Below are positions 1 to 47,516 of a stretch of DNA of 47,516 bases, in pieces. The translations under genes were made by a program, and so were the position numbers. The stretch spans positions 1 through 47,516 of the forward strand of contig RZZM01000004.1 of assembly GCA_009929845.1 (NCBI GenBank), in the 5' to 3' direction. Below the pieces are notes generated by a model. That model did not search any database and was not told where the DNA came from. It saw only the letters and a program-made list of their open reading frames with translations. Numbering within the stretch: position 1 is the stretch's first letter; the number at the start of each line of letters is the position of its first letter. The stretch is from Spartobacteria bacterium (GTDB lineage: Bacteria; Verrucomicrobiota; Kiritimatiellia; RZYC01).

Positions 1-174
1 ATATCTGGAGGGCGGCTACTCTGTAGAGCCCGGGGGCAACGCGGGTTCTTTGGGATAGATGGGGCACGGGTACAGGCCGGCTCGATAGGAATCTCGCCCG
101 CCAGGATTACTTGTTTTGCTGTATATCTGGAGGGCGGCTACTCTGTAGAGCCCGGGGCAACGCGGGTTCTTTGG
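1..174. repeat. GC-rich intergenic repeat, two direct copies
   Basis: A ~52-bp block starting atatctggagggcggc and ending cgcgggttctttgg occurs at 1-53 and again at 123-174, differing by one G, with a period of ~122 bp. The spacer (54-122) carries ggctcgataggaatctcgcc and a hairpin in which cccgccag pairs imperfectly with ctggagggc across the junction. The same unit, in the same orientation, recurs near 29588-29708, so this is a dispersed family and not a local duplication. No coding potential was recognised in it. It lies just beyond the 3' end of the NTPase gene and may act in its termination. The function is unknown. Confidence 0.8.
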
Positions 175-201
175 TGTCATTTCAATGTCCAACCAACCAA
201 C

Positions 202-708
202 TTATGCAAGAAGCGCATCCAGCGCGGTCTGCGCCATGTGGTCACGGTTGTCCCCGGTTACCGTCAGGACACCATGCGCCGCCTCATCAATCTCCAGAAC
301 CTCCCGCCAAAACGGCAGGGCGCGCTGTTGGACCACAAAAAGCGCGGTGGCGGAATGCGCCCACGCCTGCCGTACCGCCGTGACAAAAAAGGACGCCTCC
401 TGCTCCATGATCCCCAGCTCGTCAATCACGCACCAGGCGTCCGGGGCCGGCGACTGTAGCGACGCGACACCCAATGTATTGAAGACCTCCCGATCAATCC
501 GATAGCGCGGCCCCCGATCCGGATCGGGAAAGGCGAATACCGCCGCCTCATCCCGCCAGGTGACCAGTTCAAACCCGCCGCGGGGGTCGTCTGGACGGCA
601 TCGCCGCGAACGGAACCCGCACAGCGCCCGAGGACGGCCCTGCGCCAGCACCGCCCGGCATACCGTGCTTTTGCCTACCCCCATCATCCCGGTCATCAAT
701 ACCTTCAT
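202..708 (-). CDS. THEP1-like nucleoside-triphosphatase
   Basis: This is a 168-residue P-loop protein. The N-terminus carries a Walker A motif, GMMGVGKST, at residues 7-15. A Walker B-like CVIDELGIME segment lies in the middle, and a GGFELVTWRDE stretch resembles the conserved second block of NTPase_1 (THEP1) proteins. Family members hydrolyse NTPs slowly, and their biological role is poorly defined. The ATG is preceded by a GGAG at suitable distance. The first eleven codons plus the upstream ~75 bp are duplicated at 18405-18517 beside a ModE-like regulator gene. This suggests the gene was originally divergent from that regulator and belongs functionally to the TonB-receptor cluster. The family call is from motifs only. 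Confidence 0.75.
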   Translation of the reverse strand: MKVLMTGMMGVGKSTVCRAVLAQGRPRALCGFRSRRCRPDDPRGGFELVTWRDEAAVFAFPDPDRGPRYRIDREVFNTLGVASLQSPAPDAWCVIDELGIMEQEASFFVTAVRQAWAHSATALFVVQQRALPFWREVLEIDEAAHGVLTVTGDNRDHMAQTALDALLA

Positions 709-785
709 GCCTGCTCCGTTTCCTGTTTATCCGGTCTATCACATTTCGCGCAGAATATACTGACTGCCGATATAAACAAGCACAT
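677..785. repeat. Left copy of duplicated NTPase/regulator intergenic segment
   Basis: The segment holds the first eleven NTPase codons and the upstream region. It matches 18405-18517 with a handful of substitutions and one 8-bp gap. In this copy the TTGACT-type -35 has become CTGACT, and the match stops just after aacaagca, in the centre of the palindrome present in the right copy. The regulator promoter and operator are therefore broken here. The two copies are direct repeats bracketing about 17.6 kb. Confidence 0.85.
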
Positions 786-825
786 AAGACTTAAGTGATT
801 TTGGATTTAGGTGTTAAGGATGAAC

Positions 826-1168
826 TGCGAAATATACGGAAATGAAACGGATCACGAATCGCACGAATCACACGAATCCGAAAATCTATGCTCAGTAGTA
901 CTTCTGAACATAAAAGAACGCAAGAAAATGGAAAAAGGCATCATGCCGGCTTTTACAGAAGCAAAATACAACAAAAATTCGTGCGATTCGTGCGATTCGT
1001 GATCCTTTTTTTGAAAATTTACCCTGAAACGCAGCAAAAATGGACAAAAACACATAAAAAATCGTTAATTTATGCCTTTTCTTGACGGTTTTGGTGTTTT
1101 TGGCGATCATTGGGACAGTTTTGAGAGGATTTTGATAAAAATGGAAGTTTGGAAGGTGTTTTCATGCA
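826..1168. repeat. Dispersed GATTCGTG-type repeat, copy A (middle part)
   Basis: This stretch between 709 and 1253 holds no gene. It contains a perfect 21-bp inverted repeat (849-869 with 985-1005) made of GATTCGTG words, followed by an AT-rich tail with cttgacggttttggtgttttt and gacagttttgagaggatttt. The same modules recur at 3829-4115, 4866-5045 and 6850-7457. This copy has the hairpin and central part but lacks the left 'cgcggacgtgt' module and the right end. It begins about 40 bp from the left island breakpoint. The small reading frames here are by-products of the repeat. Confidence 0.8.
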
Positions 1169-1189
1169 TGGCATGGTTCTGAGATTCGT

Positions 1190-1218
1190 TTTACAAGGTT
1201 TGGGAAAATGTGTATAAA
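1190..1218 (+). promoter_or_regulatory. Candidate sigma70 promoter of the 1254 gene
   Basis: TTTACA (1190-1195) and TATAAA (1213-1218) are separated by exactly 17 bp. Transcription would start near 1225. A GAGGAG ribosome-binding site lies at 1243-1248, with the ATG at 1254. Read by eye only. Confidence 0.5.
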
Positions 1219-1253
1219 CGGGGGCAATCTGACCTCGTTTATGAGGAGACTAG

Positions 1254-3074
1254 ATGAAACAAGCAATGTGGGTGGTTTTATGGGCGTGCGCCCTACTGGT
1301 TCTGCCAGTGGGAGCGCAGGCGGGTTCGATTTCGGGACGCGTGACGGGGCCCTGGGGCGTGTTTCCGCTGGAGGGCATCCTCGTGGAGTCCCTTGACAGG
1401 AAGTTCATAGCGCCGATGGCTTCGACCACCACCGCCCCCGACGGAACCTATGTGCTTGAGGATTTAGCAGAAGAGGGAGATTGGCGTGTTACGTTCACTG
1501 ACACCAACAACATCTACATGCCAGAAGTCTACGACAATTTTCTCAATTATGTTTTTCCGCCGGTTGTGGGCACGACAATCGTGGTGCCGTCCGTCGGAAC
1601 GGTCTCGAACATCAGTACCGCGCTGTACGGCTATCCTTCAATCACCGGCCGGGTGACGAGGGTGGACGGAACGACGCCGCTTGAGAACGTCTGGGTACAT
1701 TTGTTTCGGCTGGACGGTTCTTGTTATGAGACCAATGGAGGATGCTTTACCGATGCCAACGGCAACTACAAGCGGGATCATCTGTGGCCGGGGACTTATC
1801 GCGTGACTTTCGAAGACTCGACCGGGGTCTACACGCCAGAAGTCTACGACGGCTTTCCCGGCACCGATTACCAAAACTATGGATCAGAGGTCGTACTGGT
1901 GGCCAACCACGACGCGACGGATGTCAGTGCCTCGCTGTCCCTGCAGTCGATGATCGCGGGGACGGTGACGGGGCCGGATGGCGCGACGCCGATGCCGGGC
2001 GTGCGCGTGACGGCGTACCGGGAAATCGGGACGAATTGGATCGGCGTGGACAGCAACCTGACCGATGCCGACGGCGGCTATGAAGTCGGGCCATTGGCGG
2101 CGTGGACACATCGCGTGGGATTCGACGACCGGACCGGAAACTACACCGATGAGTTCTTTGACAACGCGCCGGATCTGGCGTCGGGAACGGACGTCGATGT
2201 TCCGGAAGGCGAGGTTTTGACTGTTGACGCCTCGCTGGCGGACGCGCGCGATTCGGCGATCTCGGGGACCGTGACCAATTTTTTGGGGTACCCGCTGGCC
2301 GGGATCGTGGTGGAAACATCGAACGTGGTGGCCGAGATGTCGGGTTTATGGACCACCACCGGCACCAACGGCGCCTATACGGTCGGAGTGGCGGCGGGGA
2401 CTTACCGCGTGCGGTTCCGGGATACGAACGGGTTCTTTATCGGGGAAGTCTACGACAACGTGGTCGGCGACGATTTCAGTTTGGGCGCGAACGTCGGGGC
2501 CTTAGCTTTCAAGACTGCCATCGTCAATGCGTCTCTGGATGTGTTCTCGACGATTTCCGGAATGGTCAACGGGCCGGATGGGGCAACACCCCTGGCGGGC
2601 ATCGTGGTGGAATCCATCAACGTGACGACCGGGGCGTCGGGTCCATCGACCGTTACCGCCGCGAACGGCCTCTACACGATCAGAGGGTTGTTGGCGGGCC
2701 TCTATCGTGTGCGATTCCGGGATGAAGGAGGAGTGTATATCGGCGAGGTCTACAACAACGTGTACGGCGACGAGTTTGGCCGTGGCGTGAATATTAATGT
2801 CGTAACTGGTATGGGATTGGTTGGCATCAATGCGTCGCTGGAAAAGCGGCCTGTCGTGACCAGCTTTTTGCCACAGGAGACTTCCGGCAACTATCAGATT
2901 TTGTCCGCCGGGCCGACCAACATGAGCTACATCCTGCAAGAGGCCTCCTCCCCCACCAGCGGATGGGCTGACGTCGGCACATCCTTGCCTGCCCCAACCG
3001 GCACGGGGATCTGGTCGCGTACCATGTCCGCCACCCAAACGTTCTGGCGCGTCCAAATGCTGCTACCCTACTAG
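1254..3074 (+). CDS. Secreted protein with five carboxypeptidase-regulatory-like repeats
   Basis: The 606-residue protein begins with a clear signal peptide (residues 1-23, cleavage after AQA). Five immunoglobulin-like repeats of ~100 residues follow, starting near residues 26, 129, 233, 336 and 433. Each opens with I(S/T/A)G-V-x-G and a PLxGIxV strand and ends with a Y-R-V-x-F-x-D segment and an EVY(D/N)N motif. They fit the CarboxypepD_reg / Cna-B-like beta-sandwich class, which usually serves as stalk or carbohydrate-binding modules of exported proteins. The last ~75 residues form a separate tail ending in FWRVQMLLPY. No enzyme domain, anchor or sorting signal was recognised. The gene stands alone with its own promoter. 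An extracellular or surface structural role is inferred. Confidence 0.75.
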   Translation: MKQAMWVVLWACALLVLPVGAQAGSISGRVTGPWGVFPLEGILVESLDRKFIAPMASTTTAPDGTYVLEDLAEEGDWRVTFTDTNNIYMPEVYDNFLNYVFPPVVGTTIVVPSVGTVSNISTALYGYPSITGRVTRVDGTTPLENVWVHLFRLDGSCYETNGGCFTDANGNYKRDHLWPGTYRVTFEDSTGVYTPEVYDGFPGTDYQNYGSEVVLVANHDATDVSASLSLQSMIAGTVTGPDGATPMPGVRVTAYREIGTNWIGVDSNLTDADGGYEVGPLAAWTHRVGFDDRTGNYTDEFFDNAPDLASGTDVDVPEGEVLTVDASLADARDSAISGTVTNFLGYPLAGIVVETSNVVAEMSGLWTTTGTNGAYTVGVAAGTYRVRFRDTNGFFIGEVYDNVVGDDFSLGANVGALAFKTAIVNASLDVFSTISGMVNGPDGATPLAGIVVESINVTTGASGPSTVTAANGLYTIRGLLAGLYRVRFRDEGGVYIGEVYNNVYGDEFGRGVNINVVTGMGLVGINASLEKRPVVTSFLPQETSGNYQILSAGPTNMSYILQEASSPTSGWADVGTSLPAPTGTGIWSRTMSATQTFWRVQMLLPY

Positions 3075-3275
3075 GCGGCGTGGGGTTCTGAAGCGCTGGA
3101 ACAGAGGCGATTTCTTCTTCCTGATGTTCGAGCCATTGCAGAATCTCGATCTCAATGTTTTCGGAATGCTCGCCTTTCACAATACTGGTACTTAGCTCAA
3201 GCATCAGCGGCAAAGAAAAAAGATGACAAAACAGCCTTCCTGAGTTACGTTGATTATGATGGAGATATATAGATT

Positions 3276-3500
3276 ATGACATACTTGAACGATAGAATAA
3301 CCATTGACTCGGAACAGTGTGGCGGCCGCCCTTGTATTCGCGGCATGCGGATTCGGGTAACGGACGTTCTTGATCTGTATTCTGCTGGTTTAAACGCAAA
3401 CCAGATCTTGACGGAAATGCCCGATCTGGAAGAAGAGGATCTTAGGGCATGTCTTCAATATGCCTCCAAGCGCATTGACCATCCGGTGCTGGCCGCATGA
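3276..3500 (+). CDS. DUF433 antitoxin
   Basis: The product is a small 74-residue protein with the hallmark DUF433 pattern: ITIDSEQCGGRPCIRGMRI, then a 'LY.AGL...QIL.E.P.L...D..A.L.YA' helix set. DUF433 proteins are HTH-type antitoxins paired with PIN-like (DUF5615) toxins, which they neutralise and whose operon they usually repress. The stop codon overlaps the downstream toxin start by 4 bp (ATGA), typical of a co-translated pair. A GGAG lies at 3261-3264. The preceding 200 bp (3075-3275) holds no convincing gene. Confidence 0.85.
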   Translation: MTYLNDRITIDSEQCGGRPCIRGMRIRVTDVLDLYSAGLNANQILTEMPDLEEEDLRACLQYASKRIDHPVLAA

Positions 3501-3832
3501 CCATTTGGATTGACGCCCAACTGGCGCCTTCCTTGGCAACATGGATAACCAACACATTCGGTGTCAAGACGCATGCTGTCAAGGAACTGAATATGCGCGA
3601 CGCTAAGGATTTTCAAATTTTCCAGGCAGCACGTGAAGCAAACGCTATTGTTCTGACAAAAGACGTCGTCTTTCCCCATCTTCTCCAACAGCATGGACCT
3701 CCGCCAAAGGTTCTCTGGCTCACCTGTGGCAACACATCAAACGAAAACATCCGCCGCATTCTTTCGGCGACACTCACAAATGCCTTAGATATGTTTGATT
3801 CCGGAGAGTCCATTGTAGAAATCACAGGTTGA
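3497..3832 (+). CDS. DUF5615 PIN-like toxin
   Basis: This 111-residue protein starts TIWIDAQLAPSLATWI, where the N-terminal Asp (WIDAQLAP) is the first acidic residue of the DUF5615 PIN-like nuclease fold. The central IVLTKDVVFPHLL gives the conserved 'TKD.DF' type acidic pair, here with V-V in place of the usual D-F. Such proteins are predicted RNases inhibited by the DUF433 partner encoded immediately upstream. The stop codon at 3830-3832 sits on the first bases of repeat copy C, so the last residues may have been altered when the repeat arrived. Length is normal for the family. Confidence 0.8.
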   Translation: MTIWIDAQLAPSLATWITNTFGVKTHAVKELNMRDAKDFQIFQAAREANAIVLTKDVVFPHLLQQHGPPPKVLWLTCGNTSNENIRRILSATLTNALDMFDSGESIVEITG

Positions 3833-4115
3833 CGGTTTTGGTGTTTTTGGGGATAATGTGGACAGTTTTGAGAGGATTTTGATGAAAATGGAGGTTTGGA
3901 AGGTGTTTTCATGCAGTAGACGTGCCGTTTTGTAATCCATGCTCGGGCGGATTTCGTTGATTTGTGCAAATTTTTGAAAAGGACGGCAGGGACACGGGAA
4001 ACTCATACACCGCGGTCATCCATCAAACATTGCAGGATTTATGCAGGAAGTGAGAAATGGTGAGAATGAAAGGCTTAAGGAGCTGGTTGCAGGTTGAAAT
4101 ACTTAAATACTGAAA
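3829..4115. repeat. Dispersed repeat, copy C (right half)
   Basis: Starting with ttgacggttttggtgttttt directly at the toxin stop codon, this stretch matches the right half of copy B (7172-7457) nearly base for base. Shared words include gacagttttgagaggatttt, gacggcagggacacgggaaa, tcatccatcaaacattgcag and ggcttaaggagctggttg. The left modules are missing. They appear instead at 4866-5045, on the other side of the PIN gene pair. No gene was seen between 3833 and 4201. Confidence 0.85.
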
Positions 4116-4164
4116 CCCCTTATCTCACGATTCATACAAGGTAAGCAGTAACCTCATGCACTGC

Positions 4165-4193
4165 TTGCAATAAGCTGCTATTTCTTCTATAGT
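4165..4193 (+). promoter_or_regulatory. Candidate promoter giving a leaderless PIN toxin mRNA
   Basis: TTGCAA (4165-4170) and TATAGT (4188-4193) are separated by 17 bp. The -10 box ends eight bases before the ATG at 4202, and no ribosome-binding site precedes that ATG. Transcription would begin at or within a base or two of the start codon. Confidence 0.55.
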
Positions 4194-4201
4194 TTACTTA
4201 A

Positions 4202-4681
4202 ATGAAATCTAAGGTATACATAGAAACAAGCGTTATTAGTTACCTGACGGCGCGATCGTCACGTGATTTGATTATTGCTGCGCGTCAGGAAATAACGCGA
4301 GAGCGATGGAGTCGCATTCTCTCTGACTTCGATTGTTTTGTCTCTGTTTTGGTTATACAAGAGGCTGGAGGTGGCGACACTGAAGCCGCTGCGAATCGTC
4401 TGTTATCGATAGATGGCATACCGGCTTTACAGATTGATGAAAAAGTCGAACAACTCGCAATGTTATTGATTGTTGACGGGCCGATTCCCGAGAATAAATC
4501 GGAAGATGCATTGCATATTGCCTTGGCTGCAAGGGGCGGTATCGAGTATCTGTTAACATGGAATTTTTCACACATTCACAATGCTCAAATGGAACTGTCA
4601 ATCAGGCTCATCGTAGAGAGATTTGGATATCAGTGTCCGATCTTCTGTTCGCCTGATGAACTGATAGGAGACTTGCCATGA
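4202..4681 (+). CDS. PIN-domain (VapC-like) toxin
   Basis: This 159-residue PIN-domain protein has KVYIETSVISYL at the N-terminus, where Glu replaces the usual first Asp of the D-T-S/N motif. A middle acidic residue lies in VSVLVIQEA, and SEDALHIALAA plus LLTWNFSHI supply the later acidic and Asn positions. The 'IETSVISYL' variant is common in a VapC subgroup paired with a small C-terminal partner gene. That partner overlaps the stop codon here. PIN toxins cleave RNA in a metal-dependent manner; this protein's target is unknown. The predicted promoter makes the transcript leaderless. Confidence 0.8.
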   Translation: MKSKVYIETSVISYLTARSSRDLIIAARQEITRERWSRILSDFDCFVSVLVIQEAGGGDTEAAANRLLSIDGIPALQIDEKVEQLAMLLIVDGPIPENKSEDALHIALAARGGIEYLLTWNFSHIHNAQMELSIRLIVERFGYQCPIFCSPDELIGDLP

Positions 4682-4848
4682 AAGACCCTATTGTTGAGGA
4701 AGTAAGACGAATTCGTAATGCTCATGCTGCATCTTTCAATTATGATCTTCACGCAATCTGCGAAGATTTACGCAAGAAAGAAAAATCTTGTGGGCATAAA
4801 GTAATTTCTCTTCCACCAAAGCCTTTTCTCAAGGCCACTGGAAGCTAA
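4678..4848 (+). CDS. Small partner (probable antitoxin) of the PIN toxin
   Basis: This 56-residue frame begins MKDPIVEEVRRIRNAHAASF, continues NYDLHAICEDLRKKEK and ends with a basic, proline-containing tail. It overlaps the PIN gene stop by 4 bp (ATGA). The start 'KDPIVEEVR.IR..HA..F.YD' is a widespread pattern of short proteins encoded right after PIN-domain genes. This position and overlap make it the likely antitoxin, although the family is not biochemically defined in my knowledge. Strong amphipathic helices with many Glu/Arg residues are visible, with no separate DNA-binding domain. Confidence 0.75.
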   Translation: MKDPIVEEVRRIRNAHAASFNYDLHAICEDLRKKEKSCGHKVISLPPKPFLKATGS

Positions 4849-4865
4849 CAAAATCTTCCACATGA

Positions 4866-5045
4866 CTGAAAAACGGGGACGGAGCAACATGTATGATGGC
4901 GTTGTTTTAACCGCAGACGTGTAACGCCGAAGGTACGAAGGCGGATGGCGCGGATAGGCGCGGATTTTGGACTACGAAATATGCGGAAATGAAACGGATC
5001 ACGAATCACACCAATCACACGAATCCGAATCTATGTTCAAAAATC
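4866..5045. repeat. Dispersed repeat, copy D (left part)
   Basis: The stretch matches the left ~180 bp of copy B (6850-7025). Shared words include gacgtgt(a/c)acgccgaaggt, gaaggcggatggcgcggata and the catcacgaatcacaccaatc region up to cacgaatccga. It lacks the hairpin's right arm and the whole right half, which is found at 3829-4115. The remainder of 4849-5151 is AT-rich spacer with no gene. Confidence 0.8.
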
Positions 5046-5114
5046 ATTAGGTTTATATTTTTCGCAAAAAGACTAGCCAAAAAGGGCGTAATGATGTAAA
5101 TATAAACTATGAGT

Positions 5115-5144
5115 TTGAATAGATGGTAATAAGTCGTTTTAAAT
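5115..5144 (+). promoter_or_regulatory. Candidate leaderless promoter of the abiE pair
   Basis: TTGAAT (5115-5120) and TTAAAT (5139-5144) are 18 bp apart. The ATG of the downstream gene is at 5152, only seven bases beyond the -10 box, and no Shine-Dalgarno sequence is present. Weaker match than the 4165 promoter. Confidence 0.35.
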
Positions 5145-5151
5145 TAGTCGT

Positions 5152-5919
5152 ATGAGCAACAAAATAAACTATCTTTTGCAACATTGGCCGAAGAATACAG
5201 TGGCCACCCAGGCTTTTCTTGATCGTTTTGGCATATCTAGGAAATTGGCGGGGTGGTATGTGAAGTCTGGCTGGCTGGAGCGGGTTGGACCTAGAGCTTA
5301 CAGTCGTGCCGGTGATGTTGTTGGTTGGCAGGGCGGTGTGTTTTCTTTGCAGCAGGCATTGGGGATGACGGTTCATGTAGGTGGACGGTCGGCATTGGAT
5401 ATGAAGGGATTGAGCCACTTTGTTCCTTTGAGAAGTGATTCTGTGTTTCTTGTTAGTGATGTAGCGGAAGCATTGCCCTCGTGGTTTGTGAAGCATGATT
5501 GGTCGGTTCGGGTGGAGCATCGGGTTTTCAAGCTGTTCGGGAATCCACCGAAGAATTCTTTACAACGTGTGGATTGCGGTGGATTTGATGTGTTATGCGC
5601 AGGTGCAGAACGGGCGATCATGGAGATGATACATGCTGCTGGTGAGAATGAGCAGTATGACCATGTCTGTTTGCTGATGGAGGGTTTGTCACTTCTGCGG
5701 CCGGATGTTGTTCAGACTTTGCTTGAGGAATGTCGTTCAATCAAAGTGAAGCGGTTCTTTTTATGGTGTGCGCAGTTGGCGCATCATGATTGGTTTAAAC
5801 GTTTGGATTTGGATCGTATTGATTTGGGAAACGGCAAACGGCAACTTTACAGAGATGGCGTTTACAACAGCACCTACCGGATCACTGTACCGGTAATTGA
5901 GGACGAAACAGATGTATAG
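5152..5919 (+). CDS. abiEi: AbiEi-family antitoxin
   Basis: This 255-residue protein resembles AbiEi antitoxins of the AbiEi_3 type. It has an N-terminal winged helix region (roughly residues 1-70: SNKINYLLQHWPKNTVATQA, then WYVKSGWLERVGPRAYSRAG). A longer C-terminal domain follows, with VGGRSALDMKGLSHF and CAGAERAIMEMIHAAGENE. AbiEi binds and represses its own promoter and counteracts the AbiEii nucleotidyltransferase. The gene overlaps the next one, as in known abiE operons, which are classed as type IV toxin-antitoxin and phage abortive-infection systems. Confidence 0.85.
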   Translation: MSNKINYLLQHWPKNTVATQAFLDRFGISRKLAGWYVKSGWLERVGPRAYSRAGDVVGWQGGVFSLQQALGMTVHVGGRSALDMKGLSHFVPLRSDSVFLVSDVAEALPSWFVKHDWSVRVEHRVFKLFGNPPKNSLQRVDCGGFDVLCAGAERAIMEMIHAAGENEQYDHVCLLMEGLSLLRPDVVQTLLEECRSIKVKRFFLWCAQLAHHDWFKRLDLDRIDLGNGKRQLYRDGVYNSTYRITVPVIEDETDV

Positions 5920-6823
5920 TGGGAGCTATGTGAATCAGGTACAGTTGCTGCTTCGTTGTCTTCCTGAAATTGCAGCCGTTGATTGTTTTGCTGTTAAAGG
6001 CGGCACGGCCATAAATCTTTTTGTCAGAAATTTACCTCGCTTGTCAGTTGATATTGATCTGACATATCTGCCACTGAAACCCCGTGATGAAGCTTTGCTC
6101 GAAATCAGTTCTGGTTTGCAAAAGGTTGGTGAAGCACTGCAGTCACGATTTGCCGATTGCCGGGTTCAGGAAAAGATATCGAAGGACATGGTAATAAAGT
6201 TATACATCAGTGCTGAGAATGCGGTGGTGACTGTTGAACCCAGTTTAATTTGGCGCGGAACTGTGTATGAACCGGTGACGCGAGATTTGGTGCTGGATGC
6301 TCAGGATGCTTTTCAGGCCTTTGTGTTGGCAAGGACCCTTTCTACTGCCGATTTGTATGGCGGAAAGATTTGCGCGGCATTGGATCGTCAGCACCCCCGT
6401 GATCTGTTTGATATGAAGATTCTTTTTGAGAATGAGGGCATTACATCTGAAATCCGTAGAGCATTCGTGGTGTATCTCGCTGGGCACAACAGACCAATGA
6501 GCGAATTGCTGAATCCCCGATTTTGTGACCTTACAGCGGTTTATGAAGAACAGTTTTCCGGTATGGTTTCCAGTACTGTAACGTTAGAAGAGCTCAATGC
6601 TGTCCGGGAAAAGCTGGTTGAGGTGTTACGACGCGATCTGACTCAAGAGGAACGCCTATTCTTGCTGTCTATGAAGTCAGGAGATCCAGAATGGTCTATT
6701 CTAGGTTATGATCATTTGGAGCGTCTACCTGCATTACAGTGGAAGTTGCAGAATATCCGAAAGATGTCAGCTCAGAAAAGAGATGCTGAATATCACCGGT
6801 TGATATCTATCCTTTTGAAATGA
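5912..6823 (+). CDS. abiEii: AbiEii-family nucleotidyltransferase toxin
   Basis: From ATG 5912 the product has 303 residues. It shows the nucleotidyltransferase signature of AbiEii/DUF1814: GG at residues 30-31 in FAVKGGTAINLF, the metal-binding D47-x-D49 in LSVDIDL, and a lysine at 152 in DLYGGKICAAL followed by HPRDLFDMK. These toxins transfer nucleotides, reported for related members to act on tRNA 3' ends, and block growth. The ATG at 5912 is preferred over an upstream TTG at 5897 because GAGGA at 5899-5903 is correctly spaced for it. The gene overlaps abiEi by 8 bp. Confidence 0.85.
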   Translation: MYSGSYVNQVQLLLRCLPEIAAVDCFAVKGGTAINLFVRNLPRLSVDIDLTYLPLKPRDEALLEISSGLQKVGEALQSRFADCRVQEKISKDMVIKLYISAENAVVTVEPSLIWRGTVYEPVTRDLVLDAQDAFQAFVLARTLSTADLYGGKICAALDRQHPRDLFDMKILFENEGITSEIRRAFVVYLAGHNRPMSELLNPRFCDLTAVYEEQFSGMVSSTVTLEELNAVREKLVEVLRRDLTQEERLFLLSMKSGDPEWSILGYDHLERLPALQWKLQNIRKMSAQKRDAEYHRLISILLK

Positions 6824-6849
6824 GGAATGAGCGGGGACAGAGAAACTGG

Positions 6850-7457
6850 CTGACCGGGGACAGTGACATGCATACCGGCATTGTTTTAACCGCGGACGTG
6901 TCACGCCGAAGGTACGAAGGCGGATGGCGCGGATAGGCGCGGATTTTGGACTACGAAATATGCGAGAATGAAACTGATCACGAATCACACCAATCACACG
7001 AATCCGAAAATCTATGCTCAAAGGTCGTTTTCTTCGGTTTTGGGTCTTTTTGCGAAAATGGCCATAAAAGTCCAAAAATTCTTGTGATTAGTGCGATTCG
7101 TGATCCCCTTTTTTGAAAAAATGCCCTGAAACGGCTTAAAATGGACGAAAATGACGTTTCTGTGCCTCTTTTCTTGACGTTTTTGGTGTTTTTGGGGATA
7201 ATGTGGACAGTTTTGAGAGGATTTTTGATGAAATGGAGGTTTAGAAGGTGTTTTCTTGCAGTAAACGTGTCGTTTCGTGATCCATGCTCTGGCGGATTTC
7301 GTTGATTAGTGCAGATTTTTTGAAGAGGACGGCAGGGACACGGGAAACTCATACACCGCGGTCATCCATCAAACATTGCAGGATGTATGCAAAAGTGAGA
7401 AATGGTGAGAATGAAAGGCTTAAGGAGCTGGTTGACAGGTGAAATTCTTAAATACTA
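6850..7457. repeat. Dispersed repeat, copy B (most complete)
   Basis: This ~600-bp stretch has all modules seen in the other copies: the left cgcggacgtgt...gcggatggcgcggataggc part, the GATTCGTG hairpin arms (gatcacgaatcacaccaatc near 6977 against gtgcgattcgtgatcc near 7091), and the right cttgacgtttttggtgtttt...ttaaggagctggttg part. Copies A, C and D are sub-segments of it. No reading frame in it looks like a transposase. It may be a non-autonomous mobile or recombinogenic element. Short aaatactgggact-like words follow its right end. Confidence 0.85.
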
Positions 7458-7845
7458 GGACTGGTACCTTTAATACTTAAATACTGGGACTGATTCCTTA
7501 TCGGGTGACCCCTCATCGTAATCGCACACTTGTGTTCTTGCAGCGCTTTGTAATAATCAATTTTCTGGTACGGAGTTCTGAAAAGTACTCGCTGTATCCG
7601 GAAAGAAAACTTGGTTTTTTCGGTGTAGCTGTATATCTTCAATCTTGTTTAACCTAATTCAACCGAGTTGTCCCCCCGTTGGATGCCGGCCGGTTAATTA
7701 ATAACTTAACGAGTCGTACGGGGGCAGCTCTCAGGAATTGGCCGTCTTTGGAAGTTTAAGAAAGATAAGGTTGATGGATGAGTGCGAAAAAAGCGATGAA
7801 TAAGATGACGAAACAAAGGCGTATAACGTAATCAGGAGTTAATAG
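7458..7845. other. Upstream region of the restriction operon, with a G/C hairpin
   Basis: No gene is supported here. A hairpin with CCCCCGT (7673-7679) pairing with ACGGGGG (7718-7724) encloses the palindromic GCCGGCCGG and a gttaattaataac hairpin, giving a cruciform-like layout about 130 bp upstream of hsdM. It could be a transcription attenuator, an operator or a recombination site; the sequence does not decide. The hsdM ribosome-binding site AGGAG is at 7834-7838. Confidence 0.45.
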
Positions 7846-9390
7846 ATGACAAGCAATCAACAACGTGCGGCGTTGCAGCGCCAGATCTGGCAGATTGCCA
7901 ATGATGTCCGGGGCGCCGTGGATGGGTGGGATTTTAAGCAGTATGTGCTCGGCACCCTGTTTTATCGCTTCATCAGTGAAAACTTTGCCAGCTACATTGA
8001 AGCCGATGACGACAGTATTCACTATGCGGAATTGGACGATGACGTCATCACCCCGGAAATCAAAGACGATGCCGTTAAAACCAAGGGTTACTTCATTTAT
8101 CCCAGCCAACTGTTCGTCAATATCGCTAAAGGGGCCAACACCAACGAAAGCCTGAATACCGATTTGGCTAAGATTTTTTCAGAGATCGAGGCTTCCGCCA
8201 ACGGCTACCCTTCGGAAGTGGATATCAAAGGCCTTTTTGCTGATTTTGATACCACCAGTAATCGTCTGGGCAACACGGTTAAGGACAAAAACACCCGTTT
8301 GGCCGCCGTGCTCAAAGGGGTGTCTGGACTGGATTTCGGTGATTTTCACGGCAGTCAGATCGACCTGTTCGGCGATGCCTACGAGTTTCTAATCTCCAAC
8401 TATGCCGCCAATGCCGGTAAATCCGGTGGAGAGTTCTTCACCCCGCAGCATGTGTCCAGGCTGATTGCGCAACTCGCCATGCACAAGCAGACCAGCGTCA
8501 ACAAAATCTATGACCCCGCCTGCGGGTCCGGTTCCCTGCTGCTGCAGGCCAAAAAGCACTTCGACGCCCATATCATTGAAGACGGTTTTTTCGGTCAGGA
8601 GATCAACCACACCACCTACAACCTGGCGCGTATGAACATGTTTCTGCACAACATCAACTACGACAAATTCAATATGCAGCTGGGAAATACCCTGACCGAA
8701 CCCCATTTTGGCGATGAAAAACCCTTTGACGCCATCGTCTCCAATCCACCGTATTCGATTAACTGGATCGGCAGCGATGATCCGACCCTGATCAACGACG
8801 ATCGTTTTGCCCCGGCCGGTGTGCTCGCGCCAAAATCCAAAGCGGATTTTGCCTTTGTACTCCATGCGCTAAGCTATCTTTCCAGCAAAGGCCGTGCGGC
8901 CATCGTCTGTTTTCCCGGTATTTTTTACCGTGGCGGCGCCGAAAAGAAGATCCGTCAGTATCTGGTGGATAACAACTATGTGGAAACCGTGATTTCCCTC
9001 GCGCCAAACCTGTTCTTCGGCACCACCATCGCCGTCAATATTCTGGTGCTCTCCAAGCATAAGACAGACACGAAAACCCAGTTCATTGATGCCAGTGGCC
9101 TGTTCAAAAAAGAGACCAATAACAACGTGCTGCTGGATACGCACATTGAAGAGATCATGCGGGCATTTGACAGCAAAGAGAAGGTGGATCACTTTGCCCG
9201 CTCGGTGGATTACGATGAAATAGCGAAAGAAAAGGACTACAACCTCTCCGTCAGCAGCTATGTCGAAGCCAAGGACACCCGAGAAATCATCGATATCATT
9301 AAACTGAATGCCGAAATAAAAACCACAGTAGCTAAGATAGACCAATTACGCAGTGATATTGATTCCATTGTCGCGGAGATAGACGCATGA
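7846..9390 (+). CDS. hsdM: Type I restriction-modification DNA methyltransferase subunit
   Basis: The 514-residue modification subunit of a type I system methylates adenine (N6) in the DNA recognition sequence within the HsdM2S complex. The N-terminal helical domain is followed by a Rossmann methyltransferase domain. That domain has [10 protein letters not shown] before motif I (DPACGSG at residues 223-229) and the catalytic NPPY at residues 300-303. A helical C-terminus contacts HsdS. Length is normal. It is the first gene of a seven-gene overlapping operon; its stop overlaps the KilA-N gene by 4 bp. Coding composition is less GC-rich than the genes after 18.5 kb, consistent with acquisition by transfer. 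Confidence 0.95.
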
Positions 9391-10220
9391 GTAAAAACAA
9401 CAAAATCATTGAAGTGCTCAGCACGGAGGTGAAGGTTAAAACAATAGATGAGGATGATTTCATTTGCCTCACAGATATTGCCAAGTCCAAAAACTCGGAG
9501 CACCCCGACGATCTCATCCGAAACTGGCTTCGCAACCGCAATACGCTGGAACTGCTCGGAATATGGGAGCAGCTCCACAATCCCAATTTTAACCCCGTCG
9601 AATTCGACGGGATTAGAAAACAGGCCGGTCTCAACAGTTTTACCCTCACGCCAAAGCAATGGATCGCAGCCACCAGTGCAATTGGCCTTGATTCCAAAGC
9701 GGGCCGCTACGGCGGAACCTATGCCCACAAAGATATTGCCTTTGAATTTGCTTCCTGGGTATCGGTTGAATTCAAACTTTACCTGATTAAAGAATTCCAG
9801 CGCCTTAAAACAGAAGAGCAAAAGCTACTCGGTTGGGATGTAAGACGCCAGCTCACAAAGATTAACTACCGCATTCACACCGATGCGGTGAAAGAAAACC
9901 TGATTCCTCCAGAGCTGACCGGCCAGCAAATAAGCTTCATCTATGCGACCGAGGCCGACTTGCTCAACATGGCCCTGTTCGGAAGAACCGCCAAACAGTG
10001 GGAAGACGCAAACCCGGAGAAAAAGGGAAACATCCGCGATTACGCCAACGTCGCCCAGCTCGTCTGTCTGGCCAATCTGGAAACCTTGAATGCGCACTTG
10101 ATTCAACAGCAGCTGGATGCCCCCGAGCGTATGAGACTCCTCAACCAGACCGCCATCCAGCAAATGCGCCTGCTGACCGAAAACAACCACATCAAAAAAC
10201 TCGATGGCGGTGACGCATGA
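9387..10220 (+). CDS. KilA-N domain protein within the RM operon
   Basis: The product is a 277-residue protein. Its first ~140 residues resemble Kil[51 protein letters not shown] and [15 protein letters not shown]. KilA-N is a domain of phage and large-DNA-virus proteins thought to bind nucleic acid. The remainder is helical and of unknown function ([17 protein letters not shown], and a Gln-rich end). It overlaps hsdM and hsdS by 4 bp on each side and so is translated with them. Similar genes are often found inside type I loci, but their part in restriction is not established. Confidence 0.8.
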
Positions 10221-11491
10221 GCAAAGAACCACAGATGGACACAGATGAACACCGATTGAATCCCTTTATGGAAAGGTTGCTGGATGGGGCCGAGGTAGAG
10301 TGGAGGGCGTTGGGGGAGGTAGCTACTCTGAGGCGTGGTCGTGTCATGTCAAAAGGCTATCTCATTGATAATGCAGGGGACTACCCCGTATATAGCTCCC
10401 AAACAGTAAATAACGGAATGATTGGCAGAATCGATACATTCGATTTTGACGGGGTGTATATTAGCTGGACGACTGATGGAGCAAATGCAGGTACGGTCTT
10501 TTATCGAACTGGAAAGTTCTCCATTACAAACGTTTGTGGATCGATAAAAATCAATGATGAATCGAAGCTAAACTATAAGTTTTTATTTTATTGGCTATCA
10601 ATTGAAGCACAAAAGCACGTTTACTCTGGTATGGGTAACCCAAAGCTCATGAGTCATCAGGTTGAGAAGATCCCCATCCCAATCCCATGCCCGGAGAACC
10701 CGGAAAAATCGCTCAAAATCCAGGCGGAGATCGTCCGCATCCTGGACGCTTTCACCGAGCTTACCACCGAGCTTACCACCGAGCTTACCACCGAGCTTAA
10801 TGCCCGTAAAAAACAATACAACTATTATCGCGATCAGTTGTTGAGTTTTGAGGAAGGGGACGCCGATCAACTTCCGATGGGACAAGAAGGTATTGGTGAG
10901 TTTATACGCGGGGGCAGTTTGCAGAAAAAGGACTTCACTGAAACGGGGGTTGGCTGCATCCACTATGGGCAAATCTATACGTATTACGGAACATATGCCG
11001 ATAAAACAAAAACATTTGTTTCAGAGGCGTTGGCTAATAAGTGTCGTAAAGCTCAAATGGGTAATCTGGTTATTGCAACGACCAGTGAGAATGATGAAGA
11101 TGTGTGCAAAGCTGTCGCGTGGTTAGGTGATGAAGACATTGCAGTAAGCAGTGACGCTTGCATTTATAAACATAATTTGAATCCCAAGTATGTCTCATAT
11201 TTTTTCCAGACAGAGCAATTTCAAAGCCAAAAGAGACAGTATATTACTGGTGCAAAAGTCCGACGTGTGAATGCTGACAATTTAGCTAAGATGTTGATCC
11301 CAGTGCCGTCGCCAGAAGAACAAGCCCGCATCGTCAGCATCCTGGATAAATTCGACGCCTTGACCAACTCCATCACAGAAGGGCTACCCCGGGAGATAGA
11401 ACTTCGCCAGAAGCAGTACGAGTACTACCGGGATATGCTGTTCAGCTTCCCGAAGCCGGAGGGAGAGGGAGTAGAGAATGATGAGGGATGA
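10217..11491 (+). CDS. hsdS: Type I restriction specificity subunit
   Basis: This 424-residue HsdS has two target-recognition domains (about residues 30-165 and 225-360). Each is followed by a conserved helical region with the signature 'EIVRILD.F..L' and 'R.KQY.YYRD.LLSF'. HsdS dictates the bipartite DNA target. The central spacer helix holds a four-unit TELT-type repeat (residues 180-195), equivalent in position to the TAEL repeats of type IC enzymes such as EcoR124I, where repeat number sets the spacing between the two half-sites. The N-terminal EPQMDTDEHR arises from accacagatggacacagatg, a common intergenic word in PVC genomes, so the first ~14 residues may be a non-native extension. Confidence 0.93.
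   Translation: MSKEPQMDTDEHRLNPFMERLLDGAEVEWRALGEVATLRRGRVMSKGYLIDNAGDYPVYSSQTVNNGMIGRIDTFDFDGVYISWTTDGANAGTVFYRTGKFSITNVCGSIKINDESKLNYKFLFYWLSIEAQKHVYSGMGNPKLMSHQVEKIPIPIPCPENPEKSLKIQAEIVRILDAFTELTTELTTELTTELNARKKQYNYYRDQLLSFEEGDADQLPMGQEGIGEFIRGGSLQKKDFTETGVGCIHYGQIYTYYGTYADKTKTFVSEALANKCRKAQMGNLVIATTSENDEDVCKAVAWLGDEDIAVSSDACIYKHNLNPKYVSYFFQTEQFQSQKRQYITGAKVRRVNADNLAKMLIPVPSPEEQARIVSILDKFDALTNSITEGLPREIELRQKQYEYYRDMLFSFPKPEGEGVENDEG
10754..10801 (+). repeat. 12-bp tandem repeat in hsdS spacer helix
   Basis: Three exact copies of accgagcttacc (10754-10789) and a fourth unit diverging in the last codon (10790-10801, ending aat) encode TELT three times and TELN once. The 12-bp unit keeps the reading frame whatever the copy number, so slippage would change helix length and not truncate the protein. 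Confidence 0.9.
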
Positions 11492-12553
11492 ATGATGAAT
11501 GATGAATTGAAAAAGAACTTACCCTCTTCGCAAACCAATGCGTTGCTTCAGGATTTAAAGAAACTGATTGAACGGGGGCGGCATCAGGCTGTCGCGGCGG
11601 TGAACAGTGCACTAACCGTAACCTATTGGCACGTTGGCAAGCGTATTAACGAAGAGGTGCTTCATGGGGAACGGGCGGAATACGGCAAACAGGTGGTGGT
11701 TTCGCTGGCGAAAGAACTCAGCGCGCTCTATGGCAACAGCTTTGAAGCCAGAAATCTGCGGCGAATGATGCAGTTTGCTGAGGTTTTTCCCGATTTTGAG
11801 ATTGTGTCACCGCTGGTGTCACAATTGAGCTGGACGCATTTTACCATTCTGATGGCCCTGCCAAGCGCTGAAGGCCGGATGTTCTATGCCAAACAGACTA
11901 TTGAAAGCAAATGGAGCAAACGGGAGTTGTTGCATCAAATAGAGCGCAAAGTATTTGAACGCTCGGAAATCGCCGATACTAAGCTGGCGTTACGCGAAGC
12001 GAATCATCTCAGCGGGAATTTTAAGGACCCCTATTTTCTCGATTTCCTAGGACTGAAAGATGGCTACCTGGAGAATGAACTGGAAAATGCCCTGCTCAAA
12101 GAGCTGGAACTGTTTATTCTGGAGCTGGGCAACGGCTTTGCCTTTGTTCAACGACAAAAGCGTATGATTATTGATGGGGAGGATTTTTATCTCGACCTGC
12201 TTTTTTATCACCGCAAGCTCAAGCGATTGGTGGCAGTTGACCTTAAAATCGATCGTTTCAGGGCAGGCTTTAAGGGACAGATGGAACTCTACCTGAACTG
12301 GCTCAACAAATACGAACGGCAGGAAGGCGAAGAAGCCCCGATTGGCCTGATTCTTTGTGCGGAGGCCGGCACCGAACAGGTTGAACTGCTCAACATGCAG
12401 AAGGACAACATTATGGTGGCCGAGTATTGGACAAGCCTTCCGCCGAAAAAATTACTCGAAGAAAAACTGCACAGCGCACTGATTGAAGTCCGCGAACGAT
12501 TGGCGGAACGCAGATTGTTGGAAAGTGGAGAGGATGTATGGGTCAGACGTTAA
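11492..12553 (+). CDS. DUF1016 (YhcG-like) PDDEXK nuclease-fold protein
   Basis: The 353-residue protein has the DUF1016 N-terminal helical domain ([48 protein letters not shown]). The C-terminal half is PDDEXK-like, with [20 protein letters not shown] followed by VDLK, which provides the Asp and D-x-K residues of the nuclease core. Family members often sit inside type I restriction or mobile loci. A nuclease activity is predicted from the fold, not shown. It directly abuts hsdS (start immediately after the stop) and overlaps the next gene by 16 bp. It may be an accessory nuclease or a stowaway. Confidence 0.85.
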
Positions 12554-13677
12554 AAGAGATTGCGGAGCAACTCAGGGATACCGATAAAAAGGTGCAGTTG
12601 ATCTATGCCTTTAATGGTGCGGGAAAAACACGTCTTTCGCGGGAATTTAAGGAGCTCGTTTCACCAAAATCAGAAGAGGGAGAAGAACCTGAAAATAACC
12701 GGGCAAAGGTTCTCTATTACAACGCCTTCACCGAAGACCTGTTTTATTGGGATAACGACCTGCTGGGCAATACAGAACGGAAATTAAAAATCCAGCCAAA
12801 CACTTACACACAATGGGTTTTGCAAGATCAAGGGCAGGATCAAAATGCAATCGCTCATTTTCAGCGTTACACCAGCAATAAATTAACGCCGAAGTTTAAT
12901 GCGGATTTTTCTGAAGTTACCTTCTCGTTCGAGCGTGGCAATGATGAACGAACCGAAAATATAAAAATCTCCAAAGGCGAAGAGAGCAACTTCATCTGGA
13001 GCATTTTCTACAGCCTAATTGAACAGGTTGTTGCGGAGCGCAATGTCGCGGAACCCAGTGAGCGTGAAACAAATAAATTTGATCAGCTTGAATATATCTT
13101 TATTGATGATCCCGTGAGTTCGTTAGATGATAATCATCTGATCGAGCTGGCGGTCAATTTGGCAGGACTGATTAACTCTAGCGATGTTGCCAATGGGCTT
13201 AAGTTTATCATTACCACACACAGCCCTCTCTTTTATAACGTCCTTCATAATGAGCTTGGCCTTAATAAAAGCGGCAAAAGGGAAGGCTGCTATCTACTGG
13301 AACACTTTGAAGACGGCTCGTTTGGGCTAAATGTAAAATATGGCGATTCCAACAAGAGCTTTTCCTATCATCTACATTTAAAACAAACGCTCGAACATGC
13401 TATTACCGAGAACCGGGTGCAAAAATATCACTTTACGCTGTTGCGCAATCTATATGAGAAAACAGCCGGTTTTCTGGGTCACCCGAGATGGTCCGAACTC
13501 TTACCTGAGGATAAGCAACTCTATTTTAACCGCATTATTCAATTTACCAGCCATAGCACCTTGTCAAACGAAGTCGTTGCTGAACCGAGCGGGCCAGAGA
13601 AGAATACGGTAGCACTGTTACTAAATCATTTGGTAACTAATTACAGATTTTGGCAAGAGGAGGTGCAAGATGACTGA
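12538..13677 (+). CDS. prrC: PrrC-type tRNA anticodon nuclease
   Basis: This 379-residue protein matches PrrC, the tRNA-Lys anticodon nuclease that E. coli keeps silent inside the EcoprrI type Ic complex and that T4 phage triggers. The ABC-like NTPase part has Walker A FNGAGKT (25-31), the PrrC-box segment [14 protein letters not shown] (61-74), an ABC-signature-like SKGEES (145-150), Walker B/D-loop [13 protein letters not shown] (186-198) and H-switch His228. The nuclease part contains [17 protein letters not shown], a region linked to tRNA recognition. R303, E307 and H339 show exactly the 4- and 36-residue spacings of the E. coli triad R320/E324/H356. It is slightly shorter than E. coli PrrC (~396 residues), mainly near the N-terminus. 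It lies between hsdS and hsdR and overlaps both neighbours. Confidence 0.92.
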
Positions 13678-14722
13678 GAGCAACGAAAAAAATAAACTTA
13701 CGATTCGTGGTGAGTTGACCGACTTCCTGCTCTACACCGCGTCGGATGGTCAGGTGAAGGTGGAGTGCGTTCTTTACGAAGAGACCATTTGGCTTCCGCA
13801 AAAACGCATTGCTGAGCTTTTTGGCGTTGGAGTGCCAGCCATATCAAAACACCTGGATAATATCTACGAAAGTGGCGAATTGGTCCGGGAAGCAACTGTT
13901 TCCATTTTGGAAACAGTTCAACAGGAAGGCTCACGTCAGATAAAGCGAAAGCTGGAGTTATACAATTTGGATGCCATCATCTCGGTTGGTTACCGGGTCA
14001 ATTCTTCAAAAGCTACCCAGTTTCGAATCTGGGCGACGCAATTACTGAAGGAATATATCACTAAGGGTTTTGCTATAGATGATGATAGGCTGAAAAACGG
14101 TCGTTACTTTGGTAAGGATTATTTTCGCGAACTGTTGGAGCGCGTGCGCTCGATTCGTGCTTCTGAGCGTCGCATTTATCAGCAAATCACGGATATTTTT
14201 GCCGAGTGCAGCATCGATTACGATCCTCGGTCGGAAACGACCCGGGATTTTTATGCTCATGTCCAGGATAAGTTTCATTATGCAATTACCGGCCACACAG
14301 CAGCCGAAATCATATATCTGAATGCCGATGCCGAAAAACCGTTGATGGGAATGATGACCTACAAAAACGCGCCGGATGGCCGGGTGCTTAAATCCGACAG
14401 TACCATTGGAAAGAACTATCTACAGGAAGATGAAATCAAAAAACTGGAAAGGGCCGTGACGGCTTTCTTCGACTATATCGAGCGGATTATTGAGAATCGA
14501 ACGACCTTCACTATGGAAAGCTTTGCGGAAAGCGTAAACCGTTTTCTGGAATTTAATGAGTATCGAATTCTCGAAGGATACGGCACAGTTTCACGCCAAA
14601 AGGCTGAAGAGAAAGCCTTTGCTGAATACGAAAAGTTCAACAAGACTCATCGAATCGAATCCGATTTCGACAAAGTCATAAAAAAACTTACCGTCTCAAG
14701 GAGCGGTGGCAACCATGATTGA
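13670..14722 (+). CDS. rhuM: RhuM family protein
   Basis: The 350-residue protein resembles RhuM (first named in a Salmonella pathogenicity island). It starts with [20 protein letters not shown] and [18 protein letters not shown], an HTH-like segment. [20 protein letters not shown] and [20 protein letters not shown] follow, then a Fic-like C-terminal helical region with [15 protein letters not shown]. Its biochemical role is unknown. RhuM genes are frequent passengers of type I restriction loci. It overlaps prrC and hsdR by 8 bp each, so its expression is tied to the operon. Confidence 0.88.
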
Positions 14723-17700
14723 TTACACCAAACCCATAGTTGAATCGAAAAACTTCATTGTTCTGGATAAATACGCGCGGGAATGGCAGGTCCGGGAAAG
14801 CTACCAGAGCGAATATGCACTGGAGAGCGAGTTTATCGCGGATCTGAAAAATCAAGGCTATGCGTATCTGCCCGACTTGAACACGCCCGAGAAAATGCTG
14901 GCAAACGTGCGCGAGCAGTTGCAGGAACTGAATAAGGTAGAGTTTGCGGATGGTGAGTGGTTACGTTTTGTGGAAACGTATCTGGATAAACCCAGCGATA
15001 CCATCGTCGATAAAACCCGCAAGATTCATGATGACTATATCCATGATTTTGTTTTTGATGACGGGCATATTCAGAACATCTACCTCGTGGACAAGAAAAA
15101 TATTGCCCGTAATAAATGTCAGGTGATCAAGCAGTTTGAGCAGACGGGGACGCACGCCAATCGCTACGATGTAACGATATTGGTCAATGGTTTGCCCATG
15201 GTGCAGATTGAGCTGAAAAAGCGCGGCGTGGCGATTCGTGAAGCCTTTAATCAGGTGCATCGCTACAGTAAAGAGAGTTTTAACAGCGAACATTCCCTGT
15301 ATAAATATCTTCAGATATTTGTGATCTCAAACGGTACGGACAGCCGCTATTTTGCCAATACCACCCAGCGCAACAAAAACAGTTTTGATTTCACCATGAA
15401 CTGGGCGAAAGCCGACAACGAGCTGATTAAAGACCTGAAGGACTTTACCGCCACCTTTTTCCAGAAAAACACGCTGCTCAATGTGCTGTTGCATTATTCG
15501 GTATTTGATATCAGCGATACCCTGCTGGTGATGCGCCCCTATCAGATTGCGGCTACTGAGCGCATGTTATGGAAGGTAAAAAGCTCCCATGCAGCAAAAA
15601 GCTGGAGCAAGCCGGAAAGCGGCGGCTACATCTGGCATACCACCGGCTCCGGGAAAACCCTGACCAGCTTCAAGGCGGCACGTCTGGCCACCGAGCTGGA
15701 GTTTATCGATAAGGTGTTTTTTGTGGTCGATCGTAAAGACCTGGATTACCAGACCATGAAGGAGTATCAGCGCTTTTCACCGGACAGTGTCAACGGTTCC
15801 GACAGTACCGCCGGTCTGAAGCGCAATCTGGACAAGGACGACAATAAGATCATCGTTACCACCATCCAGAAGCTCAACAACCTCATGAAAAGCGAAAATG
15901 ATCTGCCGGTCTACAACCAGCAGGTGGTGTTTATTTTTGATGAATGCCACCGCAGCCAGTTTGGCGAGGCACAGAAAAACCTGAAGAAAAAGTTTAAACG
16001 ATTCTACCAGTTTGGCTTTACCGGTACGCCGATCTTTCCGCAAAACGCGTGGGGTGCCGAAACCACCGCCAGCGTCTTTGGCCGTGAGCTGCATGCGTAT
16101 GTCATTACCGACGCCATTCGCGATGAAAAGGTGCTGAAGTTCAAGGTGGACTACAACGATGTGCGTCCGCAGTTCAAGGCGATTGAATGCGAGCAGGATG
16201 AGGAAATGCTGACAGCGGCGGAAAACAAACAGGCCTTGCTGCACCCCAATCGTATCCGGGAAGTATCAGAGTACATCCTAAATAACTTCCGGCAAAAAAC
16301 ACATCGTTTCCAAGCCGGAACCAAAGGATTTAATGCCATGTTTGCGGTCAGTAGTGTGGATGCCGCCAAGTGTTATTACGAGTCGTTCAATCAATTGCAG
16401 AAAGACTGTGATGAGCCGCTGAAAGTGGCCACCATCTTCTCGTTTGCGGCGAATGAAGAGCAGGATGCGATTGGCGACATTCAGGATGAAAGCTTTGAAG
16501 TATCCGCCATGAACAGCAGTGCCAAGGAGTTTTTAAGCGCGGCCATCGGCGACTATAACGTGCTGTTTAAAACGAATTTCGGCGTCGACAGCCAGGGCTT
16601 CCAAAACTATTACCGTGACCTTGCCAAGCGTGTTAAAAGCCAGGAAATTGACCTGCTGATTGTGGTGGGCATGTTTCTGACCGGCTTTGATGCTCCGACG
16701 CTGAATACCCTGTTCGTCGATAAAAATCTGCGTTATCACGGTCTGATACAATCCTATTCGCGCACCAACCGTATTTTTGATGCCGCCAAGACCTTCGGCA
16801 ATATTGTCACCTTCCGCAATCTGGAGCAGGCCACGGTCGATGCCATTACCCTCTTTGGCGATAAAAACACCAAAAACGTGGTATTGGAAAAAAGCTACAA
16901 GGAGTACATGGAAGGCTTTACCGATGTGATAACCGGTGAAGCTCGACGCGGCTTTTTGGAGGTGGCAACGGAGTTGCAACAGCGCTTCCCGGATCCCGAA
17001 AAGATAGAAACGGAGTCAGACAAAAAAGACTTTGCAAAACTGTTTGGCGAATATCTTCGCGTGGAAAACGTCCTGCAAAACTACGATGAATTTGCCAGTC
17101 TGAAAGCATTGCAAAGCGTCGATATGAACGACCCTGAAGCGATTGAGGCCTTTAAAGACCAGCATTATTTAAACGATGAAGCTCTGGAAACGCTTCAAGC
17201 CATTACGATGCCCGCTGAACGCAAAATTCAGGATTATCGCTCTACTTACAACGATATTCGCGATTGGTTGCGCCAGCAAAAGGCCGCTGATCAAAAAGGT
17301 TCGGCCAACATTGACTGGGATGATGTAGTTTTTGAGGTAGACCTGCTAAAATCGCAGGAAATCAACCTGGATTACATTCTGGAGCTGATTTTCGAGCACA
17401 ATAAGAAAACAAAAAGTAAATCAGACTTGGTTGCCGAAGTACGTCGGGTGATCCGAGCCAGCCTTGGCAACCGTGCAAAAGAAAGCCTGGTGGTTGATTT
17501 TATAAATCAAACCGACCTTGATCAGGTCGGCGATAAGGCCAGTGTGATTGATGCCTTTTTTACCTTTGCACAAGCGGAACAGAAACGAGAAGCAGAAGAA
17601 TTGATTGGCTCAGAAGGGTTGAATGAAGATGCTGCAAAGCGTTATATCGCCACCTCGTTAAAACGGGAGTTTGCCAGTGACAACGGCACGGAGCTCAATG

Positions 17701-17816
17701 CCGTCCTGCCTAAGATGAGCCCGTTAAATCCACAATATCTCCCCAAAAAACAAAGTGTTTTTCAAAAAATCGCGGCTTTTGTTGAGAAGTTCAAAGGCGT
17801 GGGAGGCGAGGTTTAA
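14715..17816 (+). CDS. hsdR: Type I restriction endonuclease motor subunit
   Basis: HsdR is the ATP-dependent translocase and nuclease of the type I complex. From ATG 14715 it has 1033 residues, normal for type IC enzymes. The N-terminal PD-ExK nuclease shows E166-x-K168 in [10 protein letters not shown]. The SF2 motor has Walker A TTGSGKT (309-315), DECH (409-412), a FTGTPIF motif III and an [16 protein letters not shown] plus YSRTNRIFD motif V-VI region. A helical C-terminus docks to the methyltransferase. AAGGAG at 14698-14703 fits ATG 14715 (11 nt) better than a GTG at 14706. It is the last gene of the operon and is followed by a hairpin terminator. Confidence 0.95.
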
Positions 17817-17826
17817 GATATCCATA

Positions 17827-17860
17827 TGGTCACAACCATCTGGTTGGACCAAGCTGTTTT
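17827..17860 (+). terminator. Probable intrinsic terminator of the RM operon
   Basis: A stem of TGGTC-A-CAACC pairs with GGTTG-GACCA around an ATCT loop (17827-17851, one bulged A). It begins 10 bp after the hsdR stop and is followed by a partly T-rich run (agctgttttgttg). Confidence 0.6.
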
Positions 17861-18104
17861 GTTGCATAAACACGTGTTAACCTTGTTCGAAAAAGGGCTG
17901 AAAATGGGACTTAGGAGCTGTTTTGGGGGATAATTTGGCCAGTTGATTCAAAAATATGACCATGTGCGGACAATAGTGATTGAGATATGGCTTATCTTGA
18001 TGAAGTTCCACCACTTTAAAAGCGTGCTGGATCCAGGCTTATGAATGGCGCGATGCGTACTCTGCGTCTTGACTCACCGCCCTTGAATGCGCTACCTTCG
18101 TCCC

Positions 18105-18204
18105 ATGAGCAACGAACACAGTTCCGATCAAGGCTTCAAAGTGAATATCACATTATCGCGCCAGACCTTTTAGGGCATGGCGAGTCATCAAAACCTTTTG
18201 AGTC
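18105..18204 (+). pseudogene. Mosaic of gene fragments at the right end of the island
   Basis: Between 17861 and 18404 no intact gene is seen. An ATG at 18105 opens a short frame, MSNEHSSDQGFKV, that looks like a normal gene start and recalls the opening of DUF1844 proteins (weak). From ~18142, in another frame, the stretch EYHIIAPDLLGHGESSKPFE is an unmistakable internal piece of an alpha/beta hydrolase (the PDLLGHGES strand-turn). It is embedded in a 94-residue frame (18041-18325) of otherwise unrelated sequence. These look like scraps left by recombination, not a functional gene. Confidence 0.5.
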
Positions 18205-18391
18205 GTCCGTATACAATGGCGGAATGGCCGAGGATGGAACCCGGCGCAGTCTTAATCATGCGCTCTGGGGGGAATGCGTGGAAAACGTCTTGGCCACGGA
18301 GAAATTTGCTCGGTCAAAAATATAAGGGACATACAATATGTAAATCTCGCTCAGACAGTTTTGAAATATAAAAAAATTAATCAACCTGAAA

Positions 18392-18436
18392 TCAGGAATG
18401 AATCACCCCCATCATCCCGGTCATCAATACCTTCAT
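18392..18436 (-). pseudogene. 5' remnant of the THEP1-like NTPase gene
   Basis: Reading leftward from 18436, the frame gives MKVLMTGMMGV, identical to the first eleven residues of the NTPase at 202-708, then diverges to IHS and a stop. The gene is cut inside its P-loop. It lies divergent from the ModE-like gene, which shows what the arrangement was before the island split it. Confidence 0.85.
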
Positions 18437-18517
18437 GTCTGCCCCGTTGCCGGTTGCCTGTTTATCCAGTCTATCACATTTCGCGCGGAATATATTGACT
18501 GCCGATATAAACAAGCA
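18405..18517. repeat. Right copy of duplicated NTPase/regulator intergenic segment
   Basis: This is the direct-repeat partner of 677-785 and carries the intact promoter and palindrome. It has 8 bp (around ccggttgc) that are absent from the left copy. Similarity ends at 18404 on the NTPase side and after aacaagca on the regulator side. Confidence 0.85.
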
Positions 18518-18527
18518 TATATATCGG
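18495..18527 (+). promoter_or_regulatory. Promoter with overlapping palindromic operator for the ModE-like gene
   Basis: TTGACT (18495-18500) and TATATA (18518-18523) are 17 bp apart, an excellent sigma70 promoter. A perfect 8-bp inverted repeat, CCGATATA (18502-18509) and TATATCGG (18520-18527), spans the spacer and -10 box. It resembles the known ModE box style (CG-TATA arms around a short spacer). A protein bound there would block RNA polymerase, so autoregulation by the adjacent ModE-like protein is inferred. The ATG at 18533 lies nine bases past the -10, so the transcript would be leaderless or nearly so. Confidence 0.65.
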
Positions 18528-18532
18528 CGCGT

Positions 18533-18877
18533 ATGAACGTGAAATTGAAAATTACACTGACCAACGACCAGGAAGAGGAGTTCATGGGCATCGGACTGCT
18601 CTGGCTGCTGCGGGAGATTGACGCCTGCCATTCGATTCACAGCGCCGCGGAACGGGTGGGCCTCTCCTATGTCAAGGCGCTGAAGATTCTCAATCGCCTT
18701 GAAGCCAACCTTCCCAACAAGGTTATTTTACGCACGCGCGGCGGACACCAGCGGGGCGGGGCGGAATTGACGCCCTACGGACGCCGTTTTTTAAAACACT
18801 ATGACCGCCTCCAAAAGCGCATTAAGGGCTTTGCCGAAAAACAATTCACCACATTCCAGGAGGAGATCATACCTTGA
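18533..18877 (+). CDS. ModE-like winged-helix regulator (DNA-binding domain only)
   Basis: This 114-residue protein matches the N-terminal DNA-binding domain of ModE. It has a first strand, a helix pair SIHSAAERVGLSYVKALKIL, a 'NRLEANLPNKVI' linker, the RGGHQRGGAELTPYGRRFL wing, and a dimerisation helix. Full ModE carries C-terminal TOBE domains that bind molybdate; these are absent here, so the effector, if any, is unknown. The start at 18533 is chosen because the first strand (LKITL) aligns with the ModE start and because no better site exists upstream. The gene overlaps the TonB receptor start by 4 bp and probably controls it. Confidence 0.85.
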   Translation: MNVKLKITLTNDQEEEFMGIGLLWLLREIDACHSIHSAAERVGLSYVKALKILNRLEANLPNKVILRTRGGHQRGGAELTPYGRRFLKHYDRLQKRIKGFAEKQFTTFQEEIIP

Positions 18878-20886
18878 CGAAGCTTTTTTTTATTTTCCGT
18901 GGACGCCCTTATCTTTGCGCGGGGGTGATGTTTCTGGGCCTTCTCGCGGCACAGCCTGTCCGGGCGCAAGTATTTGAACTGGGCGAAATTGTCGTCACGG
19001 AGGCCCAACCCGCCCAGGCGCCGGTGACAACACAGTCCATCGTCACGGAAGAAGAGATTCGCGCCATGGGCGCCCAGACCGTGGACCAGGCCGTGTTCTT
19101 TGTGCCCGGTGTTACTATCCAAAGTCCGGGCAAAAATACCCGCCAGATCAATATCCGCGGGTTTTCCGGAAGCCAGGTCAAGGTGCTCATCGACGGGATA
19201 CCTGCTAATGAAACCTTTTTTCGCATCATTGACCTGTCGCAGTTGCCCGTGGACAGTGTCGCGAAAATCAAGGTGATCAGGGGATTGCCCTCCGTGCTGT
19301 ACGGCGCGAACAGCATGGGCGGCGTGGTCAATATCATTACGCGCAAGGGCAGTGAAATTCCTTCCGCTTCGGGTACGGCGCTGTTCTCGGGCGACAACAC
19401 CCTTCACGCCGCCCTGCTGGGCGGCGGACAGCTCAATAATCTTAACTGTTTTATGTCCTATGCCTACCAGACCAGCGACGGCTATCCCTGCTCCGGCGAC
19501 TTTGATCCGGACAACACCGAAACCGGCAGGGATTCCCCCTATCACGAAGACGGCGGGCAACGCGAAAACAGCGATTACCTCAAACGTTCCCTTACCGCAA
19601 AACTGGGGTACGATACAGAAGAAAGCCGGACCTACCTGAGCTTTGTCCAGCACGACAACCGCATGGGGGTCCCCATCGAATACAACCGCTACTGGCGTTA
19701 TCCGGAATGGAAACAATGGCATCTGAGTTTGACCTCCGAAAAGGAGTGGGGCCCGTGGACCCTTTCCGGGCAGGCCTATTATTTCGAGCATGACGACACC
19801 CTCCAGGATAACACCGTCAAGACCGCCGCGCTGGGCGGGAAAAGCTGGTTTGATGAAAGTGTGTACGATGATTACAGCGTGGGGTGCATGGCACGCGCCG
19901 ACTGGCAATTCTCTGAAATCGGCACGTTGCGCTCGCTGGCTCGATACCAATTCGAACAAAACCGTCAACGGGAATTGAATACACGCAATGGCGCGGGAGG
20001 GATTGCGACGCCCGGATGGTCCGATGACGCCGTATACGAAACCGCCACCTGGGATTTTGCGTTGGAAAACGAATGGCGCATTGATGATTTGCTCTGCCTG
20101 CTGGGCGTCAGCTACGACCTGTATCGCCCCCTGCGCTCAACGGACGTGGCCGCCGGCGAGGATATTGACGCCCTCAACCCGCAATGTGGCGCCCATTACC
20201 TGTTCACACCGGAGTTCGAGGTCTATGGAAGTTTCGGACGCAAGACGCGCTTTCCGCATATGAAGGAGCTCTACAGCAGTCACGCGGGCGGCAATCCGGA
20301 ACTGGACCCGGAGTATACCGACAGCCTGGACCTTGGCACGCATATCACCCTGCCCGGCCCCCTGCCCGGCCGCCTTCAAGCCGCCGCCTTTCATAATGAC
20401 ATCCGGGACTTGATTCTTTCCGTCAATACTGCCGACGGCGAATCCCGCTATGAAAACATTGGTAGGGCCATGACGCGCGGACTGGAAATCGGCGGCGAAG
20501 CCGACCCGCTGGACGACCTGCGGCTCAGCCTGAATTACACCTGGCTGGACGCGCGTGACGAGGACATGGACCGGCAGCTTCCGCACCTGCCCCGACACCG
20601 CGTGACTGGCGCGGCGCGCTGGACCATCGTGCCCGGATCCACCCTCTTCACGCAACTCGCCTACGCCCGGGGCGCGCAGGAATACCTCTTCAACCGCGCC
20701 ACAAAAACCGAATATACCCGGCATTTGCCGGATTACTTCCTCTGGGACATCGGCATCGAACAGCAACTCGGTTCGCATGTGACGCTGGTCGCGCGCGCCG
20801 AGAATCTCCTGGACGAAAACTATGACATCGGCGACGGGCCGATGCCGGGCCGCCGCCTCTGGGCCGGATGCCGCTTCAATTGGTGA
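18874..20886 (+). CDS. TonB-dependent outer-membrane receptor
   Basis: The 670-residue receptor starts with TTG at 18874, backed by an AGGAGG eight bases upstream. It has a signal peptide to about residue 31 (PVRAQ), a TonB-box-like FELGEIVVTEAQ, a plug domain (about 48-158: VDQAVFFVPGVTI, INIRGFSGSQVKVLIDGIPA, GANSMGGVVNIITRKG) and a C-terminal 22-strand-type barrel ending NLLDENYDIGDGPMPG and terminal Trp. Such receptors import scarce ligands (metal chelates, vitamins, oxyanion complexes) using TonB energy. The ModE-like gene upstream hints at a molybdenum- or tungsten-related ligand, but the barrel itself does not tell. Confidence 0.92.
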   Translation: MTKLFFIFRGRPYLCAGVMFLGLLAAQPVRAQVFELGEIVVTEAQPAQAPVTTQSIVTEEEIRAMGAQTVDQAVFFVPGVTIQSPGKNTRQINIRGFSGSQVKVLIDGIPANETFFRIIDLSQLPVDSVAKIKVIRGLPSVLYGANSMGGVVNIITRKGSEIPSASGTALFSGDNTLHAALLGGGQLNNLNCFMSYAYQTSDGYPCSGDFDPDNTETGRDSPYHEDGGQRENSDYLKRSLTAKLGYDTEESRTYLSFVQHDNRMGVPIEYNRYWRYPEWKQWHLSLTSEKEWGPWTLSGQAYYFEHDDTLQDNTVKTAALGGKSWFDESVYDDYSVGCMARADWQFSEIGTLRSLARYQFEQNRQRELNTRNGAGGIATPGWSDDAVYETATWDFALENEWRIDDLLCLLGVSYDLYRPLRSTDVAAGEDIDALNPQCGAHYLFTPEFEVYGSFGRKTRFPHMKELYSSHAGGNPELDPEYTDSLDLGTHITLPGPLPGRLQAAAFHNDIRDLILSVNTADGESRYENIGRAMTRGLEIGGEADPLDDLRLSLNYTWLDARDEDMDRQLPHLPRHRVTGAARWTIVPGSTLFTQLAYARGAQEYLFNRATKTEYTRHLPDYFLWDIGIEQQLGSHVTLVARAENLLDENYDIGDGPMPGRRLWAGCRFNW

Positions 20887-20892
20887 AACACT

Positions 20893-21690
20893 ATGGAATC
20901 GATTGATTACAATGCCATCTTTTGCCGGATGCGGGCGCGCTGCGCACAGCAGCACAAGACCCCGGAGGAATGGGACACCCGCGCCGAGCAGATGAACGCC
21001 AAAGAACCCACCGCGCATGCCTACACCCGCGACCTGCTCGCGGCCATCAACACAAACGACTGCCGTAGCGTTTTTGATGTCTGTTGCGGGCCGGGCCATC
21101 TGCTGACCGCCCTGGCCGGACACATGGAATATGCATACGGACTCGATTTTTCGTCGGTCATGCTGCAAACCGCCCACGCGAACGCCCGGCGGGCCGGGGT
21201 GGAAAACTACCGGCTTTTTCTGCGCGCATGGGAAGACGCCTGGGACGACCTGCCCCAGGCGGACATTGTGACCGCGTCGCGCTGTCTCGATGTGGATGAT
21301 ATGGCCGTTGCCCTGCGCAAGCTCGATGCGCTGGCCCGGCGACGCGTCTATATCTCCTATCGCGTCGGGGCACACCACCTGAGCCCGGATATCATCGCGG
21401 CCGTGCAACGCGACATCCCGCCCCGTCCCGACTACCTTCTCCTGGTCAACATCCTCTACTACCAGATGCATCGACAACCCGCGCTCGCCTATATCACCAC
21501 CCCGGAAAAGACCTCCACCTACCCGTCCTTCGCCTCTCTGCGCAAACGTGTTGAATGGTCGCTGGGGCCGCTTGCCGATGACGAAAGCCGGCGGCTGGAA
21601 GCCTTTTACCTTCGCCTGCCGGAAGACGACCCCGGCGCGCGCATACATACACATCCAATGACATGGGCGCTCATCTCATGGGAAAAATAA
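20893..21690 (+). CDS. Class I SAM-dependent methyltransferase
   Basis: The product is a 265-residue Rossmann methyltransferase. Motif I is VFDVCCGPGHLLTALAG (around residues 58-74), motif II acidic residue AYGLDFSSVML, and motif IV ADIVTASRCLDVDD, where ASRCLDV occupies the catalytic loop. The substrate is unknown. It begins six bases after the TonB receptor stop and its end overlaps the next gene, so it belongs to the same transport operon. It may modify a small ligand or a chelator. The 'WDTRAEQMNA' N-terminus also occurs in methyltransferases of small-molecule pathways, a weak hint. Confidence 0.8.
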   Translation: MESIDYNAIFCRMRARCAQQHKTPEEWDTRAEQMNAKEPTAHAYTRDLLAAINTNDCRSVFDVCCGPGHLLTALAGHMEYAYGLDFSSVMLQTAHANARRAGVENYRLFLRAWEDAWDDLPQADIVTASRCLDVDDMAVALRKLDALARRRVYISYRVGAHHLSPDIIAAVQRDIPPRPDYLLLVNILYYQMHRQPALAYITTPEKTSTYPSFASLRKRVEWSLGPLADDESRRLEAFYLRLPEDDPGARIHTHPMTWALISWEK

Positions 21691-22727
21691 CCTCACGACA
21701 AACGGAGATTCCGTACTCGGCTGAGCGCATGCTCCAACGCCTGACCGCGTTATGGGGGCTCACCGAAGCGGGGCTTGGCGGCGTGATCCATTCATTGAGA
21801 ATTCCCTTCACCGGCATAGTGGTGGGCTCGACCGCCATTATTCTGATTACGCTGATTGCGCATGTTGGCCGCAAGCGACCACGGGCGATCCTCCACGCCA
21901 TGGCCGTGGTCCTGATCATCAAGGCCGGGGTCAGCCCGCACACCCCAATCCCCGCTTACATCGCTGTTATATTCCAGGGCTGCATGGCCGCCGTTCTCTT
22001 CCGTTATCTGCCTGGCATACGCTGGCCCGCCATGCTCCTGGGCCTCCTCGGCCTTATCGAAGGCGTCAGTCAGAAATTTATCACCATGACCCTGGTGTAC
22101 GGAAAATCTGTCTGGGAAGCCATCGACCTGATCGGGGCCAAACTCAGCGACCAGTGGGGCTTGGATATCGGTCTGGATCATGCCAGCGCCTGGCTCATCG
22201 GGATTTTCATTGTTTACTATGGCATCGGCGGCGTCATCACCGGCTGGTTGGCCGGCAGCATTCCGTTAAAGGTGGATGAACTCCTCCGTTCACATCACCC
22301 CATCAGCCCTGCCATCCCCGTAAACGCCGCCCCGGACCTGCCTCCGAAGACCCGCCGCCGCTGGCCGTTACGCCGCCTGCTGCCCGCCCTGCTGATCCTG
22401 TTCATGATCCTGGGGGTGTACGGATGGCTGTACGCCGACACCCCCTTGCATTCGCGCGCCTTCTATATCCTCGCCCGGACCCTCCTCGTCCTCGGGGGGT
22501 GGTTTTTCCTGCTCGGACCCTGTGTCCGCAAATGGATTCAGCGCCTTCAAAAGCGCAAATCCATGCGCTACAGCGAGGCCGTTGCGCAGGCCATGACCCT
22601 GATGCCCCAGCTCAGGAAAATGGCCGGTCCCGCCTGGGCCGAAACCGCCGCCGCCCCCCGGGCCGTCCGTTGGTACCGCTTCCTCATCCGCTGGGTTGTC
22701 TACAGCATCGCCCTGGACGCTGAATGA
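21663..22727 (+). CDS. Polytopic inner-membrane protein of the TonB-receptor cluster
   Basis: This 354-residue protein has about six hydrophobic segments in its first 240 residues. They include LTALWGLTEAGLGGVIHSL, GIVVGSTAIILITLIAH, MAAVLFRYLPGI, MLLGLLGLIEG and SAWLIGIFIVYYGIGGV. A basic cytoplasmic loop follows (PPKTRRRWPLRR), then two more segments and an Arg-rich end. The first part has the compact, Gly-rich look of vitamin or metal substrate-capture membrane proteins (ECF S-component or CbiM style), but I cannot assign it. No ATPase partner is adjacent apart from the displaced THEP1-like NTPase. ATG 21678 is an alternative start; neither has a ribosome-binding site, consistent with coupling to the overlapping methyltransferase gene. 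Confidence 0.7.
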   Translation: MGAHLMGKITSRQTEIPYSAERMLQRLTALWGLTEAGLGGVIHSLRIPFTGIVVGSTAIILITLIAHVGRKRPRAILHAMAVVLIIKAGVSPHTPIPAYIAVIFQGCMAAVLFRYLPGIRWPAMLLGLLGLIEGVSQKFITMTLVYGKSVWEAIDLIGAKLSDQWGLDIGLDHASAWLIGIFIVYYGIGGVITGWLAGSIPLKVDELLRSHHPISPAIPVNAAPDLPPKTRRRWPLRRLLPALLILFMILGVYGWLYADTPLHSRAFYILARTLLVLGGWFFLLGPCVRKWIQRLQKRKSMRYSEAVAQAMTLMPQLRKMAGPAWAETAAAPRAVRWYRFLIRWVVYSIALDAE

Positions 22728-22737
22728 TAGAAGCCGG

Positions 22738-23556
22738 CTACGGTACTTCGACCTGGATACGGTAAAATATCTGGCGCTCGGGGTCACCACTGGCATCCTG
22801 CATTTCATCCACTCCGCCGCTGCCCGGGCGGGGGGGCACGCCGGGCACATTGCTCCAGCATGTGGGCAGATTCAGTTGGTCCGTGAATTGGAACGAATAT
22901 ACGCGCCCGGTCGAGCCGGGCTGGAACTGTACCACGGCCGGCGGGCCGTAATCCACCGCCAGCACCCGGAATAGATCATTTGTGTCGTCGGGATCGGTGT
23001 CGGCGATATTTTCGTGCCGCAGCGTGGTGCCCTTGTCGGCCACAACACGCGCATCCACATCGCTCCAGTCCTCGCCGGGGTCCGGCGCGATGCCATGGGC
23101 GGCGTACCAGTCGAGATCGGCGCCACCCTGGCTCAGGAAAGACGCGATCACCGTCAGGTCGGCCATGACCTCGGCGTCCGTCCGCGGATTGGCGGCCATC
23201 CCATCGCTCCAGCCGTGAAAGACGGCGCTGGCGTTCTCGCCCACAGCTTCCACCTGGGCGCCGCTCTGACCCTCGGCGACCTGCTGTGTGGCGACGCCGA
23301 CGATGCGGCCACCGGTCCCGGCGCGGTAGATCAGCGTGTAGGTGGTTGCCCCGCCTGTGGTCACCTCGCGTTGCAGCAGGTTGCCGTTGGCATCGTAGGC
23401 GTAGGCGATGCTGGCGCCGCCGCTGTAGGCGGCGTTGGTCAGGCGTCCGACGGCGTCGTAGGTATAGGTGACGGTTTCCACGGCGAAGGCCGACGTATCG
23501 ACGAGGCTCAAGCTCAGGGCCGCCATCAGTAGATTTATTTTCATCTTCATATTCAT
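22738..23556 (-). CDS. Secreted YD-repeat / bacterial-repeat protein
   Basis: The 272-residue protein has a signal peptide (to about SAFA). Two YD (Rhs-type) repeats follow (VTYTYDAVGRLTNAAYSGG and AYAYDANGNLLQRE). A domain like the beta-rich 'bacterial repeat' (GTGGRIVGVATQQVAEGQ... FHGWSDG) comes next, and a tail ends with a FYRIQVEVP motif similar in style to the FWRVQ ending of the 1254 gene. It lies 14 bp after the giant Rhs-like gene, and its AAGGAG lies on that gene's stop, so the two are cotranscribed. A partner or decoy of the large YD protein is possible. Its end faces the convergent membrane-protein gene only 10 bp away. Confidence 0.75.
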   Translation of the reverse strand: MNMKMKINLLMAALSLSLVDTSAFAVETVTYTYDAVGRLTNAAYSGGASIAYAYDANGNLLQREVTTGGATTYTLIYRAGTGGRIVGVATQQVAEGQSGAQVEAVGENASAVFHGWSDGMAANPRTDAEVMADLTVIASFLSQGGADLDWYAAHGIAPDPGEDWSDVDARVVADKGTTLRHENIADTDPDDTNDLFRVLAVDYGPPAVVQFQPGSTGRVYSFQFTDQLNLPTCWSNVPGVPPRPGSGGVDEMQDASGDPERQIFYRIQVEVP

Positions 23557-23570
23557 GGCCGTTTCGCTCC

Positions 23571-26500
23571 TTACTTGGATTTATTCATGAGTTGGTCCAT
23601 CCAGATTTCCCCGGCATTCACCGGGGTGTTTTCCATGGAATGCTTCAATACGTTGGGATCGATTTCCCAGGGGTCGTACCCGAATTCCGCCTTACGAAGC
23701 TGGCTTTCCATCCACAGTTCGCCGGCATTGACGGGCGTGTTCCGGGCGGCCTCCAACATAGCCTCGGGATCGGGCATAATCTGGTTCAGCGCGGCCGCGG
23801 CCTTTTCGTCGAAGCCGGCGGGACTGAAGGCGGGAACATCGACGAAGGTGTCTTCGATGGTGGCCGAGTTGCCCTCGGTCTTGGGCGGAGGCACCGCCAC
23901 GGGGTCTGGCAACTCGTTCTCGTTCAGGAGCGGCAGGGCCGGGGCGGCCGGCTTCTCGGCCTCGACCCGCTTCGTCGTCGCCTGCTGGATTTCGTCCAGT
24001 TCGTCGTAGACGGCCTGGTATTCCTCCGGTATCAGAGCCCGCAGTTCGTCCCGGATCTTCAGGCCCTTCACCCACCCCCGGCGGTGCGAACCGCCCTCGT
24101 TCTTCACCTTTTCGGCAATCACCGGGGCGGCGGCCTTCAGGAAATCATCCATGAGCTGCGCTTCGGCGATGGCGGTTTCGGCCTGCTCCATCAGTTTCTC
24201 CTCCTCCAGCTCTTCGATTTCGCCTTCGAGCCGGTCGATCTGCCGGCGGTAGTCGTTGCGGATGCTTTGCAGATTCATAATCCGTTCAACCCGGGCATCC
24301 TCGAGTTTCTTGTCCATGCCGTCCGTCACGTAGGGAATGGAATACTTATTCAGCAGCTTGAGCTGGCGCAGCTTGTCCTCTTCCTCCTGGATTTCCTTGT
24401 CGCGGGCGCGCAGTTCGGTGCGGGCCCGTCCGATCAGGTCCTGGCGGGATCCGATCTTCCGGTCGATTTCCCTGGTTTTGGCGGTGACGATCGGAGTTTG
24501 CTTGGGGTGCAGGGCGTCCTTGCGGGCCTGCCATTTGCGTTTTTCGCGCTCGAATTCGCGCACCCGGTTCATGACAAATGCCCGCTGGCGGCGGGCCTCG
24601 TCGTAGTTGTGCCAGGCATTGTCCGGCCAGTAATTTTCATCATCCACGACGGCCAGAATCAAGCCGGCGGTCCAGTAGAAGGGATTATTGCCGTAGGTGC
24701 GGGCATCGCTGATCCGGTTGCTGATGTTCTTCATCTTCTCGTCCAACGCCTTGATTTTGGCTTCCTCGCCGGCAATCAGGGCATCGTAATTGGCGATGAA
24801 ACGGTCGATTTCGGCCTCGTCGGTCCAGAGCGCATCGCCGGTGCCGCCGTCGCGCGCATGCTTGCCCTTGACGAAAAGGTCGTCCTTGCCGTCGTCGTCA
24901 CGTTTCCCGAGCGGAGCGGTACCGACAAAGGCATCCATGCGCAGGAATCCGTGTTCACCGCCGGAGGTGAAGGGCTGGTTGAGGCCGCCGGATTCGGCGA
25001 CGATTTGCCCGAACGGATCATAGGCGTAGGCCTGGACGACCGTCCCGCTTCCGTCGCTGATGGCCAGCATCGAGCCGTTGGCGTCGGGGTGATAGAAGTA
25101 CACGGCATTGCCGTTGTTAAGGTCCACGAAGTAGAGCAATCGGCCCGCGGGGCTCCAGACATAGAGGCGGTTGTTTTCGCGCACGGGCACGTCGCCCAAT
25201 CCGAGGTTGTAGTACAGCTTGGTCGGCGTGGCGCTGCCCTCCAGTTCCAGCAGGTGATCCAGGCCGGAGTAGCTCAGGGTCATGCCGTCCATGGCGGCGG
25301 GCCGGTCGTCGAGCCACGCGATGGTGCGTCCGGGGGTGGCGGTGGCCTGGCCGCGGTCGTTGTAGGCATAGCCCGCGCTGGATATCTGTCCCGCGGCGTC
25401 GTAGGTCCACGCGTTGGTTTCCGCCGCGAGATTCGGCCCGGCCTCCAGGGGCCATGTGCCGCCGACGGAGGTGATGCGGCCGTTGGCGTCATACGCGTAT
25501 TCCAGGTCCAGCACCGTGCCGTCCGCGATGCGGGTGACGGAGCCGTCGGCCCCGCGGGTAAACGCCGCGTTCTGGCCGTTGGACCGCCGAATGCCCGTCA
25601 GCCGCCCTTGCCCGTCGTACTCGTAGGTGATCTGCGTGCCCGTCAGCGAATCGAACTGGTTGGTGATGCGCGCTGTGGCGGGCTCGACCTGGTAGGTGAC
25701 GGTCATGATGCCGCCGTAGTCCAGTTCCGCGAGGCGACCGGCCGCGTCATAGGCCGTGCCGTTGGTCACGCCGTGGCAGACGGTTTCCACCACCCGGCCC
25801 ATCGCGTCATGCGCCAGTGCCAGGCCGTCCGCCGCCACGAGGGTCCCCAACTCGTCGTAGACCCAGGTCAGGGTTTCCTCCGCCCCGCCGCCGGCGGCGG
25901 CGGCATAGACCTCCGCCGTCACCGCGCCGTCGAGGTTGTATTGATAGGCGCGGGAGGCGCCGTCGGAGAATTCGATGCCCGCCAGCCAGCCGTTGGTGTT
26001 GTAGATGAAGCGGTTCGTGCGGTGCAGGGGATCCACCGTGGCCTCCAGGCGGCCCATGGGGGAGCGTTCGACCGTCCACGTTCCGCCGTTGGCGTCGGTC
26101 CAGCCGGCCAGGCCGCCCAGTTCATCCACGTCATAGGTTTCGACGATGCCCCCGGGCAGCTCGACGCGCACCAGGGCGCCGTCGGCATCATAGTCCAACT
26201 GGATCAACGGGCCGGCCGGCGGTTCGATTTCCACGGCGCGGCCCACCGCGTCGCGTTCATAGCGGGTGGCGTTTCCGGCCGCATCCACCCGCGAGGTCAC
26301 CGCGCCGCGCGCGTCACGCCAGCAGCGTTCCGTGCCCAGGAGGGAGTTGGACAGGGCGGACAGGCGTCCGGCGGCGTCATACTCGAAGCGGTTGGTGATG
26401 CCGCCGAGCGACACCACCACCGGCCGGTTCAGATCGTCATAGGTGATTTGGCGTCCGGTTCCGTCGGGCCCGGCGGTTTGGATGAGCCGTCCGGCGGCGT

Positions 26501-29315
26501 CGTAGGAGAACGCCACGCGGGCCTCGGCGCGCGCCACGGCGGCGGTGACGCGTCCGCGCGCATCGTATTCCACCGAATTGGTGACGCCGTCAGGATCCAC
26601 CAGAGCCGCGGTCCGCCCGGATGCGTCGTAGGCGCGCGTCCAGACGGCTCCTTCGGGGGTGGTGACGGCGGCCAGCCAGCCGTTGACGGGTTCGTAGGTG
26701 TATGCGGTGGTCGCGCCGTCGGGCCGGACCCGTTCCACCAGGCGCCGCAGGCTGTCGTAGGTGTTGCTGAACACCCCGGCGTCCGAGGTGGCGAAGGTTT
26801 CCGGCAGGCCGTCCGCCGTGTAAGTGCGGGTGGCCACGCCGCCCGCCGGATTGGTGACCGCCAGGGGCTGGCCGAGGGCGTTGCGGGCAATGCACCAGGT
26901 GGACGTGCCCGGGGTGGTGATCTCCGCGAGGCCGCCGCGCGCATCGTAGCCGTAGGCCCACGATGCGCCGTCCTCCAGGGTGAGGATTTCCAGTCGGCCC
27001 AACAGATCGTACGAATAGCGCCGCGCGCCGCCCGCCGGATTCGTCACGGCGGCCAGGAGGCCTTCCGGCGTATAGCCATAGCGCCATGTGCGGCCGCCCC
27101 GGTCGGTATAGGCCGAAAGCCGACCATTGTCGTAGGCGCGCGCATCCGCCCCGGCGCCCGGCAGCTCCACGGACACCAGCCGGCCGTCGGCATACGACCA
27201 CGCCGTGGTGCGCGCCAGCGAATCGACGGTTTGCGTCACCACGCCGTTCGGGTCGCGCCATGCCTGGACCGCGAACCCCGTCGAGTCCACCCGGCCCGTC
27301 ACCAGTCCCTGCGCGTTGCGCTGAATCTCGACGCTGCCGTAACCGGCGCGCGCAACCGTCGCGGGTCGGCCGCTCGCATCGTAGGTGGCCATGCGCCGCA
27401 CCCGTCCGCGCTGTTCATTCGTGACGCTACCGAGGGCGTCGCGATGGAATTCGTTCGTGATTCCGCCCGTTGCGGATCGAGCGATCCATCCCATGGGGTC
27501 GTATTCGAATCTCGTCGCCTCGGCAAACGACGGCGCATTCGTCGCGATGCGGTCCATCAGATCATACGTATAGACCTTCTCCGCCCCGGTCGGCCCAACC
27601 GCCCGCGTCAGGTTGCCGTTGGCATCGTATTCATAGGTCCAGGCGTCGTCCGCGTCGTTGCTGACGGACAGCAGGCGGCCGGCCGGGTCGTAGTCATAGG
27701 CCTGCCATGTGCCGTCGGGATAGGTGATCGAGGCCAGCCGTCCGAGATGGTCATACGTGAACAGGTTAGTGCCGCCGCCGACCGTGGTAGCGCTTTCCGG
27801 CAAGGCGTTGGTCGTGTAGGTCCATCGGGATATCCCGCCCGCCGGACTGACCCGCCGCAACAGATTGCCCCGCGCGTCATATTCGAAAGTCCAGAGCCCG
27901 CCCGCTCGATCCACGCGCCCCGTCACGTTGCCGCGACCGTCGCGTTCAAACATCTCCGATGTCCCGTCCGGATAGCGCCGCGCCGCCAGGTCCCGGAACA
28001 CGAACTCCACCGCCTCCAGCGTGATGGGATTCACTACCGTCTGCGTCGTGACGCCATATTCGAATGTCATCGCGTCGCCTGACGGATTCGTGATCGCCGT
28101 CGTGAGCCGCGTCTCCGGGTCGAACCCGAACGAGGTCACGCCGCCCGAGCGGTCCGTTACCGATTCCGCCTGCAGATTGTCGTTGCGCACGAAAACCGTC
28201 TGCCCGCCGGCGGAATCCGTGACATCGGACGGGGGAAGATGGCGGGCGGCGCTGGCGTAGCGATTGGTCGTGCTGTCCGGCCACGTCACCGCCAGTTCGT
28301 GCGTATTCGTGTCGTAGAGATAATCCACCCGGTTGGAATAGGCGTCCTCCTGGAAGGCCACGGCGGCCATTTCGTAGGGATCCTCGGCGTAGAACATCAG
28401 CGCGGTCCAGGCGTTTTGCCAGGGCGTGTTGCCGACCGGCCGCGTATGCGCCGCAATCAGGTCGATGTCCCGCCCGCCATACTGGTCCATCGTCCATGTG
28501 TAGTCGAAACGGTTAGTTCGACCAACGGCATCCATGACAAATCGCAGACAGTCGTTCGTGGCGTTGTCCGGCGCGTCCTCCTCGTAGACGAGTTGCGCCG
28601 AGCGACCGGTGTGGTCGGTCACGTTCGTGATGCCCTGCGGCCCGTATTCGATGTCCAGCCGTCGCCCGTCGCCATCCTCGAGCCCCACCGGCCGCCATCC
28701 GTTGCCGGCCGGATCATATTCATACCCCACATGGTTCCCGTTACGGTCGGTGACGGCTGCCACGCGCCAGTTATTGTTCGTAAACCGATGGAAGATGGTC
28801 ACCTTCCCCGGCCCCGGATTCAGCAGATACAGCCAGTTCGTGTCCCCCTTGAGCTGGTAGTCTTTCGGCGATCCCGAACTCGCGACCCCGAATGTGTTCG
28901 TATCGACCAGCGAAAAGGAATCGTCCGGGTTCTGTCTGAACGCCACCGCCTCACCGTCGGCGAGTTCGAATTGGTAATAGTTCGTGCCGGACATTTTGTT
29001 CACGCTCAACATGCGGCGGAATGACCAGCCCCACTTGCCCCATGACGGCAGGTCGCCCACAGGCATCGCGCTGGCGCGGTTCGATCGGTAATCAAGGTGG
29101 AATCCCAGTCCCATGGGCCCGCCCAGTTCCAGCAGCGGCAGGCTGAAATAGTATCCGCCCGCGTTGGCGTCCACCGGGTCCGTCTTCTCCGCCGCCCAGA
29201 TTCGGCTCCACGCCAGGTTCTGCGGCGGCCACAGCGACGACGCCTGGCCGCGCCCCGCCCCCAATAACATGCCTCCCGCCACCGCTGCGCCTATCACCCA
29301 TATTCTCTTTATCAT
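23571..29315 (-). CDS. Giant secreted Rhs/YD-repeat protein with coiled-coil tail
   Basis: From ATG 29315 (perfect AAGGAGGT upstream) the protein has 1914 residues. It has a signal peptide ending GRGQA. An Rhs N-terminal module follows (GGYYFSLPLLELGGPMGLGF), then roughly 1300 residues of YD repeats ('Y.YD..GR/N'), which build a hollow beta-cocoon in related proteins. The core stops at YDPFGQIVAES without the usual 'RYYDP..GRF' end. No toxin domain follows; instead residues ~1500-1780 form a highly charged coiled coil. The last ~60 residues carry NTPVNAGELWM and NTPVNAGEIWM. A surface, adhesive or cell-contact role is inferred. Codon use is strongly GC-biased, which opens a 1496-codon antisense frame. 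Confidence 0.88.
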   Translation of the reverse strand: MIKRIWVIGAAVAGGMLLGAGRGQASSLWPPQNLAWSRIWAAEKTDPVDANAGGYYFSLPLLELGGPMGLGFHLDYRSNRASAMPVGDLPSWGKWGWSFRRMLSVNKMSGTNYYQFELADGEAVAFRQNPDDSFSLVDTNTFGVASSGSPKDYQLKGDTNWLYLLNPGPGKVTIFHRFTNNNWRVAAVTDRNGNHVGYEYDPAGNGWRPVGLEDGDGRRLDIEYGPQGITNVTDHTGRSAQLVYEEDAPDNATNDCLRFVMDAVGRTNRFDYTWTMDQYGGRDIDLIAAHTRPVGNTPWQNAWTALMFYAEDPYEMAAVAFQEDAYSNRVDYLYDTNTHELAVTWPDSTTNRYASAARHLPPSDVTDSAGGQTVFVRNDNLQAESVTDRSGGVTSFGFDPETRLTTAITNPSGDAMTFEYGVTTQTVVNPITLEAVEFVFRDLAARRYPDGTSEMFERDGRGNVTGRVDRAGGLWTFEYDARGNLLRRVSPAGGISRWTYTTNALPESATTVGGGTNLFTYDHLGRLASITYPDGTWQAYDYDPAGRLLSVSNDADDAWTYEYDANGNLTRAVGPTGAEKVYTYDLMDRIATNAPSFAEATRFEYDPMGWIARSATGGITNEFHRDALGSVTNEQRGRVRRMATYDASGRPATVARAGYGSVEIQRNAQGLVTGRVDSTGFAVQAWRDPNGVVTQTVDSLARTTAWSYADGRLVSVELPGAGADARAYDNGRLSAYTDRGGRTWRYGYTPEGLLAAVTNPAGGARRYSYDLLGRLEILTLEDGASWAYGYDARGGLAEITTPGTSTWCIARNALGQPLAVTNPAGGVATRTYTADGLPETFATSDAGVFSNTYDSLRRLVERVRPDGATTAYTYEPVNGWLAAVTTPEGAVWTRAYDASGRTAALVDPDGVTNSVEYDARGRVTAAVARAEARVAFSYDAAGRLIQTAGPDGTGRQITYDDLNRPVVVSLGGITNRFEYDAAGRLSALSNSLLGTERCWRDARGAVTSRVDAAGNATRYERDAVGRAVEIEPPAGPLIQLDYDADGALVRVELPGGIVETYDVDELGGLAGWTDANGGTWTVERSPMGRLEATVDPLHRTNRFIYNTNGWLAGIEFSDGASRAYQYNLDGAVTAEVYAAAAGGGAEETLTWVYDELGTLVAADGLALAHDAMGRVVETVCHGVTNGTAYDAAGRLAELDYGGIMTVTYQVEPATARITNQFDSLTGTQITYEYDGQGRLTGIRRSNGQNAAFTRGADGSVTRIADGTVLDLEYAYDANGRITSVGGTWPLEAGPNLAAETNAWTYDAAGQISSAGYAYNDRGQATATPGRTIAWLDDRPAAMDGMTLSYSGLDHLLELEGSATPTKLYYNLGLGDVPVRENNRLYVWSPAGRLLYFVDLNNGNAVYFYHPDANGSMLAISDGSGTVVQAYAYDPFGQIVAESGGLNQPFTSGGEHGFLRMDAFVGTAPLGKRDDDGKDDLFVKGKHARDGGTGDALWTDEAEIDRFIANYDALIAGEEAKIKALDEKMKNISNRISDARTYGNNPFYWTAGLILAVVDDENYWPDNAWHNYDEARRQRAFVMNRVREFEREKRKWQARKDALHPKQTPIVTAKTREIDRKIGSRQDLIGRARTELRARDKEIQEEEDKLRQLKLLNKYSIPYVTDGMDKKLEDARVERIMNLQSIRNDYRRQIDRLEGEIEELEEEKLMEQAETAIAEAQLMDDFLKAAAPVIAEKVKNEGGSHRRGWVKGLKIRDELRALIPEEYQAVYDELDEIQQATTKRVEAEKPAAPALPLLNENELPDPVAVPPPKTEGNSATIEDTFVDVPAFSPAGFDEKAAAALNQIMPDPEAMLEAARNTPVNAGELWMESQLRKAEFGYDPWEIDPNVLKHSMENTPVNAGEIWMDQLMNKSK

Positions 29316-29587
29316 GGCTACCTCCTTGGGGGACACGCTTCTTCCGCGCCCGCCCGCTCTATTACCAGTTGACGACAGCTTAGAAAAAGGGGAAAGCCGC
29401 TGTCTATCCGTGAAAACCCGTATATCGGGTCATGAATCATGTGCCACGTTTTGGCACGGCCTGAAAGACCGGGACGTTGCCCGAGGCTACGGTGAGTCCG
29501 CCCCGTTGGGGCTGAGAACCGGAGAGACGATGGAGTTCCAGGTTCAGAAAGCCTTACCTCATGGAATGTAAAGTGACACAGGGATTC

Positions 29588-29708
29588 GGAGGGCCCGGGG
29601 GCGCCGCGGGTTCTTTGAAGGTAGACGGGGCACGGGTACAGGCCGGCTCGATAGGAATCTCGCCCTCCAGGGGTCATGTTTGTACAGCAAACCTGGAGGG
29701 CGGGCTTG
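29588..29708. repeat. Dispersed GC-rich repeat, third copy
   Basis: This copy matches the unit at 1-174 in the same orientation, including an exact run from ggggcacgggtacaggccgg to ctcgataggaatctcgccc. It contains a clean hairpin: CCTCCAGG and CCTGGAGG around a ~20-bp loop. The rest of the 450-bp gap (29316-29764) between the Rhs-like gene and the acetyltransferase has no gene. Confidence 0.8.
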
Positions 29709-29764
29709 TCCGGCGTAGTCCCCGCGAGCGGGAGCTGAATCTGGTCAACGGACCTCTTCCCCCC

Positions 29765-30622
29765 CTATCCCAATTCAAAGGTTGTGACGCCGAAAATGTT
29801 CTGCAGGGGGATATCGGGGGCGGCTTTGTTATACATGCGCGCGGTGCCGAACACGCGACGCATGGCATGGTCTGCGACGAGTCGCATGGCCGCGTCATTC
29901 GGTTCCGGCGCATCCAGGAACACTGGCGCGCCTTCCTGCACATCGTTTTGGAGGGCGATGAAAAGTTGTTTCGCTATTTCCGGACGGTTTGCGAAGAGGG
30001 GGCCCACTTTATATCCGCGCAGGCAGGCGCGGATCATGCCGTAGCCCTGGATGCCGTCGTGGTCGGCCCAGACCAGGCACCGCGCATCCGGCAAGGCGAC
30101 CCAGGCGCGGAGAAAGCGTGGTCGCGGCACGGGAAAGTGACGGTCGTCATAGGCGCGCAGCGCGTCAAACGGCACATGGCCCACCGATTTGATGCAGGCA
30201 TGGGCGTGCGGGGTTCTTCGCGCGGTTCCCTCGAAACGAATGTTGTGATAGGCCAGTTTGAAGCCATACGTTTCGTAATTCTTCACTTTATTCTCAACCC
30301 CGTCGACCCCGATGTTGCGGGGTCCGAGATAGGTCATGGCGGTTTGTCCAAGGGCCAGTCCCACACGATGCCCGCGATAATCCGGACGCACAATATAGAA
30401 CCCTATAAACCCGAACGTCGCATCGTAGGCGACCGCGGAAATGGCGCCGATGACCTCGTCGCCGTCGTAGGCCATGAAGTATCCATCCGGGTCGGTCTGG
30501 TAGAAACAGCCCGCGTCATGCAGTCCGGGGTTCCACCCCTCGGAGGCGGCCCAGTCGACCATCTGCTGCATTTCTTCACGGTTCACATTCCTGATGAGCG
30601 GGTCCCTGCAGTTTTTTGTCAT
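29765..30622 (-). CDS. GNAT acetyltransferase (two-domain)
   Basis: From ATG 30622 the product has 285 residues. The N-terminal GNAT domain has the acetyl-CoA-binding turn YIVRPDYRGHRVGLALGQTA (R/Q-x-x-G-x-A type) and a G-F/Y-K-L end. A C-terminal domain of ~140 residues, with CLVWADHDGIQGYGMIRACL and KVGPLFANRPEIAKQLF, fits the YitH-like second GNAT-related domain. Transfer of an acetyl group to an amine is the expected reaction; the substrate is unknown. An AGGGGA inside the end of the hydrolase gene fits this start, which lies two bases after that stop, so the two form an operon. Confidence 0.82.
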   Translation of the reverse strand: MTKNCRDPLIRNVNREEMQQMVDWAASEGWNPGLHDAGCFYQTDPDGYFMAYDGDEVIGAISAVAYDATFGFIGFYIVRPDYRGHRVGLALGQTAMTYLGPRNIGVDGVENKVKNYETYGFKLAYHNIRFEGTARRTPHAHACIKSVGHVPFDALRAYDDRHFPVPRPRFLRAWVALPDARCLVWADHDGIQGYGMIRACLRGYKVGPLFANRPEIAKQLFIALQNDVQEGAPVFLDAPEPNDAAMRLVADHAMRRVFGTARMYNKAAPDIPLQNIFGVTTFELG

Positions 30623-30624
30623 GG

Positions 30625-31476
30625 CTATCCCCTTTTTTCGCACACGGACTTCAACCAGGTATACATGTACCGCGCCGTCTGTTTTTCCTGACCATGAAAG
30701 CCATGATCCGCGCCCGGTATCGTATGAAAAGTGAAATGCGCGGAGCTGGATTTGTTTTTGAGGATGTCGCCCATCTTCTCAACCGGAATACAGGCATACT
30801 CCTCTTCGCTGCCGAACAGCACCAGCGTCGGGGCCGTGACCCGGCTGAAGTGCGTCAACGGTCCGGCGTAATTAAAAATCTTTGATTCCAGCTTCGTCGG
30901 ATCGGCGACGCTGAGAAAACGCTTTGCGGTAAAACCGAGGCACTCCGCGGGCAGGAGGGTATCTCCCTTACGCTCCCGGACCAGCGCATGGGCCTTTTTC
31001 AGCCAGTAATCGGCCCGTTTGCCGATATCCCGGCGCCAGATGGCGTAATCATCTCCCGGCGCCAGGTCGATAAGGGCGCACACCCGCTTATCCTGGCGCA
31101 TGGCCTGGTAGTAGGTAATCTTCTGGCAGCCCGTGCTGTGCCCGATCAGCGCAAACCGTTTGTAGCCCCTCGAGGCCCCGAAGTTCAGGACGGTTTCAAT
31201 ATCCGCCAGGCAATCCGTAAAGCGCTCATAGGCGACCGCGCCCTCCGCGCCCCGTGTATTGAACGAGAGCAAATCGTACCCCTGCCCGACACAGTGGCGC
31301 ATCAGTTCCTTTTTCAGCTTGGATCGGTAGAAATTACTGTGCATCCCGTGTACATATACCAGCAGGGTCGTGTTTAAATCCAGCTCATGCCGCCAAAACC
31401 CATCCAGTACCGCTTCCTGCCCTTTGATCGGCAATCCCAGCAACGTTCCGTTCACCTGCATTTTCCTGGGTGTCAT
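30625..31476 (-). CDS. Alpha/beta hydrolase
   Basis: The 283-residue serine hydrolase has LLVYVHGMHSNF as the oxyanion-hole strand, the nucleophile elbow GHSTG, an acidic residue in APTLVLFGSEEEY and the catalytic His in IPGADHGFHGQE. The set is complete. Lipase/esterase or peptidase activity cannot be separated from the sequence. An AGGAGA sits upstream of ATG 31476. It is the first gene of a two-gene minus-strand operon with the acetyltransferase. Confidence 0.85.
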   Translation of the reverse strand: MTPRKMQVNGTLLGLPIKGQEAVLDGFWRHELDLNTTLLVYVHGMHSNFYRSKLKKELMRHCVGQGYDLLSFNTRGAEGAVAYERFTDCLADIETVLNFGASRGYKRFALIGHSTGCQKITYYQAMRQDKRVCALIDLAPGDDYAIWRRDIGKRADYWLKKAHALVRERKGDTLLPAECLGFTAKRFLSVADPTKLESKIFNYAGPLTHFSRVTAPTLVLFGSEEEYACIPVEKMGDILKNKSSSAHFTFHTIPGADHGFHGQEKQTARYMYTWLKSVCEKRG

Positions 31477-31572
31477 GTCTGATCTCCTGTTAAATTAACA
31501 CGAATCAAACGTAGCATGGCACATGGCGGCTGGAAACGCAATCCTGCGAAGAAAAAAGCATCATAAATTCCC

Positions 31573-31601
31573 TTGCGGGATAAATACACATCTCATACAA
31601 T
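31573..31601 (+). promoter_or_regulatory. Candidate promoter of the lipoprotein gene
   Basis: TTGCGG (31573-31578) and TACAAT (31596-31601) are 17 bp apart. This would give a ~100-nt leader before ATG 31709. Nothing else was recognised in the 31477-31708 gap. Confidence 0.4.
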
Positions 31602-31708
31602 ACTAAAAAGACCGGTGTCTCTGAATATCTGGACTGGAACAAGCCGATGGTGAATGTGGTGTCGTGTGGGTTGCTCCATTCAGAAGAAAACCAGGAAAGG
31701 GTCTTGTT

Positions 31709-32179
31709 ATGCGTATTGTAATCATTAGCCTGCTGGGTGTGTTGCTGCTCAGTGGATGCGGAGGTACGGCGACCTCCTTCAAAGAAAGTGACATTGTTGT
31801 CCTTACCAGCGAGAGTGTCCCCCCGAATTTTCAGGGTGACGGGGAACGTATCACCAAATTATCGACGCTGATTATGCAGGAGATGTTCCAAAAGATGCAG
31901 ATCGCCCCCATTGTCAAGACGCTCCCCTGGACAGAGGCCTACCAGCAAACGATGGATGAACAAAACACGGCGCTGTATGCCGTGGTACAGACCGGCGCGC
32001 GCCGCGGACAGTTCAAATGGGTTGGCCCCCTGCTGATCGAAGACGGCACGGAGTTCTTCATTGCCTTCAACAAGCGGACTCCGGCCGAATCCGTCGATGT
32101 CTGGAGCCAGGCGCTCAACGATATCAAGAAAGACGGTACCTACCGCCGGATCATCACGGAGTTCAATCGGAACCAGTAA
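31709..32179 (+). CDS. Truncated solute-binding-type lipoprotein
   Basis: This 156-residue lipoprotein has the lipobox LLLSGC (Cys17). The mature part resembles SBP_bac_3 amino-acid-binding proteins but is much shorter than their ~220-250 residues. It keeps the first half-lobe (IVVLTSESVPPNFQ, MQEMFQKMQIAPIVKTLPW, ALYAVVQTGARRGQFKWVG). It then jumps to the closing half-lobe (EFFIAFNKRTP, WSQALNDIKKDGTYRRII). The segment that would form the second lobe is missing. The frame is intact, so it may be a functional one-lobe protein or a decaying gene. It converges on the LsrG-like gene with an 8-bp gap. Confidence 0.75.
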   Translation: MRIVIISLLGVLLLSGCGGTATSFKESDIVVLTSESVPPNFQGDGERITKLSTLIMQEMFQKMQIAPIVKTLPWTEAYQQTMDEQNTALYAVVQTGARRGQFKWVGPLLIEDGTEFFIAFNKRTPAESVDVWSQALNDIKKDGTYRRIITEFNRNQ

Positions 32180-32187
32180 AGGGTGTC

Positions 32188-32481
32188 TCAAGCCGGATAC
32201 AGCCCGTTGAATTTCTCGCCGCGCCGCGGCTTAGCCATCCAGCCGGCCACCGTGTCCCGCCACGCCTGGTAATGGCGCGTTTCCTTGTGCGCCGCCGCGG
32301 CCGCTTCGTCGGCATAGGCCTCGTACAAGACAACGTACTCAGGCTCCTCCGCCGAGCGCAGGATGTCGAACCGCCGGTTTCCCGGCTCCTGCGTCGATTG
32401 TTCATGATTCAGCCGACAGGCTTCGATGAATTCATCGACGTGCTCCTTCTTCACCCATACATGCACCAATGTCACATACAT
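32188..32481 (-). CDS. LsrG-like antibiotic-biosynthesis-monooxygenase-fold protein
   Basis: This 97-residue protein has the small dimeric ABM fold. MYVTLVHVWVKKEHVDEFIE, then NHEQSTQEPGNRRFDILRS, YVVLYEAYADEAAAAAHK and HYQAW follow the pattern of LsrG, which processes phospho-AI-2, and of quinol monooxygenases such as YgiN. The catalytic His (AHKET..H) is present. No lsr operon is nearby, so a role in autoinducer turnover is not supported by context. GGGAGAAG precedes the ATG. A 110-bp gap with no visible feature separates it from the glycosyltransferase gene upstream. Confidence 0.85.
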   Translation of the reverse strand: MYVTLVHVWVKKEHVDEFIEACRLNHEQSTQEPGNRRFDILRSAEEPEYVVLYEAYADEAAAAAHKETRHYQAWRDTVAGWMAKPRRGEKFNGLYPA

Positions 32482-32592
32482 CGCTCTTCTCCCTGGTTAT
32501 ATATCATGACTCCAAGCCACACTGTATTGACAGCGACATGGTAACCAAACATCTCCGGAAAAATCAAGGAGGATGAGGCTGCAATTGCATCG

Positions 32593-33624
32593 TTACCCTG
32601 GGCTCCAATCACGTTGCAGCATGGCCAGGGCCTGTTCCTGCACCTGGGCGGGGGGGAGGTTGTGCATGGCCTGCAGGCAGGCGGGGCAGGTCCGGTTGCG
32701 ACAGGGGCGGCAGGGGGTCGGGTCGGCCTGAATGATACGGTTCCGGTTGCCGTAGGGGCCGGTGCGAACGGGATCGGTCGGCCCGAACAGGGCCAGGACC
32801 GGTGTTCCGCAGGCCGCGGCCATGTGCATGGGGCCGGAGTCCACCGTAATGAGGAGGTCCATTTCCTGCAGCAGGCTGCCCAGTTCCACGAGTGAGGTTT
32901 TACCGGATGTGTCGATGGCGCCCTCCACGCCCTGGGCCATCTGCGCACAAGGGGCCTGGTCGCCGGGGCCGCCCACGATATAAAAAACGGCGTTCGGGCA
33001 TTGCGCGCGCAGTCCGTTGGCCAGGGTGATGAAATGCTCGATGGGCCAGTTTTTGGTGGGCCAGCGCGAGCGCGGCAGCAGGGCAATGCGCGGATGCCCC
33101 GTCTCCAGCGGGCGGCGGGGAAAGGAGACCGGAAAGGAGACGTCATCGACGGGCAGGCCCAAATGCCGGACGATATCGAGGGCTTCTTCAACGGCGTGTC
33201 GGTTCTTGTTTCGCGCGCCGGCCACTTCGTCATAGAAGAGCGCGGCGCCCTCGCGATAGTAGGAGGGGCCGATTTTTTTATGGCCGCGTATGCCGGCGGT
33301 GATCATGGCGCTTTTGAACAGGCCCTGTAGATCGATCACCAGGTCGTACCGTGAGTGTCGCAGCTCCCGCATGAACGGAAGATACTGGCGGAAGACATTT
33401 CGTCGCGGGTAGGTGAATACGCGGTCGACCATCGGAAAGCATTCCACCAACGCCTGGTATTCGGGCTGGGTGACCCAGTCCAGACGCGCCTGCAGGTGTT
33501 TTTTGAGCAGGGCGGCGGTGGGCAGCGCATGGAAAAGGTCACCGAGTGAACTCAGCTTAACCAGTACGATGGCGGGGGGGGGCCGCCCTGTGATATCGCT
33601 CGTCATAGGGTTGTGTTCAGCCAT
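32593..33624 (-). CDS. Glycosyltransferase family 9 (heptosyltransferase-like)
   Basis: The 343-residue GT9 protein has a first Rossmann domain starting IVLVKLSSLGDLFHALP. The second Rossmann domain has IALLPRSRWPTKNWP, YIVGGPGDQAP and the nucleotide-sugar-binding loop TVDSGPMHMAAACGTP. A Cys-rich tail CRPCRNRTCPAC is usual in this family. These enzymes add heptose or a related sugar to lipopolysaccharide core. Its first codons overlap the ABC ATPase stop by 8 bp, so it belongs to the exporter operon and probably acts on the exported or accepting glycan. Confidence 0.9.
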   Translation of the reverse strand: MAEHNPMTSDITGRPPPAIVLVKLSSLGDLFHALPTAALLKKHLQARLDWVTQPEYQALVECFPMVDRVFTYPRRNVFRQYLPFMRELRHSRYDLVIDLQGLFKSAMITAGIRGHKKIGPSYYREGAALFYDEVAGARNKNRHAVEEALDIVRHLGLPVDDVSFPVSFPRRPLETGHPRIALLPRSRWPTKNWPIEHFITLANGLRAQCPNAVFYIVGGPGDQAPCAQMAQGVEGAIDTSGKTSLVELGSLLQEMDLLITVDSGPMHMAAACGTPVLALFGPTDPVRTGPYGNRNRIIQADPTPCRPCRNRTCPACLQAMHNLPPAQVQEQALAMLQRDWSPG

Positions 33625-34795
33625 GGCTCCATTGGCTGTTGATATGAAAAATGCCGAGAGTTTCGCCGGTATTCTTTACGCCGAACGGGTACCAATCCTC
33701 CCTTCGATGATATTGCGTCGCATGGTCCCAGGAGTGTACGGAGAGCGACAAAAAGAAGTTACCCTGCAGGAGGGGAAGCGGGTTGATGGTCAATCGAATG
33801 TGTCCTTCGCCTTCGATATAGGGAATATCATAGTGCTCGATCTGGGTATTGCTGCCGAACACATAGAAGCCATTGCCGGTTTTGAGGGAAAACCCGAACA
33901 CCGGTTTTTCGATGCGTTGGGAGGTTTTGTACCCGATGTCCACATGCATGGGCTTGCCGCTCTCAAACGAGCCGGCCTCGCGGTTCATGTCGTCCAGCAA
34001 CCGAACCTGGGTAAACTCGACCTCCCGGGTCCCGAATTCCTGGGTATAGAGGTAGCCGCCTTCCCCCATATAGGCGCGGATGTACTTGAGTATCACCTCG
34101 GCGGGGTCGCCGCGCGCCACGAGATCGCCATGATGAATCAGAAAGGTTTCGTCGCAGAATTCCTCGACGGTCTGGAGCGCGTGCGAGACAAACAGGAGGG
34201 TTTTCCCCTTGCGCTGGAAGTCCCGGATGCGGTCGAGGCACTTCAGTTGGAAGGCGATGTCGCCAACCGCCAGCACCTCGTCAATCAACAGGATATCGGG
34301 GTTCATCTCGACGGCCACGGCAAAGCCAAGGCGGACATACATGCCGCTCGAGTAGTGTTTGACCGGCATGTTCATGAAATCGTGCAATCCGGAAAAGGCG
34401 ACGATATGGTCCATGCGTTTGCGGATGTCCTCGCGGGGAATGCCCAAAATGGCCGCGTTGAGATAGACATTTTCGGTGCCGGTCAGGTCGGGATGGAATC
34501 CCGCCCCGAGTTCCAGCAGCGAGGATATCCGGCCATCGGTTTTCACGTATCCGGTGGTCGGGAAGATGGTTCCGGTGACCAGGCCCAGGAGGGAACTTTT
34601 CCCGGAGCCGTTGGGACCGATGACCCCCACGGTCTTGCCCTTGGGAATGTCGAACGAGACCTCTTTCAATGCCCAGAATGGTTCCGTCTTTTTACGGCAG
34701 AACGTGTTTTTCAGGGCGCCGAACAAGGTGGGGGGCGCCATGCCGCGTACCTTGTAGCATTTACCGAGATGTTGGGCTGTAATGGCACTTTTCAT
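33617..34795 (-). CDS. O-antigen-type ABC exporter ATPase with Wzt-like C-terminal domain
   Basis: This 392-residue ATPase powers export of a lipid-linked polysaccharide. Walker A GPNGSGKS is at 60-67, signature YSSGM at 148-152, Walker B ILLIDE at 168-173 and the H-loop is LFVSHALQTV. After residue ~250 a beta-rich domain (YDIPYIEGEGHIRLTINPLP, FFLSLSVHSWDHATQYHRRE) corresponds to the Wzt carbohydrate-binding domain, which recognises a chain-end modification. It overlaps the permease gene by 4 bp. Confidence 0.92.
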   Translation of the reverse strand: MKSAITAQHLGKCYKVRGMAPPTLFGALKNTFCRKKTEPFWALKEVSFDIPKGKTVGVIGPNGSGKSSLLGLVTGTIFPTTGYVKTDGRISSLLELGAGFHPDLTGTENVYLNAAILGIPREDIRKRMDHIVAFSGLHDFMNMPVKHYSSGMYVRLGFAVAVEMNPDILLIDEVLAVGDIAFQLKCLDRIRDFQRKGKTLLFVSHALQTVEEFCDETFLIHHGDLVARGDPAEVILKYIRAYMGEGGYLYTQEFGTREVEFTQVRLLDDMNREAGSFESGKPMHVDIGYKTSQRIEKPVFGFSLKTGNGFYVFGSNTQIEHYDIPYIEGEGHIRLTINPLPLLQGNFFLSLSVHSWDHATQYHRREDWYPFGVKNTGETLGIFHINSQWSHG

Positions 34796-35601
34796 AATAA
34801 ATCCGCGAAATCCCGTTGAAGGCGCCGGAAGGATATCCGGGCGATGAAGAACAGCGCAAGGGGAATGAGCAATCCGATCAGCGTAAAGATCGACCAGGGC
34901 ACCGAGGCGTCGGGCAGCATAAGGGCCCGGTATCCGCCGATGATGACGGCCATGGGGTTGAGCATATAGACATCCAGGAGCCAGGGGCGGGTCCCGGCGA
35001 CTTTTTCGACAATGGACAAATCGTACATCGCCGGGCTGGCAAAAAACCAGGCGGTGAGGAGGACACCGACCAGGTGCTGGGCATCGCGGAAGAAGACATT
35101 AGCCGCGGCCAGCAGGTAGGCCAGGGCCATGTTGAAGAGGGTGTGATAGGCCACCAGGACAGGCAGGGCCAGGGTCCAGGCACTCAGGTGTTCTCCCTTG
35201 ATCCCGAGAAGGATGGCCACCAGCAGCAGTTGGACTATCAGGGAAAACAGGTAGGTGATCAATTGCGCGAGGGTGGACGCGGTCGGGAGAATGATCCTCG
35301 GGAAAAAGACCTTTTTGACCAGGTTGGCATTGCCGGTGATGGCGGTAAGGCCGCTGTTGACGGACGAGGCGGTGAACTGCCAGGCGAAGACGCCGATGAT
35401 GATATGCTCCATGGGCACTCCGCGCGCGAGCAGACGCAGAAAGAAGACATAAATGATGGCCATGAAAAGCGGCGTGAGGATGGTCCACATGAATCCGAGC
35501 ACCGATCCCTTGTATCGGCTTTTCAATTCGCGCGAGACGAGATTGTGCAGCATCTCGCGGCGCATCCATATTGTGCGTATCACATTCACATTACGGTCCA
35601 T
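34792..35601 (-). CDS. O-antigen-type ABC exporter permease
   Basis: From ATG 35601 the permease has 269 residues and about six membrane helices. Its ABC2-type start is LVSRELKSRYKGSVLGFMWT (the amphipathic 'interface' helix), and it has a late ILVA-type helix ending in a FRRLQRDFADLL tail. It pairs with the overlapping Wzt-like ATPase. The start is chosen because it overlaps the end of the GspM-like gene and matches the usual length; a 14-codon upstream extension lies entirely inside that gene. Confidence 0.9.
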   Translation of the reverse strand: MDRNVNVIRTIWMRREMLHNLVSRELKSRYKGSVLGFMWTILTPLFMAIIYVFFLRLLARGVPMEHIIIGVFAWQFTASSVNSGLTAITGNANLVKKVFFPRIILPTASTLAQLITYLFSLIVQLLLVAILLGIKGEHLSAWTLALPVLVAYHTLFNMALAYLLAAANVFFRDAQHLVGVLLTAWFFASPAMYDLSIVEKVAGTRPWLLDVYMLNPMAVIIGGYRALMLPDASVPWSIFTLIGLLIPLALFFIARISFRRLQRDFADLL

Positions 35602-36094
35602 CTTTTTGTTCCAGGCCTTCCAGCAGCAGGCTGACGCGTCCATGCCCGGCCTGTTTGTCGGAAGCGATGATTGAGCATTCGCTTATCCGCCAGGGCGGGC
35701 GTTCCTGTTCGGCAGCCATAATAAATCGGGACATGGCTTTCAAGGGGATAGTGTCGAATGTTATATCTACGCGGTGCAGCGTCCATCCGTCGATCATGGG
35801 TTCCGGGGCGCGCTCGTTCACCCGGGCGGCGGTGCCGGGGACCGCGCTGAGCAGGAGTTCCCGCACGGAGGTCAGCGTCTTATCAGGCAGGGCGTTGAAG
35901 GTTTCCAGGCAGGCCCGGTCGGCCTGTGCGGTTGCCGCCAGGTCGCGCATCTGGAGTGCGGTTTCATGCAAACGATCAAGCTTTCTTGTCAACACGCCGG
36001 TTTGCCGCCAGGTATACAGGCACAAGTAGCCCGCGCCGACCATCAGGCAACCGGCCAGTATCCACAGTATATTTTGTTTGTGCGGGACCCTCAT
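35591..36094 (-). CDS. GspM-like type II secretion protein
   Basis: The product is a 167-residue bitopic protein. It has a short basic start, one membrane helix (ILWILAGCLMVGAGYLCLYTW), a coiled segment (LDRLHETALQMRDLAATAQA) and a ferredoxin-like periplasmic domain (TLHRVDITFDTIPLKAMSRF). This layout and its place after a GspL-like gene point to GspM/PilO-type assembly-platform proteins. Sequence similarity in this family is low, so the call rests on architecture and position. Confidence 0.65.
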   Translation of the reverse strand: MRVPHKQNILWILAGCLMVGAGYLCLYTWRQTGVLTRKLDRLHETALQMRDLAATAQADRACLETFNALPDKTLTSVRELLLSAVPGTAARVNERAPEPMIDGWTLHRVDITFDTIPLKAMSRFIMAAEQERPPWRISECSIIASDKQAGHGRVSLLLEGLEQKDGP

Positions 36095-36097
36095 CGC

Positions 36098-37522
36098 TTA
36101 ACGCGTCCCTTCGATGGAGAAATGTACTTTTTCATCCGGGCCGGCGTCCTTGCGGACGGGGGGCTGGGTCGAAAACCCCCATTGTGCCAGGACTTCCAGG
36201 ATAGCATCGCAGTCCGTCCATTGCGCCGACGCCCCCTGGAGCGAAACATAGTCATCCCGCAGGGTCAGGCCCTCGATCTGAATGCCATGGCGGCGGGCCG
36301 TATCGAGGATCTCCTTGATCTGTCGGGAGGCGGAGACGCCGAAAGCGCGCAGAAACGGTTGCAGGCTTTCCTGGTCTTTTTCGTAAGCCCGCTGCGCGAC
36401 CAGGAGTTCCTGTCCATATTGGATATTGGCCTTCGGGGCGACGCTTTGGGCCAGTTCCCGGACATAGTTTCCGGCCTGCCGGGTCCGTGAGCCCAGGAAT
36501 TGCAGCCAGCCTGTATTGACGGCTATAATGAGCGCGCCCAGCGCCAGATACCCCAGCGCCATGCGCCGGGCGGTCTTCTGCGCGAGCCGTTGTGAAAGGG
36601 GATGGGTCATGGCGCCGGTCCGCAAATCACAAGTCGGCTCCCGTTCGGGGTGCAGGGCCCGGTCGGCCAGTCCGTTGGCCAGGAAGGTAGCGCCGTGCGT
36701 GTGTGCGCGGTAGGTGATGGCGGCGGGCAGCTCGTTTTCGAGTTCTTTGCAGAGGGCTTGCCGGTCGGCGCCGGGTCCGGCCCAGAACCATGCCACGGCG
36801 GTATTTTCCAAATCCGGGATATGCGCGCGGAGCACCCGCTGTACCCGTCCGGTGAAGGAGTTCTTGGCGTCTCCTGAAGGGGCGCTTCCGTCCGACGCCA
36901 GTTTATCCAGTCCGGCCTGGCCGGAATGCGCGCTTTCAAACGACGCGCCCCGGCCGATGACCATGACGTGATGATCACGGGCGAGGTAAAGGACAACGCG
37001 TCTTTCGCCGGGAACCGGCGCGGTTTCCGCAATACTTTGGGACCAGATCGCCAGGGCCTCGTGATCCATGCGCATGGGGTCGACGCCCGCGGACGCGCAG
37101 TCGTCGATTCGGCTTTGCAGGGCCGCTGCCTGCGCGACAACAGCCAGGGCTTTTACCTGGTGATTGTCGCGCATGGGCATGCAAAACTGGTAGACGCAGG
37201 TTTCCAGGGGAAAGGGCAACTGGATATCGAGCAGGGCCGGCAGTACTTTGCGCGCCTTGCTGATGGAGGGGAAGGGGGCCGTCAGTTGGCGTATGATACT
37301 CTGGGCGGCGGGCATGGCCGCAACCGTCAGCGCCCGGCCCGCGCGCGCCTCGAACAGGGCGCCGGCCACCGCCTGTGCGAAGCCCTTTCCGGGATCATCC
37401 AGCGGACCTTCCCAGACCACTTCGTTGTGTATCCGGCGGCGACGACGGACCGCGCGGACGACCACCGCCGCGTCGCCGGTAAGGTCGAACGCATAACATA
37501 CATCTGGACGGTCGTTTCTCAT
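36098..37522 (-). CDS. GspL/PilM-like type II secretion protein
   Basis: From ATG 37522 the product has 474 residues. A cytoplasmic actin-like (ASKHA) domain occupies about 1-310 (CYAFDLTGDAAVVV, IQLPFPLETCVYQFCMP, GVDPMRMDHEALAIW, RVVLYLARDHHVMVIG). A membrane helix (MALGYLALGALIIAVNTGWL) follows, then a coiled stretch and a small periplasmic domain (HGIQIEGLTLRDDYVSLQG). This is the GspL plan, in which the cytoplasmic part contacts the GspE ATPase. It starts 37 bp after gspK and ends three bases before the GspM-like gene. Confidence 0.75.
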   Translation of the reverse strand: MRNDRPDVCYAFDLTGDAAVVVRAVRRRRRIHNEVVWEGPLDDPGKGFAQAVAGALFEARAGRALTVAAMPAAQSIIRQLTAPFPSISKARKVLPALLDIQLPFPLETCVYQFCMPMRDNHQVKALAVVAQAAALQSRIDDCASAGVDPMRMDHEALAIWSQSIAETAPVPGERRVVLYLARDHHVMVIGRGASFESAHSGQAGLDKLASDGSAPSGDAKNSFTGRVQRVLRAHIPDLENTAVAWFWAGPGADRQALCKELENELPAAITYRAHTHGATFLANGLADRALHPEREPTCDLRTGAMTHPLSQRLAQKTARRMALGYLALGALIIAVNTGWLQFLGSRTRQAGNYVRELAQSVAPKANIQYGQELLVAQRAYEKDQESLQPFLRAFGVSASRQIKEILDTARRHGIQIEGLTLRDDYVSLQGASAQWTDCDAILEVLAQWGFSTQPPVRKDAGPDEKVHFSIEGTR

Positions 37523-37559
37523 TTGCTTCGGATCAGAATCTTTCGTTCGTTGTTGTTTT

Positions 37560-38540
37560 TCAGAATATCCACCTGAGTATTTCGAGATGTCCTTCCTGTG
37601 TACGCTGCGCCATGGCGGACAGTTCCATGGATTGTGTTTCCTTGAACGCACGAACCTGCACGTAGAAAAAATCGCTGGTCACGCCGAGCCAGGGGCGTAT
37701 GGACGGGATATTGCCGCTGAATCCGGCCATCATTGTATCGAGCGAGGCGATCGGCCGGGAGCCGCGCAGGGCCAACACCTGGCGTACCCACGATTCGTTT
37801 TCCAGTCCGACAACACCCAACAGCGCCTCTTTTGAGGCCGTATTAACGTTCAGCGGGATGGGCATACCGCGCGGGACCGGAATAACCGCCAGGTTGTTGC
37901 GGAGGGCGCCCTTGAACATTCCGCCCTGCTCGTACAGGTCCTGTTTGTCCAGGTATTCCGGCGAAAACCCGTCAATCCAGAGCAGGTCGGACCAGCATTG
38001 CAGCCAGTGGTCCGCACAGGCATACGCGGGAGTTTTTTGTTCATACAGGGTGGATTCCTTGATTCCCTGCTGGTCCGGGTCGATCCAGTCCTTCACGGCC
38101 TGCACGCGATCGACCGGGGCGAAATCACCGCAGAGGGTCATGATATCCATAACGATTTCGGTGGCCGGGCGCAATCCCGCGGGCGGGGTTTCAATGTAGA
38201 GGTTGTTGAGATCAAAATAGCGGTTCAGGTCGATGATTTTCATCCAGACACTGACGCCGGCGGGGTCGTCAAATTCGATGGGCTGCGCCCACGGCTCATC
38301 CAGATAGTCCGCCTGGGGATTTTCATCGTCGGCCACCAGGGCCAGCCCGGCCCGCGCGGCGTTCTGGACGGCCAGTTGCAATTCGGCCCGGCAACGTTGT
38401 TTTTCCCCCAGGGTCAGCATGTGCCGGGCGCTGAGCTGGGTTTGCATGACCAGTCCTGTAATCAGCGCGAGCATAATCAGCACCAGGATCAGGACCATGC
38501 CCGACCGGGAAGTCCGAGCGTTCTGGGACGGCACATTCAT
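37560..38540 (-). CDS. gspK: Type II secretion minor pseudopilin GspK
   Basis: From ATG 38540 the product has 326 residues. A short leader and hydrophobic pilin-like helix (RSGMVLILVLIMLALITGLV) is followed by the GspK alpha domain with the family's landmarks: DLNRYFDLNNL, VKDWIDPDQQG, the helix-hairpin-like NVNTASKEALLGVVGLENES, and a C-terminal beta segment. GspK caps the pseudopilus tip with GspI and GspJ, which are not seen here but may lie elsewhere. The start overlaps the preceding small membrane gene by 4 bp. Confidence 0.85.
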   Translation of the reverse strand: MNVPSQNARTSRSGMVLILVLIMLALITGLVMQTQLSARHMLTLGEKQRCRAELQLAVQNAARAGLALVADDENPQADYLDEPWAQPIEFDDPAGVSVWMKIIDLNRYFDLNNLYIETPPAGLRPATEIVMDIMTLCGDFAPVDRVQAVKDWIDPDQQGIKESTLYEQKTPAYACADHWLQCWSDLLWIDGFSPEYLDKQDLYEQGGMFKGALRNNLAVIPVPRGMPIPLNVNTASKEALLGVVGLENESWVRQVLALRGSRPIASLDTMMAGFSGNIPSIRPWLGVTSDFFYVQVRAFKETQSMELSAMAQRTQEGHLEILRWIF

Positions 38541-38851
38541 TCTTTTGGCAATTCTCCGGCATATGCAACACGTCGCCGACGCGCCCGCCATCCGATCGTC
38601 AGGTCGAGAAAATACTTAATGAGCACCAACAAGATCCCAATGCTCGCGTAGGCAGCGGCGGCAACCAGCCACCGATGCCTGATGACATGGGTTTTCATCA
38701 GGAAGGAGAGGCCCAGCAACAGCAGGGCCAGGAACAGGCACAGCCCGCCCAGGATCGGCAATAACAGCTTCGCTTTGCTTACATATTTGCGTCGCTTGCT
38801 TTGTTTGTGTTGCGCGGTTTTGCGCCTCAATTTTTCTGCATTGGATTTCAC
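38537..38851 (-). CDS. Small two-helix membrane protein
   Basis: This 104-residue protein is not recognised by family. A Lys/Arg-rich start (KLRRKTAQHKQSKRRKYVSK) precedes two hydrophobic helices (LLLPILGGLCLFLALLLLGL and WLVAAAAYASIGILLVLIKY), and the end is Arg-rich. It is the first gene of the secretion/exporter operon and overlaps gspK. The role is unknown; an inner-membrane location is evident. Confidence 0.7.
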   Translation of the reverse strand: MKSNAEKLRRKTAQHKQSKRRKYVSKAKLLLPILGGLCLFLALLLLGLSFLMKTHVIRHRWLVAAAAYASIGILLVLIKYFLDLTIGWRARRRRVAYAGELPKE

Positions 38852-38952
38852 GGCTGCCTACTATGCCGCATCATTCCTTTGGCTCCAACAAAAAAAGCAT
38901 TTGATTAACTGGTTCTTCTGTGGAGAATGGGCGGTTAACTGGAGGCAAGAAA

Positions 38953-40548
38953 ATGATAAAGAGAAGAGTACAGTTGAAAGTAACAGGGCTGGTCGTGGTC
39001 ATACTGGGCATGGGATGTGTGTTTTCCATGTCGGCGGAGGAGGGGACGTCGTATTCCCAGGATATCGCTGACCGGGTACAGGCGACACGTGACAGCGTGG
39101 AATTGAACGTGTTGCGGGCAAAGATCACCCGCCTGGAGCGGAACCTGCGGATGAACCGCCGGGATGAAAGCGAGCTGCAGGGGCAGATCGAACGACTCAG
39201 CGGCGACATGACCTCGGTACTAAAAGAAATCAAGCGCATCGAAGAGTATGGCGCCAAGCTGCTGGATGAGCTCAAAACCATCAAGCGCGATGTGATAACC
39301 TCCGGGAAAAATGTGGTGCGCCAGAAGAAATATTTTGCCGGGTATCAACGCGAACGTGAAGATATCGAGCGCATCCTGGTCTCCCTCAAGGAGGAACTGG
39401 CTTCTGCGCAAAAGCAGCTCGAAGGCAGTCCGGCGGACCGCAAAACCGCCCATCGCACGCGTGTGGACGCCGAATCACAGGTTGAGCATGTCGAGAAAGA
39501 GATCACCCGCCTGAACAAGGATATGGGCGAGCAGGAACGGGCCATCGCCGAACAGAAACGGGATAAAACGGAAGCGGAGGTAAAGCTGATCGGCATTGAT
39601 CGCGAAATGAGTGATCTGAATCGGGAGTTGAATACAACCAAAGACCGCCAGGCGTACAATGCCAAGCAGGTGGCCTCCGTCGAGGCCAGCAGCAAGCGGG
39701 TGGAAAAAGACCTGGCGACTACCCGCCAGGAGGCCAAAGAGCAAAAGAGCGAGGTGGCCGACGCCCTGGAAGAGGGAGCGCCTGAAAAGAAGTCCGGCGG
39801 ACTGTTCTCGTTTTTTCGGAGAAAACGTTCGGATGATGGCGAAGACAGGGATGAGAACGCCGCCGAAATGGTAAGCCCGCAACAACGGAAAACGGTGGTG
39901 CTGCCGAGTTCCGCCGGGAGGACGGCCTCGGAACGCAGTCGCTTGAACGTGGCCGCCAGGACCGACACTACGAAGGCCTCCGCGGGTACGGACTCTAGCT
40001 ATGTCCTGCTCATCGACGAAGCCAACATGCTTCTGAATGAGGGCCGGATCCGCGAGGCGGAGCAGAAGTTTCTTGACGCCATGGACGAAAGCTACAACAA
40101 CGTGGAGGCGACCCTGGGGCTGGCAACCTGTTATTACACGGATGGGGACCTGGAAAAGGCGAACAGCACCGTGTGGCGTGTGATGCGCAATAATCCAGAA
40201 AATGCGCAGGCTGTGGCGCTTCTGGGGGTCATCTATTGGCAGCAGGGCGACCTGGACCGGGCTGAAAAGTCGCTGCACCAGGCCATCAAATACGAACCCA
40301 AAAACGCAGATTTTAATAATTACCTCGGGATCGTGTATTTCACCAAGCAGGACAGCAAGTACGCTGAAAGATATTTCTCGCGCGCCATCAAATACGATCC
40401 GAACCATACCGATGCGCTCTACAACCTGGCGGTCGTGCTGCTTTCCAGCGATAAACCGAAAACAAAAGAGGCGGCCAAGTACTACAACCGGGCGGTGCAA
40501 CTGGGACGGCCGCGCGAAGAAAATATCGAAATGATGCTCAGGCAGTAA
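38953..40548 (+). CDS. Exported coiled-coil and TPR protein
   Basis: From ATG 38953 (GGAGG upstream) the product has 531 residues. An N-terminal hydrophobic segment acts as signal peptide or anchor (VTGLVVVILGMGCVFSMSA). About residues 45-265 form a long coiled coil rich in Glu, Lys and Arg, followed by a low-complexity linker (PEKKSGGLFSFFRRKRSDDG). At least four TPR units follow (NNVEATLGLATCYYTDGDLE, AVALLGVIYWQQGDLDRAEK, DFNNYLGIVYFTKQDSKYAE, DALYNLAVVLLSSDK). It would act as a periplasmic scaffold, perhaps in cell-envelope assembly. It is transcribed divergently from the secretion operon. Confidence 0.75.
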   Translation: MIKRRVQLKVTGLVVVILGMGCVFSMSAEEGTSYSQDIADRVQATRDSVELNVLRAKITRLERNLRMNRRDESELQGQIERLSGDMTSVLKEIKRIEEYGAKLLDELKTIKRDVITSGKNVVRQKKYFAGYQREREDIERILVSLKEELASAQKQLEGSPADRKTAHRTRVDAESQVEHVEKEITRLNKDMGEQERAIAEQKRDKTEAEVKLIGIDREMSDLNRELNTTKDRQAYNAKQVASVEASSKRVEKDLATTRQEAKEQKSEVADALEEGAPEKKSGGLFSFFRRKRSDDGEDRDENAAEMVSPQQRKTVVLPSSAGRTASERSRLNVAARTDTTKASAGTDSSYVLLIDEANMLLNEGRIREAEQKFLDAMDESYNNVEATLGLATCYYTDGDLEKANSTVWRVMRNNPENAQAVALLGVIYWQQGDLDRAEKSLHQAIKYEPKNADFNNYLGIVYFTKQDSKYAERYFSRAIKYDPNHTDALYNLAVVLLSSDKPKTKEAAKYYNRAVQLGRPREENIEMMLRQ

Positions 40549-40585
40549 CCATGATATTTTTCATTGATTCGCCAGTAATCGCGGT

Positions 40586-40690
40586 GATTTTTCCAATGAT
40601 TGGAAACTTTTTGGGCGATTTTTCCAATGATTGGAAACTTTTTGGGTGATTTTTCCAATGATTGGAAACTTTTTCCAACCATTGGAAAAC
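40586..40690. repeat. Palindromic tandem repeat array between convergent genes
   Basis: There are two full 31-bp units (40586-40616, 40617-40647) and a third partial unit (40648-40674), each with the palindromic core TTTCCAATGATTGGAAA. A variant palindrome, TTTTCCAACCATTGGAAAA, ends at about 40689. The array fills the gap between the TPR gene and fmt, which point towards each other, and stops within 10 bp of the fmt stop. It could form stacked hairpins and terminate both genes, or bind a dimeric protein. Confidence 0.9.
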
Positions 40691-40696
40691 TGGGTT

Positions 40697-41632
40697 TTAT
40701 CCGAAAAAGGTATGCGGGGGCAGTGGATGGCCGCAGAGGTAGGCCTTGCCGGTCATGATGGATTTGCCTTCGGGCTGCACGTCCAGCAGGCGCAGCGCGC
40801 CGGCGCCTGTGGCGACAAGGGGACCGTCGTTATGTACGTCCAGGATTTCGCCGGGCTCGCCCGCGCCATCTTCGAGCCGGGCCTTGTAGATGCGCAGGAA
40901 ATGCCCGGCGCCTTTCGGCGCTTCGCAGAAGCAAAGGGGCCAGGGCTGGAAGCCTCGAATGCGGTGGCGGATGGTGGCGGCATCCATGGACCAGTCGATC
41001 CGACCGTCCTCCTTGCTGAGTTTGTACACGGTCACCGCCTGTGCTTCGTCCTGCGGGGTGGCCGGCACAGTTCCCTGCCGGTGAAGGTCCACGGCGTCAA
41101 GGATCATGCGCGCGCCCAGATCGGCCAGTTTGTGGGCCATGGTCACCGCGGTATCTTCGTCCCCGATAGGTATGCGCTCCTGGAGGATGATATCGCCCGC
41201 GTCCATTTTGGCGGTAACGTACAGGATGCTGACGCCGGTTTCGCGGTCGCCGTTGGCGACAGCCCACTGGATGGGGGAGGCCCCGCGGTATTTCGGCAGC
41301 AGCGAGGGGTGCAGGTTAATAGCATGGTGGCGCGGGATGGCAAGGATCGAGCCGGGGATGTATTGGCCATAGGCCACAACGATGATCATGTCCGGGGCCA
41401 GCTCCCGCAGACGCTCGACCATCCCCTCCTCGCCGATCTTGTCCGGGCAGTAAACAGGCAACTTCCGTTCCGTCGCAAAGGCCTTCAACGCGCACGGGGT
41501 CAACTTGCGCCGACGTCCGCTGGGCCGGTCCGGCTGGGTGATTACCGCGACCACCTCGTCCCGCTCCGAGGCGGCCAGCGCCGCGAGGGTCGGACAGGCA
41601 ATTTCATCTGATCCCATAAATACAATTCGCAT
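40697..41632 (-). CDS. fmt: Methionyl-tRNA formyltransferase
   Basis: The 311-residue enzyme formylates initiator Met-tRNA with 10-formyl-THF. The catalytic trio is present: N106 and H108 in AINLHPSLLPKYRG, and D144 in YVTAKMDAGDI. The N-terminal VFMGSDEIACPTL and TQPDRPSGRRRKL loops are typical, and the C-terminal OB-like domain is complete. Expected partners such as def or rsmB are not adjacent. Its 5' side carries a small hairpin (41637-41655). Confidence 0.95.
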   Translation of the reverse strand: MRIVFMGSDEIACPTLAALAASERDEVVAVITQPDRPSGRRRKLTPCALKAFATERKLPVYCPDKIGEEGMVERLRELAPDMIIVVAYGQYIPGSILAIPRHHAINLHPSLLPKYRGASPIQWAVANGDRETGVSILYVTAKMDAGDIILQERIPIGDEDTAVTMAHKLADLGARMILDAVDLHRQGTVPATPQDEAQAVTVYKLSKEDGRIDWSMDAATIRHRIRGFQPWPLCFCEAPKGAGHFLRIYKARLEDGAGEPGEILDVHNDGPLVATGAGALRLLDVQPEGKSIMTGKAYLCGHPLPPHTFFG

Positions 41633-41636
41633 AATT

Positions 41637-41655
41637 CAACAAACCCTTTTTGTTG
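41637..41655. promoter_or_regulatory. Inverted repeat in the fmt upstream region
   Basis: CAACAAA (41637-41643) and TTTGTTG (41649-41655) flank CCCTT, directly before the fmt start and upstream of the divergent outer-membrane gene. It could be an operator or an mRNA hairpin; no further evidence was seen. Confidence 0.35.
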
Positions 41656-41711
41656 AGAAATTTATAAAATAGTGGTACCTTTGCAACCTTATTTAACAAC
41701 GGAGTAGAAAT

Positions 41712-42743
41712 ATGAGCAGAGAAATAATCCAGAAGTGGTTGTCGGCTATACTGTGTATCGCCCTGTTTACGCTGATGTCTTATGCGCAGGAGGATGCTCC
41801 CGAAACAGAAACGGCCGCCGTTGTGGAAGCCGTTGAACCGGCGACAATGGATGAGCCGGCGCTTGTGGAAGAGGTTGCGGAACCTCCGCGACGGCAAACG
41901 ATTGTCATTGAAAGCAAACAGGCTGTTGAGGAAGAACTCCCCGCGCCTCCGTTGATTGTCGAACAGGTGGAGATCGCAGAAGAAGTCGAACCGGTGGAGG
42001 CCAAGGAAGACGGGATTGGCGTATTGCCGTCCCTTACCGACGAGGGGTCATTGTCGGCGATCCGCCTGGAGCCGACTGTGGAGAGTGTCAATGTTTTTTA
42101 CCTGACCTACAAGTATGTCATCAAGGACCGGCTGGCGCTGGGCGCGCGCGTAACTACGTTTACGCTGGAAGATACGGAACGGGACAATCGGGAAGATTCA
42201 TTCCTTGGCAGCATCACCAAATTGGAGGCTGAGCAGGACCATACCCCGCGCGTGTTCGTCAATTACAAGTTTTTCCGCTTCCTGGGCGTGGGCGTCACCT
42301 GGAACCAATTGCGCGCGGAAACGATTACGCACGTGCGGGAAGAGGGGATTCCAGGCGATATGCACACCGACGGAACGATCGATCTGGAAGGATTTCTCTA
42401 TTATGTTACGGTCCGGTTGCCCAACCGCACGCGTTTTACGCCGTTTGCGGAATACGGGGTCGCGCAGTATGACGCGAATTTTGATCATGATCCCCTGTGG
42501 CGCTACAGCGGCAACAACCGGCTGATGGTGCTGGAAGACGCTGACAGCAACTATTACGCCATCGGGCTGGACGTGCAAATATTTGAGGGGTTGCAGTTGA
42601 ACCTCTATTACCGGAAAATGGATGTGGATGTCGACGCCAGGTACTATTTGAATGACGACCAGATGGTAGAGCCGCCGCGTGAGGAGTCGACATTCCCCAT
42701 GGGCCACTATGCCTATGGGCTGGGTTTGAAATATGCCTTCTGA
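41712..42743 (+). CDS. Outer-membrane beta-barrel protein
   Basis: The 343-residue protein has a signal peptide (cleavage near SYAQ) and an acidic, proline- and Glu-rich linker to about residue 110. A barrel-like region follows with alternating polar and hydrophobic strands (VFYLTYKYVIKDRLALGARV, FVNYKFFRFLGVGVTWNQL, YAIGLDVQIFEGLQLNLYYR), ending GLGLKYAF; a terminal Phe is the usual barrel-assembly signal. It is similar in plan to OmpW-like small barrels, but no exact family was recognised. ACGGAG precedes the ATG. The end overlaps the glycosyltransferase gene by 11 bp. Confidence 0.75.
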   Translation: MSREIIQKWLSAILCIALFTLMSYAQEDAPETETAAVVEAVEPATMDEPALVEEVAEPPRRQTIVIESKQAVEEELPAPPLIVEQVEIAEEVEPVEAKEDGIGVLPSLTDEGSLSAIRLEPTVESVNVFYLTYKYVIKDRLALGARVTTFTLEDTERDNREDSFLGSITKLEAEQDHTPRVFVNYKFFRFLGVGVTWNQLRAETITHVREEGIPGDMHTDGTIDLEGFLYYVTVRLPNRTRFTPFAEYGVAQYDANFDHDPLWRYSGNNRLMVLEDADSNYYAIGLDVQIFEGLQLNLYYRKMDVDVDARYYLNDDQMVEPPREESTFPMGHYAYGLGLKYAF

Positions 42744-44793
42744 GGGCATGCGGACGCCGGGGCGGTACACGACACTGTTGTTGTGGCTGGGTGTCGGAGG
42801 GCTGGTCCTGCTCGCGCTCCTGCTCCGTTGGCATGTGTATGCCGTCAGCGCCGCCCATATCCCGGTAACCAGTGACGAGGCCATCACGGTTCTCCAGGCC
42901 AAGCGCATCCTGCGCGGGCATCTTCCGCTCCTGATGATGTCTCAGCCCTATATGTTTCCGCTGGAGGCCTACTGGATGGCGCCGCTGGTGTCCTGGACGC
43001 CCCGCACGCCCGCGGGAATGCGCGTGCTGATGCTGCTGGAGGGCGGGCTTTCCTGCGCGGGGCTGCTGCTGATCCTTTTGCGTGTGGGAAAATGGAAGGA
43101 TATCTGGCCGGGTGTGCTGCTGGCGCTGTTTCCGTCGGCCTACTACCTGATGACCCACTATGGATACTCGATGCCGCACCATATCTCAGCGCATATCCTG
43201 TGGTGGCTGGCTGTGTTGCTGACCTATGCCATTCCCCGGAAGGGAAACGCGCACGCGCGGCAGATGCTGGTGTTGGCGGCGGCTTTCACGTGCGGCCTGG
43301 CGCTGACCAACAGCCTGTTGTCGCTGGCATTTGTCCTGCCGCTTATTCCCGCGCTGGGGCTGCGCCTGTGGGGGCCGCGCTGGCGGACAGGGCTCGTGTT
43401 GGCGGTGGCCGGCTTCCTGCTGGGGTTGCTGCCGCACCTGCTGGCGCGGTGGGTCTTTCCCGGCGCGCACCAGGCCGTGGCCGGGACGCGCAGCCTGTCG
43501 GATGCGCTGGGCCTGCTGTGGCAGCCCACCCTGGCGTTCACCCTGCCGCGCGCGCTGGGAATGGCGCCCTGCCTGTTTCCGGATTCGCGGGAAACGCTCT
43601 CGCTGGGGGCCGGCATGACGGGTTGGTTTACCGTGTTGTACCTGTTGCTTTTGCTGCTTGCGACGTTGCGCGCCGTCTGGGCGCTGGCCGGCCAGGCGCG
43701 GCACAAGCGTCCCTTGGATATTCCCGTCGGCGCGGTGTTCGTGGCGGCGTCCTGGCTGGGGATCTTCTTCTTTATCATGAGTACACGCGCGGACGCCTAT
43801 TCGTACCGCTATCTTGCGCCGACAGCCCTGGCTTTTCCCGTGGTCTTGTGCTACGCCTACCAACTGCTTCCCCGTGGGGGGCGCTTTGTCGTGGCGGCGT
43901 TGGCGGTATTGTTGGCCGGCTACCACGTGCTTTCCACCCGGCAGGTATTGGCGCACTGGCAAGACGGGGATTTCGCCCGGGAGGTTGTCAGCACCCCCGA
44001 CCTGCAACCGGCGATTGATTACCTGCGCGCCCAGGGCATCACACACGCTGTCGCCTCCCACTGGGCCGCCTACCGGATCGGCTTCATTACGGATGAAGAG
44101 ATCATCTGCAGTCAGCCCCTGAATGAACGCTTTCCTGGATGGCCTCTGCCTTATAAAGACGAGGTTGACCGGTCCACCCATGTGGCCTATGTGCTGACCG
44201 ATCACATCCGTTTTTTGAAGCCGGATATTTTCGAGCGGCACATGCGCACGATGCAGGTGGGCGCCAGGCGCGTCCGGGCCGGCGATTTCCTGGTATATCA
44301 TGATTTTATTGAATTGCTTCCCCACGGACCCGAACGACCGGTGCCGCCGGAAACGATCACCATGCGCGCCGATGATGGCCAGGCGTCGCTACCCGCGCTC
44401 CTGGATAACGACCGGACCACAAAATGGTTTTCAGAGGAACCGCAATACGTCGGCATGTATTTGGAAGCGACGCTGGACCGTGCGCGGTGGTTGAACCGCC
44501 TTACGATGTTTTACGGTTCGTTTGCGCACGACATCGTTCCTGAAGCGCGGGTCGAAGTCCGCACAGAAGAAGGCTGGAAAAGCGTGCAGGATCGTTGGCC
44601 GGGCGTGCTGGATAAATTCGTCTTTGAACAGGACCATCCGGTGTATGGGGTTGATGCCCAGACCCTGCGCTTCGTGCCGGTGAAGGGCGACGCCGTGCGG
44701 ATCACGATTCAGAAACCCGCGGACCGGTTTTGCTGGACCGTAACCGGGCTGGTCCTGTATGAAACCGACGAGCCTGATAAAGGACAGGAATGA
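42733..44793 (+). CDS. GT-C glycosyltransferase with discoidin-like C-terminal domain
   Basis: This 686-residue protein has about ten to twelve membrane helices in residues 15-440. The first periplasmic loop holds the acidic pair of GT-C enzymes (HIPVTSDEAITVLQAKRILR). This class, related to PMT/ArnT, moves a sugar from a lipid-phosphate carrier to an acceptor on the outer face of the membrane. Residues ~530-680 form a beta domain like F5/8 type C (LLDNDRTTKWFSEEPQYVGM, LNRLTMFYG, TLRFVPVKGDAVRITI), a carbohydrate-binding fold. ATG 42733 overlaps the barrel gene and gives coupling. Donor and acceptor are unknown. Confidence 0.8.
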   Translation: MPSEGMRTPGRYTTLLLWLGVGGLVLLALLLRWHVYAVSAAHIPVTSDEAITVLQAKRILRGHLPLLMMSQPYMFPLEAYWMAPLVSWTPRTPAGMRVLMLLEGGLSCAGLLLILLRVGKWKDIWPGVLLALFPSAYYLMTHYGYSMPHHISAHILWWLAVLLTYAIPRKGNAHARQMLVLAAAFTCGLALTNSLLSLAFVLPLIPALGLRLWGPRWRTGLVLAVAGFLLGLLPHLLARWVFPGAHQAVAGTRSLSDALGLLWQPTLAFTLPRALGMAPCLFPDSRETLSLGAGMTGWFTVLYLLLLLLATLRAVWALAGQARHKRPLDIPVGAVFVAASWLGIFFFIMSTRADAYSYRYLAPTALAFPVVLCYAYQLLPRGGRFVVAALAVLLAGYHVLSTRQVLAHWQDGDFAREVVSTPDLQPAIDYLRAQGITHAVASHWAAYRIGFITDEEIICSQPLNERFPGWPLPYKDEVDRSTHVAYVLTDHIRFLKPDIFERHMRTMQVGARRVRAGDFLVYHDFIELLPHGPERPVPPETITMRADDGQASLPALLDNDRTTKWFSEEPQYVGMYLEATLDRARWLNRLTMFYGSFAHDIVPEARVEVRTEEGWKSVQDRWPGVLDKFVFEQDHPVYGVDAQTLRFVPVKGDAVRITIQKPADRFCWTVTGLVLYETDEPDKGQE

Positions 44794-45572
44794 CCCGAAT
44801 GGAAAAAATCCAGGAAATAGCGCCTATGGCGGACCTTGAAACCGCCTCGGAGAATTACGCCGGACGCTTCTCCGGGCCTGTCGGGGCATGGTTCCTGGAT
44901 ATCCAGGCGGCGATAGCGCTGGACATGCTCAACACCTATCCGCGCGCCTCCATCCTGGATGTTGGCGGCGGCCACGGCCAGTTGGCTGTTCCCTTGTCCC
45001 GGCAGGGCTATGAGGTCACCGTGCTGGGCAGTCATCCCGATTGTTGCCGGCGCATACAGCAGGACGTGGAGGCCGGAAAAATGAAGTACGCGACGGCGAA
45101 TCTCCTTGAGCTTCCCTTCGCGGAAAACAGCGTGGAGGTGGCCATCTGCTTCCGGTTACTGCCGCACTGTGCCGAATGGCGGCGGGTGATTGATGAACTG
45201 TGCCGCGTGGCGTCAAACGCCGTGATTGTGGATTATCCCACCGGCCAGAGTATGAATTGCCTGACCGATATGCTCTTCGGCGCAAAAAAGAAAATAGAAA
45301 AGAACACCCGACCCTATACCCTGTTCAGGCACCGGGACATTATGGAGGCCTTCGAGAAAAACAACTACCGGGTGGCGCGGCGTGTTCCCCAGTTCTTTCT
45401 GCCGATGGTGCTGCACCGGGCCCTTAAGCACCGGTCACTCTCCAGCATCATGGAAAAAGGGTGCGCGGCCCTGGGCCTTACACGCCTCTGGGGCTCCCCG
45501 GTGATCTTGAAGGCGCTCTGCGGGGAGATTCGGGGGTCGGAGGTCGGAGGTCGCTCGTTGTCCAGCCTTTAG
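44790..45572 (+). CDS. Class I SAM-dependent methyltransferase
   Basis: The 260-residue methyltransferase has motif I ASILDVGGGHGQLAVPLSRQ and an acidic/His position in VTVLGSHPDC, where the usual Asp/Glu is replaced. The motif IV region is FAENSVEVAICFRLLPHCAE, and a C-terminal half has YTLFRHRDIMEAFEKNNY. It overlaps the GT-C gene by 4 bp, so lipid or glycan methylation is a reasonable guess. The last residues derive from a ggaggtcggaggtcg duplication. About 120 bp of featureless spacer follows before the convergent TPR gene. Confidence 0.82.
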   Translation: MTRMEKIQEIAPMADLETASENYAGRFSGPVGAWFLDIQAAIALDMLNTYPRASILDVGGGHGQLAVPLSRQGYEVTVLGSHPDCCRRIQQDVEAGKMKYATANLLELPFAENSVEVAICFRLLPHCAEWRRVIDELCRVASNAVIVDYPTGQSMNCLTDMLFGAKKKIEKNTRPYTLFRHRDIMEAFEKNNYRVARRVPQFFLPMVLHRALKHRSLSSIMEKGCAALGLTRLWGSPVILKALCGEIRGSEVGGRSLSSL

Positions 45573-45690
45573 GCGGCTGCGCATACCGAGCTGCACACGA
45601 ACAGGAAAACAACCATCCCGTTTTGGCATGAATAGCTCTTTTTGTGCCTTATTAACAAGTAACCATGGAGAGCGCAAGTTCCGAGCCTCG

Positions 45691-46980
45691 CTACCGCAGG
45701 CGGCGCACCTGTTCGAGGTAGCGGGCCACGTGAGGTCGGTCCTCAAAGGCCTGGGCGGCTTCGAGGAGTTCGACGGCGCGGTTGTAGCGTCCGCGGGCCA
45801 CTTCAATCTGCGCCTGGCGCGCGAGGGCGTCGGCTTCAAAGCCGCGTACGCGGGCGGCGCGCTCAAGGGTCATGACCGCCTCCTCCAGGCGCCCCTGGCT
45901 GTCCTGGATTTCAGCCAGCAGCAGCATGGTTTCCCCATCCAGGGGATCGCGCCGGAGGAGCGATTCGCAGGCCGCTTCCGCGCCCGCGGTGTCGCCGATC
46001 TGCCGCGCAAGCGCGCCTTTGAGGCGCAGCAGGGACCGCGCGCTGTCCGGGTCGGGCCGAGGGGCTTCCGACAACCCGGATTCCGCGCGCGCCAGCATGT
46101 TTTCCGCGCCCGCGGTGTCCCCCGTGAGCAACAGTCCTTCCGCGGCGCGCAGCAACCGCGCGCTCGATGGTTGCGTGCCCGCAAAGGCGTCCTCGTAAGC
46201 GGTTATGGCCTCGACGGGTTGCTCCCGGTTGATATAGATGTCGCCGAGTGTCGCAAGCATTTCGCTGTTCGCGCAATCAAGCCGCCGGGCGGTTTCGATG
46301 GCCTGCGCGGCGTCGGCATAGTTGCCTTCGGCGATACTGGCGTTTGCCCGCAGGGACCACAGCTCCGCGTTGAAAGGGTCCTGTTTCAGGAGTGGGCCAA
46401 GCAACAGGGCGCTTTCTGTGTAGCGTTCCTGGCGCATCAGCGCTTTGGCCAGTCCCTGCCGGGTATCGGCTTCTTCGGGCCCGAGCAGGAGGGACTGCCG
46501 GTACGCGGTTTCGGCCGAGACCGGATCGTCTTCCATGAGCAGGGCATGCCCCAGGAGTTGAAGTGTATCGGCATCCGCCTGTCCATCCGCCACCAGCGTC
46601 CGGTAAAGCCCGATGGCCTTGTCCGTTTGCCCCTGCACCAGGCGGACCCGCCCGAAATTCAGGAGCGCGCTCCTGAATTTGGGGAGTTTATCCAGGGCCG
46701 CCTGATAGGCCTGGGCCGCCGGCTCCAGGTCATTTGCCTGAAAAGCGAGATTCCCAATGGCGAAATCCAGCGCCGCGCTCGCCTCCGGTCCATTCTCCGC
46801 GCGCAGCATCGCAATGGCTTCAACGGGATTGGTTGCGGCCATGTCCATCGCGGCGTTGAGCTGTTCGCTTTCCCGGCGGGTGACGACCGGTTCGAAGGGA
46901 TTACGCCACTGCTCGCCGAAGACGCTCATGAACGCCAGGAAGCCCAGGGCCAGCCAAACCAGGTTTTTCTTCGTGCTCAT
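45691..46980 (-). CDS. TPR-repeat protein
   Basis: The 429-residue protein has an N-terminal membrane or signal segment (KNLVWLALGFLAFMSVFG). About ten tetratricopeptide units follow ('A...Y..AL...P....AL..LG....Q...D.A'), for example FRSALLNFGRVRLVQGQTDK and TDTLQLLGHALL-like units. TPR arrays are protein-binding scaffolds. It starts nine bases after the TonB-C-terminal protein gene stop, so both belong to one operon. It may assist an envelope energy-transduction or assembly complex. Confidence 0.85.
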   Translation of the reverse strand: MSTKKNLVWLALGFLAFMSVFGEQWRNPFEPVVTRRESEQLNAAMDMAATNPVEAIAMLRAENGPEASAALDFAIGNLAFQANDLEPAAQAYQAALDKLPKFRSALLNFGRVRLVQGQTDKAIGLYRTLVADGQADADTLQLLGHALLMEDDPVSAETAYRQSLLLGPEEADTRQGLAKALMRQERYTESALLLGPLLKQDPFNAELWSLRANASIAEGNYADAAQAIETARRLDCANSEMLATLGDIYINREQPVEAITAYEDAFAGTQPSSARLLRAAEGLLLTGDTAGAENMLARAESGLSEAPRPDPDSARSLLRLKGALARQIGDTAGAEAACESLLRRDPLDGETMLLLAEIQDSQGRLEEAVMTLERAARVRGFEADALARQAQIEVARGRYNRAVELLEAAQAFEDRPHVARYLEQVRRLR

Positions 46981-46989
46981 GCCATACTC

Positions 46990-47516
46990 CTACTCTACTT
47001 TGAATGTTACTTTTTGCCGGACGCGCACGGCCACGGCGTCGCCGTCCTTGGACCCGGGGATAAAGCGCCACTGCCGCGCGGCGCGTATCGCCGAGTCGGT
47101 AAACAGGGCTTCCGGATACTCCGCCACCCGTTGGATGTCGTCGACAGTTCCATCCGCCAACACCACGAATTCCAGCTCGACCCAGCCCTCCAGCCGCCGC
47201 ATACGGGCCTGGGGGGGATAGATGGGTTTGAGGCGAGTCAGCGGGCGTGGCGGTTCGTCCAGATCGCCCAACTCAAAAATCAGATCGTGAATCTGGTCGG
47301 AGAGCGCCGCTTCGTTGATGTCGAAGGCTACATTGAAATCGCCCCCGACATAGCCGATGGGCATATCGAGCCGCAGGGCCGGGGGCTGGAGGGTCCTTTG
47401 GCGGCGCGTTTCCCGCAGGCGCGGTTTGGGCGGCTGGGGCTGGTGACGTTGACGCGGCGGGGGGAGCGGTTCGGGTGGCGGAAGGGGCGGGGGCAATTCA
47501 ACGGTATGGGCGGAAC
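46990..47516 (-). CDS. TonB C-terminal domain protein (5' end outside window)
   Basis: The 175 residues seen begin inside a proline-rich periplasmic stretch (ELPPPLPPPEPLPPPRQ). They end with a TonB C-terminal domain (LTRLKPIYPPQARMRRLEGW, VELEFVVLADGTVDDI, FTDSAIRAARQWRFIPG, VRQKVTFKVE). TonB delivers proton-motive energy to outer-membrane receptors such as the one at 18874-20886. The frame is open to the right edge, so the membrane anchor lies beyond it. ExbB/ExbD genes are expected upstream, but none is visible here. Confidence 0.88.
   Translation of the reverse strand, partial: SAHTVELPPPLPPPEPLPPPRQRHQPQPPKPRLRETRRQRTLQPPALRLDMPIGYVGGDFNVAFDINEAALSDQIHDLIFELGDLDEPPRPLTRLKPIYPPQARMRRLEGWVELEFVVLADGTVDDIQRVAEYPEALFTDSAIRAARQWRFIPGSKDGDAVAVRVRQKVTFKVE

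What the first reader, a model, noticed from the sequence alone, without database searches (positions are those of the whole stretch)
23571..29315. Rhs-like protein with a coiled-coil tail and a duplicated NTPVNAGE(L/I)WM motif
Typical Rhs proteins end the core with a 'RYYDP..GRF' block and release a toxin. Here the block is missing and ~400 charged, coiled residues follow, closing with two copies of an unusual motif. A two-YD-repeat secreted protein is encoded immediately after. This may be a structural, adhesive or delivery protein, not a toxin.
Basis: partly seen in the sequence, partly recalled or inferred. Interest (0 to 1): 0.6.

Follow-up and report, generated by a model that had tools for sequence, protein, structure and literature searches.

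The report
Uncleavable Rhs shell with exported partner
This gene encodes an exported bacterial 'Rhs' shell protein that has lost its self-cutting site and carries a coiled tail instead of a recognisable toxin, and it sits next to a small exported partner of a kind found beside Rhs genes in several bacterial phyla, so it is more likely a surface or structural protein than a toxin.

Summary
P0001 (minus strand 29315..23571, 1914 aa) is an exported RHS/YD-repeat protein. NCBIfam TIGR03696 (the 'RYYDP..GRF' block) is undetectable in it at E<=1 but above cut-off in all nine relatives tested. A relic (FVGTAPLGKRDDDGKD) aligns with the block's end in G076, so an in-frame deletion probably removed about 40 residues. 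These include the Arg and first Asp of the known Rhs aspartyl protease, so the tail should not be released. The tail is about 240 predicted helical residues plus a disordered acidic end with two NTPVNAGE(L/I)WM copies. It matches no toxin family or solved fold. The motif occurs nowhere else in 193 genomes of the class.

The wider result concerns the neighbour. The small protein (22738-23556) belongs to a family of 'signal peptide + two YD repeats + variable extracellular module' proteins. They are encoded beside Rhs genes in several classes or phyla, usually directly 3'. In two loci, one in this genome, the order is Rhs-toxin-like CT / immunity-like ORF / small protein, so the small protein is not the immunity gene. 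I propose that it is an accessory subunit that docks to Rhs shells and anchors or displays them. I found no description of it. Docking is inferred, not shown.

The parts
23571..29315 (-). Rhs/YD-repeat protein P0001, 1914 aa, N-terminal Sec-type signal peptide (alternative GTG start at 29336)
   Evidence: hydrophobic N-terminus MIKRIWVIGAAVAGGMLLG
24996..28778 (-). YD-repeat shell region (about residues 180-1440), ending with YFYHPDANGS..AYAYDPFGQ
   Evidence: Pfam RHS_repeat, 11 stretches; homology to relatives' cores up to residue about 1460
24882..24935 (-). Deletion junction: GFLRMD joined to relic AFVGTAPLGKRDDDGKDD; about 40 residues (LYQMRARYYDAxTGRFLSPDP..LNPYQ) missing
   Evidence: TIGR03696 absent here and present in 9 of 9 relatives; relic vs G076 score 46, shuffles 22.8 +/- 4.2, 0 of 500 reach it
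24099..24818 (-). Coiled-coil/helical tail (residues 1500-1739), with hydrophobic break NNPFYWTAGLILAVV at about 24645-24689
   Evidence: AlphaFold2 helices, pLDDT to 95; 69% identical piece in G046, dN 0.17, dS 1.0
23574..24098 (-). Acidic, Pro-rich, largely disordered C-terminal end (residues 1740-1914)
   Evidence: (mostly pLDDT < 50), composition
23709..23741 (-). Motif copy 1, NTPVNAGELWM
23598..23630 (-). Motif copy 2, NTPVNAGEIWM
22738..23556 (-). Small exported partner, 272 aa: signal peptide, two YD repeats, InlB-like module, C-terminal 'TDP..F...YRIQVEVP' domain
23359..23550 (-). Signal peptide + two-YD module shared across phyla
22741..23124 (-). C-terminal domain of the partner; in the class found at the extreme C-terminus of many long ORFs

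Best explanation
An exported two-protein unit. The large protein folds as an Rhs/YD beta-shell but has lost, by in-frame deletion, the Rhs-associated core block with the catalytic Arg and first Asp of the self-cleaving aspartyl protease. Its C-terminal region is therefore not released and stays attached as a helical plus disordered tail with two short linear motifs. The small partner is a member of a conserved family of accessory proteins: its two YD hairpins probably dock in trans to an Rhs shell, and its C-terminal module, which varies between lineages, anchors or displays the complex at the cell surface. The unit most likely works as a surface-attached, adhesive or structural shell, derived from an Rhs toxin-type locus. 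Shown: anatomy, loss of the block, selection on the tail fragment, and the recurrent gene pairing. Inferred: export, lack of cleavage, docking, surface role.
For: Block missing in this protein only, with a relic of its end. In a bacterial teneurin-like protein the catalytic residues are R2103, D2116 and D2140 of the RHS motif (PMC13018210); by spacing, the first two lie in the deleted stretch. No toxin family or fold in the tail, nor a Pfam toxin in nine relatives' tails. Tail and partner are under purifying selection (dN/dS about 0.18-0.23). The partner is 73-77% identical between genomes whose Rhs N-termini are 35-45% identical and whose tails are unrelated, so it follows the core, not the tail. 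In the phylum search 10 of 12 short-ORF 'signal peptide + 2 YD' hits share a locus with an Rhs gene; 9 of 14 in the mixed-phylum set. In own-genome C262 and in G013 the order is Rhs + toxin-like CT / immunity-like ORF / small protein. Partner C-termini elsewhere are Ig, cadherin, Calx-beta, TIG or fn3 modules.
Against: Docking is not demonstrated: the partner's model is poor (mean pLDDT 42) and no complex could be modelled. Two relatives' tails (G076, G464b) that keep the cleavage block are also non-toxin-like, so loss of cleavage is not required for a non-toxin tail. A novel all-helical toxin would be missed by family and fold searches. Some two-YD proteins stand alone (L071, L075, L077, L079, G348, G013 second copy).
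Confidence: 0.5

Rival explanations
1. A polymorphic Rhs toxin with an unrecognised, helical (for example membrane-active) C-terminus; the helices with a hydrophobic break (NNPFYWTAGLILAVV) would insert into membranes, and the small protein would be immunity or chaperone.
For: The tail sits where Rhs toxins sit and is polymorphic between relatives. Same-genome Rhs loci look toxic. Membrane-damaging CTDs occur in bacterial teneurin-like proteins (PMC13018210).
Against: The small protein does not covary with the tail and carries a signal peptide and extracellular modules. In two loci an immunity-like gene is separate from it. Protease residues for release are deleted. No 19-residue window in the tail exceeds mean hydropathy 0.9. 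No toxin fold match at E<0.1.
Confidence: 0.2
2. A decaying Rhs gene: the deletion killed its function and the tail is drifting.
For: Deletion of a universally conserved block; in G046 the tail fragment is fused to the partner's C-terminal half, interrupted by a TAG, and looks like a remnant.
Against: 1914 uninterrupted codons; dN 0.17 vs dS 1.0 against the G046 fragment (89 codons); motif copies conserved as protein despite synonymous changes; intact partner.
Confidence: 0.15
3. Canonical Rhs locus in which the partner is only a recombination landmark: conserved sequences on both sides of the tail let tails be swapped, and the partner has no role with the shell.
For: Conserved core, variable tail, conserved 3' gene; tandem units in G464 C188 and the fused remnant in G046.
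Against: Partner families in other phyla share only the signal peptide and two-YD module, with unrelated C-termini, and lie upstream of Rhs in G215 (two loci) and Mesorhizobium; a landmark would not need conserved protein there.
Confidence: 0.15

Closest known systems
Rhs polymorphic toxins (RHS_repeat PF05593 / TIGR03696 core)
   Same: YD shell, polymorphic C-terminus, position in locus
   Different: TIGR03696 block deleted, no recognisable toxin, no immunity gene directly downstream, conserved two-YD partner instead
Bacterial teneurin-like proteins (PMC13018210)
   Same: Sec-exported YD shell, surface role proposed, variable C-terminus, adhesion modules
   Different: There the adhesion domains are fused in cis and the downstream gene is a tail-specific immunity gene; only weak TEN_YD-shell similarity here (24 bits, cut-off 50)
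ABC (Tc) toxin BC component
   Same: Two-protein Rhs shell with an aspartyl protease (established knowledge)
   Different: TcB and TcC each supply large parts of the cocoon; here the second protein has only two YD repeats and no toxin
Rhs orphan CT cassettes
   Same: Short exported ORFs downstream of an Rhs gene
   Different: Orphans carry the TIGR03696 block plus a toxin (as in own-genome C564); the two-YD partner has neither

Membership tests
RHS/YD-repeat proteins | Tandem YD repeats (PF05593/TIGR01643) | tested here: met
   E 4.8e-94 and 6.7e-69
Rhs polymorphic toxin | Rhs-associated core block TIGR03696 | tested here: not met
   No match at E<=1; nine relatives match above cut-off
Rhs polymorphic toxin | Self-cleaving aspartyl protease residues (Arg, Asp, Asp) | tested here: not met
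   Arg of RYYD and Asp of SPDP lie in the deleted stretch; only the last Asp (KRDDDG) has an aligned equivalent (assignment by spacing)
Rhs polymorphic toxin | Recognisable C-terminal toxin domain | tested here: not met
   No Pfam, NCBIfam, PDB-fold, phage or plasmid match; an unknown toxin cannot be excluded
Rhs polymorphic toxin | Downstream immunity gene that covaries with the tail | tested here: not met
   Next gene is the conserved two-YD protein, independent of tail type
Bacterial teneurin-like proteins | Teneurin YD-shell profile PF25023 above gathering score | tested here: not met
   24.1 bits against a cut-off of 50
T6SS Rhs effectors | PAAR or T6SS N-terminal domain, VgrG link | tested here: not met
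   Sec-type N-terminus, no PAAR hit, no T6SS gene among the neighbours examined
Two-YD partner family (proposed here) | Hydrophobic signal-like N-terminus followed by exactly two YD repeats, short exported ORF, Rhs gene in the same locus | tested here: met
   signal peptide judged by eye

The most novel reading that the evidence does not exclude
Rhs/YD shells in several bacterial phyla have a previously undescribed second subunit: a small exported protein whose two YD hairpins complete or dock to the shell in trans, and whose swappable extracellular module decides where the shell is anchored or what it binds. In some lineages, such as this one, the shell has been converted to a non-cleaving, non-toxin surface machine.
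Probability: 0.35. Interest if true: 0.75.

Novelty: new variant of a known kind. Interest (0 to 1): 0.52.

Why it matters
Rhs proteins are studied almost only as toxin capsules. A natural Rhs whose release protease has been excised while the reading frame stays open would be a direct test of what the shell does without a toxin, a step like the one proposed for animal teneurins. A recurrent small partner beside Rhs genes in unrelated bacteria would suggest that Sec-exported Rhs systems have a dedicated anchoring or display subunit, which bears on the open question of how Rhs proteins without a type VI system are held at the cell surface and delivered.

Tried and rejected
(1) A shared tail motif: NTPVNAGE looks like the P(Q/H)R(A/P)GD(I/V)IAE repeats in the G076 and G464b tails, but alignments do not beat shuffles (98 of 500 and 269 of 500), so I dropped it. 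(2) Homologous tails: only G046 has a real match. Weak hits to the G076 and G464b tails (3 and 0 of 300 shuffles) rest on charged, low-complexity sequence. (3) The genome-contig scan with the tail found nothing; phages and plasmids, nothing. (4) Structure of the partner: poor model, not used for a fold search. (5) Best PDB hits for the tail are F-BAR and VIPP1/PspA coiled coils with E>0.1: generic helices, not used. (6) A compensated frameshift as the cause of the missing block: the other frames printed over this stretch show no GRF or RYYD block (by eye). (7) An assembly error cannot be excluded without reads; an in-frame loss with a homologous relic makes it less likely. (8) The two-YD similarity test (adaptor-adaptor 89.5 vs adaptor-inner 43.6) is partly circular, because the adaptors were recruited by similarity.

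Full report
WHAT IS THERE. The ORF lies on the minus strand, 29315 to 23571, 1914 codons without a stop. Pfam finds 11 RHS_repeat stretches (4.8e-94) and only weak teneurin-shell similarity (24 bits, cut-off 50). The N-terminus is a Sec-type signal peptide by eye, with the most hydrophobic 19-residue window at residue 1. Immediately downstream (14 bp) is a 272-aa ORF, 22738-23556, with a signal-like N-terminus, two YD repeats, an InlB-like 'FHGWSDG..NPRTD' stretch and a C-terminal domain ending YRIQVEVP. The neighbours beyond are a convergent membrane-protein gene with a methyltransferase and TonB-receptor genes on one side, and GNAT-like and alpha/beta-hydrolase genes on the other. The window belongs to a 5.6-Mb MAG; a same-class relative (G464) is deposited as an 'Opitutia bacterium', so the phylum is probably Verrucomicrobiota (inference).

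THE MISSING BLOCK. TIGR03696 scores 44-64 bits (cut-off 32.5) in the last 400-550 residues of nine related Rhs proteins and is undetectable in the query at E<=1. Eleven TIGR03696 copies elsewhere in the same genome are above cut-off. Query and relatives align to about residue 1460; then the query jumps to AFVGTAPLGKRDDDGKD, which aligns without gaps with YVGNQPLGRIDVDGFD at the end of the block in G076 (score 46; shuffles 22.8 +/- 4.2; 0 of 500). The parsimonious reading is an in-frame deletion of about 40 residues. In a bacterial teneurin-like protein the protease uses R2103, D2116 and D2140 of this motif (PMC13018210). By spacing these are the R of RYYD, the D of SPDP and the D of (I/V)D(P/V)(S/D)G. 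The first two are gone here.

THE TAIL. AlphaFold2 without an alignment gives four long helices (residues about 1500-1740, pLDDT up to 95) and a disordered remainder. There is no significant PDB fold (best E 0.11, F-BAR coiled coils), no Pfam or NCBIfam family, and nothing in plasmids, phages or the named genome collection. Among 388 genomes of the phylum only G046 has a relative of the tail: 69% identity over 96 residues, dN 0.17 vs dS 1.0 over 89 codons. There it is fused, just after ILAVVD, to the C-terminal half of the small partner, interrupted by a TAG: a remnant showing that tail and partner travelled together. NTPVNAGE(L/I)WM occurs only in this gene among 193 genomes of the class. Its two copies keep 10 of 11 residues while 4 of those 10 identical residues use different codons, and the flanks are unrelated: a maintained short motif of unknown ligand.

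THE FAMILY. The closest Rhs relatives (G464 two loci, G274, G076, G301, own-genome C766) have 1418-1962 aa and tails that are mutually unrelated except G076/G464b and G274/G301/G215. None of the tails tested has a Pfam toxin. This is the usual Rhs pattern of conserved core plus swapped C-terminus. Every complete copy of the small protein in the class (seven copies in five of 346 genomes) lies next to an Rhs ORF: six directly 3', gaps of -58 to about 40 bp, and one at a contig edge with an Rhs 268 bp further on. It is 73-77% identical where the Rhs N-termini are 35-45% identical and the tails unrelated. A tail-specific immunity protein should behave the other way round.

BEYOND THE CLASS. A scan of named genomes recovered short exported ORFs starting with the same signal peptide + two-YD module directly after Rhs ORFs in Acidobacteria (L070), Lentisphaerae (L072), Puniceicoccaceae (L074), Verrucomicrobiia (L096, L097, L115) and Hydrogenedentota (L112), 436 bp after one in a Thermoplasmata-labelled MAG (L080), and just upstream of one in Mesorhizobium erdmanii (L078). 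A phylum-wide profile search gave 12 short-ORF hits, of which 10 share a locus with an Rhs gene. After the two YD repeats the C-termini differ: Ig/He_PIG, cadherin, Calx-beta, TIG, fn3, or Ig plus FGE-sulfatase, or in this class a domain that in nearly all other matches ends within seven residues of the stop codon of a long ORF. Outside the module these proteins are unrelated, so what is conserved is 'two YD repeats + exported + beside Rhs'. In own-genome C262 and in G013 the order is Rhs with TIGR03696 and a toxin-like C-terminus, then a 90-115 aa immunity-like ORF (by position only), then the two-YD protein. The partner is therefore distinct from immunity, and the query locus is the version without an immunity gene.

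MECHANISM. Rhs shells are built by side-by-side YD hairpins (established). A protein of two YD hairpins, secreted with a shell and carrying an adhesion-type or C-terminal sorting-like module, is best read as a subunit that adds to the shell edge in trans and fixes the shell outside the cell. With its cleavage block removed, the query shell should keep its tail. The coiled tail and repeated short motif then suit tethering or binding rather than intoxication. Steps shown: anatomy, deletion, selection on part of the tail, gene pairing. Steps inferred: export, lack of cleavage, docking, surface role.

LITERATURE. Five library searches and passages of two papers showed no description of the two-YD partner. 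The library holds open-licence papers only, so absence there is weak evidence.

Noticed in passing
window 40586-40688: Tandem palindrome TTTTCCAAnnnTTGGAAA (4 matches here, 0.01 expected). The same palindrome is spread through this class: 333 matches in this genome, 331 in G001, 1467 in G008, with 0 for the reversed control; it is absent from several other families. An abundant interspersed palindromic element or operator.
   Followed up: partly
L201 (G000:C564:2000-17500): A classical Rhs toxin array in the same genome: a 2681-aa Rhs followed by immunity-like ORFs and three short exported ORFs with TIGR03696 blocks and different C-termini (orphan CT cassettes), in all four cases without a two-YD partner.
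   Followed up: partly
L185 (G000:C262), 7884-9359 minus: Rhs core end with a toxin-like C-terminus (..TTVIGHLPDYPKVAKKMGANYLRPSANWNFQKQG..), a 115-aa immunity-like ORF and a 98-aa two-YD protein in a row.
   Followed up: partly
L015 / L062 (G046:C82:631-1467): Remnant in which the query-type tail is fused to the C-terminal half of the small partner and interrupted by a TAG, preceded by dispersed 'VIPSLSRDLS'-type repeats.
   Followed up: yes
window 22741-23124 and relatives: An uncharacterised C-terminal domain ('DxxDTDPxxxxSxF ... FYRIxVxxP') that ends within 0-7 residues of the stop codon in nearly all matching long ORFs across the class; a candidate surface-sorting domain without a Pfam model.
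   Followed up: partly
L055 (G464:C188), L057 (G076), L061 (G464:C264): Tails of relatives also hold two-copy internal duplications of about 20-55 residues (e.g. RAGDIIAEAFGREFQRLMERKMAEELLREKE twice in G076); no significant similarity to NTPVNAGE.
   Followed up: partly
L186, L074, L115 Rhs C-termini: Rhs tails in three other Verrucomicrobiota loci end alike ('GAF.HF.LY..YM.LAGIP.PNSPN...GF'), each followed by a two-YD protein.
   Followed up: no
window 18398-22727 plus: A ModE-like regulator, TonB-dependent receptor, methyltransferase and membrane protein on the plus strand, convergent with the Rhs pair; probably a metal or oxyanion uptake operon.
   Followed up: no
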